64,000 nucleotides of DNA from Pandoraea aquatica (GTDB taxonomy: Bacteria > Pseudomonadota > Gammaproteobacteria > Burkholderiales > Burkholderiaceae): assembly GCF_902459565.1 (NCBI RefSeq), contig NZ_CABPSN010000003.1, positions 372,001 to 436,000 on the forward strand. Direction: 5' to 3'. Shown one piece after another: positions 1 through 64,000 of this stretch; the first letter of the stretch is position 1; every line of letters starts with the position of its first letter. The notes under the pieces were generated by a model. It was not told the DNA's origin. It searched no databases and saw only the letters and a list, made by a program, of their open reading frames with translations. A program made the position numbers and the translations under genes.

Positions 1-3
1 CAA

Positions 4-27
4 ACAGCCGGCGAAGTGACCGGCTGT
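4..27. other. Hairpin at the left edge of the window
   Basis: Inverted repeat ACAGCCGG (4-11) and CCGGCTGT (20-27) with an 8-nt loop, lying ahead of mucD. No T-run follows, so I do not call it a terminator. It may sit in the end of the preceding gene or in the gap before mucD. All three plus-strand frames close within the first 100 bases, so the end of the upstream gene cannot be fixed. Confidence 0.4.
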
Positions 28-147
28 CGGGTGGGCCGCAACCGGTAACGGTGCGGTCCGGGCAGCGAGGCAGACGTGACGCGACAGTGCGTTGAGTGCC
101 GGACTGCCCTCAGGGATTCCGAGACTTTCGCGCACCACGATCTTCCA

Positions 148-1659
148 ATGAAGAAGACTCTCCTGCTTCGTGTCATCCTCGGCGGCGCCATTGCCGCCCA
201 ATTGGCGGGAGCCCCCGCCGCTTTTGCTGCGCCGGCCTCGGCACCGAGCGGCGGATCGACATCGTCGAACGCACCGCTTGTCAGCAATCTTCCCGATTTC
301 ACTCAGCTCGTCGATCGCGTCGGCCCGGCCGTCGTGAACATTCGGACGACCGAGCGCGTTAGCCGCAATCAGCGCGGTTTGCCGCCCGGTATGGACGACG
401 ACATGGCCGAGCTGTTCCGCCGCTTCTTCGGCGTGCCCATGCCGCAGCAGCCGGGCCCGAAGGGTGGTACGCCGAAACGCGGCCAGCCCCAGCCGGATGA
501 AGAGCAGAACAGTGGCGTGGGTTCGGGCTTCATTGTCTCGAACGACGGCTACATTCTGACGAACGCACACGTGGTCGATGGTGCGGACAGCATCTACGTC
601 ACCCTGACCGACAAGCGCGAGTTCAAGGCAAAGCTGGTCGGCGCGGACAAGCGTACCGACGTCGCCGTGGTCAAGGTGGAAGCGAAGGACCTGCCGACAG
701 TGCCTGTCGGCGACTCGAACAAGCTGCGCGTGGGCGAGTGGGTGGTGGCGATCGGATCGCCGTTCGGTCTCGAAAATACGGTAACCGCGGGCATCGTGTC
801 GGCTAAGGGCCGTGACACGGGCGATTATCTGCCGTTCATCCAGACGGATGTGGCCGTGAACCCGGGCAACTCGGGTGGTCCGCTGATCAATATGCGTGGC
901 GAGGTCGTGGGCATCAACTCGATGATCTACAGCCAGACCGGCGGCTTCATGGGCATTTCGTTCGCGATTCCGATCGACGAAGTGATGCGCGTGGTCGATC
1001 AGCTCAAGAAGACGGGCAAGGTCGTGCGCGGCCGTATCGGCGTGGCGATCAGCGAAGTGAGCAAGGATGTGGCCGATTCGCTGGGTTTGCCGCGTGCTCA
1101 GGGCGCGCTGGTGCGCAGTATCGAGCCGGGCAGCCCGGCCGAGAAGGCGGGCGTGCAGCCAGGCGACATCATCATGAAGTTCGAAGGCCGTCCGGTCGAT
1201 CACGCGACGGACCTGCCGCGTATGGTCGGCGAGACGAAGCCGGGGTCGAGCGCAACGCTGCAAGTTCTGCGCAAGGGCAAGAATCAGGATCTGAAGATCA
1301 CGATTGCCGAGGCCGATACGGATACGCCCAAGGCGTCGAAAGCTCAGGGCGGCAGTGCCGAAGCGCCGCATCCGAACGCGTTGGGGCTGGTCGTCTCCGA
1401 TCTGACCGAAGCGCAGAAGAAGGACCTGAAGCTGCGTGGCGGCGTGCAGGTCGAACTGGCGGAAGGCCCGGCGGGCCGTGCCGGGCTCCAGCAGGGTGAC
1501 ATCATTCTGCGAGTGGGCGATGCCGACATCGCCAATGCCAAGCAGTTCGAGGATGTGGTGAAGGCGCTCGATCCGAAGCGTCTGGTGCCGATCCTGGTGC
1601 GCCGTGGCGATGCGACGCAGTTCGTGCCGCTGCGCCCGCGTGCGCAGGGCAGCAAGTAA
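148..1659 (+). CDS. mucD: DegQ/MucD-type periplasmic serine endoprotease
   Basis: HtrA-family protease that degrades misfolded proteins in the periplasm. From the ATG at 148 the product has 503 residues. It starts with a Lys-Lys signal peptide cleaved near residue 27. The trypsin-like domain shows His141 (TNAHVV), Asp171 (TDVAVV) and Ser242 (GNSGGPL), followed by two PDZ domains (about 290-380 and 405-500), the usual DegQ layout. The frame stays open to a GTG at 76 that has a GAGG-like ribosome site, so a 24-residue longer form is possible. I prefer 148 because it puts the signal peptide at the N-terminus. In relatives this gene closes the rpoE-mucA-mucB-mucD envelope-stress operon, whose earlier genes would lie left of the window (inference). 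Confidence 0.93.
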   Translation: MKKTLLLRVILGGAIAAQLAGAPAAFAAPASAPSGGSTSSNAPLVSNLPDFTQLVDRVGPAVVNIRTTERVSRNQRGLPPGMDDDMAELFRRFFGVPMPQQPGPKGGTPKRGQPQPDEEQNSGVGSGFIVSNDGYILTNAHVVDGADSIYVTLTDKREFKAKLVGADKRTDVAVVKVEAKDLPTVPVGDSNKLRVGEWVVAIGSPFGLENTVTAGIVSAKGRDTGDYLPFIQTDVAVNPGNSGGPLINMRGEVVGINSMIYSQTGGFMGISFAIPIDEVMRVVDQLKKTGKVVRGRIGVAISEVSKDVADSLGLPRAQGALVRSIEPGSPAEKAGVQPGDIIMKFEGRPVDHATDLPRMVGETKPGSSATLQVLRKGKNQDLKITIAEADTDTPKASKAQGGSAEAPHPNALGLVVSDLTEAQKKDLKLRGGVQVELAEGPAGRAGLQQGDIILRVGDADIANAKQFEDVVKALDPKRLVPILVRRGDATQFVPLRPRAQGSK

Positions 1660-1667
1660 GCCAGCCC

Positions 1668-1913
1668 ATGACCGCGCCGGCGCTCACGCTCTACGGCCGC
1701 AAGTGGTGTCATCTGTGCGATGACATGCTTGCGGCGCTCGAAGCGATGCGTCCGGCGTGGGATTTCTCGGTCACGGTGATCGACGTCGACAGCGATCCGG
1801 CACTCGAAGCGAAGTACGACGAGATCGTGCCGGTGCTTGCCCTGGGCGAGCGCGAACTGTGCCGATATCGTTTCGATGCCGACGCCGTCGCCACCGTTTT
1901 CTCCCGGGCCTGA
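1668..1913 (+). CDS. Glutaredoxin-like thiol protein
   Basis: Small (81 residues) thioredoxin-fold protein of the glutaredoxin-like DUF836 type. The N-terminus shows the beta strand LTLYGRKWC followed by the redox pair Cys-His-Leu-Cys (about residues 14-17), and a cis-Pro motif IVPVL near residue 55. It starts 8 nt after mucD stops, so the two are probably cotranscribed. Glutathione-dependent thiol reduction is the family expectation. The substrate is unknown. This gene between mucD and lepA is a conserved arrangement in Burkholderiaceae. Confidence 0.85.
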   Translation: MTAPALTLYGRKWCHLCDDMLAALEAMRPAWDFSVTVIDVDSDPALEAKYDEIVPVLALGERELCRYRFDADAVATVFSRA

Positions 1914-2122
1914 CGCTTCGTCCGGTCAGGACCGTTCAGAACGAAACCAGCACCTGCCGATCATTTCCACTGAATCCAGCTTATTCCCGCTATATCGCTT
2001 CGATGCGCGCGATTCCGGACGGAATCGGTGCGCTTTCGGCTAAAATGTCATGTTTGCCGATTCTCTCGAAAGTCGCTGCCGAGCCGAATCCGATGGCACC
2101 GACTTTTCTATAGCCCCGCCTC

Positions 2123-3928
2123 ATGGACCATATTCGCAATTTTTCGATCATCGCCCACATCGACCACGGGAAATCCACCCTGGCCGATCGCATCATCCAG
2201 CTGAGCGGCGGTTTGTCCGATCGTGAAATGGAATCTCGCGTCCTCGACTCGATGGATCTCGAGCGCGAGCGGGGCATCACCATCAAGGCACAGACTGCCG
2301 CGCTGCAATACAAGGCACGCGACGGCAAGGTCTACAACCTCAACCTGATCGACACGCCGGGACACGTCGACTTTTCGTACGAAGTGAGCCGTTCGCTGTC
2401 CGCTTGCGAAGGCGCGCTGCTCGTCGTCGACGCCTCGCAGGGCGTGGAAGCGCAGACCGTCGCGAACTGCTACACCGCCATCGAGCTGGGCGTGGAAGTC
2501 GTGCCGGTGCTCAACAAGATCGACCTGCCGTCGGCCGAGCCGGAGAACGCGATCCAGGAGATCGAGGACGTCATCGGTATCGAGGCGACCGACGCCGTGC
2601 GCTGTTCGGCCAAGACCGGTCTGGGCGTGGAAGACGTGCTCGAAGCGCTGATCGCCAAAGTGCCGCCGCCCAAGGGCGACGCCAATGCGCCGCTGCAGGC
2701 CCTGATCATCGACTCGTGGTTCGATAGCTACGTCGGCGTGGTCATGCTGGTGCGCGTGGTCAACGGCACGCTCAAGCCGAAGGAAAAGATTCACCTGATG
2801 GCCACGGGCTCCAGCTATCTGGTCGAGCAGGTGGGCGTGTTCACGCCGAAGTCCAAGCAACTCGCGTCGCTGTCGGCCGGTCAGGTGGGCTTCATCATCT
2901 CGGGCATCAAGGAACTGAACGCGGCGAAGGTGGGCGATACCGTCACCCACGCTGTGACGACCACGACCAAGCCGGCCGAGGCACCGCTGCCGGGCTTCAA
3001 GGAAGTCAAGCCGCAGGTGTTCGCCGGCCTCTATCCGGTCGAAGCCAACCAGTACGATGCCCTGCGCGACTCGCTTGAAAAGCTCAAGCTCAACGACGCG
3101 TCGCTGCAATACGAACCGGAAGTTTCCCAGGCATTGGGCTTCGGTTTCCGTTGCGGCTTCCTGGGCCTGCTGCACATGGAAATCGTGCAGGAGCGTCTGG
3201 AGCGCGAATTCGACATGGACCTCATCACCACGGCACCGACCGTGATTTATGAGGTGACGGAGCGCGACGGCACGATCGTCTCGGTGGAAAACCCGGCGAA
3301 AATGCCGGACCCGGGCCGTATCGAAGAAGTGCGCGAGCCGATCGTGACCGTGAACCTGTACATGCCGCAGGAGTACGTCGGCTCGGTCGTCACGCTTTGC
3401 CAGCAAAAGCGCGGCGTGCAGATCGACATGCAGTATCACGGCCGTCAGGTGCGTCTGATTTATGAGATTCCGATGGCCGAAATCGTGCTCGACTTCTTCG
3501 ACCGTTTGAAGTCGGTATCGCGCGGTTATGCGTCGATGGATTACGAGTTCAAGGAATATCGCGCGTCGGACGTGGTCAAGGTCGACATGCTGATCAACAA
3601 CGACAAGGTCGACGCGTTGTCGATCATCGTCCACCGTTCGGAGAGCCGTCGTCGCGGTGCACAAGTCGCGTCGAAGATGCGGGAAATCATTCCGCGTCAG
3701 ATGTACGATGTGGCGATTCAGGCGGCCATCGGTGCGAACATCATCGCGCGTGAGAACATCAAGGCGCTGCGCAAGAACGTGCTGGCGAAGTGCTATGGTG
3801 GCGACATCTCGCGTAAGAAGAAGCTGCTCGAGAAACAGAAGGAAGGTAAGAAACGCATGAAGCAGGTGGGGAGCGTTGAAATTCCCCAGGAAGCGTTCCT
3901 TGCCATTTTGCAAGTCGAAGACAAATAA
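2123..3928 (+). CDS. lepA: Elongation factor 4 (ribosomal back-translocase LepA)
   Basis: Translational GTPase that acts on stalled or wrongly translocated ribosomes. The 601-residue length is standard. G1 is AHIDHGKST (11-19), G3 is DTPGHVDF (about 75-82) and G4 is NKID (about 132-135). The C-terminal domain typical of LepA ends in a Lys-rich tail (about 570-600). It starts at an ATG 209 nt after the glutaredoxin gene. A TAAAAT box at 2041-2046 could be a -10 element, but I see no convincing -35. lepB follows 18 nt downstream, so lepA-lepB form an operon as in most Proteobacteria. Confidence 0.98.
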
Positions 3929-3946
3929 CGTAGCGACAGGTCCCGC

Positions 3947-4861
3947 ATGAATTTCGCCCTGATTCTTTTGATCCTGGTGCTGGTGACCGGGGTGGCCTGG
4001 GTGGCCGACAAGTTGGTGTTTCAACCGGCGCGCCGCCGGGCAGCACAGACGGCAGTGGCGCAATTCGATCAGCAGCAGCTTGCGTTGCAGGGCTCCGGTA
4101 TCCAGGGCTCTGGTTCGCAGGAAGGCAATGCGCTGGCGAGTGCGCGCGCGAAGTTGCGTGACGACAAGCTGCGTCAGCCGTGGTGGCTGGAGTACTCGGC
4201 AAGCTTCTTCCCGGTGATTCTGGCGGTGTTCGTGCTGCGCTCGTTCGTGGTCGAGCCGTTCAAGATCCCGTCGGGCTCGATGATCCCGACGCTGCTCGTC
4301 GGCGATTTCATCCTTGTGAACAAGTTCGATTACGGCATTCGTCTGCCGGTGGTCAACAAGAAGATCATCGATCTGGGCGAGCCGAAGCGTGGCGATGTCG
4401 TGGTGTTCCGTTACCCGAAGGATGAGTCGATGGACTACATCAAGCGTGTGATCGGTGTACCGGGCGACGTGGTGGCTTACCAGAACAAGAAGCTCACGAT
4501 CAACGGCGAACCGGTGCCGGAAACCGCGCTGCCGGATTACTTCGACGACGAGCACATCGCGTACTTCAAGCAGTTCGAGGAGACGGTCGGCGGTGTGAAG
4601 AACCGGATTCTGAACGACCCGAACGTGCCGCCGTACATCATGGGCGCCGACGACTTCCCGAACAAGCAGAACTGCCAGTACAACAGCCAGGGCGTGATCT
4701 GCAAGGTGCCGCCGGGTAACTACTTCATGATGGGCGACAACCGCGACAACAGTGCGGACAGCCGCTACTGGGGCTTTGTGCCCGAGCAGAACATCGTGGG
4801 CCGGGCGTTCTTCATCTGGATGAACTTCTCGAACCTGAAGCGTCTGGGCGGCTTCCAGTAA
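3947..4861 (+). CDS. lepB: Signal peptidase I
   Basis: Inner-membrane serine/lysine peptidase that removes signal peptides from Sec and Tat substrates. The product has 304 residues: an N-terminal membrane segment (about 2-20), a cytoplasmic basic/Gln-rich loop, a second membrane segment (about 85-105) and the periplasmic catalytic domain. The nucleophile is Ser111 in PSGSM and the general base is Lys166 in YIKRVIG. The box MMGDNRDNS is near the end. It is cotranscribed with lepA, and a strong terminator hairpin follows at 4911. Confidence 0.97.
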   Translation: MNFALILLILVLVTGVAWVADKLVFQPARRRAAQTAVAQFDQQQLALQGSGIQGSGSQEGNALASARAKLRDDKLRQPWWLEYSASFFPVILAVFVLRSFVVEPFKIPSGSMIPTLLVGDFILVNKFDYGIRLPVVNKKIIDLGEPKRGDVVVFRYPKDESMDYIKRVIGVPGDVVAYQNKKLTINGEPVPETALPDYFDDEHIAYFKQFEETVGGVKNRILNDPNVPPYIMGADDFPNKQNCQYNSQGVICKVPPGNYFMMGDNRDNSADSRYWGFVPEQNIVGRAFFIWMNFSNLKRLGGFQ

Positions 4862-4910
4862 GTCGGTCGCTTCACCGGGAGGCATACCTCCCCGTCAGGG
4901 ATTGAATTGA

Positions 4911-4955
4911 TGCGGAAATTGACGTTATTTCGTCAATTTCCGCATTATTGTTTTT
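4911..4955 (+). terminator. Rho-independent terminator after lepA-lepB
   Basis: A perfect 14-bp stem (4911-4924 with 4931-4944) closes a 6-nt loop (TTATTT) and is followed by TTATTGTTTTT. It lies 50 nt after the lepB stop and separates the lepA-lepB operon from rnc. A smaller GGGAGG/CCTCCC hairpin sits just upstream, around 4878-4893. Confidence 0.9.
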
Positions 4956-5136
4956 AAATAAGAAATAAAAGGTGCGATGGCAGACGTTGGCCGGAGGGAC
5001 CGACCGGTCCTGACCTCGGAATTGTCCGATCCACCGATCTCACGCCAGTCCGAAAAGCCCGTCAGATGGCGATCCAGCCCGTCGTTTCTTGGCGACGACC
5101 CGCGCCGGGGCGGGAGCGTCGCGCTATACTTGCGCC

Positions 5137-6210
5137 ATGTCTCAATCACTGAATCAACTGGAAGAACGTCTCCAGTATCGTTTCCACGATGCGGAATTGC
5201 TTAGCCAAGCACTGACGCACCGTAGCCACAGTGCCGCCAACAATGAGCGGTTGGAGTTTCTCGGCGATTCCATTCTGAACTGTTCGGTCGCAGCGATTCT
5301 GTTCCGTCGCTACGGCAAGCTCGACGAAGGCGACCTCTCACGTGTGCGCGCCAATCTCGTGAAACAACAATCGTTGTACGAGATCGCGCAGACGCTTGGC
5401 GTTTCCGATTTTCTTCGCCTCGGCGAAGGCGAGCTCAAGAGCGGTGGTTTCCGTCGTCCCTCGATTCTGGCCGACACCCTCGAAGCGCTGTTCGGTGCGA
5501 TGTACCTCGATGGCGGTTTCGAGAAGGCCTATGCGGTGATCGAGCGCCTGTACACGCCTGTGCTCGAACATGTCGATCCGAAGACGCTCGGCAAAGACGC
5601 CAAGACGCTGCTTCAGGAATACCTGCAAGGCCACAAGATCGCACTGCCGCAGTACACGGTGATCGCCACCCACGGGGCGGCGCACAACCAGCAGTTCGAG
5701 GTCGAGTGCACCGTGCCGAAGCTTGACATCAAGGTGGGCGGTTCGGGGGCCAGCCGTCGTGCGGCCGAGCAGGCAGCGGCCAAGAAGGCGCTGGAAGAAG
5801 TGCAAAAGATGCCCGCACTCGCGAAGCCGAAGGCCGAGAAGAGTGCGAAGGCGGCGAAGAAGCGTGCTGCCAAGGCGGCGGCTTCGGAAGCGAAGAAGGC
5901 CGGACAGGCCGGGCAACTGACGGTGGCGTCGCAGGCCGAGCCCAAGGAGGCGCGCGATGCTTCGGCCGGAGCGACTACGGCACCGGCAATGACCGCGTCG
6001 AGCAACGGCGCTCCGCGTAACGCGGCCGCATCGGTTGAAAAGCCTACGGAGCGCGCGGCAGGTGGGGGGGACAAAGTCGCAGACAAGACTGCGGACAAGG
6101 CGACCGCCGACAAGCCTGCCGACAAAGCGTCCGAGAAGCCGTCCGAGAAACCGTCCGATAAGCCCGCCGACAAGGCCGACGCCGCCAAGCAACCTCCGGC
6201 AGCTGCCTGA
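5137..6210 (+). CDS. rnc: Ribonuclease III with long low-complexity tail
   Basis: Double-strand-specific endoribonuclease that processes rRNA precursors and structured mRNAs. The start is the ATG at 5137 ([14 protein letters not shown]), giving 357 residues. The catalytic domain carries the signature [10 protein letters not shown] (about 38-47), and a dsRNA-binding domain follows (about 155-225). E. coli RNase III has about 226 residues. Here about 130 extra residues follow, rich in Ala, Lys and Glu, ending in repeats of the type [14 protein letters not shown]. Such tails occur in this family, but this one is long. The frame is open to 5089, but that extra peptide has no family likeness. A TATACT box at 5125-5130 sits only 6 nt before the ATG. 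era follows 57 nt later. Confidence 0.96.
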
Positions 6211-6267
6211 GTCCTATTCAGGGGGAGAGCAAGCGCTGCTGTCCCCCTTTCAAGAGAGTTTCCAACC

Positions 6268-7161
6268 ATGAACGATAAGACGGATTTTCGCTGCGGTACC
6301 GTGGCGATCGTCGGGCGTCCGAACGTCGGCAAATCGACGCTGCTCAACGCCCTCGTCGGTCAGAAGATCAGCATTACGTCGCGCAAGGCGCAGACCACGC
6401 GACATCGCATCACCGGCATCAACACCACGGAAGACGCGCAGTACATCTTCGTCGACACGCCGGGTTTCCAGACACGTCACGCGACCGCACTCAACCGCTC
6501 GCTCAATCGCGCGGTAACGTCCACGCTGTCGAGCGTCGACGTGGTGATGTTCGTGATCGAAGCGGGCAATTTCGGCCCGGACGACGAGAAGGTGCTCAAG
6601 CTCCTGCCGGAGAACACGCCGGTGCTGCTGATCGTCAACAAACTGGACCGCATCAACGATAAGGCCGAGATGCTGCCGTTCCTGCGCAAGCTGGGCGAAG
6701 TGCGCGATTTCCGTGAAATCGTGCCGATGTCGGCGAAGCGCGAAGACGACATCAAGCGCTTGCTCGGTGTGCTGCGTCCGTATCTGCTCGAAGGCGACCC
6801 GATCTACGGCGAGGACGATCTGACCGATCGCAGCGAGCGCTTCATGGCGGCCGAAATCCTGCGCGAAAAGGTGTTCCGCTGGACGGGCGACGAATTGCCG
6901 TACACGAGCACGGTCATCATCGACAAGTTCGAAGTCGAAGGAAATCTGCGCCGTATTTTCGCGACGATTCTGGTCGATCGCGATAATCACAAGGCGATGA
7001 TCATCGGCAACAAGGGTGCGAAGCTCAAGCAGATTTCCACCGATGCGCGCCTCGATATGGCGAAGCTCTTCGACGGTCCCGTGTATCTGGAAGTGTGGAT
7101 CAAGGTGAAGGGCGGTTGGGCCGACAACGAAGCCGGCCTGCGGGCATATGGCTACGAGTGA
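6268..7161 (+). CDS. era: GTPase Era
   Basis: Essential GTPase that binds the 3' end of 16S rRNA during 30S assembly. The product has 297 residues with G1 GRPNVGKST (16-24), G3 DTPGF (about 61-65) and G4 NKLD (about 124-127), then a C-terminal KH domain (about 205-285). An in-frame ATG at 6268 follows a purine-rich stretch. It overlaps recO by 14 nt, giving the widespread rnc-era-recO order. Confidence 0.98.
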
Positions 7162-8158
7162 GCTGGATACTTCACGTGACGATGTCGACGCGCCGGATGC
7201 GATAACGCCGGCGGGCGGCACATCACAAGCCACGCAAGCTACGCGATCGGCGCGATCCCCGCGCGCCGCTTCGGAAGCGGTGGGGGCGCGGCCCGCACGT
7301 CCGAAGAGCACGCGCACGCGCGCCGCGGACGACGATGCCTCGGAAGCGTTCCAGCAAGCCGAGGCCAACACCGATACCGTCAAGCGCGAAGCCAAGCGCG
7401 CGCGCCGTGCGCCGTCGCCCGCCCGGGTGGCCGAGCGCGAACAAAGCCGGGTAACGGAACAACCCGGCTTTGTGCTTCACAGCTATCCCTACCGCGAAAC
7501 CAGTCTGATCATCGATGTGCTCACGCGCGACCACGGGCGTATTGCGCTCGTCGCCAAGGGCGCGAAGCGTCCGCATTCGGCTTTGCGCGGGGTGCTTCAG
7601 ACGTTTCAGCCGCTCTCGCTCGCGTGGCTCGGCAAAGGCGAGCTGCGCACGTTGACGAAGGCTGAGTGGGTGGGCGGTTTGCGTCCCCTGGAGGGCGACG
7701 CGTTGCTCTCGGGCTTCTACCTGAACGAACTGCTGGTGAAGTTCTGTGCGCGCGACGACCCCCACGACAAGCTGTTTCAGCACTACCTGACGACGCTGCA
7801 TCATCTCGCGCATGGCGAACCGGCGGGCGTGATCCTGCGCGCGTTCGAGCGCGTGTTGTTGCGCGAGACCGGCTATGCGGTCGCGTTCGACCGTTGCACG
7901 CAAACGCGTGGCAAGGTCGTGCCGGATCGCCGCTACGTGTTCCACCCCGACTGGGGCGTGCGTCCCGCGCGCGGCGACGAACCGTCGGACTGGCCGGTCG
8001 TGGCGGGGCAGACCCTGCTCGACATGGAGCAAGACGATTATTCACGGGCGCAGACCGTGCAGCAAAGCAAGTTGCTCATGCGCTTTCTACTCAACCACCA
8101 TTTGGGCGGCGTGCCGCTCAATACCCGGCAGATCCTGCTCGACCTGCAAAAACTATGA
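7148..8158 (+). CDS. recO: DNA repair protein RecO
   Basis: RecF-pathway mediator that helps load RecA onto SSB-coated single-stranded DNA and anneals strands. The product has 336 residues. The conserved part begins around residue 95 ([14 protein letters not shown], the OB fold) and runs to the end with the usual helical domain. E. coli RecO has 242 residues. The first 95 here are a low-complexity, charged and Ala/Arg-rich extension. The start overlaps era by 14 nt, so recO may be translationally coupled to it. A shorter form starting inside the extension cannot be excluded. The stop overlaps the pdxJ start (ATGA). Confidence 0.93.
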
Positions 8159-8916
8159 GCCTCTTCTTCCAAGGCAACGCCATCGACCTCGGGGTCAACA
8201 TCGATCACGTCGCCACGGTGCGCAACGCGCGCGGCACGCAATATCCGGATCCGATCAGGGCAGCGCTGCTGGCCGAAGAGGCGGGCGCGGATGTGATTAC
8301 GCTGCACTTGCGTGAGGACCGTCGTCATATTCGCGACGACGACGTGACGAATCTGCGCGACAAGCTGATCACGCGCATGAATCTCGAGTGTGCGGTGACG
8401 GAAGAGATGCTGGCGATCGCCTGCCGCGTGAAGCCGCACGATGTCTGTCTGGTGCCGGAGAGCCGTCAGGAGCTGACGACCGAAGGCGGGCTGGACGTCG
8501 TCGGACTGTACGACCGTATCGCTGCCGCGACGCAACAGCTTGGCGAAGCCGGCAGCCGTGTATCGCTCTTCATCGACCCGGACGAGGCACCGATTCGCGC
8601 CGCTGCGCGCATGGGCGCACCGGTCGTCGAGCTGCACACGGGGCGTTACGCCGAAGCGCATGACGAAGCCACGCGCGAAGCCGAGTTCGCTCGCATCGAA
8701 CGTGCGGTGGCGCTGGGTGTGTCGCTGGGACTACGCGTCAATGCCGGTCATGGCTTGCACTACGAGAACGTGCAGCCCATCGCGGCCATCGAAGGTATCT
8801 CCGAGCTGAACATCGGACACGCCATCGTCGCTCACGCCCTTTTCGCGGGCTGGGAGAACGCGGTTCGCGAGATGAAGGCCATCATGGTCGCGAGCCGCAT
8901 CGCGGCGCGCGGCTGA
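8155..8916 (+). CDS. pdxJ: Pyridoxine 5'-phosphate synthase
   Basis: Last step of de novo vitamin B6 synthesis: condenses 3-amino-1-hydroxyacetone phosphate with 1-deoxyxylulose 5-phosphate. The 253-residue TIM barrel shows the conserved starts [16 protein letters not shown] (about 12-27), [12 protein letters not shown] (about 46-57) and [11 protein letters not shown] (about 200-210). The ATG at 8155 shares ATGA with the recO stop. The frame runs open upstream inside recO, but that part has no family likeness. The order recO-pdxJ-acpS is conserved in Proteobacteria. Confidence 0.97.
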
Positions 8917-8989
8917 GCGGCGGTATCCCGTCAGCTCGTTCGCGCCTAGCCACTTTATCGCTGCATCAAGCCGTGACACGACTGCCCTC

Positions 8990-9517
8990 ATGAGCGATTC
9001 GAATCCCTCGTCCTCACCGTCTTCGTCGGCCAGTCCGACGGCGGCCCCTGTGGCCGCCAGCGGTATCGCGCCTCAGGGGCCGACGACGATCTACGGCGTG
9101 GGTACCGACATCCTGCAAATCAGTCGCGTCGTGGGCGTGATGGCGCGCACGAAAGGCCGATTCGTAGAGCGCGTGCTCGGGCCTGAGGAACTCAAGGTTT
9201 ATTACGCTCGTCAGAAGCGCTCCGAGGTGCGCGGGCTGGCTTACCTGTGCACGCGGTTCGCCGCGAAGGAAGCCGTCTCTAAGGCCATCGGTCTCGGAAT
9301 GCGCTGGCCGATGACGTGGCGTGCGGTGCAGACGCTCAATGCGCCCTCGGGTAAGCCGGTGGTGGTCGCATCGGGCGAGTTGGTGCAGTGGCTCGCCGAG
9401 CGGCAACTGTCGATCGAAATTTCGATCACAGACGAAAAGGAATACGCGGTCGCCTTTGCGATCGCGTCACGTAATTTAGGCAACATTGGCAATATTGCAT
9501 CGGAGAAATCGCAATGA
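8990..9517 (+). CDS. acpS: Holo-[acyl-carrier-protein] synthase
   Basis: Transfers 4'-phosphopantetheine from CoA to Ser of the fatty-acid ACP. The product has 175 residues, against about 126 for E. coli AcpS. The conserved core begins near residue 36 (YGVGTDIL, with the Mg-binding Asp) and includes [10 protein letters not shown] (the Glu ligand, about 90). The first 35 residues are Ser/Pro/Ala-rich, with no domain. The ATG at 8990 is the only good start that keeps that leader. A downstream start would have to be non-ATG. The stop overlaps the nagZ start by ATGA. It is the only phosphopantetheinyl transferase in the window, so a Sfp-type enzyme for the PKS at 20449 would have to lie elsewhere. 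Confidence 0.93.
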
Positions 9518-10548
9518 CGAAGCGCAGGCCGGGCCCGGTGATGCTGGACGTTGTCGGGCTGACCCTCAGCGAAGACGACATCCGTCGCATCGATCACCCG
9601 TTGACCGGGGGTGTCATTCTGTTCGCCCGCAACTTCGACGACCGCGCACAACTGTGCTCGCTCACGAAGCAGATTCGCGACGTGCGCGACGACATTCTGA
9701 TTGCCGTCGACCATGAAGGCGGACGCGTGCAGCGTTTTCGTACCGACGGCTTCACCCATCTGCCCGCGATGGGCAAGCTGGGCAAGCTCTGGCATGAGGA
9801 TGTGTTCAAGGCAACGCGTGTCACGACGGCCGTAGGCTACGTGCTCGCGTCGGAACTGCGTGCTTGCGACATCGACCTGAGTTTCACGCCGGTGCTGGAT
9901 CTGGACTATGGGACGTCTGCCGTGATCGGCGACCGTGCGTTCGACGCGGACCCGCGCGTGGTGGCTATGCTCGCCAAGAGTCTTAACCACGGGCTGTTGC
10001 TCGCAGGGATGGCGAACTGCGGCAAGCACTTTCCGGGGCATGGTTTTGTGGCGGCCGACTCGCATCACGAGATTCCCGTGGACGAGCGTTCGCTTGACGA
10101 GATTTTGTCCGTCGATGCGCAACCTTACGACTGGCTTGGCATGTCGCTCGCAGCGGTGATGCCGGCCCACGTGATCTATCCGCAGGTCGACCCGAACCCG
10201 GCCGGCTTCTCGGCCAAGTGGCTCAAGGACATCCTGCGTGGTCAATATGGTTTCGACGGCGTGATCTTCAGCGACGACCTGTCGATGCAGGGCGCGAGCG
10301 CGGCGGGCGATGTTGTGACCGCAGCGCACGCGGCGCTGGACGCCGGCTGTGACATGGTGCTGATCTGCAACAGTCCGGAAAAGGCTGACCGCCTGCTGCG
10401 CGAAATGAAGCCGGTGGCCGACACCGTCTCGCAGCGTCGCATCAAGCACCTGCTGGGTCGTGGCAAGGTGCACGGCTGGGAGAAGATGCTCGCACAGCCG
10501 GAGTACCAGGCGGCGAAGCGCCTGATCGCGGAGACGTTCGGCGGCTAA
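9514..10548 (+). CDS. nagZ: Beta-N-acetylhexosaminidase (peptidoglycan recycling)
   Basis: Cytoplasmic family-3 glycoside hydrolase that removes GlcNAc from anhydro-muropeptides during cell-wall recycling. The product has 344 residues. The motif KHFPGHG followed by DSHHEIP (about 170-188) holds the acid/base His, and the nucleophile Asp lies in FSDDLSM (about 255). The length is typical. It is coupled to acpS by ATGA overlap and is the last gene of the rnc-to-nagZ run. A bidirectional terminator lies just after it. Confidence 0.96.
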
Positions 10549-10647
10549 GGTTGTGCAGATTCGGAGCGATCCGCGGGACCTCTCGCGGGCGGCTCCGACC
10601 ACCGATTGACGACCGGGGCGACTCGGTCCAAATCGATCAGCACAAAC

Positions 10648-10685
10648 AAAAAGCGCTCGACCCCGAAGGGACGAGCGCTTTTTTG
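10648..10685. terminator. Bidirectional terminator between nagZ and efp
   Basis: Stem AAGCGCTCG (10651-10659) with CGAGCGCTT (10672-10680), flanked by an A-run on the left and a T-run on the right, so it can end transcripts from both convergent genes, nagZ (+) and efp (-). Confidence 0.88.
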
Positions 10686-10744
10686 TTACCTGACGAACCG
10701 CACCGCCTCAACCGTGAGAAGGCGCTGCGGTCGCAAGCCAACGC

Positions 10745-11302
10745 TTAGGCGCGGCTCTTGTATTCGTCGGTACGCGTGTCGATTTCGATCTTGTCGCCGG
10801 TGTTCACGAACAGCGGAACCTGAACTTCCAGCAGGTCGTTGATCTTGGCGTTCTTCAGAACCTTGCCCGACGAGGTGTCACCCTTCACAGCCGGTTCCGT
10901 GTACTCGACCACGCGCACGAGCGTCGTCGGCAGTTCGACCGAGATAGCCTTTTCGTTGTAGAACACGACTTCGCACGGCATGTCGGCTTCGAGGTACTTG
11001 ATGGCGTTGTCCATGTTCTCGGCTTCGACTTCGTACTGGTTGTACTCATCGTCCATGAACACGTACATCGGGTCAGCGAAGTACGAGAACTTCACTTCCT
11101 TCTTGTCGAGGTTGACGGTCTCGAACTTGTCGTCGGCGCGATAGGTGAATTCGCCACGGCCTTCCTTCAGCAGCTTCTTCCACTTCAGCTTGACCATGCT
11201 GGAGTTGCGGCCCGACTTGACGAATTCGGTGCGCAGCACAACGTTCGGCTCATTGTCGAGAATGAAGACGTTACCGACGCGGAGTTCTTGAGCGATTTTC
11301 AT
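10745..11302 (-). CDS. efp: Elongation factor P
   Basis: Relieves ribosome stalling at polyproline stretches. The product has 185 residues in three beta-barrel domains. The tip loop reads KSGRNSS with Arg at position 32, not Lys. This is the class modified by arginine rhamnosylation, and the modifying enzyme earP is the next gene upstream on the same strand. The 138-nt gap between earP and efp leaves room for a separate promoter. Confidence 0.98.
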
Positions 11303-11440
11303 AAAAAACGAGATCCTGTGACGAAATAAGCGATTTGCCGCTTGTTGAGCGCTTCCATACGCCGATTCGCCGCTTGATTCCCGTGTCCGCCAAGGGCGAC
11401 TCGGAGCAGCAGGTTCAGCAGCAAAGCGTTGAAAAACCAG

Positions 11441-12703
11441 CTATTTTACCTGATTTTGCGCGAAGCTTGCCAACTGTCGCGCGAGGTCCGGAAGCTGCGC
11501 CTGAGTGTTTGCCCACGCCTGCGCATGGCGTGTCAGGGCGGGCAAGGCCGATGCCAGCGCCGCCCAGTCCGGCGCGGTGCTGGCGTACCCGTTCCAAAGG
11601 TGCCAGAAGGTGCGCAGCGCCTCGCGCTCGGCGTGTCCCAGCAGGGCGTCGCCGGGAGGCAACTCCGCTAGATACCGTTCGAGGAAGGCATCAAGCTTCA
11701 CATGATGGGCATTTTCCGCCTGCGGATAGATGTGCCAGACGAACGGCTTCGCCGCCCATTGCGCGCGTACGAACGAGTCTTCCCCTCGCACGAAATTCAG
11801 ATCGCACGCCCAGAGCAGGCTATCGAAGTCTTGCTGCGGGACGAACGGCAGACCGTAGCCGGTGAGCGCGCCGCGTGTCGCCGATTCGCGTGGAGCGAGC
11901 GCGTCGCGTCCGAGCCATTCGCCGACGGCCGGGGCGATTCGACCTTGGGGGACGAGGCATACAACGGGCGTCTCGCTTTCCGACCATTGCGTGAGCAACG
12001 CCGGCAACGCGGCGTTCTCATACGCGAACAGCGACACAATCAGCGCATCCTGCGGTGCCGCCGACAGGCCGAGCGTGCGTTGCCACCAGGCGTCGCGCAA
12101 GTCGGGAGACGCGAGAAATGCGTCACGCCGGGAAAACAGTTCGCGCTCGTGGATCAATCCGCCGGAGCGTTCGGTGAACCCAGGCATGAAAATCGTTTTG
12201 ATGAGGCCCAACTGCGGGTGAGCCGACTGCTGCATATGGAAATCGTCGACCCAATGCTCGGCGCTCAGATACTCCAGATTGATCCACACAGGCGCGTTGC
12301 CCGCCTGTTTCCGGGCGTGCATCGCCTGGAGATAACGGTCCGGAATGTGGCAGGCGAACCCCTCGATCACGATGTCGCCTGGCGCACTGTCATCCGTGAT
12401 CGGGCCGAAGTCGGCGTCCCAGCGTCGCACGTCCACCCCGTCGCAGCGCTGGCGGGCCAGCGCCGGATCGATGTCCGGGCGCAGGTAGCGGAAGCTCGTA
12501 AGATCGTCGACCCACAGCCGTACTGACCATCCATGTTCGCGTACGAGTTGGCGCGCGAGCCGCCAGCACACGCCGATGTCGCCGAAGTTGTCGACAACGG
12601 TGCAGAAAAGGTCGCAGCGCGGCACCAGCGGAAGGTGACTGGAGATCGTGGCGGCGGACGAGGACGCCACCGTGGATGTCGGGGATTCAGTAGACAGGGG
12701 CAT
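11441..12703 (-). CDS. earP: EF-P arginine rhamnosyltransferase
   Basis: Glycosyltransferase (GT104, GT-B fold) that attaches rhamnose from dTDP-rhamnose to Arg32 of EF-P. The product has 420 residues. The N-terminal [15 protein letters not shown] block (about 37-51) contains the conserved Asp residues, and [12 protein letters not shown] (about 300) carries the conserved Glu/Asp of the nucleotide-sugar site. The first 28 residues are Ser/Thr-rich, and a later start is possible. It is adjacent to efp with matching Arg32 chemistry. The gene starts divergently from uvrC. Confidence 0.95.
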
Positions 12704-12798
12704 TGAGAAGCCGAGACGCGGATTGGTCTAAACTCCTGATTTTAGTCCCTCCTTGTATCTTTCGAGGCACTCCAGGGACGCTCCGATCGCCAGAGTTC

Positions 12799-15243
12799 AT
12801 GACCGAAGACGCCCACGACGTCACGCCGCCGCGTAAGTCCCGCAAATCCAAAGCTGCTGAAGCTGCCGAGCCCACGCCGTCGGCGATGGCGGGCGATATC
12901 GCACAGCCGTCGGTTCTGTCGGCGTCGGATGACGCGTCGACTTCGGCAACGGCTTCGCCATCCGGCAAGCCAGCGAAGTCAGCCAAATCGGCGAAAGCTG
13001 CCAAAGCTGCCAAAGCCGCAAAAGCAGAGAAGCCGACACGTCAGCGCCGCAACGGGAACGACGGCCCGTCAATGACGGCGGATGACGATGGCGATCCGGG
13101 CGACGCCAACGACGCGCCGCTGTTCGATTCGCGCAAAGTGCTCGCGCAGTTGCCGAACCTGCCCGGTGTCTATCGCTACTACGATGCGGCGGGCAACGTT
13201 CTTTACGTGGGCAAGGCGCGCAATCTGAAGAAGCGCGTATCGAGTTACTTCAACAAGACGCAGTTGTCGCCGCGTATTGCGTTGATGGTCGCGCGCATTG
13301 CGAAGCTCGAAACGACGGTCACTCGTTCCGAGACCGAAGCGCTGCTCCTTGAAAACAATCTGATCAAGGCACTGCATCCGCGCTACAACATCCTGTTTCG
13401 GGACGACAAGTCGTATCCGTTCCTCAAGCTCACGCAGCACAAGTACCCGCGCATGGCGTATTACCGTGGCTCGGTGGATCGTCGCGGTCAGTATTTCGGA
13501 CCGTTCCCGAGTGCATGGGCAGTGCGCGAGAGTATCCAGATTCTGCAGAAGGTCTTTCAACTGCGCACTTGCGAAGACTCCGTCTTTTCGAATCGCACGC
13601 GTCCGTGCCTGCTCAATCAGATCGAGCGATGCAGCGCGCCGTGCGTGGGGGCGATTCAGGATGAGGACTACGCACGTGACGTGAACAACGCCGCCGCGTT
13701 CCTCTCCGGACGTCAAAAGGAAGTGCTCGGCGCGCTTGAAGACAAGATGATGGCCTACGCCGAGGCGCTCCAGTTCGAGCAGGCGGCGGTCGTGCGCAAT
13801 CAGATGCAGGCGCTCTCCGGCGTGTTGCAGCAGCAGTCCGTCGAAACCGCGGGCGATGTCGATGCCGACATTCTTGCCGTGGCTTACGCAGGCGGTCGCG
13901 CTTGCGTGAACCTTGCGATGGTGCGCGGCGGACGTCACCTGGGCGACAAGGCGTATTTCCCGGCGCACGTCGAGCGAGGTGTCGAAGGCGGGATTGCGGA
14001 CGAATTCGAGGAAGACGAAGTGTTGGCCGCGTTGCCGTCCGATGATGATCCGGTCGATCCGGTCGATTCCGACGATGCTGTGGCCAAGTCGGACGTGAGC
14101 GGCAACGAGCCGTCCACGCAAGTCGCGCAAGCACCGTCCGCGTCGCTTGAGTCGCGTCTGCTCGAGGCGTTCGTCGCTCAGCACTATCTCGGCCAGTCGG
14201 TGCCGCCAGTGCTGGTGGTGAGCCATGCGTTGCCGAACGACGAGTTGCTGAGCGCACTCTCCGAGCAGGCGGGCCGCCGTATCGCCATGGTGCGGCAACC
14301 GCAGGGCCAGCGACGCGCATGGCTCGACATGGCGTTGCAAGGCGCGCAACTTGCGCTCACACGTTTGCTGACGGAGCAGGGCAGCCAGCAGGCACGCACC
14401 AGCGAGCTGATCCAGACCATCGGTCTCGACATCGACGATCCCGCGCTGCTGCGCGTGGAGTGCTTCGACATCAGCCATACGCAGGGTGAAGCCACGCAGG
14501 CGTCGTGCGTGGTGTTCCATCATCACAAGATGCAGACGAGCGAGTACCGGCGCTACAACATTACGGGCATCACGCCGGGCGACGATTACGCGGCGATGCG
14601 TCAGGTGCTTACACGTCGGTATGGCCGTTTGATGGAGGCGGCCGCTGCGACCGTGAGCGACGCGGCGGACCCGTCATCCGTGGCCGCCGACGTCGCGCGC
14701 GCCGAGGCCGACACCTCCGTCGTCGCGGACGGTGACGTGAACGAAGCGACCGCAACGACCGAGTCGACCGCACCCGATATCGCCGACGTCGAAGCCAATC
14801 TCCCGCAACTGGTGCTGATCGACGGCGGCAAGGGGCAGGTGGAGGTGGCGCGTCAGGTGTTCGTCGAGTTGGGGATCGACATTGGTCGTCTGGTCGGTGT
14901 GGCGAAGGGTGAGGGACGCAAGGTGGGTCTCGAGACGCTGATCTTCGCGGACGGACGTGCGCCGCTCGAACTCGGTCGCGAAAGCGCGGTGCTGATGCTG
15001 ATCGCGCAGATCCGTGACGAGGCGCACCGCTTCGCGATCACCGGCATGCGAGCGAAGCGGGCGAAGGCGCGTCAGACGTCGCGGCTGGAGGAGATCGAAG
15101 GCATTGGTGCGAAGCGCCGTCAGCGGCTGCTGATGCGCTTCGGCGGCTTGCAAGGCGTGGTGTCCGCGAGCGTCGATGAGCTGGCGAGCGTCGAGGGCAT
15201 TTCGACAACGCTCGCTGAGCAGATCTATCGCCAGCTTCACTAA
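12799..15243 (+). CDS. uvrC: Excinuclease ABC subunit C
   Basis: Makes both incisions in nucleotide excision repair. I start it at the ATG at 12799 (MTEDAHDV), giving 814 residues against about 610 in E. coli. It has a low-complexity Ala/Lys/Ser leader (about 1-110), then the GIY-YIG nuclease ([19 protein letters not shown], about 122-145), the UvrB-binding UVR motif (about 325), the RNase-H-like endonuclease half ([11 protein letters not shown], about 555) and a C-terminal helix-hairpin-helix (IEGIGAKRR). Two acidic or Ala/Asp-rich insertions (about 400-450 and 613-668) interrupt the usual fold. The frame stays open to 12703, but that part overlaps the earP start region. Confidence 0.96.
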
Positions 15244-15318
15244 CTTCGGTTAGTTCACCAAGGACGCCGGGCCGCAGTTTCCCCCGGCGGTCCTCGTCAC
15301 CCTATGCTCACCCCGTCC

Positions 15319-16626
15319 TCACGTATCGCCGTGAAACAGCAACCGCATCACGGTGTCGTTATCGACCGTTTCCCCGGAGAGCGTGCGGGCGAGCAACTCG
15401 CCACCCACGACCGGCGGCGCAAAAATCATATCCGGCTGCACGCGCTTGAGTTTGCTCAGGTGTTTGCTGTCGTTCACTGAGGCGATCGTGCGCACGGTCG
15501 GCGCGATCTCCTTCGAGGCGAGCACGATGAACGCATTTTCGGAATCGTCCGCCCGCAATGCGAGAACGGCTTTGGCGTGCTCGATACCTGCGTGGGTCAG
15601 CACAGTGTTGTCGCTGGCGTCGCCATGCATGACGTCCGCTTCTTCCGGGTAAGGATTGTCCGCGCCGCTCGCGATGATGACCGTTACCGGCCAGCCGCGC
15701 TTGGTGAGTTCATGGTGGACGTTGACGGCCAGCGGCGAGGCGCCGGCCACGATGAAGTGGTCTTTACGTATCACGTGCGTAAATCTCCCCGCGAGAATTT
15801 TCTTGAGGTTGCCGCCGACGAGCGGGCCGATGACGACGGAGAGCGACGTCGCGAACACGCTGATTCCGAAGATGATGACCGACGCGGTGAACAGGCGCGC
15901 GTCGGTCGATACCGGCACGATATCGCCGTAGCCGACCGTCGTCATCGTGACGATGGCGAAGTAGAACGCGGTGGCGAGATCGCCGACATTCGGCTTGAAT
16001 TCGCGGCCCAGATACATCGTGCCGAACGTCGCGTAAATCACCAGCGCGAACACGGCCACCAGCGTGTAGAGCGTGGCGGCGGCGAAGCTGGCCCGGTCGA
16101 ATTCGCGCCAGTACCAGAGCAACAATCCGAAGCAGACGAGCGAGAGGACGAATGTGACGTCGAAACGGATGTTGAGATGGAAGTTGATGGCGGCGGCCAG
16201 CGTAAGCATGACCAGTGTGAAAGCCCAGGCGGTGCGCGCGCGAATCACGAGTCCACAGGACAGTGCGACGAGCGCCGTGCCGACAAGTGCACGGGGCAGA
16301 TGCGAAAAGTCGATGCGCTCGATGGCGTTCAGCCCGAACAGCAGCCGGGGCAGGTGCGTGGCTTCGATATGTTCGAGGGCGGAGAGGTCGCCGCGCACGA
16401 AGAGGTCGATGAGCAGTGACCCGGGCACGCGCAGCAAGACGGAGGCGACGAGCAGCAGACCGTCGATGCCGACGAGTATGGCGATCAGAACGTGCGGGGG
16501 GATCAGTGACCGGAAGGGCGGTCGGTGCAGGGCACTGCGCAGGGCGGTCAGGGGCGAGTGCAGTTTCACGAGATCGGCGCTATTGGCGGGATGTTGCGAG
16601 CAAGATAGGGGCACACTAGCGCACAT
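15319..16626 (-). CDS. Potassium channel protein with RCK (TrkA-N) domain
   Basis: Inner-membrane ion channel. From the ATG at 16626 the product has 435 residues. It has several membrane segments (about 60-220), the K-selectivity loop TTVGYGDI (about 230), a last inner helix, then a cytosolic Rossmann RCK domain (DHFIVAGASPLAVNV, about 290-305) that would bind nucleotide or ligand to gate the pore. It resembles E. coli Kch in layout. The frame is open to 16680, and internal starts near LVKLHS are also possible. It stands alone, convergent with uvrC and divergent from pgsA. Confidence 0.85.
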   Translation of the reverse strand: MCASVPLSCSQHPANSADLVKLHSPLTALRSALHRPPFRSLIPPHVLIAILVGIDGLLLVASVLLRVPGSLLIDLFVRGDLSALEHIEATHLPRLLFGLNAIERIDFSHLPRALVGTALVALSCGLVIRARTAWAFTLVMLTLAAAINFHLNIRFDVTFVLSLVCFGLLLWYWREFDRASFAAATLYTLVAVFALVIYATFGTMYLGREFKPNVGDLATAFYFAIVTMTTVGYGDIVPVSTDARLFTASVIIFGISVFATSLSVVIGPLVGGNLKKILAGRFTHVIRKDHFIVAGASPLAVNVHHELTKRGWPVTVIIASGADNPYPEEADVMHGDASDNTVLTHAGIEHAKAVLALRADDSENAFIVLASKEIAPTVRTIASVNDSKHLSKLKRVQPDMIFAPPVVGGELLARTLSGETVDNDTVMRLLFHGDT

Positions 16627-16741
16627 GTCAACCGGTGTGCGGTGCCGCGGCCTTGTCGCTACGGGGCAGACACGGCACAATGCGGGTCTGGTACGGCTGC
16701 CGAGTGCGCCGTGTGTCGACGTTTGCCGAACTCATGCTGCC

Positions 16742-17335
16742 ATGCCTTTCAATGTCCCCATATTCCTGACCTGGCTCCGGATCGTGCTGATCCCGCTGGT
16801 GGTCGGCGTCTACTATTTGCCGACGACGTGGTTGTCGTCCGTCGAGATGAACTGGGTGGCGTGCGCGGTGTTCGTGCTGGCGGCGCTGACCGACTGGTTT
16901 GACGGGTTTCTGGCACGGCGCTGGAATCAGACGTCGGCATTTGGGGCGTTTCTGGATCCCGTGGCCGACAAGCTGATGGTGGCGGCGGCGCTGCTGATGC
17001 TGTTGCAAATGGGCCGGATCAACGCGCTGGTGGCGCTCATCATTATCGGGCGGGAAATCACGATTTCGGCGCTGCGGGAGTGGATGGCGCAGATTGGCGC
17101 GTCGCGCAGCGTGGCGGTGCATCAGTTGGGCAAGATCAAGACGGCAGCGCAGATGGTGGCGATCCCGTTGTTGCTGTTCAACGGCACGGTGGCATGGAAC
17201 GGGTTGCGTTTCGACTCGCGATTCTGGGGCACGTGGCTGATTTACGTGGCGGCAGTTCTCACGTTGTGGTCGATGCTGTATTATCTGCGCCGCGCGTGGC
17301 CGCAGATTCGTGAGCGTGGCGGCGCACAGATGTGA
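16742..17335 (+). CDS. pgsA: CDP-diacylglycerol-glycerol-3-phosphate 3-phosphatidyltransferase
   Basis: Membrane enzyme making phosphatidylglycerol phosphate, the committed step to PG and cardiolipin. The 197-residue product has the CDP-alcohol transferase signature D-x2-D-G-x2-A-R-x8-G-x3-D-x3-D in the stretch DWFDGFLARR to LDPVADK (about 53-80), plus four or five further membrane helices. The ATG at 16742 fits the family start (NVPIFLTWLRI). The frame runs open far upstream, antisense to the channel gene, but without any homology. Confidence 0.96.
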   Translation: MPFNVPIFLTWLRIVLIPLVVGVYYLPTTWLSSVEMNWVACAVFVLAALTDWFDGFLARRWNQTSAFGAFLDPVADKLMVAAALLMLLQMGRINALVALIIIGREITISALREWMAQIGASRSVAVHQLGKIKTAAQMVAIPLLLFNGTVAWNGLRFDSRFWGTWLIYVAAVLTLWSMLYYLRRAWPQIRERGGAQM

Positions 17336-17418
17336 GCGTAAGTCTCTGAATATGCGGGAAGTGCGCGGGATCTGTGCGGTGAAGGAGAAAAAACTTCACA
17401 AATTTTCAGTGCAGGTGC

Positions 17419-17447
17419 TTGACACTGAATCGTCGTTTAGACATAAT
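17419..17447 (+). promoter_or_regulatory. Sigma-70 promoter of the tRNA-Gly/Cys operon
   Basis: Perfect -35 TTGACA (17419-17424), a 17-nt spacer and -10 CATAAT (17442-17447), about 77 nt before the first tRNA-Gly. This is the strongest consensus promoter I see in the window, as expected for stable RNA genes. Confidence 0.85.
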
Positions 17448-17523
17448 CTCCTTCTCGCTGCTACGGCGTTAGCCCGGCAGCGAAGTTTTTAGAAGTCGAT
17501 GGATTGGTAGTACGCATGACAAT

Positions 17524-17599
17524 GCGGGAGTAGCTCAGTTGGTAGAGCGCAACCTTGCCAAGGTTGAGGTCGCGAGTTCGAGACTCGTCTCCCGCTCCA
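17524..17599 (+). tRNA. tRNA-Gly (anticodon GCC), copy 1
   Basis: 76-nt cloverleaf with acceptor GCGGGAG paired to CTCCCGC, discriminator T, encoded CCA (17597-17599), anticodon loop TTGCCAA and T-loop GTTCGAGAC. It is identical over its full length to the second copy 48 nt downstream. Confidence 0.98.
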
Positions 17600-17647
17600 G
17601 TTTTCACACTGGACATTAAGTGGTTAATCCTTGGTGTTCGGTGTCAT

Positions 17648-17723
17648 GCGGGAGTAGCTCAGTTGGTAGAGCGCAACCTTGCCAAGGTTGAGGTCGCGAG
17701 TTCGAGACTCGTCTCCCGCTCCA
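17648..17723 (+). tRNA. tRNA-Gly (anticodon GCC), copy 2
   Basis: Exact duplicate of the first tRNA-Gly, with encoded CCA at 17721-17723. The spacer between the copies differs from the DNA around the pair, so the repeat unit is essentially the tRNA gene itself plus a few bases (ATGCGGGAG in both). Confidence 0.98.
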
Positions 17724-17839
17724 AATCCAGAGGGAAGCCTGACTTCCCTTTTTATTTGCCGAAAAGCCCACGGCGATCGATCCGACGGGCGCCCTCGATG
17801 GCAACAGCGAGTGGTTACAACGCGGCAGAGTATCCCGAC

Positions 17840-17913
17840 GGCGGGATAGCAAAATGGTTATGCAGCGGCCTGCAAAGCCGTTTACGTCGGTTCGATTCCG
17901 TCTCCCGCCTCCA
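17840..17913 (+). tRNA. tRNA-Cys (anticodon GCA)
   Basis: 74-nt tRNA with acceptor GGCGGGA paired to TCCCGCC, anticodon loop CTGCAAA, T-loop GTTCGATTC and encoded CCA at 17911-17913. Third member of the tRNA operon, followed directly by a terminator. Confidence 0.98.
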
Positions 17914-17917
17914 AATT

Positions 17918-17952
17918 CAAAAGCCCTGACTTGTCAGGGCTTTTTCTTTTTC
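17918..17952 (+). terminator. Terminator of the tRNA operon
   Basis: Stem AGCCCTGAC (17922-17930) with GTCAGGGCT (17933-17941), followed by TTTTCTTTTT. It also faces the end of the convergent XRE regulator gene at 17968. Confidence 0.9.
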
Positions 17953-17967
17953 TGGCTCTGGCCGACA

Positions 17968-18753
17968 TCACAACACCATCGCACGCATGATCCTCCCGGT
18001 CGCCTCATCGGCCGGGTAGAACGCTTCGAGCGCCATCTCGGCGAGCGTCACATCGACGGGCGTGCCGAATACCGTGGTCGTGCTGAAGAACGACAGCAGT
18101 CCCTCGTTCGTGCGCAACTGCATCGGCACGAAGATGTTCGCCGTCGGCGGTACTGCCGGTGCCGGCCCGTGCTCCGTCACCGGATACGCCTTCAATTCCT
18201 CGTACAACTCGCCCAGCGTGGCATCGCCGCTCGCGTGAATTTGCTGACGCAGGCGATGCAGCAGATGTGCGCGCCATTCCGGCAGATTGGCGATGCGCGG
18301 CGCGAGACCGTCGGGGTGCAGCGACAGGCGCAGCACATTCACGGCACCGCTCAGCAACGACGGGTCGACGCCGGCGAGCAGTGGCATCACCGCGCGGTTT
18401 GCCGCGAGCAGCGTCCAATGCCGGTCGAGGGCCAGTGCTGGATACGGCTCGTGTCCATCGAGCACACGTTGGACGGCCTCGCGAGCGACGGTCATGTCGG
18501 GACCGTCGAACGCGCGTGCCTCGAAGCGGGGCGCGAAGCCCGCCGCGACGAGCAGCGCGTTGCGCTCGCGCAGTGGAATGTCGAGTGCTTGCGCGAGATG
18601 CAGCAGCATGTCACGGCTGGGTTGCGCGCGGCCGGTCTCCACAAAGCTCAAATGGCGGGTGGAAATCTCGGCTTCCAGCGCGAGATCCAACTGGCTCATG
18701 CGTCGACGCTGACGCCAGTCGCGCAACAGGGTTCCGATAGCAGGTGTCGTCAT
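17968..18753 (-). CDS. XRE-family transcriptional regulator with MmyB-like ligand domain
   Basis: DNA-binding regulator of 261 residues from the ATG at 18753. It has an N-terminal XRE helix-turn-helix (about 8-62, with QLDLALEAEISTRHLSFVE) and a C-terminal MmyB/MLTR-type domain (about 90-260) thought to bind a fatty-acid-like or other small ligand. This domain pair is common in proteobacterial autorepressors. The frame continues upstream of 18753, but across the regulatory gap. A perfect 17-bp palindrome at 18790-18806, 37 bp before the start, is the likely operator and would also serve the divergent membrane protein gene. Confidence 0.88.
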   Translation of the reverse strand: MTTPAIGTLLRDWRQRRRMSQLDLALEAEISTRHLSFVETGRAQPSRDMLLHLAQALDIPLRERNALLVAAGFAPRFEARAFDGPDMTVAREAVQRVLDGHEPYPALALDRHWTLLAANRAVMPLLAGVDPSLLSGAVNVLRLSLHPDGLAPRIANLPEWRAHLLHRLRQQIHASGDATLGELYEELKAYPVTEHGPAPAVPPTANIFVPMQLRTNEGLLSFFSTTTVFGTPVDVTLAEMALEAFYPADEATGRIMRAMVL

Positions 18754-18789
18754 GACGCGGAGTATGGTGCAGTTGGCGCGTGAGCGGCC

Positions 18790-18806
18790 ATTACCTCCGA
18801 GGTAAT
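18790..18806. promoter_or_regulatory. Perfect 17-bp palindrome, probable operator of the XRE regulator
   Basis: ATTACCT-CCG-AGGTAAT, with both 7-bp arms perfect, in the 171-bp gap between the XRE regulator (start 18753) and the divergent membrane gene (start 18925). Its position suits autoregulation and control of the neighbour. No second exact copy was noticed in the window. Confidence 0.65.
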
Positions 18807-18924
18807 CGACGGTGCGTCGCGCGTTCGCGAAGATTATAGCCAGCGAGACACGATGTCTCGTCATCCTGAGCAACGCTGCCACGGGCGGGTTGTCGGGATC
18901 GGACTCACGCTAATGGAGGTCACC

Positions 18925-19383
18925 ATGATGTCATCCCGTCAGTCTTCGCTTGAGGCTTCGCGCCACAGCTCGCATCATTCGCTTCATTCTTCGTCCCGCG
19001 CTTCGATGCTTGCCCGCGTGATGCTCGCCGACGCGCTGGTGAGCGGTGCCGTCGGCCTGTTGCAGGTACTCGCCGCAGCGCCACTGGCAGGGCTGCTGGA
19101 CTTGCCCGCCATCGGACTGCGTATCACGGGCCTTGTCCTGCTTGTCTACGGGGCTGCGCTCGTCTGGCTGGTGCGACGCACGGTATTACCTGCTGGCGCA
19201 GCGTGGGCGGTCATCGCTATCAACGTGATCTGGGCACTCGATTGCGCCTTGTTGCTGGCATCGGACTGGATTGCGCCCAATGGACTGGGCGTGGCCTTTA
19301 TCGGTGTCCAGATCGTCACCGTGCTGTCGTTCGCCGAACTGACGTTCATCGGACTCCGCCGCCGTCGGCAGGTATCCGCCTGA
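18925..19383 (+). CDS. Small four-helix membrane protein of unknown function
   Basis: 152-residue product with a Ser/His-rich cytosolic start (about 1-30, SSRQSS..HSSHHSLHSSS) and four hydrophobic helices (about 33-55, 58-80, 88-110, 116-140), ending in RRRR. I start it at the ATG at 18925 because GGAGG lies about 6 nt upstream. An adjacent ATG at 18928 is equivalent. I do not recognise a named family. It diverges from the XRE/MmyB regulator, whose common partners are oxidoreductases or small membrane proteins, so regulation by that neighbour is the main inference. Confidence 0.75.
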   Translation: MMSSRQSSLEASRHSSHHSLHSSSRASMLARVMLADALVSGAVGLLQVLAAAPLAGLLDLPAIGLRITGLVLLVYGAALVWLVRRTVLPAGAAWAVIAINVIWALDCALLLASDWIAPNGLGVAFIGVQIVTVLSFAELTFIGLRRRRQVSA

Positions 19384-19494
19384 TGGGGGGGATGCCCCCG
19401 CGACTTCACGAATTTAAGGTTATTCGATAAGGGCGGGGGCAGTCGGTATTACTATCGTCAGAATTGATCCAGCCATCGGAAATCGACGACCGAC

Positions 19495-20148
19495 ATGACC
19501 GACAAGAAACTGTTTTATTACCCGAGCAACGCCAGCATGGCCCCTCACATGGTCCTGGAGGAAATTGGCCGGCCTTTTGAATTGGTGCTTGTGGACCGCA
19601 ATCACAATGAACACAAGTCTGCGGAATATCTGCGTCTGAATCCCAACGGATTGATTCCGGTGTTGGCCGACGGCGACCTGGTGTTGTATGAGACGGCCGC
19701 CATCTGCCTGCATCTGGCGGACACATCGCCTGAAAGTGCGTTGGCACCCAAGCTGGGAACGCCGGCGCGCGCGGAGTTTTACAAGTGGCTCATGTGGCTG
19801 ACGAACACGCTTCAATCGGCATTGATTGTTTATTTCTACCCGGAGCGGTGGGTGGACGTCGGCAACGTGGCGGGTGTGGATCAGGTACGGGCGCATGCCG
19901 AATCGAAGATTGGCACTTTGCTGGAACAGCTGGAGCAACAACTTCAGTCGAGCGGCGGCCCTTGGTTGCTGGGTGACCAATACTCGATCCTTGATCCGTA
20001 CGCATTCATGCTCTGTCGGTGGACACGAGGCTTTGCGAAGCCGGCACGCGAGCGCGCGTTGCTCGGCCAGTATTTGCAGCGGATGCTCGCACGACCCGCG
20101 ATTCAACGTGTGCTGAAGACGGAAGGGCTTGCTGCGCCCTTCGTGTGA
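19495..20148 (+). CDS. Glutathione S-transferase family protein
   Basis: 217-residue cytosolic GST. The N-terminal thioredoxin-like domain (about 1-82) shows KLFYYPSNASMAPHMVLEE, the cis-Pro stretch NPNGLIPVL and the glutathione-site turn LYETAAICLHLAD. The all-helical C-terminal domain follows (about 90-210). The Ser in NASMAPH fits a beta/zeta-type catalytic residue. The substrate is unknown. A terminator follows at 20204, so the gene is monocistronic. Confidence 0.9.
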   Translation: MTDKKLFYYPSNASMAPHMVLEEIGRPFELVLVDRNHNEHKSAEYLRLNPNGLIPVLADGDLVLYETAAICLHLADTSPESALAPKLGTPARAEFYKWLMWLTNTLQSALIVYFYPERWVDVGNVAGVDQVRAHAESKIGTLLEQLEQQLQSSGGPWLLGDQYSILDPYAFMLCRWTRGFAKPARERALLGQYLQRMLARPAIQRVLKTEGLAAPFV

Positions 20149-20448
20149 GCCATCGGATTGCATAGCTGCCTGTGCCCATTCCAGCCTCGATTTCCAGAAA
20201 CTCAAAAGCCCCGACTTGTCGGGGCTTTTTTTTCGCACGCCTCCTTGGCTACCCCGCCTCCTTTATCGCAAATCTGGCGCTCGTTAGCGGTATGCGGAGG
20301 ACAAGGGGTGAACCAGGCTCATTCGGGAAAATGCACGGCGCTGCCTTCGTCAGCGTCACCTAATATTGTTTCGGCAGGCAGCCTACGTCCATAACTAAAC
20401 GATCAACAGGAGAATGTAAATCTTGTAAATTAATAAGGAGTACTTATT
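20149..20448. other. Gap between GST gene and PKS
   Basis: Contains the GST terminator (20204-20233), then about 215 bp leading to the PKS. The last 100 bp are visibly AT-rich compared with the rest of the window and end in the ribosome site AAGGAG (20435-20440), 8 nt before a TTG start. I see no other gene here and no convincing -35/-10 pair. Confidence 0.6.
20204..20233 (+). terminator. Terminator after the GST gene
   Basis: Stem AAAAGCCCCGAC (20204-20215) with GTCGGGGCTTTT (20218-20229), a two-base loop and a run of eight T. It isolates the downstream PKS from GST transcription. Confidence 0.9.
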
Positions 20449-23400
20449 TTGAGTCATGGAATTCAGTCAAATCATTCGAGGCGAGCGAGTGATCAAATCG
20501 CCGTCGTCGGAATCGGATGCCGGTATCCCGGCGCGCAAGGGGTCAAAGAGTTCTGGGAAAACATTCTTGCCAAGCGACAGCAGTTCAGGCCGATTCCGGC
20601 GTGTCGGCTTTCTAAGCAAGGCTACTTTTCTTCAGACCGAAGCGCGGAGGATCAAACCTACGCCTGGCAGGCGGCCGTAATTGACGGATATGTATTCGAT
20701 TGGCAGGCGCGCCGCATTCCTAAAAGTACATTCGAGTCCACTGACATTGCGCACTGGTTGGCGCTCGATACCGCGATCAGCATGCTTGAGGATGCTGGCT
20801 ATGTGGACGGCGAGCGATTGCCTCGGGAATCTACCCGGGTGATCGTGGGTAATACCCTGACAGGCGAGACGACGCGTGCCAACGACCTGCGCTTGCGTTG
20901 GCCGTACGTGTTGTCTTGCGTGCGAAAGGCGTTGGCGTCTGCCGGTTGGAACGCCGACACGACCCTCTCGTTCGAAAATCGTCTCAAAGAGATTTACAAG
21001 CGTTCATTTCCGGAAGCCAACGAAGACTCCCTGGCCGGAGGGCTTTCCAACACCATTGCCGGGCGTATAGCAAACTATCTAGACCTCAATGGGGGCTGCT
21101 ATACGATAGACGGTGCCTGCTCGTCCTCCCTATTGGCAATTCACGCAGCGGCGACCTGTCTGAGCGCAGGACAGTGCGATTTTGTGATCGCAGGGGGTGT
21201 CGACATCAGTCTTGACCCATTCGAGCTGGTCGGATTCGCAAAAGCAGGTGCGCTCACACCGACACAAATGCGTGTCTATGACGATCGCGGTAACGGGTTT
21301 ATTCCAGGAGAAGGGAGCGGCTTCGTCGGACTCAAACGCCTGAGCGACGCGATTGAGAGTCATGACAAGATCTATGCGGTGCTCGACGGCTGGGGGATGT
21401 CGTCCGATGGTCGAGGGGGAATCACTGCGCCGAGCGCACGGGGGCAGCAGCTGTCGCAGGCGCACGCCTATCGCTTTGCCCGTGTTTCACCGGAAGCGCT
21501 TGATTTCGTAGAGGGACACGGTACCGGCACTGCCGTAGGTGATAGGGCTGAATTGAATGCCCTCGGCATGACCCTTTCTTCGTCGGACGACGCGCACGTT
21601 TGTGGCATCACGTCACTCAAGTCCATCGTGGGTCATACCAAGGCAGCTGCAGGGATTGGTGCATTCATAAAGAGCGTGATCGCAGTCAATCAACGTGTCT
21701 TGCCCCCGACGGCAGGATGCGATGAGCCGCATCAGGCGTTTTCCAGCAGTGCGCGTGCTTTGTTCCCAGCGATACGCGGCCGTGCATTTCGCGAAGCCGA
21801 TGTGCTGCGGGCCGGTGTCTCGGCGATGGGATTTGGCGGCGTCAACGTGCACGTTACGCTTAGATCCTATGTTTCCCCGCCGGACTCGCATCTCCGTAGC
21901 GACCTGGACAATCGCAGTGCGATGGCGAGTTGGCAAGATAGCGAAGTCTTCCCTTTGACGGCATCGTCTTCCACGGAACTTAGACAGTGCGTGGCGAACC
22001 TTCGGCGAGATGTCGAAGGCATCAGTCTGGCCGAACTTTCCGATCTGGCCGCGCACTGCGCGCGAAATGTCGATCTATCAGCCCCATGGCGTGCTGCAAT
22101 CGTCTCGGAGTCGCCGGAGCAATTGTTCGAAAGACTGGCGCGGCTCGATACGGCACTCATCGATGCCTCCTCTGCGAGTCCTGTCTCGGATCGCGAGCAC
22201 GGGTTCACATTCGGACGCGTGAGCGAATCGCCTCGGGTCGGCCTGTTGTTCCCAGGGCAGGGTGCCCAACGACTGGGCATGGCGAGCGCGCTGATGGAGC
22301 GCTATCGTTGGGCGCGCCGAAGCGCGGAGCAAGCCGAGCAATGGGCGGCCAGGTATGGCGCGCCAAGCATTCTGAAGACAATGCACCCGGAGCTGGACCG
22401 GTTTCCCCATCAGGCGGAACGCGAGTCGCTCATGAATACGCTGCAACGCACCGAATGGGCGCAACCGTCTATTGTGCTGGCGTCTCTGATCTGGCTGCAA
22501 ATGCTGACACGATTGGGAATTCGGTCCAACTGCGTCGCGGGGCACAGCCTCGGAGAGTTGGTCGCGTTCCATGCGGCAGGGGCGTACGGCATGCAGACTG
22601 CCGTCGAGTTGGCCGCTGTGCGAGGGCGTGAGATGGCGGCAGGTACCGGAGCCGCAGGTGCGATGCTCAGCCTCGCATGTACCCGCCTTCAGGCGCAACG
22701 CCTCATCGGCGAGGCAAAAACGTCCGGTTATTCCGTATTGGCCAATATCAACAGTGAGCGCCAGATGGTTGTGTCGGGGGAGATGGCTGCCATTGACGTC
22801 ATTGAAAAGGCTGCCGTCTCGGTCGGTACAGCCGCAGTTCGATTGCCTGTCAGTCACGCATTTCACTCGAAGCTTGTCGAACGCGCCGCCGATGCCGTAG
22901 GCAAGTGCGCACCGATCGCTCGCGACTGTGACGCGCTGACCTGCGTGTTGATTTCGAGTATCGACGGTCTGGAACTATCGCCGCGAGTTGACCTGAAAGA
23001 GCATTTCGCTCGCCAGATCGTCAGTCCCGTCGACTTTGTGCAAACGCTGAACTCACTGGCAAGGCATGTCGATGTCGTGCTTGAAGTCGGACCGGGAAAC
23101 GTTCTCACGAATTTGTCGCGTAACGTTCCCGGCACACGGGACTTGCCATGCTTTCCGGTGGAGAGCAAATCGGAAACTTGGCGCGACATCAACTGGGCGC
23201 TTGCCAACCTGCACGTCCTGGGTTCTCCCATCGTTTGGCGCGAGTTGCACGCAGAGCGAGTTATCCGACCGTTTATTCCTGCGCGCAGTCGCGTGTTCAT
23301 CGCGAATCCTTGTGAGCGCTTGGCCGAGGCGACGTTGCCGTCATGCCTGCCCGGTGATCAGATCGTTTCGCCGCCCGAGATTGCAACTTCCGATGCAGCT

Positions 23401-24873
23401 TGCGAAGCCGAAAAAGCGTCAGTTAAAGATGTCGCATTCGATGCCGAGTCGCTGACGTCTGCCGCTGACGCTTGCGCATGGCCGGTCCTTCGGCGCTTGT
23501 CTGCACAGATTACGGGTTTTGCCGAGGCGGCTATTGACCGCGAGTCTCGCCCGCTCGACGACCTGAATATGGATTCGATCAAGACGGCTATCCAACTCAC
23601 GCTGACGCAACGGTCCGGCGATGCCGTCATGTTCCGCGGCGAAGGCGCGGGCGGGACGCGTGGGGTGAGCGTCCTCACTTTGCCCTGCGAGTTGACGCGG
23701 CATCCTAAGAAAATGTTCGCATTTGTCGTGAATCGTGGTGGCATGCAGAGCGAGCCTGCCGGTCGGGGGCCTGGAGTCGCCTTGTCCTGTGCAACATCTG
23801 CGCAAAGTTCCGGGCCGGGGGATTCAGGATCTCAACAGCCCACCTTCCTGACGAAAACTCGGTTTCGTGCGGCGTTCAAGGATACGTGGCCACCTGTGCT
23901 CACATTAAGTTCGGGAACGATCGCTGAATGGATGGGACGGCTTAGAGAGGAGCATGCCGTTGATTTCGGGCGGCAGATTCTGGACAAGTTCGATACCGGT
24001 GTGTTCGGCATGGCGACCAATCATTCCAGCGTCGAGTCGATTGCACGACCGGATACCACCGATCTCGTAGAGGGCCGATTTTGGTTTACCCGCCGATATG
24101 GCCGCGGCGACTCGACACTTGATCAAAATCTCGAGTGGCACCGGATCGACGCGGCGGGGAACAGCACGTTGATCGCCCGGGCAAAGATGACGACGTCATC
24201 GACGACGATAGTGAGCCATGGCGTGATAGAGCCGGTGAACCTGCCCGCGTTCTATGGTGATTGGCTTGCGCCGCGTCTTGCCGGTTTGCGCGATTGGCTG
24301 GAATCACATCCGTCCATCGACACGCCATATCCCTCGTTTGAATGGCGTACGGCTGCCTCGTATGTGGCATGCGCGGCCCCCGCGTTGGAGTCGATACTCT
24401 GCCGGAAGATCTTTGAGACGTCACTCACCAGCGGAAATTTGGTCGGGAACGTGTACTTCGCTCACTACTACCGTTGGCAGGATCAGATCGCCGAGCAGTA
24501 TTTCCGGTCAGTCTCGCTCGAAATGCCGCATCCTTCTGCCGCCAGAGCGGGGTTCCATTGCTGTTCGGCTTCCGTGAACCATTTGCGTGAGGCCATGCCG
24601 TTCGACAGGATCGAAGTTGTCATGGCGCTTCAGGCGTTGCACGACGACGGGCTCGAACTGCGCTTCGAGCACTATCGTCTTGGCGACGACGACGAGCGAA
24701 TCAAGTTGGCGGTTGGTTCTGCTCGCTACGTTTGGACATGTCGTACGCCTGCCGGAATCGCGATCTGCTCACAGCCATTGCCGCGTGTGTTGTTTGACGC
24801 GCTTAAGGCAGCATGCAGCTCGTTTCGAAACGATTCCAGTTTGCCGAAGACGGATGCTAACCCCCTCGTTTGA
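20449..24873 (+). CDS. Enediyne-type iterative polyketide synthase, KS-AT-ACP-hotdog
   Basis: 1474-residue type I PKS. The KS (about 14-470) has Cys224 (DGACSSSL), His357 (GHGTGT) and His396 (GHTKAAAG), so it looks active. Blocks such as STDIAHWLALD, GNTLTGE, LRWPYV and DPFELVGFAK match the enediyne PKSE class as I remember it. The AT (about 605-900) has Ser700 (GHSLGE) and HAFH at 803-806, the malonyl-type signature. An ACP-like stretch has Ser1043 (LNMDSIK) but loses likeness soon after. The last 320 residues look like one or two hot-dog folds, with NLVGNVYF at 1330-1337 as in enediyne thioesterases. I find no KR, DH HxxxGxxxxP motif or C-terminal PPTase, which PKSE proteins of about 1900 residues carry. 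The start is TTG with AAGGAG 8 nt upstream. It stands alone: GST upstream, convergent lipocalin-like gene 20 nt downstream. Confidence 0.85.
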   Translation: MSHGIQSNHSRRASDQIAVVGIGCRYPGAQGVKEFWENILAKRQQFRPIPACRLSKQGYFSSDRSAEDQTYAWQAAVIDGYVFDWQARRIPKSTFESTDIAHWLALDTAISMLEDAGYVDGERLPRESTRVIVGNTLTGETTRANDLRLRWPYVLSCVRKALASAGWNADTTLSFENRLKEIYKRSFPEANEDSLAGGLSNTIAGRIANYLDLNGGCYTIDGACSSSLLAIHAAATCLSAGQCDFVIAGGVDISLDPFELVGFAKAGALTPTQMRVYDDRGNGFIPGEGSGFVGLKRLSDAIESHDKIYAVLDGWGMSSDGRGGITAPSARGQQLSQAHAYRFARVSPEALDFVEGHGTGTAVGDRAELNALGMTLSSSDDAHVCGITSLKSIVGHTKAAAGIGAFIKSVIAVNQRVLPPTAGCDEPHQAFSSSARALFPAIRGRAFREADVLRAGVSAMGFGGVNVHVTLRSYVSPPDSHLRSDLDNRSAMASWQDSEVFPLTASSSTELRQCVANLRRDVEGISLAELSDLAAHCARNVDLSAPWRAAIVSESPEQLFERLARLDTALIDASSASPVSDREHGFTFGRVSESPRVGLLFPGQGAQRLGMASALMERYRWARRSAEQAEQWAARYGAPSILKTMHPELDRFPHQAERESLMNTLQRTEWAQPSIVLASLIWLQMLTRLGIRSNCVAGHSLGELVAFHAAGAYGMQTAVELAAVRGREMAAGTGAAGAMLSLACTRLQAQRLIGEAKTSGYSVLANINSERQMVVSGEMAAIDVIEKAAVSVGTAAVRLPVSHAFHSKLVERAADAVGKCAPIARDCDALTCVLISSIDGLELSPRVDLKEHFARQIVSPVDFVQTLNSLARHVDVVLEVGPGNVLTNLSRNVPGTRDLPCFPVESKSETWRDINWALANLHVLGSPIVWRELHAERVIRPFIPARSRVFIANPCERLAEATLPSCLPGDQIVSPPEIATSDAACEAEKASVKDVAFDAESLTSAADACAWPVLRRLSAQITGFAEAAIDRESRPLDDLNMDSIKTAIQLTLTQRSGDAVMFRGEGAGGTRGVSVLTLPCELTRHPKKMFAFVVNRGGMQSEPAGRGPGVALSCATSAQSSGPGDSGSQQPTFLTKTRFRAAFKDTWPPVLTLSSGTIAEWMGRLREEHAVDFGRQILDKFDTGVFGMATNHSSVESIARPDTTDLVEGRFWFTRRYGRGDSTLDQNLEWHRIDAAGNSTLIARAKMTTSSTTIVSHGVIEPVNLPAFYGDWLAPRLAGLRDWLESHPSIDTPYPSFEWRTAASYVACAAPALESILCRKIFETSLTSGNLVGNVYFAHYYRWQDQIAEQYFRSVSLEMPHPSAARAGFHCCSASVNHLREAMPFDRIEVVMALQALHDDGLELRFEHYRLGDDDERIKLAVGSARYVWTCRTPAGIAICSQPLPRVLFDALKAACSSFRNDSSLPKTDANPLV

Positions 24874-24893
24874 TCGTTTGCCGATTTCTCCCG

Positions 24894-25412
24894 TCAGTCC
24901 ACACGCTGCCAGACAGAAATCGGCACATCGCCGTTCGGACGCGGCGTCACTCGGTAGCTCAGCTCGCCACCCTTGAGTTCGTAATTGCGCTTCTGCTGTT
25001 CCCCTTCCCAATTGGGGAAAGAGGCGTTTTGGATGTGGAACGTCAGCGTGCCGTCGGCCGGGTCGATGCTGATCGTGCCCGTGTGAGTACTGGAGCCCAT
25101 GACCGCTGCCTTGTACTCGGCGGGCGTCCCCGCACTCTTGTCGCCCGACGCGAATTTGGGCCGTTCCGCCTTGAAGATTTGCAGTGAGTAGTTTCCCTTC
25201 GCGTCGATGACCAGCAGGCCCTTGGGTGCCGCGCCATAATCTCGATCCCGCGAGCCGTCCGGATGCTGGACGTCTGCGGCGACCAATGTCCATGTGCCCG
25301 TGAGCGACGGCGCAACCGTTGGCGTCGCTGCGTGTGAGCCCGTCGTCAATATGGTGCACACCGAGAAGACCGCGCCGAGCATGCCGCGTTTAAGCATCGT
25401 CTGACCGTTCAT
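24894..25412 (-). CDS. Secreted lipocalin-like domain protein
   Basis: 172-residue product from the ATG at 25412, chosen for a GGAGA site 9-10 nt upstream. A signal peptide (about 1-29, ending GSHAA) leads into a lipocalin-like beta-barrel domain: SLTGTWTLVAADVQHPDGS, then LLVIDAKGNYSLQIF, a layout I associate with the lipocalin_5 type. The frame extends to 25472. The gene is convergent with the PKS and divergent from a LysR gene, which may regulate it. Ligand and role are unknown. Confidence 0.75.
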   Translation of the reverse strand: MNGQTMLKRGMLGAVFSVCTILTTGSHAATPTVAPSLTGTWTLVAADVQHPDGSRDRDYGAAPKGLLVIDAKGNYSLQIFKAERPKFASGDKSAGTPAEYKAAVMGSSTHTGTISIDPADGTLTFHIQNASFPNWEGEQQKRNYELKGGELSYRVTPRPNGDVPISVWQRVD

Positions 25413-25578
25413 AAGGGGATGTCTCCGTGACCGGAAGGCGTTAAGGGGGATGGACGGGGAGGACACGCGCAAGTCGCGCGAGACATGCGGATCGACCCGG
25501 CACTGTCATCGATGATAGCCAGATGAATGATGCAGTAAATGCGATAATTCGGGATCAATGCTTCAGAGAAACTGAACA

Positions 25579-26454
25579 ATGACGATCCCGAATCTCGACA
25601 TGGATGCCCTGCGGACATTCCTTGTGGCCCAGCAACTGGGCAGTCTGAATCGTGCAGCAGAACGCATTGGACGCTCTCAGTCGGCCGTCAGCCAACAAAT
25701 GCGCAAGCTCGAAGCGCAGGTCGGTGAGCCGCTGTTTCGACGACAAGGGCGGGGCCTGGCGCTGACCGACTCGGGCGAACTGATCCTCTCCTATGCGCAC
25801 CGCATCCTCGATCTCAACGACGAAGCCGTTCGCGCGGTTCGGGGTGCGTCGGTCGAGGGCGTGGTGCGCTTCGGTCTGCCGGGCGACTTCGCTGAGACGT
25901 GGTTGCCGGCGGCGCTGGGGCAGTTCAAGAAGACGCATCCGGGGGTGCGTGTCGAAGTGGCCGTCGAGCGCAACGGCGTGTTGCTCGAACGACTGGACCG
26001 GGGGGAACTCGACCTCGTGCTGGTGATGGGCAACGAACGGCGGTCCGATGCCGAGCCGCTCGCCTTGTTGCCGATGACATGGATAGGACCTGTCGGCGTC
26101 GACCTGACGCTGACACCGGGTCTTGCGTTGGATCTCGCGCTGTACAACCCACCGTGCTTCTTCCGTCGCGCGGGCATCGAGGCGCTCGACGCCGCAGGCA
26201 TTTCGTGGCGGCTGGCTTACACGACGGCGAGTCTTCAAAGCCTTTGGTCGGGTGTGGCCGCAGGGCTCGGCATCACGTTGAGAACGGCGGCCGGTCTGCC
26301 GCCGTCGTTAAAACGGCTCGGCGCAAAAGAGGGACTGCCGCCGCTGCCGTCGGTCGCCCTCTGCCTGCATGCAGGTCATCGCGACACGCCACCCGCGTTG
26401 GCGCAGCTCAAACGCGTAGTGACGGAGTGTGCGGGCGCGAATCTCGCCGCTTAA
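25579..26454 (+). CDS. LysR-family transcriptional regulator
   Basis: 291-residue regulator with an N-terminal winged helix-turn-helix (about 5-64, DALRTFLVAQQLGSLNRAAERIGRSQSAVSQQMRKLE) and a periplasmic-binding-protein-like effector domain (about 90-290). It diverges from the lipocalin-like gene across 166 bp, the classical LysR arrangement, so that gene is its most likely target. Its effector cannot be guessed from the sequence. Confidence 0.9.
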   Translation: MTIPNLDMDALRTFLVAQQLGSLNRAAERIGRSQSAVSQQMRKLEAQVGEPLFRRQGRGLALTDSGELILSYAHRILDLNDEAVRAVRGASVEGVVRFGLPGDFAETWLPAALGQFKKTHPGVRVEVAVERNGVLLERLDRGELDLVLVMGNERRSDAEPLALLPMTWIGPVGVDLTLTPGLALDLALYNPPCFFRRAGIEALDAAGISWRLAYTTASLQSLWSGVAAGLGITLRTAAGLPPSLKRLGAKEGLPPLPSVALCLHAGHRDTPPALAQLKRVVTECAGANLAA

Positions 26455-26585
26455 TAGAAAGGGAAAGGGGGAGGGCAATGCCGCAACGCGTGTGCGCCTC
26501 ACCGCACCACAATTTCTGCGTGGTCGCTCCCATCGTCGAATCGTAGAATGCACAATTACCCCAAAAGAGCCGTCAGAGGTAAGAA

Positions 26586-27158
26586 ATGGACACAGCAATG
26601 ATCGATGGACGACTGGATTTCCTGCGAACCTGCGAGCGTTTAAAGGACGTCTTGCGAAGCGCGCATACGTCGTCAGGACGTCGCGAGAGCACGGCCGAAC
26701 ACAGCTGGCGTCTCGGGCTGATGGCGACGGTTTTCATGGATCAATTGGGCGACGTCGACCGTTTGAAAATCATGGAGCTTTGTCTCGTCCATGATCTCGG
26801 CGAAGCGCTTCATGGGGATGTTCCTGCGACGGAGCAAAATAGCGATATCGATAAGGACGCCGTCGAGCGTAACGACTTGATGGAAGTCTGCGCGTCGCTC
26901 GATGCGCCACTGCGTGAGAAGATCGTCGCGCTCTGGGACGAATACGCCGCAGCGAAAACCCCCGAAGCACGCGCCGTCAAAGCGTTGGATAAGCTTGAAA
27001 CCATGCTGCAACACACGCAGGGTGATAATCCTTCCGACTTCGATTACGCGTTCAATCTCGATTACGGACGCAAGTACACCGATGCTGTATCGCCGCTTCG
27101 CGATGTGCGTGAGCGAATCGACGATGCGACGCGGGACCGCATCACAAAGACCGAATAA
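26586..27158 (+). CDS. HD-domain phosphohydrolase (YfbR/HDDC2-like)
   Basis: 190-residue metal-dependent phosphohydrolase. The metal ligands are visible as His39 (AEHSWR), His69-Asp70 (VHDLGEALHGD) and a later Asp in KALDKLETM (about 139). This arrangement fits 5'-deoxynucleotidases acting on deoxynucleoside monophosphates. AGAGG lies just before the ATG at 26586. An ATG 12 nt on is an alternative. It is convergent with the GNAT gene. Confidence 0.88.
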   Translation: MDTAMIDGRLDFLRTCERLKDVLRSAHTSSGRRESTAEHSWRLGLMATVFMDQLGDVDRLKIMELCLVHDLGEALHGDVPATEQNSDIDKDAVERNDLMEVCASLDAPLREKIVALWDEYAAAKTPEARAVKALDKLETMLQHTQGDNPSDFDYAFNLDYGRKYTDAVSPLRDVRERIDDATRDRITKTE

Positions 27159-27221
27159 GCAGATGTACCAGCAGACGATTAAGCTGACGAATCAGCGAAT
27201 CGCCCGCCTGATTCTCAACGC

Positions 27222-27911
27222 TCAAGCCAGCGCCACCCGATTCATCACAAACGTCTGACGCGTTTCGAACCCCATGCGCTTGTAAAGCGCGATAGCGGTT
27301 TCGTTGTCATCCTTCACGTGAAGGAATGGGGTATCGCCGCGCGCTTTGATTTGTTGACGATGGATGTTCATCAGGCGTCCCGCGAGCCATTTGCCGCGGT
27401 GACGCTCGTCCACACACACCGCGCTGATTTCCACGTAACCGTCCAGACGCATGCGCTCGCCCGCCATCGCGATTAACTCGCCGTCGGCACGAATCCCGAT
27501 GTAGTGACCCATCTCGATCGTGCGCTTGCCGAACGGCCCGGGACGCGTGCGCTCCGTCAGCGCGATCATCTCCGGCACATCGCTCACGCCGAGTTGTACA
27601 ACCCCTTCTTCGTTAAGCGCGCCGACAGTACCCGCATCCACCATTTGAATCACCGAAAACACGTGATCGTGATGAATGCCGTCAATCGGCGGCAATGCTT
27701 CCAGCGACGGTAGAAACACAAAGCCACCTTGCGGGATGAGGGTAGCCAGCGCATGAAATGCCGCCTGCGTCGTATTTGCTACGCCAGCAAACGGCGCCAC
27801 GTCGGCTTCGTATCGACGTGCCAATTCAGTTCCGTGCGCGAGTGCGGATTGCTTCGTCACCAGTGCATGCCACGTTGGATTGTCGAGACGGCAATGATTC
27901 GAGTGTTCCAT
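27222..27911 (-). CDS. GNAT-family N-acetyltransferase
   Basis: 229-residue protein. The C-terminal half (about 120-225) is a GNAT domain with the acetyl-CoA motif around ISAVCVDERHRGKWLAGRL (about 165-183) and the terminal LYKRMGFE (about 210). The N-terminal 110 residues look like a diverged extra domain, as in FR47-like acetyltransferases. The acceptor substrate is unknown. It shares direction with the MAPEG gene 33 nt upstream and is probably cotranscribed with it. Confidence 0.85.
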   Translation of the reverse strand: MEHSNHCRLDNPTWHALVTKQSALAHGTELARRYEADVAPFAGVANTTQAAFHALATLIPQGGFVFLPSLEALPPIDGIHHDHVFSVIQMVDAGTVGALNEEGVVQLGVSDVPEMIALTERTRPGPFGKRTIEMGHYIGIRADGELIAMAGERMRLDGYVEISAVCVDERHRGKWLAGRLMNIHRQQIKARGDTPFLHVKDDNETAIALYKRMGFETRQTFVMNRVALA

Positions 27912-27944
27912 GATCGTTTCCCTTGCTGATGCATTGATGTCGAT

Positions 27945-28370
27945 TTAAACCGTGTGTCCGAGAATCGCCGTCGCGATTGAGACCGTCGCACCGAAACCCA
28001 CAAGAAATGCCAGTGTGCGCACGACCGGAATACCGGCGACATAAACGACGTAATGCACGATGCGTGCGATCAGATACAGCTTCGCCGCGAAAACCGTGGC
28101 GGGCGTCGAAATTCCGTTCAGTGCGGCGATCAACACCAGCGGCGCAAAGACGGCGAGGTTTTCCACCGCGTTGGCATGCGCGCGCTTGGCACGTTGCATC
28201 CACGCTGGCGTCGCGGCCCCGGACGTCTGCCCGGCGACTTCCGGCACCGGGTTGGCCATCGCGCGCATCGGTCCGCGCAGCACGATCCCAGCCAGGATGT
28301 ACGGAATCCACATGGCGGCCGTCAGCAATGCCACAAGGGTCAGGTAATACAGTTCTGGGGTGAGCTTCAT
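27945..28370 (-). CDS. MAPEG-family membrane protein
   Basis: 141-residue integral membrane protein with four hydrophobic helices (about 5-28, 55-80, 82-105, 112-138). The central stretch RAHANAVENLAVFAPLVL is the MAPEG hallmark. Eukaryotic members conjugate glutathione or reduce peroxides, while bacterial functions are mostly untested. The gene diverges from the GlxA-type regulator at 28471 across a 100-bp gap filled with inverted repeats, so regulation by that neighbour is likely. Confidence 0.9.
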   Translation of the reverse strand: MKLTPELYYLTLVALLTAAMWIPYILAGIVLRGPMRAMANPVPEVAGQTSGAATPAWMQRAKRAHANAVENLAVFAPLVLIAALNGISTPATVFAAKLYLIARIVHYVVYVAGIPVVRTLAFLVGFGATVSIATAILGHTV

Positions 28371-28437
28371 GATGTCCCGGTCTCGGAAGTCGTTGAATAT
28401 GAGGCGATTCTAGACATCCGGAGACGACAGGAATATA

Positions 28438-28470
28438 GTCGCAAATGACAATATTCGAGTCATTTACGAC
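28438..28470. promoter_or_regulatory. 33-bp inverted repeat abutting a regulator start codon
   Basis: Arms GTCGCAAATGAC (28438-28449) and GTCATTTACGAC (28459-28470) match at 11 of 12 positions around a 9-nt centre, and the second arm touches the ATG at 28471. A second repeat, GAATAT (28431-28436) with ATATTC (28451-28456), interlocks with it. The element lies where a ribosome site is expected and is a candidate autoregulatory operator. Confidence 0.6.
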
Positions 28471-29439
28471 ATGAAGATTTGCGTTTTTGCACTGGACGGC
28501 GCATTCGATACCGGCCTCACGGCGATCCTCGACACGCTGTGCACCGCCAACGAACTCGCGATGCTGCGCGGGGCCGATGTTCTGCCGTTCGACGTGAGCG
28601 TTGTCGGCACGAAGTCACGCATCCAAACGGCATTGGGGATGACGATGGCCGTCGAACCGGCGCGTGACGTCGAGCATTCGACCCAGTTGCCCGACTGGGT
28701 GGTCGTCCCCGCACTGAACGCCAAGCTGCCGGACATCCTCGTGCCCGCGCTGGCGCGACGCGACGTCCAAGACGCCAAGTCGTATCTGCGCACCTGGCGT
28801 GAGCAGGGCGTCGGCATCGCGGCGGCCTGTATCGGCACGTTCGTGGTGGCCGACAGCGGTTTGCTCGATGGCGAGGAGGCGACGACCACATGGTCGCTTG
28901 CACCGCTATTTCGTGAGCGATACCCGACGGTGAAGCTGAGCGATTCGCGAATGGTCGTGGAGTCGAACGGGCTGGTGACGGCCGGTGCAGCGATGGGGCA
29001 TCTCGACCTCGCGCTGTGGTTTGTGCGGCAGGCCAGTCCCGAGCTGGCGTCGCACGTCGCGCGGTTCCTGCTGATCGACAACCGCTCGTCGCAGGCGCAG
29101 TACATCATCCCGGACTTTCTCGCGCATGCCGATCCGCTTGTCGAACGCTTCGAGCGATGGGCGCGCGAGCACATGTCGCAGGGCTTCTCGCTGGAGAGCG
29201 CTGCGCAGGCGTTAAATGTGCATGTGCGGACGTTGCAACGTCGCACGGAGCAGGTGCTCGGCAAGTCGCCGCTGGCGTTCTTTCAGGACCTGCGCATCCA
29301 GCGTGCGAGACAACTGGTGTCGAACGGCTGCGATCTCGACACCGTCGCGACGCAGGTCGGCTATGCGGATGCCTCCACGCTGCGCAATCTGCTCAGACGC
29401 AAACTCGGTCGCACCGTGAAGGAGCTTCGCAGCGACTGA
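28471..29439 (+). CDS. GlxA-family transcriptional regulator (DJ-1/PfpI + AraC)
   Basis: 322-residue regulator. The N-terminal DJ-1/PfpI-like domain (about 1-190) holds the nucleophile-elbow Cys in AAACIGTFVVADSGLLDG (about 110). The C-terminal AraC domain has two helix-turn-helices (about 235-320: LESAAQALNVHVRTLQRR and LDTVATQVGYADASTLRNLLRR). No Shine-Dalgarno sequence is visible before the ATG, because an inverted repeat occupies that place. The divergent MAPEG gene is the likely target. Confidence 0.92.
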   Translation: MKICVFALDGAFDTGLTAILDTLCTANELAMLRGADVLPFDVSVVGTKSRIQTALGMTMAVEPARDVEHSTQLPDWVVVPALNAKLPDILVPALARRDVQDAKSYLRTWREQGVGIAAACIGTFVVADSGLLDGEEATTTWSLAPLFRERYPTVKLSDSRMVVESNGLVTAGAAMGHLDLALWFVRQASPELASHVARFLLIDNRSSQAQYIIPDFLAHADPLVERFERWAREHMSQGFSLESAAQALNVHVRTLQRRTEQVLGKSPLAFFQDLRIQRARQLVSNGCDLDTVATQVGYADASTLRNLLRRKLGRTVKELRSD

Positions 29440-29442
29440 CGC

Positions 29443-30399
29443 TCAGAACCCGATCTGTTTGAGGAATTCGTTCACCGGACCCGACCACATCTTGCCGCCG
29501 TAGGTGAGCAGCATGTGACCGTCGTGGCCCGCGATGTCTTCCGTGTGGACGAACTTCGCCGGACTGCCCGACGCCGCGAAGGCGTCGAACCATTGTTTCG
29601 GCGCGTCCGGTCCCCAGTACTGGTCGTTGTGCGCATACAGCCAGAGCCCCGGGATCTTCGTCGTCTTGCCGAATTCACCGTAGACCGTCTTCATCTGCTC
29701 GGGATCGCAGCTGTGTTGCGGCGACAACTCGGGCGACCCGCCTGCGCCGCCGGAGAAGTTGATGTAACCGACGACGCCCGGCGGATTCGTGGCCGCTGTC
29801 GAGACGGTCGTGAAGCCACCGACCGAACGGCCTTCGAGCACCACGCGATTCTTATCCGCCCACGGCTGCGCCTGCACCCACTTCAACGCTGCAAGGTTCG
29901 CTTCGGCCGTGACCTTCGCGAGCTTCTCGAAGTCGGGACGTCGCACACATTGCCCGTTCTTGAACGACGAACCGGAGTTCTCCCGATCCGGCCCGCCCGT
30001 CAGACCGTAGCCGACGCGGATCGGCGCAACGATGGCGAACCCGCGCGCCAGCCAGAAACGCACGTGACCTTTGAGAATCGGCGCATCGAGTTTGGCGCGA
30101 ACGAGTGGATCGCCGGCGCGTCCGTGTTCGAAGATCAGCACGGGGAACGGGCCGTTGCCCGCCGGTTTGTAGACTTCCGTGTGCATGGAGATGTCGCCAC
30201 CGAAAGTGCTCGCCCCGGGCACGACGATGCCGACGATTTCAGGCTTGGGGTCCGTTTGCGACGGGGCGGCGTTTGCAGGCGGTGCTGAGGTGTCATCCGT
30301 CGCCGCGAACGACGTCGGCATCGAGACGAAGAGTGCGGCCAGCGCCGTGGCGCAAAGCGAACCGGTGCGCTTGAGCGCGAATGCAGCGAAGCGTGTCAT
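29443..30399 (-). CDS. Secreted alpha/beta hydrolase (dienelactone-hydrolase-like)
   Basis: 318 residues from the ATG at 30399. The signal peptide (about 1-32, ending SFAA) is followed by an alpha/beta-hydrolase fold with the nucleophile elbow GRSVGG (about 185), a probable acid in AHNDQYWG (about 260) and the His in GHDGHML (about 295). An FEHGRAGDP loop near residue 92 suggests an oxyanion region. The substrate is unknown. It ends 3 nt after the convergent GlxA-type gene. The frame is open to 30489, but the signal peptide argues for the later start. Confidence 0.85.
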   Translation of the reverse strand: MTRFAAFALKRTGSLCATALAALFVSMPTSFAATDDTSAPPANAAPSQTDPKPEIVGIVVPGASTFGGDISMHTEVYKPAGNGPFPVLIFEHGRAGDPLVRAKLDAPILKGHVRFWLARGFAIVAPIRVGYGLTGGPDRENSGSSFKNGQCVRRPDFEKLAKVTAEANLAALKWVQAQPWADKNRVVLEGRSVGGFTTVSTAATNPPGVVGYINFSGGAGGSPELSPQHSCDPEQMKTVYGEFGKTTKIPGLWLYAHNDQYWGPDAPKQWFDAFAASGSPAKFVHTEDIAGHDGHMLLTYGGKMWSGPVNEFLKQIGF

Positions 30400-30529
30400 A
30401 TGAGAGACGACCGTGTGGGGGGGGCGGATGAGAGCCAGGTGGACGTGCAAACCGACGCTATCGTACTTCGCGGTGTGTGACAGCGACACTCATTCGAACG
30501 GCTGAGGATGTTTGCCTGTATGGGCAACG

Positions 30530-31375
30530 TCAGTCGGTGGTTTCGACGTCGTCGTCGGCATGCGCCACATCGACGATCTCTGTCGAATCCGTCGCAAAGT
30601 AGCGCCCGGGGGTGGTGTTGAAGGTGCGTCTGAACAACGCGATGAAGGCACTGGCGTTGTCGTACCCGAGGTCCAGCGCGACGGCCCCGACCGGTTGTCC
30701 AGCTGCGAGCAGTTCCAACCCGCGCAACAGACGGGCTCGCTGACGCCACACCGTGAACGTCAGCCCGGTCTCTTCGACGAAGCGTCGGCTCACTGTGCGC
30801 GTCGATGTGCTGGCCCAGTCGGCCCACGCGTCGAGCGAGCGGTCGTTGGCCGGATCGTCGATGAGGGCAGTGGCGATGCGCCGCAGGCGAGGGTGGCTCG
30901 GCATGGGCAGACGGAAGGCGTCGGCGGGGCTGACGGCGATCTCGTCGAGTATCACTTGCATGATGCTCAATTGCGCCCGATCCGGCTCACCCAGCGGCCA
31001 CTGTGCAGCACGCGCCACGGCCTCGCGCAGCAGTCCGGACACCTCGATGGCACGTGGCTGATCCGGCAACCCGGCGCATTGATCCGGACGCACATACACC
31101 GCCCAGCCATTGAACGGCCCATGTGAGAAGGCCGCATGCGGGCAGTGCGGGGGCACCCAGACGGCACGCGACGTCGGCACGACCCATGTGCCGAGATTGG
31201 TGCGAACGGAGATCAGGCCGCTGAATAATCCGAGCAACTGTCCGGACGCGTGTTGGTGCGTCTGCGAGACACGCGGCACGCTTTCCCGGCCGACGAGCGC
31301 AATCAGCGGCGGGTCTTGCGCGTCCATGATCTGCACGCGCGCCATTTTCGGCTTCAGATGGTCGGGTAATTCCAT
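30530..31375 (-). CDS. AraC-family transcriptional regulator with cupin domain
   Basis: 281-residue protein with an N-terminal cupin (about 35-110, QTHQHASGQLLGLFSG and VWVPPHCPHAAFSHG) and a C-terminal AraC DNA-binding domain (about 165-265, DNASAFIALFRRTFNTTPGRYF). The layout resembles NimR-type regulators of exporters, but no exporter is next to it. It diverges from the PPOX flavoprotein gene, its likely target. The 92-bp gap holds GATAG-T-CTATC (31404-31414). Confidence 0.88.
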   Translation of the reverse strand: MELPDHLKPKMARVQIMDAQDPPLIALVGRESVPRVSQTHQHASGQLLGLFSGLISVRTNLGTWVVPTSRAVWVPPHCPHAAFSHGPFNGWAVYVRPDQCAGLPDQPRAIEVSGLLREAVARAAQWPLGEPDRAQLSIMQVILDEIAVSPADAFRLPMPSHPRLRRIATALIDDPANDRSLDAWADWASTSTRTVSRRFVEETGLTFTVWRQRARLLRGLELLAAGQPVGAVALDLGYDNASAFIALFRRTFNTTPGRYFATDSTEIVDVAHADDDVETTD

Positions 31376-31467
31376 GGCGTTATTTCGCTATTGAATGGCT
31401 TGGATAGTCTATCAGCGCCATTGGGCATCGCGATAAGCTCGTCGCATGTTTTCGAAGGAGCATCGCC

Positions 31468-32142
31468 ATGTCGCTGCCAATCTATCCCGCCGGTTCCTCT
31501 GATGCTGCGCAGTCTCTGGCGTCCTCGACGTCGACCGATCCCGCTCACGTTGATCTCGATGCGCTGTACGACCCGCCATCCGAGGGGATCGTCAAAGGCG
31601 TGATGTCGCGCCTGTTGCCGTTCCATACGGCCTATCTCGATGTCGCGACGTTCTTCTGCGTGGCCACGGGCAATGCGCAAGGCCTCGACGCCTCACCGCG
31701 CGGCGGCGCACCGGGCTTCGTCAAAGTGCTCGACGAGAAGACGGTTGTGTTCGCAGACTGGCCGGGCAATAACCGCATTGCATCGCTGCGCAATCTGACC
31801 GAAGACGACCGCATCGGCATGTTGTTCCTGTTCCCGGGGCTGGAGGTCTTCATGCGCATCAACGGTCATGCGCGCATTGCCGTCGATCCGGTGTTGCTCG
31901 CGCAACTGAAGGAAGGTGAGCGCACGCCGAAGACGGCCATCGTCGTGAGTATCGACGAGGTGCTGTTTCACTGCGGCAAGGCGATCAATCGCGCGAAGCT
32001 CTGGCGTGCCGAGTCGCAACTCGACCGCAAGGCCGTACCGTCGATGGGGGATATGAAGGCGGCGCTCACAGGGATGGACCCTGCCCGCGCCAGCGAGATC
32101 GATGCGGGGTACTACCGCGCGGTGCGCGGCGACCTGTACTGA
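31468..32142 (+). CDS. PPOX-class flavoprotein (pyridoxamine 5'-phosphate oxidase family)
   Basis: 224-residue split-barrel flavoprotein of the MSMEG_1061-like group, expected to bind FMN or F420-like cofactor. Typical blocks are ATGNAQGLDASPRGG (about 70-84), VVFADWPGNNRI (about 93-104) and MLFLFPG (about 120). Substrate unknown. Related genes often accompany AraC or MarR regulators, as here. It is convergent with the GntR regulator. Confidence 0.85.
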   Translation: MSLPIYPAGSSDAAQSLASSTSTDPAHVDLDALYDPPSEGIVKGVMSRLLPFHTAYLDVATFFCVATGNAQGLDASPRGGAPGFVKVLDEKTVVFADWPGNNRIASLRNLTEDDRIGMLFLFPGLEVFMRINGHARIAVDPVLLAQLKEGERTPKTAIVVSIDEVLFHCGKAINRAKLWRAESQLDRKAVPSMGDMKAALTGMDPARASEIDAGYYRAVRGDLY

Positions 32143-32173
32143 TGACGGATGAACTGGCTGTGTGCGGCGACGC

Positions 32174-32926
32174 TTAGTTCTGTGTGCCGGCCGATTCTTG
32201 CGCGCGACGCAGACGCTCGCGGCTGTTCGTGAGGTGCGTGCGCATGGCGGCGCGTGCGGCTTCCGGATCGCGTCGCGAAATCGCGTTGTAGATGTCTTCG
32301 TGCTCGCGGTTCACGCGATTGAGATACGACACCTGATCGTCGTCGGCGAGCGCTGCCGAGTTCACGCGCGTGCGCGGAATGATCGTGTTGCCGAGTTGTT
32401 CGAGGATGTCGTGGAAATAGCGGTTGCCGGTCGCGCTCGCCACTTGCAGGTGGAAGGCGACGTCGGCCGTCACGGCATTGCCGGTGCGCTGACGCACGTG
32501 CATCTCGAAGTCGTCCAGCGCCTGACGCATCGCCTTGAGTTGCGCGTCCGTGCGACGGTTCGCCGCCAGACCGGCCGCTTCCGTTTCGAGCGAGATGCGC
32601 AGCTCCAGAATCGCCATCACGTCGAGCATCGTCAGAATGCTGTTCGTGTCGACTTGCAACGCGTTCTCACGCGGGGCTTCGAGCACGAAGGTGCCGATAC
32701 CGTGACGCGTCTCCACCAGTTGCGCCGCTTGCAGCCGCGAAATCGCTTCGCGCACCACCGTACGGCTCACGCCCAGACTTTCCATGATGGCCGACTCGGT
32801 CGGCAGCTTGTCGCCCGGACGGAACGTACCGGCGCGAATCTGCTCGGACAAGGCACTCACCACCTCCTCCGTGAGGCTGCGAGACTTGCGGCGAGGACGT
32901 GCGGGCAACGGGCTGGTCATGGACAT
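32174..32926 (-). CDS. FadR-type GntR regulator, probable regulator of sugar-acid catabolism
   Basis: 250 residues from the ATG at 32926 (MSMTSPLPARP). The winged helix-turn-helix (about 18-83: LPTESAIMESLGVSRTVVREAISRLQ) is followed by an FCD effector domain with the metal-ligand pattern Asp-x3-His (DVAFHLQ), REHEDIY and MRTHLTNS. FCD regulators of uronate and aldarate pathways bind short inverted repeats. It lies next to the porin and gudD genes and is the best candidate reader of the GTCAT-N3-ATGAC sites found before the glucarate genes (inference). A 36-bp palindrome sits upstream at 32981. Confidence 0.88.
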   Translation of the reverse strand: MSMTSPLPARPRRKSRSLTEEVVSALSEQIRAGTFRPGDKLPTESAIMESLGVSRTVVREAISRLQAAQLVETRHGIGTFVLEAPRENALQVDTNSILTMLDVMAILELRISLETEAAGLAANRRTDAQLKAMRQALDDFEMHVRQRTGNAVTADVAFHLQVASATGNRYFHDILEQLGNTIIPRTRVNSAALADDDQVSYLNRVNREHEDIYNAISRRDPEAARAAMRTHLTNSRERLRRAQESAGTQN

Positions 32927-32980
32927 GGCGTCGGTTGGAATTGTGGGTGACGATAAAAAGCAAAAACGCCCCCAGTTTAC

Positions 32981-33016
32981 CTTATCGACCGTCGCATACA
33001 TACGACAACCGATAAG
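32981..33016. promoter_or_regulatory. 36-bp imperfect palindrome upstream of the GntR gene
   Basis: Outer arms CTTATCG (32981-32987) and CGATAAG (33010-33016) and inner arms GTCG (32991-32994) and CGAC (33003-33006) share one centre. It lies 55 bp before the regulator start. It may be an autoregulatory operator. It does not match the 13-bp GTCAT-N3-ATGAC repeat exactly, though GTCG...CGAC is similar in style. Confidence 0.5.
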
Positions 33017-33175
33017 AATCGACCGCCAACGCCACAACCCAGACGCTACCGAGCACTGGCGGCCGAAAAGACTGCTTTGTGCGACTTCTCGCGACCACTC
33101 TCAAACACTTGCTGTCGTCCGGTCCGGCACGCGCACAGCGTCAGCCCGGACGGCGTTACACCTTAGGGACGTGCA

Positions 33176-34348
33176 TCAGAAATCGACGCGAATCCCGAGC
33201 ATGCCGACGAACTGCGAACTCGTCGCCGACGGCGTGCTGTTCTGCGAGTCGCCCACCACCGGACCGGCGTTGATGATGCTCACGCCGTTCGCCGAGATCG
33301 ACTTGCCGTTGGCGTGTTGCCACGCTTCGAGCGCGTACAGCGACGTGCGCTTCGAGAGCGAGTACACCTGGGCGAGCGACACCTGATGGTAGGTCGCGGC
33401 ATCGGTAATGCCGTTCGCCTTCGAAGCAGCCGTGTAGCTGTACGCCGCCGCCAGACGCCACTGCGGTGCGACGATCCACGACGCATGCACGCCCGCCGTG
33501 TTGAAGATCGCGCTGTCGTGGAAAAGCGACGCCGCGCCCGGCTTGTACTGCACGTTGCTGTAGCTCGCGCCCAGCGTCACGCTGCCGAGCGTGTAGATAC
33601 CGGCCACCGCAATGTGTTGCAGCGAGTCGGCGGTGACATAGCCCTGATTGACCGCGGACGTGCCCGGCACCCCGGTGGACGAACCGTTCCACGTCGTGCC
33701 GCCGCCGATGTTGTTCAGGCGCAGGTAGCCCGCCGCCAACGACAACGGCCCGCCGTCGTAGCGCAACGCACCGGAGAACGTGTTGCCCTTGCCCATCGAA
33801 CCGGCTTGACCGCCGAAGCCGTACTGAACGCTGGCCGTCACGCCCCACAGCACCGGCGACGTGTACGTCACCGAGTTGTTGATGCGGATGGTCGTGTCGA
33901 GGCCGTCGATATCGCCCGGGTGCGCGCCGGTCGCGCCCGTCACATACGCGACGGGGCCGATCGTGCCGACCATCAGGTAGTACGGCGAGTACTGACGACC
34001 GATCGTGACCGTGCCGGCCTGCGCGTTCTTCACACCGACGAATGCCTGACGGTTGAACATCACGCCCGACGAGCTGAACGCGCCGTTGTTCACGTCAAAG
34101 CCGTTTTCCAACTGGAAGAGTGCGCTGGTGCCCCCGCCCAGATCTTCCGTACCGCGCAGGCCCCAGCGGCTACCCGCGAGGTTGCCGTTGCGCAGATAGG
34201 TGTTCGACTTGCCGTTCTGATTGCTGCTGTAGGTCAGTGCATCGTCGACGATCCCGTACAGCGTCACGTTCGACTGTGCGAACGCCGGCATTGCACCGGC
34301 GGCGAGACCGGCCAATACGAGCCCGGCAAACAGTTTCGAATGTCTCAC
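33176..34348 (-). CDS. Gram-negative general porin (Burkholderia type)
   Basis: Trimeric outer-membrane porin, 390 residues. I start it at the GTG at 34348 because GAGGAG lies 5 nt upstream and the signal peptide (VRHSKLFAG to PAFA, about 1-23) then sits at the N-terminus. The mature part opens with QSNVTLYGIVDDALTYSS, the Porin_4 start, and the protein ends in GIRVDF with the terminal Phe needed by the BAM insertion machinery. It lies 134 bp downstream of gudD on the same strand and may be the sugar-acid entry pore (inference). No GTCAT repeat precedes it. Confidence 0.93.
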   Translation of the reverse strand: MRHSKLFAGLVLAGLAAGAMPAFAQSNVTLYGIVDDALTYSSNQNGKSNTYLRNGNLAGSRWGLRGTEDLGGGTSALFQLENGFDVNNGAFSSSGVMFNRQAFVGVKNAQAGTVTIGRQYSPYYLMVGTIGPVAYVTGATGAHPGDIDGLDTTIRINNSVTYTSPVLWGVTASVQYGFGGQAGSMGKGNTFSGALRYDGGPLSLAAGYLRLNNIGGGTTWNGSSTGVPGTSAVNQGYVTADSLQHIAVAGIYTLGSVTLGASYSNVQYKPGAASLFHDSAIFNTAGVHASWIVAPQWRLAAAYSYTAASKANGITDAATYHQVSLAQVYSLSKRTSLYALEAWQHANGKSISANGVSIINAGPVVGDSQNSTPSATSSQFVGMLGIRVDF

Positions 34349-34482
34349 GACTTCTCCTCTTGTGATGTGTTTTCTTGGACTTCGCGTACTTCGTTTTTGT
34401 GTGAAGCGGGTGCTGCTTTGGTGGTGCTGCCGTGGTGTTCTGTCGGGAGGGCGCTGGCGTGGATGAACACGCAAAAGTGCGC

Positions 34483-35757
34483 TCAAAAACGCGGTGCCTT
34501 GCCGCTCCAGTCGGGGCGGTACTTGCGCATCTGCACTGCGTCGTTGCGCGTGCGCAGGCCGCAGCGCAGGTACTGCTCGTGGAGCTTCGCCAGTTGGTCC
34601 TGATCGATTTCGAGTCCGAGTCCGGGCACCTTCGTGACGGCGACCGCGCCGTTGCGAATCGCGATCTTGCCGCCGCGCACCACTTCCTCATCGGCTTCCT
34701 GCCAGGGGTAGTGCGTGTCGCAGGCGTAGGACAGACGCGGCACGCTCGCGGCCAGATGCGTCATCGCCATCAGGCTGATGCCGAGGTGCGAGTTCGAGTG
34801 CATCGACAAGCCGATGTCGAACGTCTCGCACATGCGCGCGAGCAGCTGCGTGTCGCGCAGTCCGCCCCAGTAGTGGTGATCGGAGAGGATGATCTGCGCG
34901 CCGTTCAGGCGCACGTTCTCGCGGAACTGCCGCAGATCGGTGACGACCATGTTCGTGGCGAGCGGCATGCCCGTCGCACGATGCAGCTCCGCCATGCCTT
35001 CGAGCGTGGGCGTGGGGTCTTCGTAGTATTCGAGATCGTCGGCCAGCTCGCGCCCCATGGCAATCGCCGTGGGCAGCGACCAGTTGCCGTTCGGATCGAT
35101 GCGCAGCGGCTTGTCGGGGAACGCGCGCTTGAGGGCCTTCAGGCACTTCACTTCTTCGGCCGGTTCCAGCACCCCGGCCTTGAGCTTGATGCTGCCGAAG
35201 CCGTACGTGTCGATCATGAAGCGCGCTTGAGCGACGAGCTGCTCGGCGTTCAACGTCTCGCCCCAGCTATCCGGCGCGTACGGCGAATCGATGTGCTGCG
35301 CGTACTTGAAGAACAGATACGCGCTGTACTGCACTTCCTGACGCACCGCGCCGCCGAGCAGTTCGACGAGCGGAATCCCCAGATGCCGCGCCTGCAAATC
35401 GAGAAACGGGACTTCGAACGCGGAGTAGAGCTTCTCGGCGTCCTTGCGCGGGTCGGTGCCCGGCGCGAGTTCGTATTCCACGCGCTCGCCGCGAACACCC
35501 TGACGCACGACCGAGGCGACCCGCTCGCGCAATCCGTTCGTGTCGAACGGGTCCATGCCGATCAACAGCGGACGTGCGTTTTCGAGTAGCGCGAGTACCG
35601 GCGCATCGCCATAGGTTTCGCCCAGTCCGACGTGCCCGTTATCCGTCTCGATTTCGATGATCGAGCGCAGGGCATACGGTTCGTGAATGCCCGCAGCATT
35701 GAGTAGCGGCGGGTCGCGAAAGGCAATCGGGGTGATCGTGATGCGCTGAATTTTCAC
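34483..35757 (-). CDS. gudD: D-glucarate dehydratase
   Basis: Enolase-superfamily enzyme that dehydrates D-glucarate to 5-dehydro-4-deoxyglucarate, the kdgD substrate. The 424 residues include the catalytic Lys pair IKLKAG (about 207-212), the metal ligand RIDPNGNW (about 235), the next ligands in YYEDPTPT (about 262), SDHHYWGG, and the general base MHSNSHLG (about 340). It starts with GTG after AAGGAAA. A perfect GTCAT-N3-ATGAC repeat lies about 77 bp upstream, and a porin follows on the same strand. Confidence 0.94.
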   Translation of the reverse strand: MKIQRITITPIAFRDPPLLNAAGIHEPYALRSIIEIETDNGHVGLGETYGDAPVLALLENARPLLIGMDPFDTNGLRERVASVVRQGVRGERVEYELAPGTDPRKDAEKLYSAFEVPFLDLQARHLGIPLVELLGGAVRQEVQYSAYLFFKYAQHIDSPYAPDSWGETLNAEQLVAQARFMIDTYGFGSIKLKAGVLEPAEEVKCLKALKRAFPDKPLRIDPNGNWSLPTAIAMGRELADDLEYYEDPTPTLEGMAELHRATGMPLATNMVVTDLRQFRENVRLNGAQIILSDHHYWGGLRDTQLLARMCETFDIGLSMHSNSHLGISLMAMTHLAASVPRLSYACDTHYPWQEADEEVVRGGKIAIRNGAVAVTKVPGLGLEIDQDQLAKLHEQYLRCGLRTRNDAVQMRKYRPDWSGKAPRF

Positions 35758-35833
35758 GGCAACTTTTCCTTGGTCTCCACCGGGAACGGGGCGGCGGTGG
35801 CGACGTCTATCTCGCGGTTTGTGTAACTTTTAC

Positions 35834-35846
35834 GTCATCGTATGAC
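35834..35846. promoter_or_regulatory. GTCAT-N3-ATGAC operator at gudD
   Basis: Perfect 13-bp inverted repeat (spacer CGT on the plus strand), 77 bp upstream of the gudD start. One of four related sites at glucarate/galactarate promoters, probably bound by the FadR-type regulator at 32174 (inference). Confidence 0.7.
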
Positions 35847-35999
35847 TGGCCGTAATTTAGGTGACGCACTGGCCGTGTCTCTATCGGTGAAATCCCTGAC
35901 GAAATGCTCGGCATCCTGATGAAATCGAGGTTTAAAGCCTGTTAAAACAAGGATTTCTCGATTTATAAGGGAAACCTCTGGGGTGATTAGGCATGTCTC

Positions 36000-36014
36000 C
36001 CAATTGCAAATTGG
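36000..36014. promoter_or_regulatory. 15-bp palindrome at the ABC importer promoter
   Basis: CCAATT-GCA-AATTGG, perfect arms, 8 bp upstream of the GTCAT-N3-ATGAC site. Possibly a site for a second regulator. Confidence 0.45.
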
Positions 36015-36022
36015 ATATCTCA

Positions 36023-36035
36023 GTCATATGATGAC
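36023..36035. promoter_or_regulatory. GTCAT-N3-ATGAC operator at the ABC importer operon
   Basis: Perfect 13-bp inverted repeat with spacer ATG, 29 bp before the start codon of the solute-binding protein, a position suited to repression. Confidence 0.7.
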
Positions 36036-36064
36036 TTACGAGAAATTTAACCAAAGGAGACAGC

Positions 36065-37240
36065 ATGAGCTTCAGCCGCAGGGGATTCTGGCAACGCACG
36101 CTCGGTGCGGTGGCATGTGCCGCAGTACTGGGAAGCTTCGCAAGCACGGCAACCGCTGCACCGGTTGCACTGAACATCGTCGACGTGGCCGGTAATCTCG
36201 CGCTCACGCAGAAGGGCTTCGAGGCTTTCCGCGACAAGTACCCGGATCTCGTCTCCAAGATCACCTTCACCAATGCGCCCGCGCCGCAACTGCCGGGCAA
36301 AATCAAGGCCATGCAGGCCGCGGGTCGCTCGGACATCGATATCGTGCTGACGGGGACCGACGCGCTCGCCGCCGGCATCCAGCAAAACCTCTGGCAACGC
36401 CTGCTGCCCGACTACAGCGCGAAGCTGCCGGGCGTGCTCGACAAGTACGCGCCGAACGTGCGCGCGATGCAGGAGTTGTCGAAGGGCTACGGCCTGGCCG
36501 TCACGTTCATGCCTGCGGGTCCGCTCGTTGAATACAACCCGGCCAAGGTGACGAATCCGCCGAAGACGCCCGCCGAACTGCTGTCCTGGTGCAAGGCAAA
36601 TCCGGGCAAGTTGATTTACGCACGTCCGGCCAACTCGGGCCCGGGCCGCACGTTCCTGATGGGCCTGCCGTATCTGCTCGGCGACAAAGATCCGCACGAC
36701 CCGGTCAAGGGATGGGACAAGACGTGGGCGTTCCTGAAGGAACTCGACGCGTGCATTCCGTACTACCCGGGCGGCACGTCGGCGGTGATGAAGGAGCTGG
36801 GTGAAGGCAGCCGCGACATGACGCTCACCGTCACCGGCTGGGACATCAATCCGCGTGCGCTGGGCATCGTGCCGGCGACGTTCAAGATTCAATCGTTCGA
36901 CAAGTTCACGTGGGTCAACGACGCGCACTACATGGTCGTGCCCAAGGGTGTGGCGAAAGAGAAGATGGAGGTGATCCTCAAGCTGATCAACTTCATGCTC
37001 GAACCTGCTCAGCAGGCGCTCACGTATGACGACGGCTACTTCTATCCGGGCCCGGCGGTAAAGGACGTGCCGCTGTCCGCCGCACCTGCGAAGAGCCAGG
37101 AAACGATCGCGAAGTACGGCCGTCCGGAATACGCGAAGCTCATCGCCGATTTCCCGCACGCCGTGCCGCTCGATGCGACGGCGATGGTGGCTGCATTCCA
37201 GAAATGGGATGCCGAAATCGGTTCGCTGAAGTCGAAATAA
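36065..37240 (+). CDS. ABC importer, periplasmic solute-binding protein
   Basis: 391 residues with a signal peptide carrying a twin-Arg-like SRRGFW start (about 1-32, ending TATAA). The mature protein has the two-lobe fold of the PotD/AfuA-type binding proteins (family 1): LNIVDVAGNLALTQKGFEAF, then DIDIVLTGTDAL. In the family these bind polyamines, iron or organophosphates. Here the shared operator and the neighbours gudD and MCP point to glucarate/galactarate or a related acid (inference). First gene of a four-gene operon, with 10 nt to the ATPase gene. Confidence 0.88.
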   Translation: MSFSRRGFWQRTLGAVACAAVLGSFASTATAAPVALNIVDVAGNLALTQKGFEAFRDKYPDLVSKITFTNAPAPQLPGKIKAMQAAGRSDIDIVLTGTDALAAGIQQNLWQRLLPDYSAKLPGVLDKYAPNVRAMQELSKGYGLAVTFMPAGPLVEYNPAKVTNPPKTPAELLSWCKANPGKLIYARPANSGPGRTFLMGLPYLLGDKDPHDPVKGWDKTWAFLKELDACIPYYPGGTSAVMKELGEGSRDMTLTVTGWDINPRALGIVPATFKIQSFDKFTWVNDAHYMVVPKGVAKEKMEVILKLINFMLEPAQQALTYDDGYFYPGPAVKDVPLSAAPAKSQETIAKYGRPEYAKLIADFPHAVPLDATAMVAAFQKWDAEIGSLKSK

Positions 37241-37250
37241 GGGTTGCGTC

Positions 37251-38345
37251 ATGAAGCACAACTTTCAGCAACTGCGCCTCGACCACGTGGCGCGCAGCTT
37301 CACCAACGCCGAGGGTCAGTCGGTGGCCGCGTTGAACGGCCTCGACCTGACCATCGAGCGTGGGGAGTTCATCGCACTGCTGGGGCCTTCGGGCTGCGGC
37401 AAGTCGACGGCGCTCAACTGCATTGCCGGACTCACGCCGCTCACGGGCGGCGCGATCTGGCTCGACGATGAGCGCATCGACGTGCTGCCCAGCGAGAAGC
37501 GGGGCTTCGGCATGGTGTTCCAGAACTACGCGCTGTTCCCGCACATGAGCGTGCTCGAGAACGTGGGCTTCGGTCTTCGGATGCGCGGTGTGCCGCGCGC
37601 CGAGATCGAGAAGCGCGCCCGCGAAGCCTTGCAGCTCGTGCAACTCGTCGGGCACGAACGCAAGTTGCCGGGGCAGTTGTCGGGCGGTCAGCAACAACGT
37701 GTCGCGATTGCGCGTGCCATCGTGATCGAGCCGCCGGTTGTGCTCATGGACGAACCGCTGTCGAACCTCGACGCGAAGCTGCGTATCGAGATGCGCGCCG
37801 AAATTCGCCGCATTCACGGCAAGCTCGACCGCGCGACGATTTACGTCACGCACGATCAGGACGAAGCGCTCTCGATGGCTGATCGCATCGTCGTGATGAA
37901 AGAGGGCGTGGTGCAGCAGATCGGTGCGCCGCGCGACGTGTACGGCCGCCCGCGCAATCTGCACGTGGCGCGCTTCATGGGCTATCGCAATGTGCTCGAC
38001 GTGTCGATCACGTCGGCGCAGGGCGAGCATGCGCGCGTGTCGTGCGGCGGGGCGTCGTTCGACGGTGTGCTCATGGAGCCGCCGGCCAGCGGTGGCAAGG
38101 TCGAGGGCAAGGTTTCGGTGGCGATCCGTCCGGACGATTTCGAGCGCGCACCGGCTGCCAACGACAACGCCTTCGAAGTGGTGGTCGAGACGGTGGAGTA
38201 CGGCGGTCGCGATTCGCTGCTGCGCGTGGCGTCGCCGTTCGGTCAGCTGTACGCGCGTTTGCCGGGCGATTACGCCGTCGGCGAGCGCGTGCCGCTGCGC
38301 GTGCCGGCCGACCGTACGCTCGTCTACGCCGGGGAACGGGCATGA
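37251..38345 (+). CDS. ABC importer, ATPase subunit (PotA/UgpC-like)
   Basis: 364-residue cytosolic ATPase. It has Walker A GPSGCGKST (about 42-50), a Q-loop FQNYALFPHM (about 88-97), signature LSGGQQQR (about 143-150), Walker B VVLMDEP (about 163-169) and the H-loop VTHDQDEA (about 200). A C-terminal TOBE/OB domain (about 240-364) is typical of importers with MalK- or PotA-type ATPases. The stop shares ATGA with the next gene. Confidence 0.95.
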   Translation: MKHNFQQLRLDHVARSFTNAEGQSVAALNGLDLTIERGEFIALLGPSGCGKSTALNCIAGLTPLTGGAIWLDDERIDVLPSEKRGFGMVFQNYALFPHMSVLENVGFGLRMRGVPRAEIEKRAREALQLVQLVGHERKLPGQLSGGQQQRVAIARAIVIEPPVVLMDEPLSNLDAKLRIEMRAEIRRIHGKLDRATIYVTHDQDEALSMADRIVVMKEGVVQQIGAPRDVYGRPRNLHVARFMGYRNVLDVSITSAQGEHARVSCGGASFDGVLMEPPASGGKVEGKVSVAIRPDDFERAPAANDNAFEVVVETVEYGGRDSLLRVASPFGQLYARLPGDYAVGERVPLRVPADRTLVYAGERA

Positions 38346-39226
38346 GTGCCGCCGCTTCTGTGTCGATGACACCGGCGGCGCGTGCCGACGGGCGCGGTTG
38401 GCTCGTCGCGCCCGCGCTCGTGTGCCTGATCGCGATGTTCGTGTATCCGTTCGCGTACGGTCTGTTCCTGTCGTTTCAACCGATGGAGGGCGGCGGCGTT
38501 TTCGCGAACTATCTGAAATTCTTCACCGAGCCGACGCTGTGGCCGACGGTGCTCATCACGCTCAAGCTCGCCGTGCCGGCGACGCTGATCAACGTGGGGG
38601 CATCGATCCCGGCGGCGTTCGCGTTGCGCAAGAGCACACGGGCGTCGAAGTTCGTGACGATGCTGCTCGTCGTTCCCGTGACGCTCGGCACTGTGCTGAT
38701 CGCCGACGGCATGCTGACCTACTACGGGCCGAACGGCTGGTTCCCGCAGGCGTTGCACGCGTTGGGGCTGTATCACGATGAAGTGCGTCTCACGCACAAC
38801 TACTGGGGCGTGCTGATCTCGCTGGTGATCTCGGGCTTCCCGTTCGCGTTCCTGCTGATTCTGTCGTACGTCACCGGTATCGATCCGACGCTCGCACGTG
38901 CAGCCGGTACGTTGGGTGCCGGGCCGTGGCAGCAATTCCGCCTGATCTATCTGCCGCTGCTGGTGCCGGGTCTGACGATGGCCGCGTGCCTGTCGTTCGT
39001 GCAGGCGTTCTCGGTGTTCCCGTCGGCCGTGCTGCTCGGCGTGCCCGCAGGGGCGACGCGCGTGGTGTCGATTGCCGCGTACGAAGCCGCGTTCGAGAGC
39101 TACGACTATTCGCTCGCCTCGTGCGTGGCGATCGTGATGGGATTCGTGCAGTTGCTGATCGTGGCGGGCATGCTCGGCGCGCGCCGGGCGTTCTATAGCG
39201 GTCCGACCACGGGAGGCAAGGGATGA
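38342..39226 (+). CDS. ABC importer, permease subunit 1 (PotB-like)
   Basis: 294-residue inner-membrane permease with six hydrophobic segments and the cytosolic EAA loop (DPTLARAAGTLGAGPWQQFRLI, about 180-201) that contacts the ATPase. The start is the ATG at 38342, within the ATGA overlap with the ATPase gene. The frame runs open upstream, out of register with the ATPase, and has no meaning there. It overlaps the second permease by 4 nt. Confidence 0.93.
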   Translation: MSAAASVSMTPAARADGRGWLVAPALVCLIAMFVYPFAYGLFLSFQPMEGGGVFANYLKFFTEPTLWPTVLITLKLAVPATLINVGASIPAAFALRKSTRASKFVTMLLVVPVTLGTVLIADGMLTYYGPNGWFPQALHALGLYHDEVRLTHNYWGVLISLVISGFPFAFLLILSYVTGIDPTLARAAGTLGAGPWQQFRLIYLPLLVPGLTMAACLSFVQAFSVFPSAVLLGVPAGATRVVSIAAYEAAFESYDYSLASCVAIVMGFVQLLIVAGMLGARRAFYSGPTTGGKG

Positions 39227-40179
39227 GTGTTGCAGACAAGAATCCGGCCGGTACGCTGGCCGCGCAGAACGGAGATTTCATGACAACGCAGGCACCCGTC
39301 AGCCAGTCGGCAGTCGCACCCGAAGCCCGGCGCAAGATGCGCCGCGAAGGGCCGGGCTCGCGTCTGTGGCGCGTGCTGGTCTGGGGCACGATGATCTTCT
39401 TCCTCGTGAATGTGGCGCTGATGATCGCCACCGTCACGATGAACTCGTTCGCGACGCGTTGGTTCGGCACGCCGCTGCCCGAAGGCTTCACGTTGCATTG
39501 GTACGCACAGGCCTGGCGCGATTTTCAACTCGCCGATGTGCTGTGGGTGACAGTCGAGGTCGTGGGCGCGGTCGTACTGTTGTCGATTGCGCTGGGCGTG
39601 CCTGCGGCGTATGCGTTGGCGCGGGCGCAGTTCCCCGGCAAGAAGCTCGCGATGCTGGTGTTTCTGCTGCCGCTGATGGTGCCGCCGGTGACCTACGGCA
39701 TTCCGATGGCGACGGTGCTCTACAAGGTCGGGCTGGGCGGCACGCTCACGGGGGTGATTCTCGCGAACCTCGTGCCGTCGCTGCCGTTCGTGATTCTGGT
39801 GATGACGCCGTTCATCGAGCAGATCGATCCGAACCTCGAAGCCGCGGCGCGCATCTTCGGTGCGAACACGCTGAAGTACTTCCGTCACGTGCTGCTGCCG
39901 TTGCTGGTGCCGGGCATTCTCGCGGCGGGTCTGCTCGTGCTCGTGCGCACCATCGGCATGTTCGAGCTGACGTTCTTCACCGCCGGCCCGGACACGCAGA
40001 CGCTGGTCGTTGCGCTCTACTACGCGGTGTTCTCGACCGGCGTGAGAGCCCCACAGTCCATCGATGCCATGGCGATGATCTACATGGCCATCACACTGCT
40101 GTGGGTGCTCATCGCGCTGCAATTCGTGAGTCCGACGCAGTTGGTCAGTCGCGTCAAGGAAGCGCCGAAGGGCGAGTGA
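39223..40179 (+). CDS. ABC importer, permease subunit 2 (PotC-like)
   Basis: 318-residue inner-membrane permease with six hydrophobic segments and EAA loop ([22 protein letters not shown], about 203-224). The first 45 residues are a hydrophilic leader, and a start at the ATG at 39280 is possible. The gene closes the operon, and its last 26 nt overlap the end of the convergent chemoreceptor gene, so the two transcripts are complementary at their 3' ends. Confidence 0.93.
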
Positions 40180-41902
40180 TCGCAGCGTCTGCATTGTTGC
40201 TACCGTTGCTACCGTTGGCATAGGCCGCTTCCAGCTGGAAGCGGCCGACCGACAGCGTGAGCGCCTGCGCCTGTTGCTGCAACATCTGCGCGGCCGCGCC
40301 CGCATCCTCCACCAGCGCCGCGTTGTGCGACGTCACCTGATCCATCAGCGCAATCGCGCGATTCACTTCTTCGATCCCCTGTTTCTGCTCGTGGCTGGCG
40401 GCGCTGATTTCGTCCATCGCGTTGCTGACCTGCTTCACGCGCGCGACGATCTCGCGCATGGTGTTGCCCGCGTTCTGCACGAGCGTCGTGCCCGAGGCGA
40501 CTTCCGCAACGGATGCATCGATCAGTTGCTTCACTTCCTTCGCGGCGGCCGAGCTGCGTCCGGCGAGGCTGCGCACTTCTGCGGCGACCACCGCGAACCC
40601 CTTGCCCTGTTCGCCCGCACGCGCGGCTTCGACGGCGGCGTTCAGCGCGAGGATGTTCGTCTGGAAGGCGATGCCTTCGATGACCGCGATGATGTCCACG
40701 ATCTTGCGCGAGGATGTGTCGATCGACGACATCGTCGTGACCACTTGCTCGACCATGTCACCGCCTTGCTCCGCCATCTCGGCGGCGCGGTGGGCGAGAT
40801 CGTTGGCGCCGCGCGAGTTGTCGTCGTTCTGGCTGACGGTCGACGTCAGCTCTTCCATTGCAGCAGCGGTCTGCTCCAGCGAACTGGCCTGCTCGGCCGT
40901 GCGCGCAGCAAGGTCGCGATTGCCAGCGGCGATGCGGTGGCTGATCGCGGTGACATCGTGCGACGCATGGCGCACTTGCGTGACCGCATGGCGCAGATTC
41001 GTTGCCATCTCCGCGAGCGACGCCATGATGCTCGTGTCGTGTTCGCGGTTCGCTTTGTTTGCCGAGTTAGATGCATTAGACGCGTCACGTCCGACGTCGA
41101 ACTCGTGATACAGCTCGCCACGGTCCACGGCCAGCGCGAGCGCTTTGACGTCGTCCGGCTCTGCGCCGAGCGCGCGTCGCAACTGACGCGTAATCAGAAA
41201 CGCCATGACCGCGCCGCACGTCAGCGCGACGAGCACCAGCGCGAGCATCACCGTCTGAAAGCCATGCGCGCTCGCGACGGCGGCCATCGACTCCGTATGA
41301 CTCGTGCGGTCTTCGAGATCGATCATGCGGTTGATGGCCGCGAGCCAGTCGACGAAGGCCGGGCGCGCCTGTTCGAGGACGAGACGACGCGCGCCGTCGA
41401 GGTCGCCCGCGCGGCGCAGCGTGATCACCTGCGCAATGATCGGCTGCGTGCGCGCTTCGATGGACTTGATCGCGGCGAGATCGTCGCGTTCTTCGGCGCT
41501 TACGTGGTCGGCGTTGGACGGCGCGAAGAGCGTGTCCATCGGTCCGGCAGAGCGCTGATAGTCGGCGTTCAGACGCTCGATGAGCGCGACGATTTCGTCG
41601 ACATGACTGTCGTCGGCCAGCGTGATGTCGCGCACGGCGATGGCGCGGTCGTGCACGCTGCCGCGAAAGTTCACGGCGTACTGCTGCTTCACATTGTTGT
41701 TGTCGCTGATGTTCGTGAGCGTGCGCTCGATGCCGTGCACGCGCAGCACGGCGAGCGCGGCCAGCGCGAGCATCATCGCGAGAATGACGGTGAAGCTCAG
41801 CCCGAGCCGGGCGGCCACGCTCATTCGGGGCTGTCGGGGTAACGAGGTCGGCTGAGCGGCGTGCGAAGCGGCGAATGCAGATGCGCTGGATGAGGCGTTC
41901 AT
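40154..41902 (-). CDS. Methyl-accepting chemotaxis protein
   Basis: 582-residue transmembrane chemoreceptor from the ATG at 41902. The first membrane helix (about 33-55) leads to a periplasmic four-helix-bundle sensor domain (about 56-205), a second helix (about 210-232), a HAMP-like region and the cytoplasmic signalling hairpin with the near-invariant tip [20 protein letters not shown] and [16 protein letters not shown]. The tail ends in a low-complexity stretch (NGSNGSNN). Neighbourhood suggests it may sense a sugar acid or amine taken up by the adjacent ABC importer (inference). It overlaps that operon tail-to-tail by 26 nt. Confidence 0.93.
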
Positions 41903-42238
41903 GTGAATGTGTCCGGTCTGATCTTTTTTATACCTGACGCGCGCGAGTGTGTATCGCAGCGCGTCGGTGCGCGGGTGGGCGCATTGCCCGACGGGCAAAC
42001 GTCTGGCAGACGGCGATTATTCCGTCTGCACGGTGTCGATAGAGGTCAACGGTTCGTTGAGGCGACGCGCTTGAGCATGCGTTGTGCCAGGCGGACCCCG
42101 CACGGGATCAGGTGCGGCCTGGACCATCCGTCGTGCTGCGATGCAGCAATAAATATCTTAAGAAAGGTGTGGAATAAAGGGTCGGCGCGAAACGTTCAGA
42201 GAGTGTCGACAACGACATTTCACTCAGGAGCCAAAGTC
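41903..42238. other. Control region between the chemoreceptor and the COG4315 gene
   Basis: 336 bp with no gene. An AT-rich patch at 42146-42176 is followed by a candidate ECF promoter GGAAT-N17-CGTT (42171-42196) and an AGGAG ribosome site (42226-42230) before the ATG at 42239. An open frame crosses it in register with the COG4315 gene but has no recognisable content. Confidence 0.6.
42171..42196 (+). promoter_or_regulatory. Candidate ECF-sigma promoter
   Basis: GGAAT (42171-42175), 17-nt gap, CGTT (42193-42196). GGAA...CGTT spacing is typical of several ECF sigma groups, and an ECF sigma gene lies two genes downstream. TSS would be about 40 nt before the COG4315 start. Confidence 0.45.
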
Positions 42239-42631
42239 ATGAACCAACGTCAATCGATGTCCGCTGTTCTCACCAGCCTCGTGGCTGCCGCCGGTCTGTT
42301 CGCTGCTGCTGCGGCCCACGCGGAAGCCCCGCTCAAGACGGCCGACGGCATGCTCGTCGACGCGCAGAACCGCACCGTCTATACGTTTGACAACGATGTG
42401 GCAGGCAGCGGCAAGAGCGTTTGCAACGGCGGATGCGCGACGGCCTGGCCGCCGGTGATGGCCGATGGTGGTGCGAAGGCCGAGGGCAATTATTCGATCG
42501 TCACGCGCGACGACGGCATGAAACAGTGGGCCTACAAGGGCAAGCCGCTGTACCTGTTCGCGAAGGATGCGGCCGCCGGCGACAAGAAGGGCGACGGCTT
42601 CAAGGACGTGTGGCACGTTGTCAAGCCCTAA
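42239..42631 (+). CDS. Secreted COG4315 protein with Yx(F/W/Y)xxD repeats
   Basis: 130 residues: signal peptide (about 1-29, ending AAHA), then the small COG4315 domain with two copies of the repeat pattern, VYTFDND (about 44-50) and LYLFAKD (about 103-109), and a Cys pair in CNGGC (about 61-65). Biochemical function of the family is not known. AGGAG lies 8 nt upstream of the ATG. The gene precedes an ECF sigma/anti-sigma pair, so it is a likely target of that system. Confidence 0.88.
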   Translation: MNQRQSMSAVLTSLVAAAGLFAAAAAHAEAPLKTADGMLVDAQNRTVYTFDNDVAGSGKSVCNGGCATAWPPVMADGGAKAEGNYSIVTRDDGMKQWAYKGKPLYLFAKDAAAGDKKGDGFKDVWHVVKP

Positions 42632-42817
42632 GCGGGCGCTGACGGCATTCTGGCGGCATCCGGACGGGGATCGAGCGTGTTGGCATATCGGCGGGCTGGG
42701 AGCGCGCATGCAAAGTCGCGTCGGCTCAGTATAATTTCGCGGCAGGTGCCAGCGGTACTCGCTGGCGATGCTTCGGACTGGGTGGCTGTCACGCACCCGC
42801 CGCCAGGAAATTCGCCG

Positions 42818-43390
42818 ATGACCGGTCAGGATTTACCCAGCTTGCTTCCGGGCTTGCTGCCACGCCTCTGGGCGTTCGCCTTGCGCATTACGGGCGATCG
42901 TCATGATGCCGAGGATCTTGTGCAACGCGCTTGCGTGCACGCGTTGGAGCGCGTGCACCAGTGGCAGCCGGGATCCTCGGCGTTGAGCTGGATGTTCAGC
43001 ATCGTGCATACGACGTGGATCAACGAGATCCGCGCGCGGCGCGTTCGTTCGCGCGGCAGTCTGGCGTGGGACGAAGCCGACGTCGATGCGATTCCCGATT
43101 TTCAGGCGTCCACGCCCGAAGAACTGGCCAGTTGCCATCAGGTCTTCGGTGCGGTCGACCGTCTGCCCGAAGCGCAGCGTCTCGTGCTGCTGCTCGTGGC
43201 GGTGGAGGGGATGAGTTATCAGGAAGCGGCAGAAGTGCTCGACGTGCCCATCGGCACGGTCATGAGCCGTCTGTCGCGCGCACGCCGTACCATCGGCGAC
43301 CAGTTTCGTAACCCCGAGGGGCAACCCCGCACGGCCGAGCACACCCTTCGTGGTGGCGCGGCCGCTGGCGCACGTGAGGAGGACGCGTGA
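42818..43390 (+). CDS. ECF RNA polymerase sigma factor
   Basis: 190 residues from the ATG at 42818. The sigma-2 region (DAEDLVQRACVHALERVHQW, about 31-50; WMFSIVHTTWINEIRARR, about 61-78) and the sigma-4 helix-turn-helix (GMSYQEAAEVLDVPIGTVMSRLSRARR, about 132-158) are both clear. A TATAAT box at 42730-42735 may be its own housekeeping -10. The stop overlaps the anti-sigma start. Its signal is unknown. Confidence 0.92.
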   Translation: MTGQDLPSLLPGLLPRLWAFALRITGDRHDAEDLVQRACVHALERVHQWQPGSSALSWMFSIVHTTWINEIRARRVRSRGSLAWDEADVDAIPDFQASTPEELASCHQVFGAVDRLPEAQRLVLLLVAVEGMSYQEAAEVLDVPIGTVMSRLSRARRTIGDQFRNPEGQPRTAEHTLRGGAAAGAREEDA

Positions 43391-44388
43391 TGAACGAAGA
43401 CGATATCCGCCTGCTCGCTTACGTGGACGACGCGCTGCCCCCGGCGCAGCGTGCGGAAGTGGAAGCGGCCATTGCCGCGTCGCCCGAACTGGCCGACGCG
43501 GTTGCGTCGTTGCGGGCCTCGCGTCTGCCGTATCGCGAGACGTTCGCAGCGCAAGTGATTCCGCCGGTGCCGCAGAGTCTGAGCGCCGGTCTCGACGCAC
43601 TCCTGCGCGAACACGCGCAACGACAGGCATCGCCGTCGGCGCACGGCGACGCTCGGCAAGACACGCACGCGTCCGAACCCGTCAAATCGACCTCGTCAGC
43701 GACGCCCGTGCGTGTCGACGCCACGCACAACGTGCCCGCCGCGAACGATGCGCCTGTCGGACGACGCGTGCGCCCGTGGTGGCTCGCGGCGGCCTTCGCA
43801 GCCGGTGTGGCGGCGACGGCGATTACGCTGCCGCTGATGTCGGGCGTGCTGAATCGCTCGGGTGCGGGGGGCTTCATGACGGCGTCAGTCACGCCAGCGC
43901 CGGCACAGGGCCGGACGTGGGTGCGCGCCGCTGCCGAGTACCAGCAGTTGTATGCGCGTGACACGGTGGCATCGATTCACGTCGATGACAGCGACACCGA
44001 GCGCACCGTCAACGAGATCCATCAGAACGACAAGCTCGACATCAGCGTGCCCGACCTGCGCTCGCAGGGGCTGACGTTCAAGCGCGTGCAGCGTCTGCGC
44101 TGGCAGGACCGTGCGCTGGTGCAGATGGTGTATCTCCCGGCGACGGGCGATCCTGTCGCGCTGTGTGTGGTGCGCGATACACGTCCCGACCAGAGCGTGG
44201 CGGAACAGCAGATCGACAAGATGGGCGTAGTGACGTGGCGCAAGGGCCAGATCGGCTACGCGCTCATCGGTGCGCACGGATCGACCGATCTCAAAGCGGT
44301 GGCGAAAGCGCTGGCCGACGGTCCCGTCTCGCCGCTTTACGGCATGTTGATGCTGCCTGATACGACGTCGCCGCATAAGGCTTCATAA
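43390..44388 (+). CDS. Transmembrane anti-sigma factor
   Basis: 332 residues. A cytosolic N-terminal region starts with DDIRLLAYVDDALPPAQRAEVE (zinc-finger-like anti-sigma fold without the full HxxxCxxC motif). A single membrane helix lies at about 131-152 (WWLAAAFAAGVAATAITL), with a large periplasmic domain behind it. I start it at the ATG at 43390 with GAGGAGGA 6 nt upstream. A GTG at 43387 is also in frame. Overlap with the sigma gene implies coupled translation. Confidence 0.85.
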   Translation: MNEDDIRLLAYVDDALPPAQRAEVEAAIAASPELADAVASLRASRLPYRETFAAQVIPPVPQSLSAGLDALLREHAQRQASPSAHGDARQDTHASEPVKSTSSATPVRVDATHNVPAANDAPVGRRVRPWWLAAAFAAGVAATAITLPLMSGVLNRSGAGGFMTASVTPAPAQGRTWVRAAAEYQQLYARDTVASIHVDDSDTERTVNEIHQNDKLDISVPDLRSQGLTFKRVQRLRWQDRALVQMVYLPATGDPVALCVVRDTRPDQSVAEQQIDKMGVVTWRKGQIGYALIGAHGSTDLKAVAKALADGPVSPLYGMLMLPDTTSPHKAS

Positions 44389-44431
44389 CGGCAGTCGTCC
44401 ATTACACGCACGTCGCACGAAGCACGAAAAC

Positions 44432-44457
44432 AAACGCCCTCGAATCCGAGGGCGTTT
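44432..44457. terminator. Probable bidirectional terminator
   Basis: Stem AAACGCCCTCG (44432-44442) with CGAGGGCGTTT (44447-44457), 4-nt loop, between the convergent anti-sigma and aldehyde dehydrogenase genes. The U-runs on both sides are short. Confidence 0.7.
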
Positions 44458-44481
44458 GTCATTGCGGGACAGCGATCCTAG

Positions 44482-46056
44482 TCAAGCTTGCGCGAGCGCG
44501 CCGTCGCGAAGTCGCCACAGACCGAGCGGATTGCCCTCCTGCAAGGCTTCGGGCAACAGGGCGTCCGGCAGATCCTGATAGCACACGGGACGCAGGAAGC
44601 GATCGATGGCCGATGCGCCAACCGACGTGAACATCGCGTTCGACGTTGCCGGGAACGGGCCGCCGTGCACCATCGCGTGACACACCTCGACGCCAGTCGG
44701 GAAACCGTTGGCGAGAATGCGTCCGGCGCGACGCTCCAGACTCGGGAGCAAGCGGCGCGCATTAGCCGTGTCGCCCGCGTCGAGTTGCAGCGTGGCCGTC
44801 AACTGGCCTTCCAGACGTTCCGTGATGGCGATCATTTCGTCGACCGTGTTGCAGGCGATCACGACCGAGGCCGGGCCGAACATTTCGTCGTGCAGCGCCG
44901 GTGTCGCGAGGAACTCGGCGGCCGTCGTGCGGAAGAGGGCCGCCTGACCCTGACACGCACCGCCTGCCTGACCGCGCGCGACGAGCGTCACGTTCGGTTC
45001 GTCGGTCAGACGGGCGACACCCTTGTCATACGCCTGATGAATGCCCGGCGTGAGCATGGTGCCTGCGGCCTTGACTGTGAGCGCATCGGAGGCCGTCTGG
45101 CAGAAGCGTTCGAGCGCGTCGCCCGCGAGGCCGAGGACCAGCCCCGGATTCGTGCAGAACTGACCGACACCCATCGTCAGCGAGTCGACGAAGCCCTTCG
45201 CGATGGCGCCCCCACGGGCGGCCAGCGCTTCGGGCAACAGGTACACCGGGTTGATGCTGCTCATCTCGGCGTACACGGGGATCGGCACGGCGCGCGACTG
45301 TGCGATGCGTTGCAGTGCGAGACCGCCGTTACGCGATCCGGTGAAGCCGACCGCTGCAATCGCGGGATGCGCCACCAGTGCCTCGCCCACAGCACGCTCG
45401 CCGACGAGCAGCGAGAACACGCCTTCCGGCAGATCGAGCTTCTGCACGGCCGAGCGCACGGCGCGTGCGACAAGTTCCGACGTCCCCAAGTGCGCGGAGT
45501 GCGCCTTCACGATCACCGGGCAGCCAGCGGCGAATGCCGACGCCGTATCGCCACCTGCCACCGAGAACGCCAGCGGGAAGTTGCTCGCGCCGAACACCGC
45601 CACCGGACCGAGGCCGATCTTCGCCAGACGCAGGTCGCTGCGCGGCAGCGGTTCGCGTGCCGGTTGGGCGGGGTCGATGGTGGCGTCGAGGAAGTGTCCG
45701 TCGCGCACCACGCGGGCGAACATCCGCAACTGACCGACGGTGCGGCCGCGCTCGCCTTGCAGACGCGCGACGGGCAGGCCGGTCTCGGCGTGGCCGCGCT
45801 CGATGAGGGCGTCGCCCAGATCGAGAATCTCTTGCGCGACGGCCTCCAGAAACTCGGCACGCTTCGCCAGCGGCAACGCGCGGAACGGATCGAAGGCCGC
45901 GCGCGCCAGTTCGCACGCACGCTCGACGTCCTGCACGGTGCCCGCGCCGAACGACGGCGTCAGGCGCTCGCCACGCGACGGGTCGAACGCTTCGAGCGTT
46001 CCCGCACTGCCGCGCACGTCGGCGCGGCCGATCAACATCTCACCGGTGATCTGCAT
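44482..46056 (-). CDS. 2,5-dioxovalerate (alpha-ketoglutarate semialdehyde) dehydrogenase
   Basis: 524-residue NAD(P)-dependent aldehyde dehydrogenase. The catalytic Cys lies in GQFCTNPG (about 302) and the general-base Glu in YAEMSSINP (about 266). [20 protein letters not shown] (about 155-174) is typical of the KGSADH-III branch, which oxidises 2,5-dioxopentanoate to 2-oxoglutarate. It lies 10 nt downstream of kdgD on the same strand, matching the product of that enzyme, so it completes the glucarate pathway. Confidence 0.92.
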
Positions 46057-46066
46057 GCGGGGCCCC

Positions 46067-46978
46067 TTAGCCTTCGACCTTCTTGATCAGCGCGTCGAGC
46101 GCGGCAAGTTCGTCGGGCAGCAGGTCGGTCAGCGGTGCGCGCACCGGACCGGCGTCGCGGCCAACCAGCTTGGCACCCGCCTTGACGATGCTCACGGCGT
46201 AGCCTGCGCGACGGTTGCGAATCTCCAGATACGGCAGGAAGAACACGTCGAGCAGGTGGCCGATGGTCTCCTGATCGTTGTTGCACACGGCGCGGTAGAA
46301 CTTCATCGCCGTCTTCGGAATGAAGTTGAACACGGCCGACGAGTACACCGGCACGCCCAGCGCGCGGTAGGCTGCTGCGTAGACTTCTGCCGTCGGCAGG
46401 CCACCCAGATACGAGAAGCGATCGCCCATGCGGCGACGGATCTGCACCATGCGCTCGATGTCGCCCACGCCGTCCTTGAAACCGATCAGGTTCGGGCAGT
46501 TCTCGGCCAGTCGCTCAAGCTGGTCCGCGCCGAGCTTCGAGTTCGCGCGGTTGTAGACGATCACGCCGATGTTCACGGCCTTGCAGACCTGTTCGACGTG
46601 CGCGGCGATGCCGTCGAGGCTGGCTTCCGTCAGATAGTGCGGCATGAGCAGCACACCCTTCGCGCCCAGACGCTCGGCTTCCTTCGCGTATTCGATGGCC
46701 AGACGGGTCGGGCCGCCAGCGCCCGCGAGAATCGGCACCTTACCCGCACACGTGTCGACGGCCGTCTTGATCACGGCGCTGTAATCCTGCGGCGTGAGCG
46801 AGAAGAATTCGCCCGTGCCGCCGGCGGCGAAGAGCGCCGTCGCGCCGAACGGCGCAAGCCACTCCAGACGCTCGGCGTAGCCGCGTGCGTTGAAGTCGCC
46901 GTTCGCGTCGAAGTCGGTCACGGGGAAAGACAACAAGCCGTCCGAGACGATTTGCTTGAGTTCTTGAGGTGCAGTCAT
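46067..46978 (-). CDS. kdgD: 5-dehydro-4-deoxyglucarate dehydratase
   Basis: Class I aldolase-fold enzyme (DapA superfamily) that dehydrates and decarboxylates 5-dehydro-4-deoxyglucarate to 2,5-dioxopentanoate. The 303 residues include the Schiff-base Lys in [10 protein letters not shown] (about 168) and the Tyr of GVIVYNRAN (about 143). AGGA precedes the ATG, and a GTCAT-type operator lies 81 bp upstream. It is the first gene of the kdgD-dehydrogenase operon and diverges from garD. Confidence 0.95.
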
Positions 46979-47058
46979 TTCAAGAGTTCCTGTCGGCTGA
47001 AGGGCCGGATTCGATGAATAAAGAAGGCGCTCAACCAGCGCTCGGCGCTGAGTTATAT

Positions 47059-47071
47059 GTCATCGTATAAC
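47059..47071. promoter_or_regulatory. GTCAT-N3-ATAAC operator at kdgD
   Basis: GTCAT-CGT-ATAAC, one mismatch from the perfect repeat at gudD, sitting 81 bp before the kdgD start. Confidence 0.65.
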
Positions 47072-47196
47072 ATGTGATGAGACCGGACAAGAGGCTGACC
47101 TGTCGAATGGCAGTGGGATAAACCCGCAAAAGGCGTGGGAAGGGTTTTTCCCGATTCGCGCAGAGGCCCGTAAAGCCACGCATTGCCGGGATTCTA

Positions 47197-47209
47197 GATG
47201 TATGATGAC
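47197..47209. promoter_or_regulatory. Degenerate GTCAT-type operator at garD
   Basis: GATGTATGATGAC: right half ATGAC and the central TATG match the ABC-operon site, left half diverged. Weakest of the four sites. Confidence 0.45.
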
Positions 47210-47357
47210 ACATAAGTGACGGGTGGTTGAGCGAACATCAACGACTCCCCGTGGTTTTTGTGTCATGGCCCGGGTGACGCGACAGATCGCAGGTATCGAG
47301 AAAAGCGAGCGTCGTGAAACGCGGGGCTGGCGGGATGAGATGGGAGGGGTGAGGGAC

Positions 47358-48944
47358 ATGGCAGCAACGCAGGAGACGGCCGGCGGGAAAGACGCGCCGC
47401 GCTACATTCGGATGCAGGCGGAGGACAACGTCGCCATCGTGGTGAATGACGGAGGCTTGCCCGCGGGCAGTCGGTTCGCAGACGGGCTCACGCTGGTCGA
47501 CGCCGTGCCGCAGGGCCACAAGGTCGCGCTGATCGATCTGGCCGCAGGGGCCGCGGTGGTTCGCTACGGTGTGGTGATCGGTTACGCGGCGCGCGATCTG
47601 AGCGCAGGCAGTTGGGTCAACGAGCGCAACCTTGCGATGCCCGAAGCGCCGTCGCTCGACCGTCTGCCGATCAGTACACGCGTGCCTGCCGAATTACCGC
47701 CGCTCGACGGCTTCACGTTCAAGGGCTATCGCAATGCCGACGGCTCGGTCGGCACGCGCAACATTCTGGCCATCACGACCACGGTGCAATGCGTGGCGGG
47801 CGTGGTGGAGTTCGCCGTCAAGCGCATCAAAGAGACGTTGCTGCCGCAGTATCCGAACGTCGACGACGTCGTCGCGCTGGAGCATACGTATGGCTGCGGC
47901 GTGGCCATCGACGCACCGGATGCCGTCGTCCCGATCCGCACGCTGCGCAACATCTCCACCAATCCCAACTTCGGGGGCGAAGTGATGGTCGTGAGTCTCG
48001 GCTGCGAGAAGTTGCAGCCGGAGCGTTTGCTCCCGGCAGGCAGCATTCCCATCGAGAGCACCGATGCCGACGGGAAACCCGACACCGTCTGCCTTCAGGA
48101 CGATGCCCACGTCGGCTTTCTGTCGATGATCGATTCGATCCTGACGATGGCGCGCACGCATCTTGAGCGGCTTAACGCGCGTCAGCGCGAGACGGTCCCG
48201 GCGTCGGAGCTGATCGTCGGTGTGCAGTGCGGCGGTAGCGACGCGTTCTCCGGCGTGACGGCCAACCCGGCCGTGGGCTTTGCGACCGACCTGCTCGTGC
48301 GCGCGGGCGCGACGGTCATGTTCTCCGAAGTCACCGAAGTGCGCGACGGCATCGACCAGTTGACTTCACGCGCAGCCACGCCGGAAGTGGCCGAAGCGAT
48401 GATTCGCGAGATGGCGTGGTACGACGCGTATCTGGAGCGCGGGCGCGTCGACCGCAGCGCCAACACCACGCCGGGCAACAAGCGCGGCGGGTTGTCCAAT
48501 ATCGTCGAGAAGGCGATGGGGTCGATCGTGAAGTCGGGCAGCGGGCCGATTCACGGCGTGATTTCCCCGGGCGCGAAACTCGACCGCGAACACCAGCGCG
48601 GGCTGATCTATGCCGCGACGCCTGCGAGCGATTTCATCTGCGGCACGCTGCAACTGGCGGCGGGCATCAACGTGCACGTGTTCACGACCGGGCGGGGCAC
48701 GCCCTACGGACTCGCCGAGGTGCCCGTCATCAAGGTGGCGACGCGCTCGGATCTGGCGCGCCGCTGGCACGATCTGATGGATGTGGATGCCGGACGCATC
48801 GCCACCGGTGAGGCCACCATCGAAGACGTGGGATGGCAGTTGTTTCACCTGATGCTGGCCGTCGCCAGCGGTGAAAAAACATGGGCCGAGCGATGGGGAC
48901 TGCATAACGCGCTCACGCTGTTCAACCCCGCGCCGGTGACCTGA
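47358..48944 (+). CDS. garD: Galactarate dehydratase
   Basis: Dehydrates D-galactarate (mucate) to 5-dehydro-4-deoxyglucarate, joining the glucarate route at kdgD. From the ATG at 47358 the product has 528 residues in the UxaA/GarD layout: N-terminal SAF domain (about 18-95), then the metal- and substrate-binding domain with [13 protein letters not shown] (about 122-134), EHTYGCGVA (about 175), VSLGCEK (about 213) and CGGSDAFSG (about 290). GGGAGGGG and GAGGGAC lie just before this ATG. Upstream in-frame starts at 47223 and 47265 would add unlike residues. Confidence 0.94.
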
Positions 48945-48990
48945 AACCGGCGCGTCGGTGTGTTGGTGCGCGAGCGTGCGAGTGTGCGGA

Positions 48991-49467
48991 TCAGAGTTCG
49001 GCTTGCGTTTGCGCGAGTCCGAATTCGAGCATGGCCGGCACGAAGCAGTGATTGAGCGTGTCGCGCCGCGACAGCTTCGTGAGCACATAGCGGCGAAACG
49101 GCGTAAGCGTGCCCCAGTCGCCGACGTCCGGCGCAAGCAGGTCGGCCATCTCGCACTGCTTGAGCAATCCCGGCGGCAGGGCGTTCATGTCCTGCCAGGC
49201 CGTGGGGGCGGCGTCGACACTGCGCTCGACGGCCTGCCCGAGATGATCGCGCGCGATCTCGTCCAGGCGCGCAGCAAAATCTTCGTCACCTGGCACGCAC
49301 GACGCGAGCGTCTCGCGCGCTTCTTGCGGCAGGCGCTGCCAGTCCGCCAGCGACAGATGCTGGCCGTTACGATCCAGATTGAAGCGAATCGCCATCGTGA
49401 TGTATTTGAGGTTTTCGCAGGCTTCAATTTCGAAAACAAACATCGGCAGACGCTGGTAAAGGTGCAT
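48991..49467 (-). CDS. Nitrate reductase-associated protein
   Basis: 158 residues from the ATG at 49467, chosen because GAGGAG lies 8 nt upstream. The opening FVFEIEACENLKYITMAIRFNLD matches the small family called nitrate reductase associated protein, often found near assimilatory nitrate reductase genes. Its biochemical role is not known. No nitrate genes are in this window. The frame is open to 49680 without family likeness. It is convergent with garD. Confidence 0.8.
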   Translation of the reverse strand: MHLYQRLPMFVFEIEACENLKYITMAIRFNLDRNGQHLSLADWQRLPQEARETLASCVPGDEDFAARLDEIARDHLGQAVERSVDAAPTAWQDMNALPPGLLKQCEMADLLAPDVGDWGTLTPFRRYVLTKLSRRDTLNHCFVPAMLEFGLAQTQAEL

Positions 49468-49891
49468 GGCTGTCACTCCTCGTGTGGCGACGTATCGCAT
49501 GCGGCCGATTGTACTCGCGCCCCGAGGGCGATTGCGGACGGAGTGCATGCCAGACGATGCGGCATGACGACGCATCGATACGCAGCATATGGCGGATGTG
49601 GCACCGCTTTCGGCGTCCCCACTCGCGGGCGTTGTCTTTCCAAAAGCGCCGATTGTTCTTGGGAAAACTCTCAAAAGCACTCGGGCGAGCGCTGAAAAAT
49701 TACATCGCTTTGTGAGACGTCTCGTAGCACGGAAAGGCTGTCAGTGAGCGGCCGCGCGGCGATTTCGGACAGTTCACATCACTTGCCATGTGAAGCGTCC
49801 TAGAGATTCGGTTCTTTCCCAAGGCCGTCCGGATTTCCTAAGGTAGGCGTTCTGCCGATCCATTCCCGATTCACCGCTGATAGGAGCCGAC
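49468..49891. other. Intergenic region upstream of the two-gene cassette
   Basis: 424 bp with no convincing gene. It holds an inverted repeat TTCACAT (49773-49779) with ATGTGAA (49788-49794) and the ribosome site TAGGAG (49881-49886) before the ATG at 49892. The left part carries the promoter of the nitrate-reductase-associated gene. Confidence 0.55.
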
Positions 49892-50185
49892 ATGCCGTCC
49901 CGTACGTCTAATGCGTCGCCCATGCCTTTCCCATTTCTTCCCGTAGTGCTGGAGTCGCCAAAGGCATCAACGTCGCACAGCTCAGCGGCGTTGCCCGAGG
50001 TGTCAGAGCCCGCGAGCCGTGCCAGTGCGGTACGCACCAAACCGCGAACGAGCCGTCGCTCCGCGTTGATCGAGGCCGCACAGCCGCCGGGCATGGGCGA
50101 CGATGGCGGTTGTCCGCTGCGGGTGGAGGTGGTGCGCAGCATCGCGCCCGAATGTCTGACGTTGCTCGGGGCCATCGTCCGATGA
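49892..50185 (+). CDS. 97-residue Pro/Ser-rich protein of unknown function
   Basis: I do not recognise this protein. It has 97 residues: a Ser/Pro/Ala-rich first half, a basic middle (RTKPRTSRRS, about 49-58), and a short C-terminal part with two Cys (GGCPLRVEV and PECLTLLG). It has no signal peptide or membrane helix. Support for being real: AGGAG 6 nt before the ATG, and its stop overlaps the next start as ATGA, implying translational coupling. It could be a small partner protein or a peptide substrate of the downstream protein, but nothing in the sequence proves either. Confidence 0.6.
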   Translation: MPSRTSNASPMPFPFLPVVLESPKASTSHSSAALPEVSEPASRASAVRTKPRTSRRSALIEAAQPPGMGDDGGCPLRVEVVRSIAPECLTLLGAIVR

Positions 50186-51174
50186 GCGCCGTAGCGACGC
50201 ACGCTGTGTCATACGCGCCGCGCGATGCGGGCGGGGAGACTCCGGCGTCGGCGGGCGGCGCGGTGTGGGTGATCGCCTCGCCGCACGCGCAATGGACGTG
50301 TGCGCCGGACGCCGTGACCGTGTCGTCCTATGAAGTGTCGTGCACGCTGCACGAGGCCCCCGTGGACACGGCGTTGTGGCTCGAACGCATGAAGCATGGC
50401 GTGTTGCTGGCGCAAGTGCCGGTGCCCGGGACGTGGTTGGCGACGCTCGTCGACGAAGCGCTGGTGCATGTGTTGCCGGCAACGCCGCACGGCAGTCGGG
50501 ACATCGTGCCCGCCTTCGAGCAGATCTGCGACGCGTGGGTGCGGGGCATCTTCGCGGCACCGTTCTGGGCGCGCTTCCTCGCAGGCGAGTCGAGCGACAT
50601 TCAGGTGCTGGCGTTTCTCGCGCAGCTCTACCATCGCGCGGCGGGGGCCGACGTCCACAATCGTATTGCGGTGGAGCGCTGCACCGACACAGCACTGCGG
50701 CCGCTGCTGCTGCGTCAGTACCGGGAGCAGCGCGGTCAGTCGACGATGTTGGCCGCAGGGCTGTTGCGATGCGGCCCGGCGGCGCGCACGTTTCTGGACA
50801 GCGGTGCCTTCGACGCGACGCACGCGCTGATCGACTTCATCATTGGCGCGGCGGGCGATATGCCCGCTTACGTCGGATGTTGTGCGCTGTGCCAGGCCCC
50901 CGCGACGGCGCGCGCCGCCAGCGAGATCGAAGCACAGTTCGAGGCGCTCGCGCAGCGCTATCCGTCGGCGGCGGACGGCTTCGCGGCGGTCTGCGCACAC
51001 GCCCGCCATGACGCGAGCGTGTGCGGTGGCACGGCGCTGCTCGCGCAATGGGTGGAAGATGCGGGCGAGCCCGACGTGACGTCGCGTTTGCGGATGTTGC
51101 GTGGCGCGTACGGGGTGGCGGCGGCGTACCGGGTGATGTTCGACGCCTTGCATCGGCTCGACGAGGAACTCTGA
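50182..51174 (+). CDS. Helical protein, possibly heme-oxygenase-like
   Basis: 330 residues. The first 110 residues form an unrecognised domain. From about 130 to the end the helix pattern (FWARFLAGESSDIQVLAFLAQLY, QYREQRGQSTMLAAGLL, ALIDFIIGAAGDM, MLRGAYGVAAAYRVMFDALHRL) resembles the heme-oxygenase/TenA/PqqC fold. I cannot find the full Glu/His metal-ligand set of diiron members: the position after the YREQRG helix where His is expected reads QST. It has an unusual YVGCCALC cluster (about 232-239). It is translationally coupled to the 97-residue gene. Function unknown. Confidence 0.55.
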   Translation: MSAVATHAVSYAPRDAGGETPASAGGAVWVIASPHAQWTCAPDAVTVSSYEVSCTLHEAPVDTALWLERMKHGVLLAQVPVPGTWLATLVDEALVHVLPATPHGSRDIVPAFEQICDAWVRGIFAAPFWARFLAGESSDIQVLAFLAQLYHRAAGADVHNRIAVERCTDTALRPLLLRQYREQRGQSTMLAAGLLRCGPAARTFLDSGAFDATHALIDFIIGAAGDMPAYVGCCALCQAPATARAASEIEAQFEALAQRYPSAADGFAAVCAHARHDASVCGGTALLAQWVEDAGEPDVTSRLRMLRGAYGVAAAYRVMFDALHRLDEEL

Positions 51175-51214
51175 CGAGCGAAGGGTTGTGCAGTCCTGAG
51201 GTCAGCGAGCAACG

Positions 51215-51248
51215 CATGCCCCCGATTGGGGCATGTCACTCGTATAAT
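51215..51248 (+). promoter_or_regulatory. Promoter with overlapping palindrome before an EamA gene
   Basis: Perfect 8-bp inverted repeat CATGCCCC (51215-51222) and GGGGCATG (51228-51235), directly followed by a consensus -10 TATAAT (51243-51248). No good -35 is seen. The palindrome occupies its place, so a regulator bound there could control the gene. Confidence 0.5.
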
Positions 51249-51280
51249 GGCGTCCCAACGGCGGGGGCGGTTGCGGCTCC

Positions 51281-52195
51281 ATGCCGTCCGCCCCCCTGAC
51301 CATGACAACCCAACTCGCCTACCTCGCCGCGCTCGGTGCCGCCCTTTGCTGGGCTTGCAGCGGCATGATCGCCATCACGCCTGTCCGTCAGGCCGGTTCG
51401 TTCCCCTTCAACTACGCCCGCATGTTGCTGGTCTTCGCGATGCTGCTGTTTGCACTCGCGGTGTTGCGCGGCTGGCCGTCGCTCACGGTGGAGCAGTGGT
51501 TGCGGCTCACAGCGTCGGGGCTGATCGGCATTCTCGTGGGCGACACGATTCTCTACACGTCGCTCGGCCGTCTCGGGCCACGACGCAACTCCATCGTCTT
51601 CGCCACCAACGCGCCGATGACGGCCGTACTTGGTTACTTCTGGCTGGGCGAAGCGCTGGGTTGGCGAGCGGTCGCGGGCGTTGCACTGGTGACGGCAGGG
51701 GTGGCGCTCGCCATCGCCTTCGGCGGCCGTCGCGAGGACGCACACCACTGGGAATCGGTGCGTGGCGATGTGCGTGTGGGCGTTGCCATCGGACTGACGG
51801 CGGCGCTGTGTCACTCGATCGGGACGCTTATCGCCAAGCCCGTGATGGCGGCGGGCGTGGACCCGGTAGGGGCGTCGGCGGTACGCGTTGGCGTGTCGGC
51901 GCTTGGACTCACGATCCTTGCCGCGCGACGCGGGCGAGGCATCTTCTCGGACTTCACGCCGAGCACGCTGGCGCTCACGGCGGCCTCCGGATTCGTCGGC
52001 GTGGCCGTCGGTATGACGCTGCTGCTGTATGGCATGGGGCATGGCAACACGGGCGTCATCGCGACGCTCTCGGCGACCACGCCGGTGATGGTGTTGCCGC
52101 TGCTGTGGATTCGCACCCGGCAGCGTCCGGCAGCGGGTGCCTGGTGGGGCGCGCTGATCGCCAGCGCCGGGGTGGCGCTGATCTTTAACCGCTGA
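51281..52195 (+). CDS. EamA/DMT-family transporter
   Basis: 304-residue inner-membrane protein with about ten hydrophobic helices in two EamA repeats (about 10-140 and 160-300). Family members export amino acids, nucleotides or other metabolites by proton antiport. The substrate is not predictable. A start at the ATG at 51302 (MTTQLAYLAAL) is equally possible, since neither has a clear Shine-Dalgarno sequence. Promoter-like elements lie at 51215-51248. Confidence 0.9.
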   Translation: MPSAPLTMTTQLAYLAALGAALCWACSGMIAITPVRQAGSFPFNYARMLLVFAMLLFALAVLRGWPSLTVEQWLRLTASGLIGILVGDTILYTSLGRLGPRRNSIVFATNAPMTAVLGYFWLGEALGWRAVAGVALVTAGVALAIAFGGRREDAHHWESVRGDVRVGVAIGLTAALCHSIGTLIAKPVMAAGVDPVGASAVRVGVSALGLTILAARRGRGIFSDFTPSTLALTAASGFVGVAVGMTLLLYGMGHGNTGVIATLSATTPVMVLPLLWIRTRQRPAAGAWWGALIASAGVALIFNR

Positions 52196-52230
52196 CGTTG
52201 CTGGAGAGCGCCCGAAGCGCCTGAAACGGC

Positions 52231-53058
52231 TTAGCGCGTGACAGGCGTTTGCAGGGCGTCGGCGCTCTGGTGCGACGTTTCGGTGCCAAGCGTCGGCACC
52301 TGAATGTCGGGTGCGGGCGCGGGGCGCGGCACGCTCGGCGTGAGCAGGCGTCGCAACCAGGCGGCAATGCGCTCGAAGACGCCAGGATCGTCGTTGAACA
52401 ATTCGGGACGCAGCACGCCCAGATATTCCAGAATCTGATCCGCTTCCTGAGCGCCGACCGAGCCGTAAATGACGGCGAGATCGAGCAGCGCGCGCAGCTC
52501 ACCCAGCTTTTCGCGGGCTTGCAGCGAGCGGGCGGTTTCGACGGCGCGCTTGGCTTCGAACACGCGTTCGCGCAGCACCGACGCAGTGCGCCATGCGGGC
52601 GTCTGCAACGTGGCCTCGAGCGTTCGCAGGTCCTGTGCCGACGTCACGATCTGACCGGCGAGCGATTCCACGATGCGCTCCTCGCCCTTCGCTTCCCTCA
52701 CAATGCCTTCGGCCCAGCGGCTCGCCTGACGCGCCATGTCTTCGCGCGACCATTCCGGGCGCGAGACGAAATAGAACCCGTGCTGACGCGCCTGATTCAG
52801 GATGATCGAGACGACGTCCGGGAACTGCTTGTCGAACGTGCGTTTGGCCCACGCGTAGTGGCCGCCCGCGAGTAGTTGGGCGACGGCGGCTTCGGTGAGC
52901 GGCACGGTGCTGTCGAGCAGGCGGGCGCGCAGAAAGTCGTCGAAGGGCGGCGGCGTGAAGTGACGGTCGACGGCCGCGGAGATGCGCACGAAGGCGTCGA
53001 AATCCTTTTGCAGGTCGGCGAGCGCGCTGTCGGAGAGCGTAAGGGCGATGCGACTCAT
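52231..53058 (-). CDS. Hypothetical soluble protein
   Basis: 275 residues from the ATG at 53058 (MSRIALTLSDSALADLQKD). Mostly alpha-helical and charged, with a helical run at about 115-195 (WAEGIVREAKGEERIV, LRERVFEAKRAVETARSLQ) that could form coiled coils, and a Pro-rich tail (RPAPAPDIQVP). No signal peptide or known domain. The frame continues upstream to 53238 through a His-rich stretch that I do not count. Same direction as egtB-egtD and 193 bp downstream of egtD. Confidence 0.65.
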   Translation of the reverse strand: MSRIALTLSDSALADLQKDFDAFVRISAAVDRHFTPPPFDDFLRARLLDSTVPLTEAAVAQLLAGGHYAWAKRTFDKQFPDVVSIILNQARQHGFYFVSRPEWSREDMARQASRWAEGIVREAKGEERIVESLAGQIVTSAQDLRTLEATLQTPAWRTASVLRERVFEAKRAVETARSLQAREKLGELRALLDLAVIYGSVGAQEADQILEYLGVLRPELFNDDPGVFERIAAWLRRLLTPSVPRPAPAPDIQVPTLGTETSHQSADALQTPVTR

Positions 53059-53251
53059 CGTGACCGGCTCCCGGTCGCGGCGATGGCGAGTCCGTCCCAC
53101 GCGCGCGAAGTCGCGTCGGCCGGTCGAATGTCGGTGCGAGTGCCCGTGTGAGTGAGGCGGGCCACAGGCGGAGCCGCCGGAGCCCGTGCCACGTGCATCC
53201 CCATTGCGCGTGAAGTCATGTGCAGCGATACGTATCAACGGTGCGCTGCGG

Positions 53252-54400
53252 TCATGGCCGTGCGCTGTGAGATGGGCTGTCCCGCTGGACGTTTGTTACG
53301 TCCATGGCGGGCAGCATGAGTCTGCATGCATCAACGGCACAACGGCGTAAAAACTTTAGCCTCCGGGGCGCATTTTCTTTCAACGCCTTGTGAAGGCGGC
53401 CACCGGAGCACTCGCCGTTGGCGGGACGCAGCAGGTAGACGGCGAAGCGCGAGCGGGCGTCGAGCCAGACACGCTCGATATCCCAGCCGGCGGAGTTCGC
53501 CAGTGCGCGGAACTCCGTCTGTCCATATTTGTAGGAGTTCTCAGTATGGATGGACTCGCCTGCCGCGAAATCGAAGCGATGGCCGAGGACGGTGGCGGAG
53601 AATGCGCGCTGTGCGACGAGATGCATTTCGATGCGGCTGGCCTTTGCGTTGAAGCGGGCTTCGTGACGGAAGGCCTCCAGCGGCAGATCGCCGTCGAGTT
53701 CGCGGTTGATGCGCACGAGTACGTTCAGATCGAACTGCGCCGTCACCCCGCGCGCGTCGTCGTACGCGGGCAGCAGCACGGCGGGGTCCTTGCACGCGTC
53801 TACGCCGACGACCATGCGCCGGTGCGGTCCGAGCATCTTGCCGACGTGCGCGAGGAAGGCGGCCGCCTGTCCGGGGGCGAAGTTGCCGATCGTGGAGCCG
53901 GGGAAGAAACCAAGGCGCGGGCCTTGCGTGTTCTGCAACTGCGGCGGGAGGTGGAACGGACGGGTGAAGTCGGCGCGCACCGGCAGCATCGGAATGCCGG
54001 GGCAGCGACGCGCGAGCGTGGCGACGGCGTCGTCCAGAAAATCGTCGGCAATGTCGACGGGGACATACGCGCGTGGGGTCACGAGGGCGTCGAGCAGTAA
54101 GGGCGTCTTACGGCTCGATCCGCTGCCGAATTCCACGACGACGGCGTTCGGTCCGACAACGTCGGCAATGGCCGCCGAGCACTCGCCGAGCAGGGCAGTT
54201 TCGGTGCGCGTCTGGTAGTACTCGTCGAGGCCCGTGATCTCTTCGAAGAGTTCGCTGCCGCGCTGGTCGTATAGCCAGACGCTGGGCAACGTCTTCGGTG
54301 TGTGGCCGAGACCGGCGAGCACGTCGGTGGCAAAGGCGTTTTCCGGCAGTGACGGGCAAACGAACGCCGTGGCTTGTTGGGATTGCGTAGCTTGCAACAT
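53252..54400 (-). CDS. egtD: L-histidine N-alpha-methyltransferase (ergothioneine)
   Basis: SAM-dependent enzyme that trimethylates histidine to hercynine. The SAM-binding block VEFGSGSSRKT (about 89-99), PVDIADDF, the FFPGSTIGNF loop (about 165) and TENSYKYG (about 290) match EgtD. Family proteins are about 320-330 residues and end after FAVYLLRP. This one has 382, with about 50 extra basic residues. Start and the egtB stop overlap by one base (TGATG), so the two are coupled. Confidence 0.93.
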   Translation of the reverse strand: MLQATQSQQATAFVCPSLPENAFATDVLAGLGHTPKTLPSVWLYDQRGSELFEEITGLDEYYQTRTETALLGECSAAIADVVGPNAVVVEFGSGSSRKTPLLLDALVTPRAYVPVDIADDFLDDAVATLARRCPGIPMLPVRADFTRPFHLPPQLQNTQGPRLGFFPGSTIGNFAPGQAAAFLAHVGKMLGPHRRMVVGVDACKDPAVLLPAYDDARGVTAQFDLNVLVRINRELDGDLPLEAFRHEARFNAKASRIEMHLVAQRAFSATVLGHRFDFAAGESIHTENSYKYGQTEFRALANSAGWDIERVWLDARSRFAVYLLRPANGECSGGRLHKALKENAPRRLKFLRRCAVDACRLMLPAMDVTNVQRDSPSHSARP

Positions 54401-55764
54401 CAGCGGTCCTCCGCGAGCCTCAGGCCGCAGAACTGCCAGCGCTGATGCGGGTAGAAGAAGTTACGGTACGTGGCGCGTGCGTGTCCCGGCGGCGTGGCGA
54501 GCGATCCGCCGCGCAACACGAACTGTCCGCACATGAACTTGCCGTTGTACTCGCCGACGGCCCCCGATGCCGTCCGGAATCCCGGGTACGCGACGTATGG
54601 ACTGGCTGTCCATTGCCATACCGGGCCAAAGCGTTGCTCCATCGTGGGTTGCATGCCTGACGAAGTGCTGCTTGTGCCGCTCGCCGCCACTTCCCATTCT
54701 TGTTCTGTCGGCAGACGCTTGCCCGCCCAGCGCGCGAAGGCGTCCGCTTCGAAATAGCTCACGTGTTGCACAGGTGCGTCGTCGTCGACGGGCTGCATGC
54801 CGGCGAGCGTCATCGACTGCCATTCGCCGTCGTGCAACTCCCAGTAAAGCGGATGACCCCAGCCTTCGCGCTGCACTGTCGCCCATCCATCGGAGAGCCA
54901 GAGGCCTGCCATTCGGTAGCCGCTGTCTTCGATGAAGTCGCGCCATTCGCCGTTCGTCACCACGCGCGACGCTATCGCGAAGGGGCGCACCAGCACGTCG
55001 TGCGCGGGCGTCTCGCAATCGAAGGCGAAGTGGCCGCCCGAGCGGCTGTCGTCACCGGGATGCCCGACGCGGTGTTGTCCGCCGTCGTGCTCGATCCATT
55101 GCAGCGGTGCGCTCGCGTGAAGCGCTGCGGACGGCGGGCGATGCGCAGGACGCAACGGATTCTGCGCAAAGAGATGCAGCAGATCGGTGTGCATCAGTTC
55201 CTGATGCTGCTCTTCGTGATGCAGACCGAGCGTGATGAGCGCGACGGTGTCGGGCGCGAGATCGGGCTGCTGCAAGAGTGCGTGCATGGCGGCGTCGACG
55301 TGGCGGCGATAGGCCAGCACTTCGTCGAGCGTGGGGCGCGAGAGCAGCCCGCGCTGCGGCCGCGGATGACGCGGTCCGGCGGCTTCGTAATACGAGTTGA
55401 AGAGGTAGGCGAAGCGGGGATCGTAGGGGCGGTAACGGGGTTCGAGGACCTTCGCTTCACTCAGCAGAAACGTCTCGAAAAACCAGGTGGTATGCGCCAG
55501 ATGCCACTTGATCGGGCTCGCATCGGGCATCGACTGCACGGTGGCGTCTGCATCCGACAGACCTTGCGCGAAGGCGACGGACGCGGCACGCACCGCGTCG
55601 AAGCGCGCATGCAGGGACGTGACGGGCGATGTGACCGGTGACACGAGCGGCGAGGCCGTCGCCGCATTGGCGGACGGCCCATCGCGAGCGGTCCGCGAGG
55701 GGGAGACGTTGGGGGAGGTGCCTGAGGGCGCCTCGGCTTGCGACGTACAACAGGGGACGGTCAT
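54400..55764 (-). CDS. egtB: Ergothioneine biosynthesis sulfoxide synthase EgtB
   Basis: Non-haem iron enzyme that joins hercynine to a thiol (gamma-glutamylcysteine or cysteine) with oxygen. From the ATG at 55764 it has 454 residues. The DinB-like N-terminal half carries iron ligands HLAHTTWFFE and HHEEQHQELMH (the His-x3-His pair), and the C-terminal FGE-sulfatase domain includes YRMAGLWLSDGW and GKRLPTEQEWE. The first 40 residues are Ser/Pro-rich. The frame is open to 55833. No egtA or egtC gene lies nearby, so the sulfur donor is open. Confidence 0.93.
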   Translation of the reverse strand: MTVPCCTSQAEAPSGTSPNVSPSRTARDGPSANAATASPLVSPVTSPVTSLHARFDAVRAASVAFAQGLSDADATVQSMPDASPIKWHLAHTTWFFETFLLSEAKVLEPRYRPYDPRFAYLFNSYYEAAGPRHPRPQRGLLSRPTLDEVLAYRRHVDAAMHALLQQPDLAPDTVALITLGLHHEEQHQELMHTDLLHLFAQNPLRPAHRPPSAALHASAPLQWIEHDGGQHRVGHPGDDSRSGGHFAFDCETPAHDVLVRPFAIASRVVTNGEWRDFIEDSGYRMAGLWLSDGWATVQREGWGHPLYWELHDGEWQSMTLAGMQPVDDDAPVQHVSYFEADAFARWAGKRLPTEQEWEVAASGTSSTSSGMQPTMEQRFGPVWQWTASPYVAYPGFRTASGAVGEYNGKFMCGQFVLRGGSLATPPGHARATYRNFFYPHQRWQFCGLRLAEDR

Positions 55765-55944
55765 AGGAAAACCCGGGGACACACCGTGTTGTGAAACGTG
55801 CTGCCTATTGTAGACCCGTTGCCGGGGCGTCATGTACCCCCAGTTTGGGGCCGTTATGTGACGGTTCGTAACGACGGTTGACGCTGGCGGCCGTCTTCCC
55901 TCGCCGCCCTGTCCTGCAAGCCTGAGCGGCGTAGCAGACGACGC

Positions 55945-56469
55945 CTACATCAACCAGCCGGTGAGGCCGAGCAGGCTGCCGGCGGCGATGAGCCACAGCG
56001 GATTCCAGCGGGTGCGCAGCGTAATGACGACCGCGACGAGCGTCACAAGTCCGCGCGCCACGTTGATGTCGACCTCTCGGGCGAGCAGCGCGCTGCTGGC
56101 GGCGAGCAGACCGACGGTGATCGGTGCGAGACCGGCGCGCACGGCGCGGACCCACGGCGAGTGCTCGTGACGGTCGACCCATCCGCCCACCAGATACGCG
56201 AGGAGCGAACTCGGGGCGCACTTGGCGAGTGTGGCCGTGAACGCGCCGGGCAGTCCGGCGGCTTGCAGACCGATCAGGGTGACGGCCATGCCGTTGGGGC
56301 CGGGCGCGGCCTGCGCGAGCGAGAAGAAAGTGACGAACTGGGCGTCGGTAATCCAGTGCCGGGTGTCGACGGCGTAGCGATGGATGTCGGCAAGCGTGAC
56401 GTTGGTGCCACCGACGGCGAGCAGCGACCAGAGCGAGCCATGCAGGAACAGATCGATGAGCGTGGTCAT
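55945..56469 (-). CDS. Chromate transporter, second half (CHR domain)
   Basis: 174-residue membrane protein with one CHR domain: GGTNVTLADIHRYAV (about 20-34) and the conserved AQAAPGPNGMAV (about 52-63), then hydrophobic helices. With the gene just upstream it forms the two-protein short-chain CHR pair that together equals one full ChrA antiporter. Chromate efflux is the family function, but specificity of short-chain pairs is less certain. The gap to the first half is 5 nt. Confidence 0.88.
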   Translation of the reverse strand: MTTLIDLFLHGSLWSLLAVGGTNVTLADIHRYAVDTRHWITDAQFVTFFSLAQAAPGPNGMAVTLIGLQAAGLPGAFTATLAKCAPSSLLAYLVGGWVDRHEHSPWVRAVRAGLAPITVGLLAASSALLAREVDINVARGLVTLVAVVITLRTRWNPLWLIAAGSLLGLTGWLM

Positions 56470-56474
56470 GATGG

Positions 56475-57122
56475 TCAGGGCGTAGCGTCGCCTTCTCGAC
56501 GTTGCCTGTCGAGCCGCTCAAGCCGATAGGCACTCAGGATCGCGCAGGGGCCGAGCACGCCGAGGACCAGTAACAGCGGCAGTCCGAAAACGAAACTGCC
56601 GAGGAACGTCGCGGCGGCGAATGCGAGTGTCGTCCAGTGACGCTTCAAGCCCGTCAGTAGCCGAACCGACGTCGCAATCACGAGCCCCGTTGCGGCAGGC
56701 ATCAGGCCGGAGAGCAGAAGCTGGACGAGGGGCGTCTGTCCCCACTTGGCGTAGGCGAAGCCGATCAGGATGATGACGATGGTCGGGCAGAAGTACAGAC
56801 CTGCGACGGCGGCGGCCGCCCCTCGGGGGCCGCGAAAGCGACGGCCCAGGACGGTCGCGATATTGGCGACGTTGGGGCCGGGCAGGAGTTGCGCGAGCGG
56901 GAGCAATTCAGCGAATTCCCGGTCGGTGAGCCAGCGTCGCTGGTCGACGACCATCCGGCGTGCCCACGGCAGGACGCCGCCGAAGCCTGTTGCGCCGACG
57001 GTGCCGAACGCGAGCGCGAGGTCCCAGCAGGTGGGGATTTGGGTGGGGTTGGGGGTGGTGGAGCTGGGGGCAGACGACGCGTCATGCGAGGCGTCGGATG
57101 ACGGGGATGCGTGGGATGTCAC
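56475..57122 (-). CDS. Chromate transporter, first half (CHR domain)
   Basis: 215-residue membrane protein. The Ser/Pro-rich first 25 residues precede a CHR domain with GATGFGGVLPWARRMVV (about 42-58) and LAQLLPGPNVANIA (about 76-89). It starts with GTG, overlapping the stop of the small upstream gene as GTGA. Works with the 174-residue partner downstream. Confidence 0.88.
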   Translation of the reverse strand: MTSHASPSSDASHDASSAPSSTTPNPTQIPTCWDLALAFGTVGATGFGGVLPWARRMVVDQRRWLTDREFAELLPLAQLLPGPNVANIATVLGRRFRGPRGAAAAVAGLYFCPTIVIILIGFAYAKWGQTPLVQLLLSGLMPAATGLVIATSVRLLTGLKRHWTTLAFAAATFLGSFVFGLPLLLVLGVLGPCAILSAYRLERLDRQRREGDATP

Positions 57123-57343
57123 GATTGTCCGTTGCCGGAGGGGTGGGGGTGACCTTGAAGCGGGCCGTGGAGTTCGTGTTCGAGGCGCACGACTTCCTGA
57201 GCGACGAGTGCGATGGCGTTACGGATTTCCATGAGCGCGGTGTAGAGGGCTTGCGCGTTCTGGGGGGAATGCATGGCGACGTCGCGGGCGGCGGTTTCGA
57301 TGGCGTCGAGCGACAGGGCGATGCGGTCGAGATTCTCCAGCAT
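57119..57343 (-). CDS. Small helical protein coupled to the chromate transporter
   Basis: 74 residues from the ATG at 57343, chosen for GGAG 8 nt upstream (the frame extends to 57367). Predicted as two amphipathic helices (LENLDRIALSLDAIETAARDVA and LYTALMEIRNAIALVAQEVVRLEHEL), then a His/Pro/Gly tail. No known domain. Its stop overlaps the GTG start of the chromate transporter gene, so it heads that operon and may be a small accessory or regulatory protein (inference). Confidence 0.65.
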   Translation of the reverse strand: MLENLDRIALSLDAIETAARDVAMHSPQNAQALYTALMEIRNAIALVAQEVVRLEHELHGPLQGHPHPSGNGQS

Positions 57344-57395
57344 GGGGCGATCTCCGTTGACGCGCACAGTGCGTGCATACCCCCATGATACCCAA

Positions 57396-57425
57396 CTGAC
57401 GTATCTCGGTGGGGGATGTTAGAAT
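57396..57425 (+). promoter_or_regulatory. Probable promoter of tRNA-Leu
   Basis: -35 CTGACG (57396-57401), 18-nt spacer, -10 TAGAAT (57420-57425), ending 10 nt before the tRNA. Confidence 0.6.
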
Positions 57426-57435
57426 GCGTGCCCTT

Positions 57436-57520
57436 GCCGGGGTGATGAAATTGGTAAACATAGCGGACTTAAAATCCGCCGCCTTCGGGCTTGCCGGTTC
57501 AAGTCCGGTCCCCGGTACCA
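57436..57520 (+). tRNA. tRNA-Leu (anticodon TAA)
   Basis: 85-nt class II tRNA: acceptor GCCGGGG paired to CCCCGGT, anticodon loop CTTAAAA, a long variable arm (CGCCTTCGGGC region), T-loop GTTCAAGTC and encoded CCA (57518-57520). Confidence 0.98.
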
Positions 57521-57623
57521 CTAAGGCTTCGAGCCCACTCAAATTGACGACGCAAACTCTGTGAGTTTGCGTGACGTCGTCGCTCTCGCAGGTGCATTGA
57601 AGCACCCGCGAAATCTATTCCCT

Positions 57624-58388
57624 TCAGACCTGCTGCTGACCACCATCGACGAACAATTCGGCACCGTTCACGAAGCTGGCGTCGTCCGATGCGAGGAACA
57701 GGGCGGCGCTGGCGATTTCCGTCGACTCGCCGAGACGCCCCAGCGGGATTTGCGCGGCAAGGTAGTCGGCCAGCCCCTGACGTTGCGCAGCGTCGTCGCC
57801 TGCGAGATCGAGCAGGCCAGGAGTGCGGGTCGCGCCCGGGCTGATCGTGTTCACGCGGATGCGGCGCGACTTCAGGTCAAGAATCCAGCTACGGGCAAAC
57901 GCGCGCACCGCTGCCTTCGAGGCCGAGTACACACTGAACGCTGCGGTACCCGAGCTGCCAGCCGTCGAACCCGTCAGGATCACCGACGCACCGTCTGCCA
58001 GCAGCGGCAGCGCCTTCTGCACCGTGAACAGCACGGCCTTCACATTGCGGTCGAACGTCTCGTCGTAGTGCGCCTCGGTGATGTCACCCAGCGCGAGCAT
58101 CGAGCCGCCGCCAGCGTTGGCAAATAGCACATCGAGACGACCGTGGGCTTCGCCAATTTGCTTGTACAGCGAGTCGAGTTCGTCCAGCTTCGTCGAGTCG
58201 ACGCGAAGGCCCGTAGCCTTGCCGCCGACTTCACGGATCGATGCGACGGCTGCATCGAGTTCGGCCTGACGGCGACCGGTCAGATAAACGTGCGCGCCTT
58301 CGGCGGCAAAGCGTTGTGCCGTAGCCAGACCGATGCCGCTGGTTGCGCCGGTAACGAGTGCGATCTTGTTGTCGAGTTTGCGTGCCAT
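57624..58388 (-). CDS. SDR-family oxidoreductase
   Basis: 254-residue short-chain dehydrogenase. It has a cofactor loop TGATSGIG (about 13-20), NNAG-like LFANAGGG (about 88-95), catalytic Ser in [10 protein letters not shown] (about 138) and YSASK (about 154-158). The TGRR after beta-2 (about 36-39) suggests NADPH preference. Substrate unknown. It diverges from a LysR regulator, its likely controller. Confidence 0.92.
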
Positions 58389-58511
58389 GGTGTTGCTCCT
58401 TCGTTCGATTCAGTGTGTTGGTTGGGCCGGTGTCCGGCATTCGCAGCGCGTTGTCGGTTGCGATGTGATGAGAATATCGACGCGCCGGTGTTTTCGAAAT
58501 AGAATCAATTG

Positions 58512-58532
58512 CAAATTAACGTTGTAAATTTG
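58512..58532. promoter_or_regulatory. Inverted repeat in the SDR/LysR intergenic region
   Basis: CAAATT (58512-58517) with AATTTG (58527-58532), 9-nt spacer, 15 bp before the LysR GTG start, in an AT-rich patch. Fits a LysR autoregulatory site (T-N11-A type). Confidence 0.4.
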
Positions 58533-58547
58533 AAATGATGAGGGATC

Positions 58548-59468
58548 GTGTCGAAGCTGCCTGATTTCGAAGGACTCGCGATGTTCGCCAAGGTCGCCGA
58601 GGAAGGGTCTTTCGCGGCGGCGGCGCGCGAGATGGGGGTGTCGGTCGCCACCGTGTCGCGCGGCGTCGCGCGTCTGGAAGACCGCTTGGGCGCAAGGTTG
58701 CTCAATCGCACGTCACGCCAACTGGCGCTGACCGAGTTCGGCAGGACGTTGTGCGAGAAAGCTGGCGAGATCTACCGGCAGGCCGAGGCGGCGGAGGGCG
58801 CTGCCCGTGAGATGTCGGTGCAGCCTCGCGGGCTGGTGCGACTGGCTGTGCCGATGTCGTTCGGGTTGCGCTGGGTCGCGCCGCTATTGCCGGAATTCTT
58901 CCGGCGCTATCCGGACGTCCAGGTCGACCTGCATCTGGCCGATTCGACCGTCGATCTGGTGGCGGATGGATTCGATGCGGCGCTGCGCATTGCCGCGCTG
59001 CCGGATTCGTCGCTCGTCGCGCGGCGCTTGTGCGCGGTGACGCAATTCGTCGTCGCATCGCCGACGTATCTGAAGCGCGAGGGTCGACCGGCGCATCCGC
59101 GAGAGTTGGTGGATCGGCCTTGTATGTCGTACGCCTATCGCGCGCGCAGCGACGTCTGGCGCTTTACCAACGATGCGGGGGATGAAGAACTGGTGACGCC
59201 AGCCGGCCCGCTTCGCGTGACCAATTCCGATGCGCTGCTGCCGATGCTGCTCGAAGGACTCGCCATCTCCGAGTTGCCGGAATTCATCGCCGCCGAATAT
59301 CTGAGCGACGGGCGGCTCGAAGCGATTCTCACCGGCTGGTCGTTGACGAAAGGCGGCTTGTACTTCGTGACGCCATCAGCGCGCGCAAGGCCAGCGAAGG
59401 TCAGCGCCTTGTCGGACTACTTTGCCGAGCATTTGAGTGAACCGACGTGGCGCTGGCCACGCGAATGA
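58548..59468 (+). CDS. LysR-family transcriptional regulator
   Basis: 306 residues, GTG start. N-terminal winged helix-turn-helix (about 5-62, GLAMFAKVAEEGSFAAAAREMGVSVATVSRGVARLE) and a LysR effector-binding domain (about 88-300). Sequence style matches the large group that controls divergent SDR or oxidoreductase genes, as here. Confidence 0.92.
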   Translation: MSKLPDFEGLAMFAKVAEEGSFAAAAREMGVSVATVSRGVARLEDRLGARLLNRTSRQLALTEFGRTLCEKAGEIYRQAEAAEGAAREMSVQPRGLVRLAVPMSFGLRWVAPLLPEFFRRYPDVQVDLHLADSTVDLVADGFDAALRIAALPDSSLVARRLCAVTQFVVASPTYLKREGRPAHPRELVDRPCMSYAYRARSDVWRFTNDAGDEELVTPAGPLRVTNSDALLPMLLEGLAISELPEFIAAEYLSDGRLEAILTGWSLTKGGLYFVTPSARARPAKVSALSDYFAEHLSEPTWRWPRE

Positions 59469-59616
59469 TTACGTTCCGGCAGGCGCGCTCAGAATTCTCG
59501 CGATCTGCATCAGTACATGACCGGCGTGATCTTGAAGGGTCGTTGATCAGGCGCTGCGAACGACGCTCATAATCGTGGCCACGAAATTCTGTCTCAGATC
59601 GATGGAGGGCGCAGAA

Positions 59617-60018
59617 GTGACAGACCAAGAGATGCAGATTCCCTCAGGGATCACAAACGAAGCCCTTTGGCGCAAGAACTGCCGAAAGATTCGCGCCAGA
59701 GCGCTGGACTTTCTTGAGGGGCGTCTCGGCGTTATCGAAACTGCACGGGCGATGCGTCCGTTGGCGCATTGGACAAAGGTGGAAAACGAACCCGAGTTTC
59801 TCCTGTTTAATGCCGTCGCGTTGGCAACTGACGATCTTCCCGTCGGAGATGTCCGAGCATACTGGGCACCTGACGCGCTCAAACGCGAAGACCGTCGCAT
59901 TGATGCTGCTGAAGATTTTTGGCGCGAGAAGATTGCCTCTGCGACATCGAGACTCGTCGAAAGGTACCAATGGACGGCGCATCGGCCTCTCGTCCCACCC
60001 GAAACCGAAAATTGCTGA
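59617..60018 (+). CDS. Hypothetical protein, DUF2489-like
   Basis: 133 residues. I choose the GTG at 59617 because GGAGG lies exactly 8 nt upstream. An in-frame ATG at 59602 and GTG at 59575 lack such a site. The product is helical and charged: WRKNCRKIRARALDFLEGRLGVIETARAM, then FLLFNAVALATDDLPVGDVRAYWAPDAL. This pattern recalls the DUF2489 family of small soluble proteins, from memory. First of three consecutive small orphan genes. Possibly immunity- or contact-system-related, but no toxin gene is near. Confidence 0.65.
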   Translation: MTDQEMQIPSGITNEALWRKNCRKIRARALDFLEGRLGVIETARAMRPLAHWTKVENEPEFLLFNAVALATDDLPVGDVRAYWAPDALKREDRRIDAAEDFWREKIASATSRLVERYQWTAHRPLVPPETENC

Positions 60019-60029
60019 CGGGGTCGTCG

Positions 60030-60347
60030 ATGTCTTGTGACCAATGTGAGGATCTATGTTGTCGCTATGCAATCGGGTCCGCTCGCGAACTACGCACAGT
60101 CGTGAGAATCGTTGCGGCAAACATTGAAGATAGGACACTCGTAGAGGCGGCCCCTGAAGCCCCGTGCGCTTTTGTCACTTTTGACGATCTAGCGAAGGGC
60201 GCTGTGTGGGACGACTACGTCGAATACCACTTTCTTTGTACGCATTGCAGCGAAGCCTTCTGGTTGCATGCCGAGACGTACCATGGAAGCGGGGGATATT
60301 GGGAACCGAAAGACCGGACGTCGATTCGGGAACATATCGCCAACTAG
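60030..60347 (+). CDS. Hypothetical small Cys-rich protein
   Basis: 105 residues from the ATG at 60030, 11 nt after the previous gene. It opens with MSCDQCEDLCCRY and later has LCTHCSEAFWLHAETYHG, so two Cys-x2-Cys pairs plus His could form a zinc-binding fold. The C-terminus ends GGYWEPKD..REHIAN. No family recognised. It lies between two other small orphan genes in the same direction. Confidence 0.6.
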   Translation: MSCDQCEDLCCRYAIGSARELRTVVRIVAANIEDRTLVEAAPEAPCAFVTFDDLAKGAVWDDYVEYHFLCTHCSEAFWLHAETYHGSGGYWEPKDRTSIREHIAN

Positions 60348-60404
60348 TCGTGAACGGCTACGAACGCAAACTGACATACACACCAGACCGCTCAAACACA
60401 GGCT

Positions 60405-60653
60405 ATGGACTTTACCTTTCGATCCCAATGGAAAGAGGAACTGGTTTGCACGTGCCCGCTTGGCGAGTTCATTCTGGAAATGCCGATGGGGGTTCCCTCG
60501 GTTTACATACCGACTCAGACCGCGTGGCAAGATCGAGCACCGGCGTGGGCACGCCCATATTGGCAAATAGTCCACGACCAATTGACGAATTGGTGCGTTG
60601 ATCACGGCTTCCCACTTCACGTGGACAACTCTGCAAATGTCTTCGCGAAGTAA
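60405..60653 (+). CDS. Hypothetical small protein
   Basis: 82 residues (MDFTFRSQWKEELVCTCPLGEF). Rich in Trp and Pro (five Trp), with an acidic/aromatic balance typical of small soluble immunity-like proteins. No domain recognised and no strong ribosome site. It follows the Cys-rich gene by 57 nt and precedes the CDF transporter by 75 nt. Confidence 0.6.
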   Translation: MDFTFRSQWKEELVCTCPLGEFILEMPMGVPSVYIPTQTAWQDRAPAWARPYWQIVHDQLTNWCVDHGFPLHVDNSANVFAK

Positions 60654-60728
60654 TGGCCACTTTGCGAATCCGAATGCAACTACCTCGCCTCAGGATTAAA
60701 ATCCTCACATCTCGACGCGAGGTCTGCC

Positions 60729-61793
60729 ATGTCGCATTCACCGAACGACGCTCACGATCATGGGCATCACCACGGGCACGCTCACTCACACAGCCACGCC
60801 GGGCACAGTCATGCCGGTCATAGCCACACCAGTGGCGTCACCGATCAGAAGCGGATTGGGATCGCGTTCGTCATCATTGCGATCTTCATGGTCGTTGAGG
60901 TCGTCGGCGGGTTGTTGTCAGGCTCGCTCGCGCTGCTGGCCGACGCCGGGCATATGGTCAGCGACGCCGCAGCGCTCGCCTTCAGCTGGATCGCTATTCA
61001 CTACGGCAAGCGTCCCGCGACGTTGCAACTGACCTACGGGTACAAGCGTCTCGAAGTTCTCGCCGCATTCGTGAACGGTTGCGCGCTTTTCGTCATCGCG
61101 GCATGGATCGTGATCGAAGCGATCCGACGGTTCGCCGCGCCGGTGCCGGTCGTCGGCATGACCATGCTCATCGTTGCGTTCGCCGGACTGCTCGCCAACA
61201 TTGCCGCCTTCATGGTCCTGCACGGCGGCAATCGCGAAAACCTCAACATGCGCGGCGCGTGGCTGCACGTGATGGGCGATATGCTGGGGTCCGCGGCGGC
61301 CATCGTCGCGGCGGGTGTGATTCTCCTCACGGGATGGACGCCCATCGATCCGCTGCTGTCGATCTTCGTCGCCGTGATCATTCTGAAAAGTGCATGGGGC
61401 ATCGTGAAGTCCTCCGCGCATATCCTGCTCGAAGGCACACCCGACTCGCTCAACCCGACGGAGATCAAAGCCGATCTGGAGACGACCGTGGTGGAAGTGC
61501 AGGGCGTGCATCACATTCACGCGTGGTCGATCACCGGCGAGCGCCATATGATCACGCTGCACGCGGTGCCGGCCGCCGGGGTGAGCGCGCGTGACGCCAT
61601 GGCCGCCGTTCAGCAGCGTCTGGCGACACGCTTCAACGTCGAGCACGCCACGATTCAGATCGAAGACGCGGAATGTGCCGACGGCCACAGCGGTGCGGAT
61701 TGTGACGGGGCATCAGCCTCGTCATCCTCATCAGCCTCATCAGCGTTATCGCCCGTCAAGTCCTCCCACGAGGATCACGGCCACTCGCACTGA
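60729..61793 (+). CDS. Cation diffusion facilitator (zinc/cobalt-type exporter)
   Basis: 354-residue inner-membrane proton-coupled metal exporter (CDF, CzcD/DmeF-like). A His-rich N-terminus (about 7-35, repeated HGH, HSH and HAGHSH) may bind metal. Six helices include the metal sites LADAGHMVSD (helix 2, about 73-82) and HVMGDMLGS (helix 5, about 180-188). The cytosolic domain (about 235-310) contains VEVQGVHHIHAWSI. A Ser/Asp-rich tail ends in HEDHGHSH. Confidence 0.93.
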   Translation: MSHSPNDAHDHGHHHGHAHSHSHAGHSHAGHSHTSGVTDQKRIGIAFVIIAIFMVVEVVGGLLSGSLALLADAGHMVSDAAALAFSWIAIHYGKRPATLQLTYGYKRLEVLAAFVNGCALFVIAAWIVIEAIRRFAAPVPVVGMTMLIVAFAGLLANIAAFMVLHGGNRENLNMRGAWLHVMGDMLGSAAAIVAAGVILLTGWTPIDPLLSIFVAVIILKSAWGIVKSSAHILLEGTPDSLNPTEIKADLETTVVEVQGVHHIHAWSITGERHMITLHAVPAAGVSARDAMAAVQQRLATRFNVEHATIQIEDAECADGHSGADCDGASASSSSSASSALSPVKSSHEDHGHSH

Positions 61794-61877
61794 CAGGCAC
61801 AACGCCGGACTGCGGCCCGAGCGCGCTTTACGCCGCGCGCGGGCCTGCGTTGCAGCCAGCCATTTCCGTGACGCCTC

Positions 61878-62528
61878 TTACCACTTGTACGTCACGCCGA
61901 CTTTCACGATCGGGTAAAACTTGAGCTTGTCGGCTTTGTCCTGAAGCTGCTGACGCTGATCGTCGACGGTGGCCTGTCCGACGATGGCCGTGATGAGCGG
62001 CGGGACGTCGAGTTCGACGGTCGGCTTGCCGTAGGCGACACCGGCGTCGAACGACATCGACCAGCCCGGCGTGGCCATGGGGCTATGACCGAAACCGATG
62101 CCGACATACGGTCGAACGGTCGGCAACTTGATGCGCCCGTTCACCGACTGACCGGCGGTCGGGTATGCGACACCCCGATAGACGTACGTGCTTTGTACGG
62201 CATGGCCGACGAGATCGACATGGTCGTCTCCGACCAGCATCCCTGCCGTCAGACGAAACGGAATCGTCGCCGGTGCGGGGAAGAAGTCGGCGTAGACGCC
62301 CCCGTGGACGAAGCGTGCTTTGCCGTCGTAGCGAACCTGCCCCGCCGTGAAGCTATGCGACAGCGCCAGACCGTTCACGTCGGCGCGCACCCCAAGGTGA
62401 TTCGTCACACCGACACCGGCGCCGATGCCGAGACCTTCAGTCCCTACTGCGCCATACACCTCGATGGCTTGCGCGTGCGAGGCGCATGCGAGCATCGCCA
62501 CGGCAAAAGCCATTGCCTTGCAATTCAT
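61878..62528 (-). CDS. Outer-membrane beta-barrel protein
   Basis: 216 residues. Signal peptide (about 1-21, ending HAQA), then alternating beta strands (VYGAVGTEGLGIGAGVGV, GVRADVNGLALSHSF, VRPYVGIGFGH) and a C-terminal strand ending KVGVTYKW, with the aromatic last residue of outer-membrane barrels. No more specific family recognised. Confidence 0.82.
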   Translation of the reverse strand: MNCKAMAFAVAMLACASHAQAIEVYGAVGTEGLGIGAGVGVTNHLGVRADVNGLALSHSFTAGQVRYDGKARFVHGGVYADFFPAPATIPFRLTAGMLVGDDHVDLVGHAVQSTYVYRGVAYPTAGQSVNGRIKLPTVRPYVGIGFGHSPMATPGWSMSFDAGVAYGKPTVELDVPPLITAIVGQATVDDQRQQLQDKADKLKFYPIVKVGVTYKW

Positions 62529-62900
62529 GTTGCTTAACTTTCAAAGTTGGTGAGAGAGACGCCGAGGAGGGAGGTGCTTACCGGCGACCGTCGTCCGACG
62601 GTGCCATACGCTGACATGCCCGCGATGATCGATTGACAGACTTCACTACATTCCCCGACGTGGTCTTGCGCCCCTGTTTCAGGTGGCGTTCTGATTTTGT
62701 GGCGCGATCCTAGCACGCCCCCTGTGACAGTCTGGTTGGCTTTGAACATACGTTGTCGGGGTGCAACATGAGCCGTGTGATTTTCGCAAGACGTCGTAAA
62801 TGCGAGGCTTCTCGGGGCCTGTCACTGCGTTTCGCGCATCGTAGAATTGCGCATCGGTCGCTTGCGAGCACCGTCCAACTCAGTGGGGAATTCCCGCCAA
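62529..62900. other. Divergent gap between the OM protein and Lrp regulator
   Basis: 372 bp with no convincing gene. It holds a probable Lrp promoter at 62819-62847. Short open frames here lack ribosome sites and family likeness. Confidence 0.55.
62819..62847 (+). promoter_or_regulatory. Probable sigma-70 promoter of the Lrp gene
   Basis: CTGTCA (62819-62824), 17-nt spacer, TAGAAT (62842-62847), 53 nt before the start codon. Confidence 0.45.
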
Positions 62901-63416
62901 ATGAGAAACAAAACCGACAAAAGTGCCGACAAAGTCGCCAACAAGGCCGATCTCGACCGGTTCGATCTGAACATTCTCGATCACCTTCAGAGGAACAACC
63001 GGCTGTCGCACGCGGCTATCGCGGAGCAGGTGGGGCTTTCGACCGCCTCGGTGCAGCGGCGCATCAGCCGGCTGGAGGAACGGGGCGTGATACGGGACAA
63101 CGTCGCCGTGCTCAATCCGGCGATGATCGGCAATCCGGTGACGGCCGTGATCGAATCGCGGCTGGTGGAGGATCGAAGCGTGGTGATGGATCGGGCGAAG
63201 CGTTATTTCCGGAACGTCGATGAAATTCAACAGTGCTACTTCGTCAACGGCGGCGTCTCGTTCATCATCATCATGATTGCCCGCGACATTCCGCATTTCG
63301 AGCAGCTTGTTCGTCAGCACTTCGCCGACAATCCCGACATCCTCACCTACCGGACGCTGATCGTGCTCGATCAGGTGAAGACCGGCCTGAAGCTTCCGCT
63401 CTTCGATCTGATCTGA
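62901..63416 (+). CDS. Lrp/AsnC-family transcriptional regulator
   Basis: 171 residues from the ATG at 62901. A short Lys/Asp-rich leader is followed by the helix-turn-helix (about 20-75: DLNILDHLQRNNRLSHAAIAEQVGLSTASVQRRISRLEERGVI) and a RAM ligand domain (about 90-165). Such regulators usually bind an amino acid and control a neighbouring exporter or catabolic gene. The convergent RhtA-like exporter is a candidate by proximity only. Confidence 0.9.
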   Translation: MRNKTDKSADKVANKADLDRFDLNILDHLQRNNRLSHAAIAEQVGLSTASVQRRISRLEERGVIRDNVAVLNPAMIGNPVTAVIESRLVEDRSVVMDRAKRYFRNVDEIQQCYFVNGGVSFIIIMIARDIPHFEQLVRQHFADNPDILTYRTLIVLDQVKTGLKLPLFDLI

Positions 63417-63432
63417 CGGCAGTGGGAGAAGG

Positions 63433-64000
63433 TCACGCGTCGGCTCGTGGCCTGGAAAACAGCGCACATCCCGCGCATGCCGCGACGACGCATGCGATCC
63501 CGCCACACTGCGTCGGCGTCAGCGTCTCGCTCAGGACAAGCCACCCGGCAACGGCGCTGACGGCGGGCGACCCGCTCAGCAGCACGCCGAACACGCGCGC
63601 GGGCAAACGGCGCATCGCATAGATATCGAGCAGAAACGGCAGCATGCTCGACAGCACGGCCACGCTCAAGCCGACCAGCAGCACGTGTGTGGACATCAGC
63701 GCCGTGCCCGCCTGTGCGACCCCCAGCGGCACCGCAATGACCGCAGCGATCGTCATGCCGACAGCCACCGATTGCCCGCCACCGGCCGACGCTCTGCGCC
63801 CAATGAGCACGTAGATCCCCCAGAACAAGGCGGCCGCCAGCGAAAACGCGACACCACGAATATCGATTTCGCCTTTGACGTCACCAATCGCGAGCCCGAC
63901 CATACCGAGCGCGGCCAGTGCAATCCAGATGAGGTCGGACGCGCGTCGAGACGTCAGTAAGGCCGCGATCAATGGTCCCATGACTTCGATGGAGATGGCG
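63433..64000 (-). CDS. EamA/RhtA-like amino-acid exporter, 5' end outside the window
   Basis: The stop is at 63433. The reading frame continues past the right edge, so the N-terminal part is missing. The visible 189 residues contain about six membrane helices and the blocks AISIEVMGPLIAALL, FWGIYVLIGRRA and LRRLPARVFGVLLS-like (YAMRRLPARVFG), which match RhtA-type threonine/homoserine exporters. The apparent internal ATG at 63981 is not the start, because the conserved stretch extends upstream of it. Confidence 0.88.
   Translation of the reverse strand, partial: AISIEVMGPLIAALLTSRRASDLIWIALAALGMVGLAIGDVKGEIDIRGVAFSLAAALFWGIYVLIGRRASAGGGQSVAVGMTIAAVIAVPLGVAQAGTALMSTHVLLVGLSVAVLSSMLPFLLDIYAMRRLPARVFGVLLSGSPAVSAVAGWLVLSETLTPTQCGGIACVVAACAGCALFSRPRADA

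What the first reader, a model, noticed from the sequence alone, without database searches (positions are those of the whole stretch)
20449..24873. Stand-alone enediyne-type PKS with a shortened domain set
The KS carries the specific blocks of enediyne PKSE enzymes (STDIAHWLALD, GNTLTGE, LRWPYV, DPFELVGFAK) with an intact Cys-His-His set, and the AT looks malonyl-specific. Yet I find no KR, no DH motif and no C-terminal PPTase, and there are no enediyne warhead genes beside it. Known PKSE enzymes have KS-AT-ACP-KR-DH-PPTase (from memory). A single-gene locus of this kind in a Burkholderiaceae genome could make an unreduced or short polyketide by an unusual route.
Basis: partly seen in the sequence, partly recalled or inferred. 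Interest (0 to 1): 0.8.

Follow-up and report, generated by a model that had tools for sequence, protein, structure and literature searches.

The report
Deletion-shortened enediyne-type polyene synthase gene
The gene is not a new kind of compact polyketide synthase but an enediyne-type polyene synthase, with a releasing thioesterase fused on, that has lost its middle part; longer, intact-looking copies stand at the same place in two related bacteria.

Summary
The 1474-aa ORF (20449-24873 +) is real and its KS-AT lies in the enediyne PKS (PKSE) clade: 41% identity to C-1027 SgcE, 100/100 support in KS and KS-AT trees. The 'shortened domain set' is an in-frame deletion. Two of 31 other same-genus genomes, one of them Pandoraea commovens LMG 31010, have 2553- and 2612-aa ORFs in the same neighbourhood, reading KS-AT-ACP-ACP-KR-DH-PPTase-hotdog-hotdog. 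Against P. commovens the window lacks 3225 bp (1075 codons), from inside ACP1 to late in the PPTase. The unnamed C-terminus is a tandem hotdog pair related to enediyne thioesterases CalE7/DynE7. Warhead genes E3/E4/E5 were not found in the genome. The protein keeps loading and release parts but no complete carrier, reductase or dehydratase: most likely inactive and recently broken, since retained codons show no relaxation. The intact relatives form a rare PKSE side branch (twin ACPs, doubled thioesterase) in Proteobacteria and a cyanobacterium, with the two presumed catalytic residues shared out between the two hotdogs in four of six; that lineage is the more interesting part.

The parts
20449..24873 (+). 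internally deleted PKSE-type polyketide synthase ORF, 1474 aa, TTG start
20435..20440 (+). AAGGAG ribosome-binding-site-like sequence, 8 nt before the start codon
   Evidence: sequence
20491..21720 (+). ketosynthase domain (residues 15-424), Cys-His-His present
   Evidence: PKSE clade
22246..23112 (+). acyltransferase domain (residues 600-888), GHSLGE and HAFHS
23500..23590 (+). start of the first ACP, up to DSIKTA; rest lost
   Evidence: no PP-binding match
23589..23590 (.). deletion junction: 3225 bp present in P. commovens is absent here; shared dinucleotide TA
23591..23739 (+). C-terminal tail of the PPTase region (end approximate)
   Evidence: corresponds to P. commovens residues 2127-2176; the separate-hotdog homologue G261 PKS aligns up to 2176
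23863..24258 (+). first hotdog, related to DynE7/CalE7
24403..24870 (+). second hotdog, enediyne-type polyene thioesterase (NLVGNVY motif)
20153..24890 (.). accessory segment holding the PKS gene; two same-genus genomes have instead about 0.96-0.99 kb with one membrane-protein-like ORF

Best explanation
The gene descends from a one-protein iterative polyene synthase of the PKSE lineage: KS-AT-ACP-ACP-KR-DH-PPTase followed by two CalE7-like hotdogs. In intact relatives the PPTase would arm the twin ACPs, KS-AT would extend with malonyl units, KR and DH would make conjugated double bonds, and the hotdog pair would hydrolyse the chain off (inferred from the families). In the window strain an in-frame deletion of 3225 bp, without long repeats at its ends, fused the start of ACP1 to the tail of the PPTase (shown by comparison with P. 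commovens). The remaining protein has no complete carrier, no reduction or dehydration and no self-activation, so it most likely makes no polyketide (inferred). It is a recently crippled copy.
For: ACP, KR and DH domains of the missing block are in both by Pfam and in G196, G261 and Gloeothece (the ACP of G196 below cut-off), so the block is ancestral and the window lost it. Exact 3225-bp gap with TA at the junction. No ACP, KR, DH or PPTase match in the window protein. KS and KS-AT in the PKSE clade. Both hotdogs match CalE7/DynE7.
Against: The reading frame is intact, I saw no other lesion, and the retained parts are under constraint (dN/dS 0.15 and 0.23 against P. commovens; window branch 43 synonymous/21 nonsynonymous against 48/31 on the other branch, Fisher p 0.49). 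That fits a recent deletion but also a product still in use. One assembly only; reads and sister strains could not be checked, so a misassembly is not strictly excluded. The PPTase label rests on weak Pfam matches (E 0.023 in P. commovens, 0.037 in Gloeothece, none in G007, G196 or G261), a GCD[VI]E motif in three of five and alignment to SgcE.
Confidence: 0.87

Rival explanations
1. The shortened protein is a working KS-AT-thioesterase that borrows the fatty-acid ACP of the cell and makes a short, unreduced polyketide acid.
For: In-frame junction, KS, AT and hotdog motifs present, ribosome-site-like sequence, no relaxed constraint.
Against: No complete carrier domain; the same data fit a recent deletion, with at most about 7% of the branch unconstrained by a rough estimate; the three related lineages seen outside Pandoraea (G196, G261, Gloeothece) all keep ACP, KR and DH.
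Confidence: 0.07
2. The short gene is an assembly or sequencing artefact and the strain has the full-length gene.
For: Only one assembly of this species is held; no reads are available.
Against: The junction is inside a 792622-base contig, the gap is a clean multiple of three, and no long repeat that could collapse an assembly stands at the ends (2-nt exact overlap).
Confidence: 0.05
3. A natural compact PKSE making an unreduced or short polyketide, older than the full-length form.
For: Domain count of the window gene alone.
Against: The missing block is shared by relatives in Pandoraea, two other proteobacteria, a cyanobacterium and, apart from the second ACP, by SgcE, and the window copy is nested inside the Pandoraea copies.
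Confidence: 0.01

Closest known systems
Longer ortholog in Pandoraea commovens LMG 31010 (G030/L023/L028) and in G007
   Same: 93-94% (P. commovens) and 58-64% (G007) identity, same neighbourhood, same KS-AT and hotdog ends
   Different: They keep ACP-ACP-KR-DH-PPTase; the window gene has lost it
SgcE, PKSE of C-1027 (Streptomyces globisporus)
   Same: KS-AT clade and, by alignment, the same domain order up to the PPTase; 41% identity over 16-1056
   Different: The double-hotdog branch has two DSIK-type ACPs, the thioesterase fused (or adjacent) and doubled, and no E3/E4/E5 genes found
CalE7 / DynE7 / ACP-polyene thioesterase (2w3x, 2xfl, 2xem, 4i4j; that 4i4j is SgcE10 is recalled)
   Same: Sequence-profile match to each of the two hotdogs
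   Different: Here two hotdogs in tandem at the C-terminus of the synthase instead of a separate single-hotdog protein
Split PKS of Gloeothece verrucosa PCC 7822 plasmid Cy782201
   Same: 48% identity in KS-AT; ACP-ACP-KR-DH-PPTase-hotdog-hotdog on the next gene
   Different: Two genes, followed by three genes annotated as tryptophan halogenases
PfaA polyunsaturated fatty acid synthases (TIGR02813)
   Same: Neighbouring clade of the KS; several ACPs are usual there (recalled)
   Different: Far below the curated cut-off (389 of 1010 bits) and outside in the trees

Membership tests
Enediyne PKS (PKSE) | KS within the PKSE clade | tested here: met
   100/100 clade of 12 rows with four actinobacterial PKSE, PfaA outside
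Enediyne PKS (PKSE) | KS active-site residues and an AT with GHSxG and HAFHS (malonyl type by recall) | tested here: met
Enediyne PKS (PKSE) | complete ACP | tested here: not met
   ACP1 cut after DSIKTA; no PP-binding match. Two DSIK-type ACPs in the longer relatives
Enediyne PKS (PKSE) | KR and DH domains | tested here: not met
   present in P. commovens and G007
Enediyne PKS (PKSE) | C-terminal PPTase | tested here: not met
   only its tail remains; in P. commovens a below-cut-off ACPS match (15.2 of 25 bits) and a GCDVE motif
Enediyne biosynthesis locus | E10-type thioesterase | tested here: met
   present as a fused tandem hotdog
Enediyne biosynthesis locus | E3, E4, E5 genes | tested here: not met
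   no match at E<=0.001 in G000, G030, G007, G196, G261; found in G092 and G309 by the same three searches
Enediyne PKS (PKSE) | makes a conjugated polyene | not testable with these tools
   needs expression
PfaA polyunsaturated fatty acid synthase | TIGR02813 cut-off reached | tested here: not met
   389 bits against 1010 for the window protein; 475 for P. commovens

The most novel reading that the evidence does not exclude
The intact relatives are a separate lineage of self-contained polyene synthases: one chain carries everything from self-activation to release, with twin ACPs and a covalent pair of hotdogs that works as a pseudo-dimer. In G196 and G261 both hotdogs keep the CalE7 Asn19 and Arg37 positions; in the three Pandoraea copies and Gloeothece the first keeps only the Arg and the second only the Asn, as if the two halves had come to share one composite active site. 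It makes a polyene for a purpose other than an enediyne warhead.
Probability: 0.5. Interest if true: 0.6.

Novelty: new variant of a known kind. Interest (0 to 1): 0.4.

Why it matters
The window gene itself is a loss-of-function story and warns against reading a short domain set as a new architecture without checking relatives. The intact lineage matters more: it puts the whole enediyne-type polyene machine, thioesterase included, on one chain (split in a cyanobacterium), outside enediyne clusters. It could show what PKSE-type enzymes do when no enediyne is made, and its split pair of catalytic positions makes a composite thioesterase site directly testable.

Tried and rejected
Frameshift near the ACP: the other two frames of 23400-24000 are interrupted by several stops, and the odd stretch aligns in frame to the PPTase tail of the relatives, so no frameshift. 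Long direct repeat at the deletion ends: blastn showed a 10-nt overlap, but only TA is exact. AlphaFold2 of window residues 1018-1474 with two rows: mean pLDDT 31, not used. Warhead genes elsewhere in the genome: none found. A search for the first hotdog in 398 genomes of the phylum found only the window genome. Ten paper searches turned up background papers that I cite but, in the listings, no description of a PKSE in Pandoraea or of a PKSE with fused tandem hotdogs; four of the ten returned no paper at all. This library lacks most subscription papers, and Rudolf 2016 and Kotaka 2009 were not held.
Full report
What is there. The ORF 20449-24873 (+) encodes 1474 aa. AAGGAG lies 8 nt before its TTG start. 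A consensus scan found no sigma-70-type promoter in front of it; it found fewer such sites in the region than in shuffles. Pfam sees a ketosynthase and an acyltransferase and only a sub-threshold thioesterase hint near the end. Its GC3 is 0.64, at the low end of the ORFs that my script picked across the window (0.61-0.87). Ten neighbouring genes at 17968-30489 were scanned: an HTH regulator, a GST, a lipocalin-like protein, a LysR regulator, an HD-domain protein, a GNAT acetyltransferase, a MAPEG protein, an AraC-type regulator, a peptidase-like protein, and one without a match. None looks like a biosynthesis partner.

Is the KS of PKSE type? Yes. tblastn in the plasmid collection gave Gloeothece verrucosa PCC 7822 (48%) first, then Streptomyces globisporus C-1027 (41%) and other Streptomyces. 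The three Streptomyces stretches besides C-1027 that I fetched, like C-1027's own, carry DUF1702 and CRTAC1- or VCBS-type and UnbU/RnfD-type genes before the PKS. A KS tree of 34 rows puts the window in a 12-row clade with these four (100/100), next to PfaA. A KS-AT tree of 18 rows repeats this.

Where did the other domains go? Of 32 genomes in the genus (own included), three match a C-terminal query: the window's, G030 and G007; the full-length query agrees. G030 has the contig length of Pandoraea commovens LMG 31010, which is in the Burkholderiaceae. G030 and G007 have ORFs of 2553 and 2612 aa in the same surroundings, with matching flanks on both sides; in G007 the GST next door gave no match at the strict threshold used. 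Pfam reads KS, AT, two ACP stretches, KR and DH in both, 4HBT_2 in both (just below cut-off in G007, well below in P. commovens), and a below-cut-off ACPS (PPTase) match in P. commovens only. All twelve motif patterns that I tried, two ACP serines included, are found in both. The window protein matches P. commovens residues 5-1061 (94%) and 2124-2552 (93%) and nothing between. At the DNA level the window lacks 3225 bp, exactly 1075 codons. Identity to the left side runs through window base 23590 and identity to the right side starts at 23589, with TA shared and 7 of 10 bases alike at the end of the left side. This looks like a deletion by end joining or slippage that stayed in frame, a one-in-three chance. 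What remains in between is LNMDSIKTA of ACP1 joined to the tail of the PPTase.

The C-terminus. A profile of residues 1139-1474 with five relatives finds CalE7 (E 9.3e-23), an 'ACP-polyene thioesterase' (4i4j) and DynE7 with its second half. A profile of the first half alone finds DynE7 (1.3e-8), 4i4j (7e-7) and CalE7 (1.7e-6). Profile-profile comparison gives 99.5% for the second half against four stand-alone thioesterases and 98.5% for the first half against a mixed set of second halves and stand-alone enzymes. Pfam on single first halves finds little (4HBT_2 in 2 of 6, best E 0.033, none for the window). At the CalE7 Asn19 and Arg37 positions (numbered from the alignment), G196 and G261 have Asn and Arg in both hotdogs. 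The three Pandoraea copies and Gloeothece have Pro or Ser and Arg in the first, Asn and Ala or Leu in the second. Three of four stand-alone enzymes have Asn and Arg, and RerS4 has Asp and Gln. That these two residues are catalytic in CalE7 is recalled; I saw only the title of Kotaka 2009 in a reference list and could not read it. A composite site is therefore a hypothesis.

The lineage. G196 has one 2928-aa ORF with two GAF domains between AT and ACPs. G261 has a 2248-aa PKS and a separate 347-aa double hotdog, followed by three UnbV_ASPIC proteins. Gloeothece has the KS-AT and the rest on two genes. With the three Pandoraea copies these six separate fully from the other six PKSE (100/100 between the groups; the six against all other rows 93/98, under the 95 line; KS alone 90/96). 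Four of the other six have a single-hotdog gene right after the PKS (G092 and G309; S. clavuligerus and RerS4); in the C-1027 and NBC_00846 stretches that I fetched no gene is annotated as a thioesterase. SgcE3-, SgcE4- and SgcE5-like genes gave no match in G000, G030, G007, G196 and G261 and did in G092 and G309. The lineage is rare: with a C-terminal query 6 of 369 class genomes matched, and of these the window genome, G196 and G261 match over both hotdogs; with the first-hotdog profile 1 of 398 phylum genomes, the window's own; in 72,556 plasmids only Gloeothece covered 80% of its own double-hotdog query, 49 further records matching in part. In an order search with the tandem profile 19 of 300 matched, and none of the 18 others reaches into the first hotdog.

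Insertion site. In G013 and G020 identity to the window stops at about 20152-20155 and resumes at 24891-24892. Between lie 0.96-0.99 kb holding a membrane-protein-like open frame, 87% alike in the two. The PKS segment is thus an accessory single-gene cassette.

Decay or use? Between window and P. commovens dN/dS is 0.15 in the N part (1040 codons) and 0.23 in the C part (410 codons). Polarised by G007, the window branch has 43 synonymous and 21 nonsynonymous changes and the P. commovens branch 48 and 31; in the C part alone the counts are small, 7 and 8 against 14 and 12. A free branch would have given about 131 nonsynonymous changes; if the rest of the branch evolved like that of P. commovens, the unconstrained share is at most about 7% (95% bound). 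So the deletion is young relative to the species split, or the short protein still does something. I favour youth, because without a complete carrier domain the chemistry cannot run on this chain alone.

Literature seen. PMC8725005 (first of four parts): a common iterative PKS makes a polyene (heptaene) precursor in dynemicin biosynthesis. PMC3107222 (passages): CalE8 domains, release by the hotdog thioesterase CalE7, and the unusual H(L/M)(S/T/N)S(I/L) ACP motif of the CalE8 ACP and its homologues, which differs from the DSIK twin ACPs here. PMC8788690 (passages): the sgcE set E3, E4, E5, E, E10 described as common to enediyne PKS loci, with homologues in methanotrophs. PMC4247773 (passages and section 9): an enediyne KS clade next to PUFA KS, and PUFA and enediyne clusters in Cyanobacteria. 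In the ten searches named in Tried and rejected I saw no description of the fused tandem-thioesterase form; the library is partial.

Verdict. The claimed novel short architecture is explained by a deletion. The unusual thing is the intact parent lineage. On re-checking I corrected the hotdog residue pattern, which slightly strengthens the composite-site idea, and raised interest from 0.38 to 0.40 for that reason.

Noticed in passing
L039:6175-14961 (G196): PKSE-type synthase with two GAF sensor domains between AT and the ACPs, beside an AcrB-type efflux pump and a PAS-GGDEF-EAL protein.
   Followed up: partly
L040:4121-18599 (G261): PKSE-type synthase with a separate double-hotdog gene and three consecutive UnbV_ASPIC/FG-GAP proteins, although SgcE4 itself gave no match in that genome.
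   Followed up: partly
L044:11983-26424 (Gloeothece verrucosa PCC 7822 plasmid): Split PKSE-type synthase (KS-AT and ACP-ACP-KR-DH-PPTase-hotdogs on two genes) followed by three genes annotated as tryptophan halogenases.
   Followed up: partly
window 17524-17599 and 17648-17723: Two tRNA-Gly(gcc) genes and a tRNA-Cys close upstream; they explain the 78-nt perfect repeats seen in blastn.
   Followed up: yes
L046:5314-6300 and the matching gap in L047: At the PKS-free site two same-genus genomes carry a membrane-protein-like open frame of about 280-306 codons instead, so the spot looks like a variable site.
   Followed up: partly
G000:C4:183052-183444 (window genome): A second, weak single-hotdog match to the tandem thioesterase profile (E 4e-6), perhaps an ordinary acyl-CoA thioesterase.
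   Followed up: no
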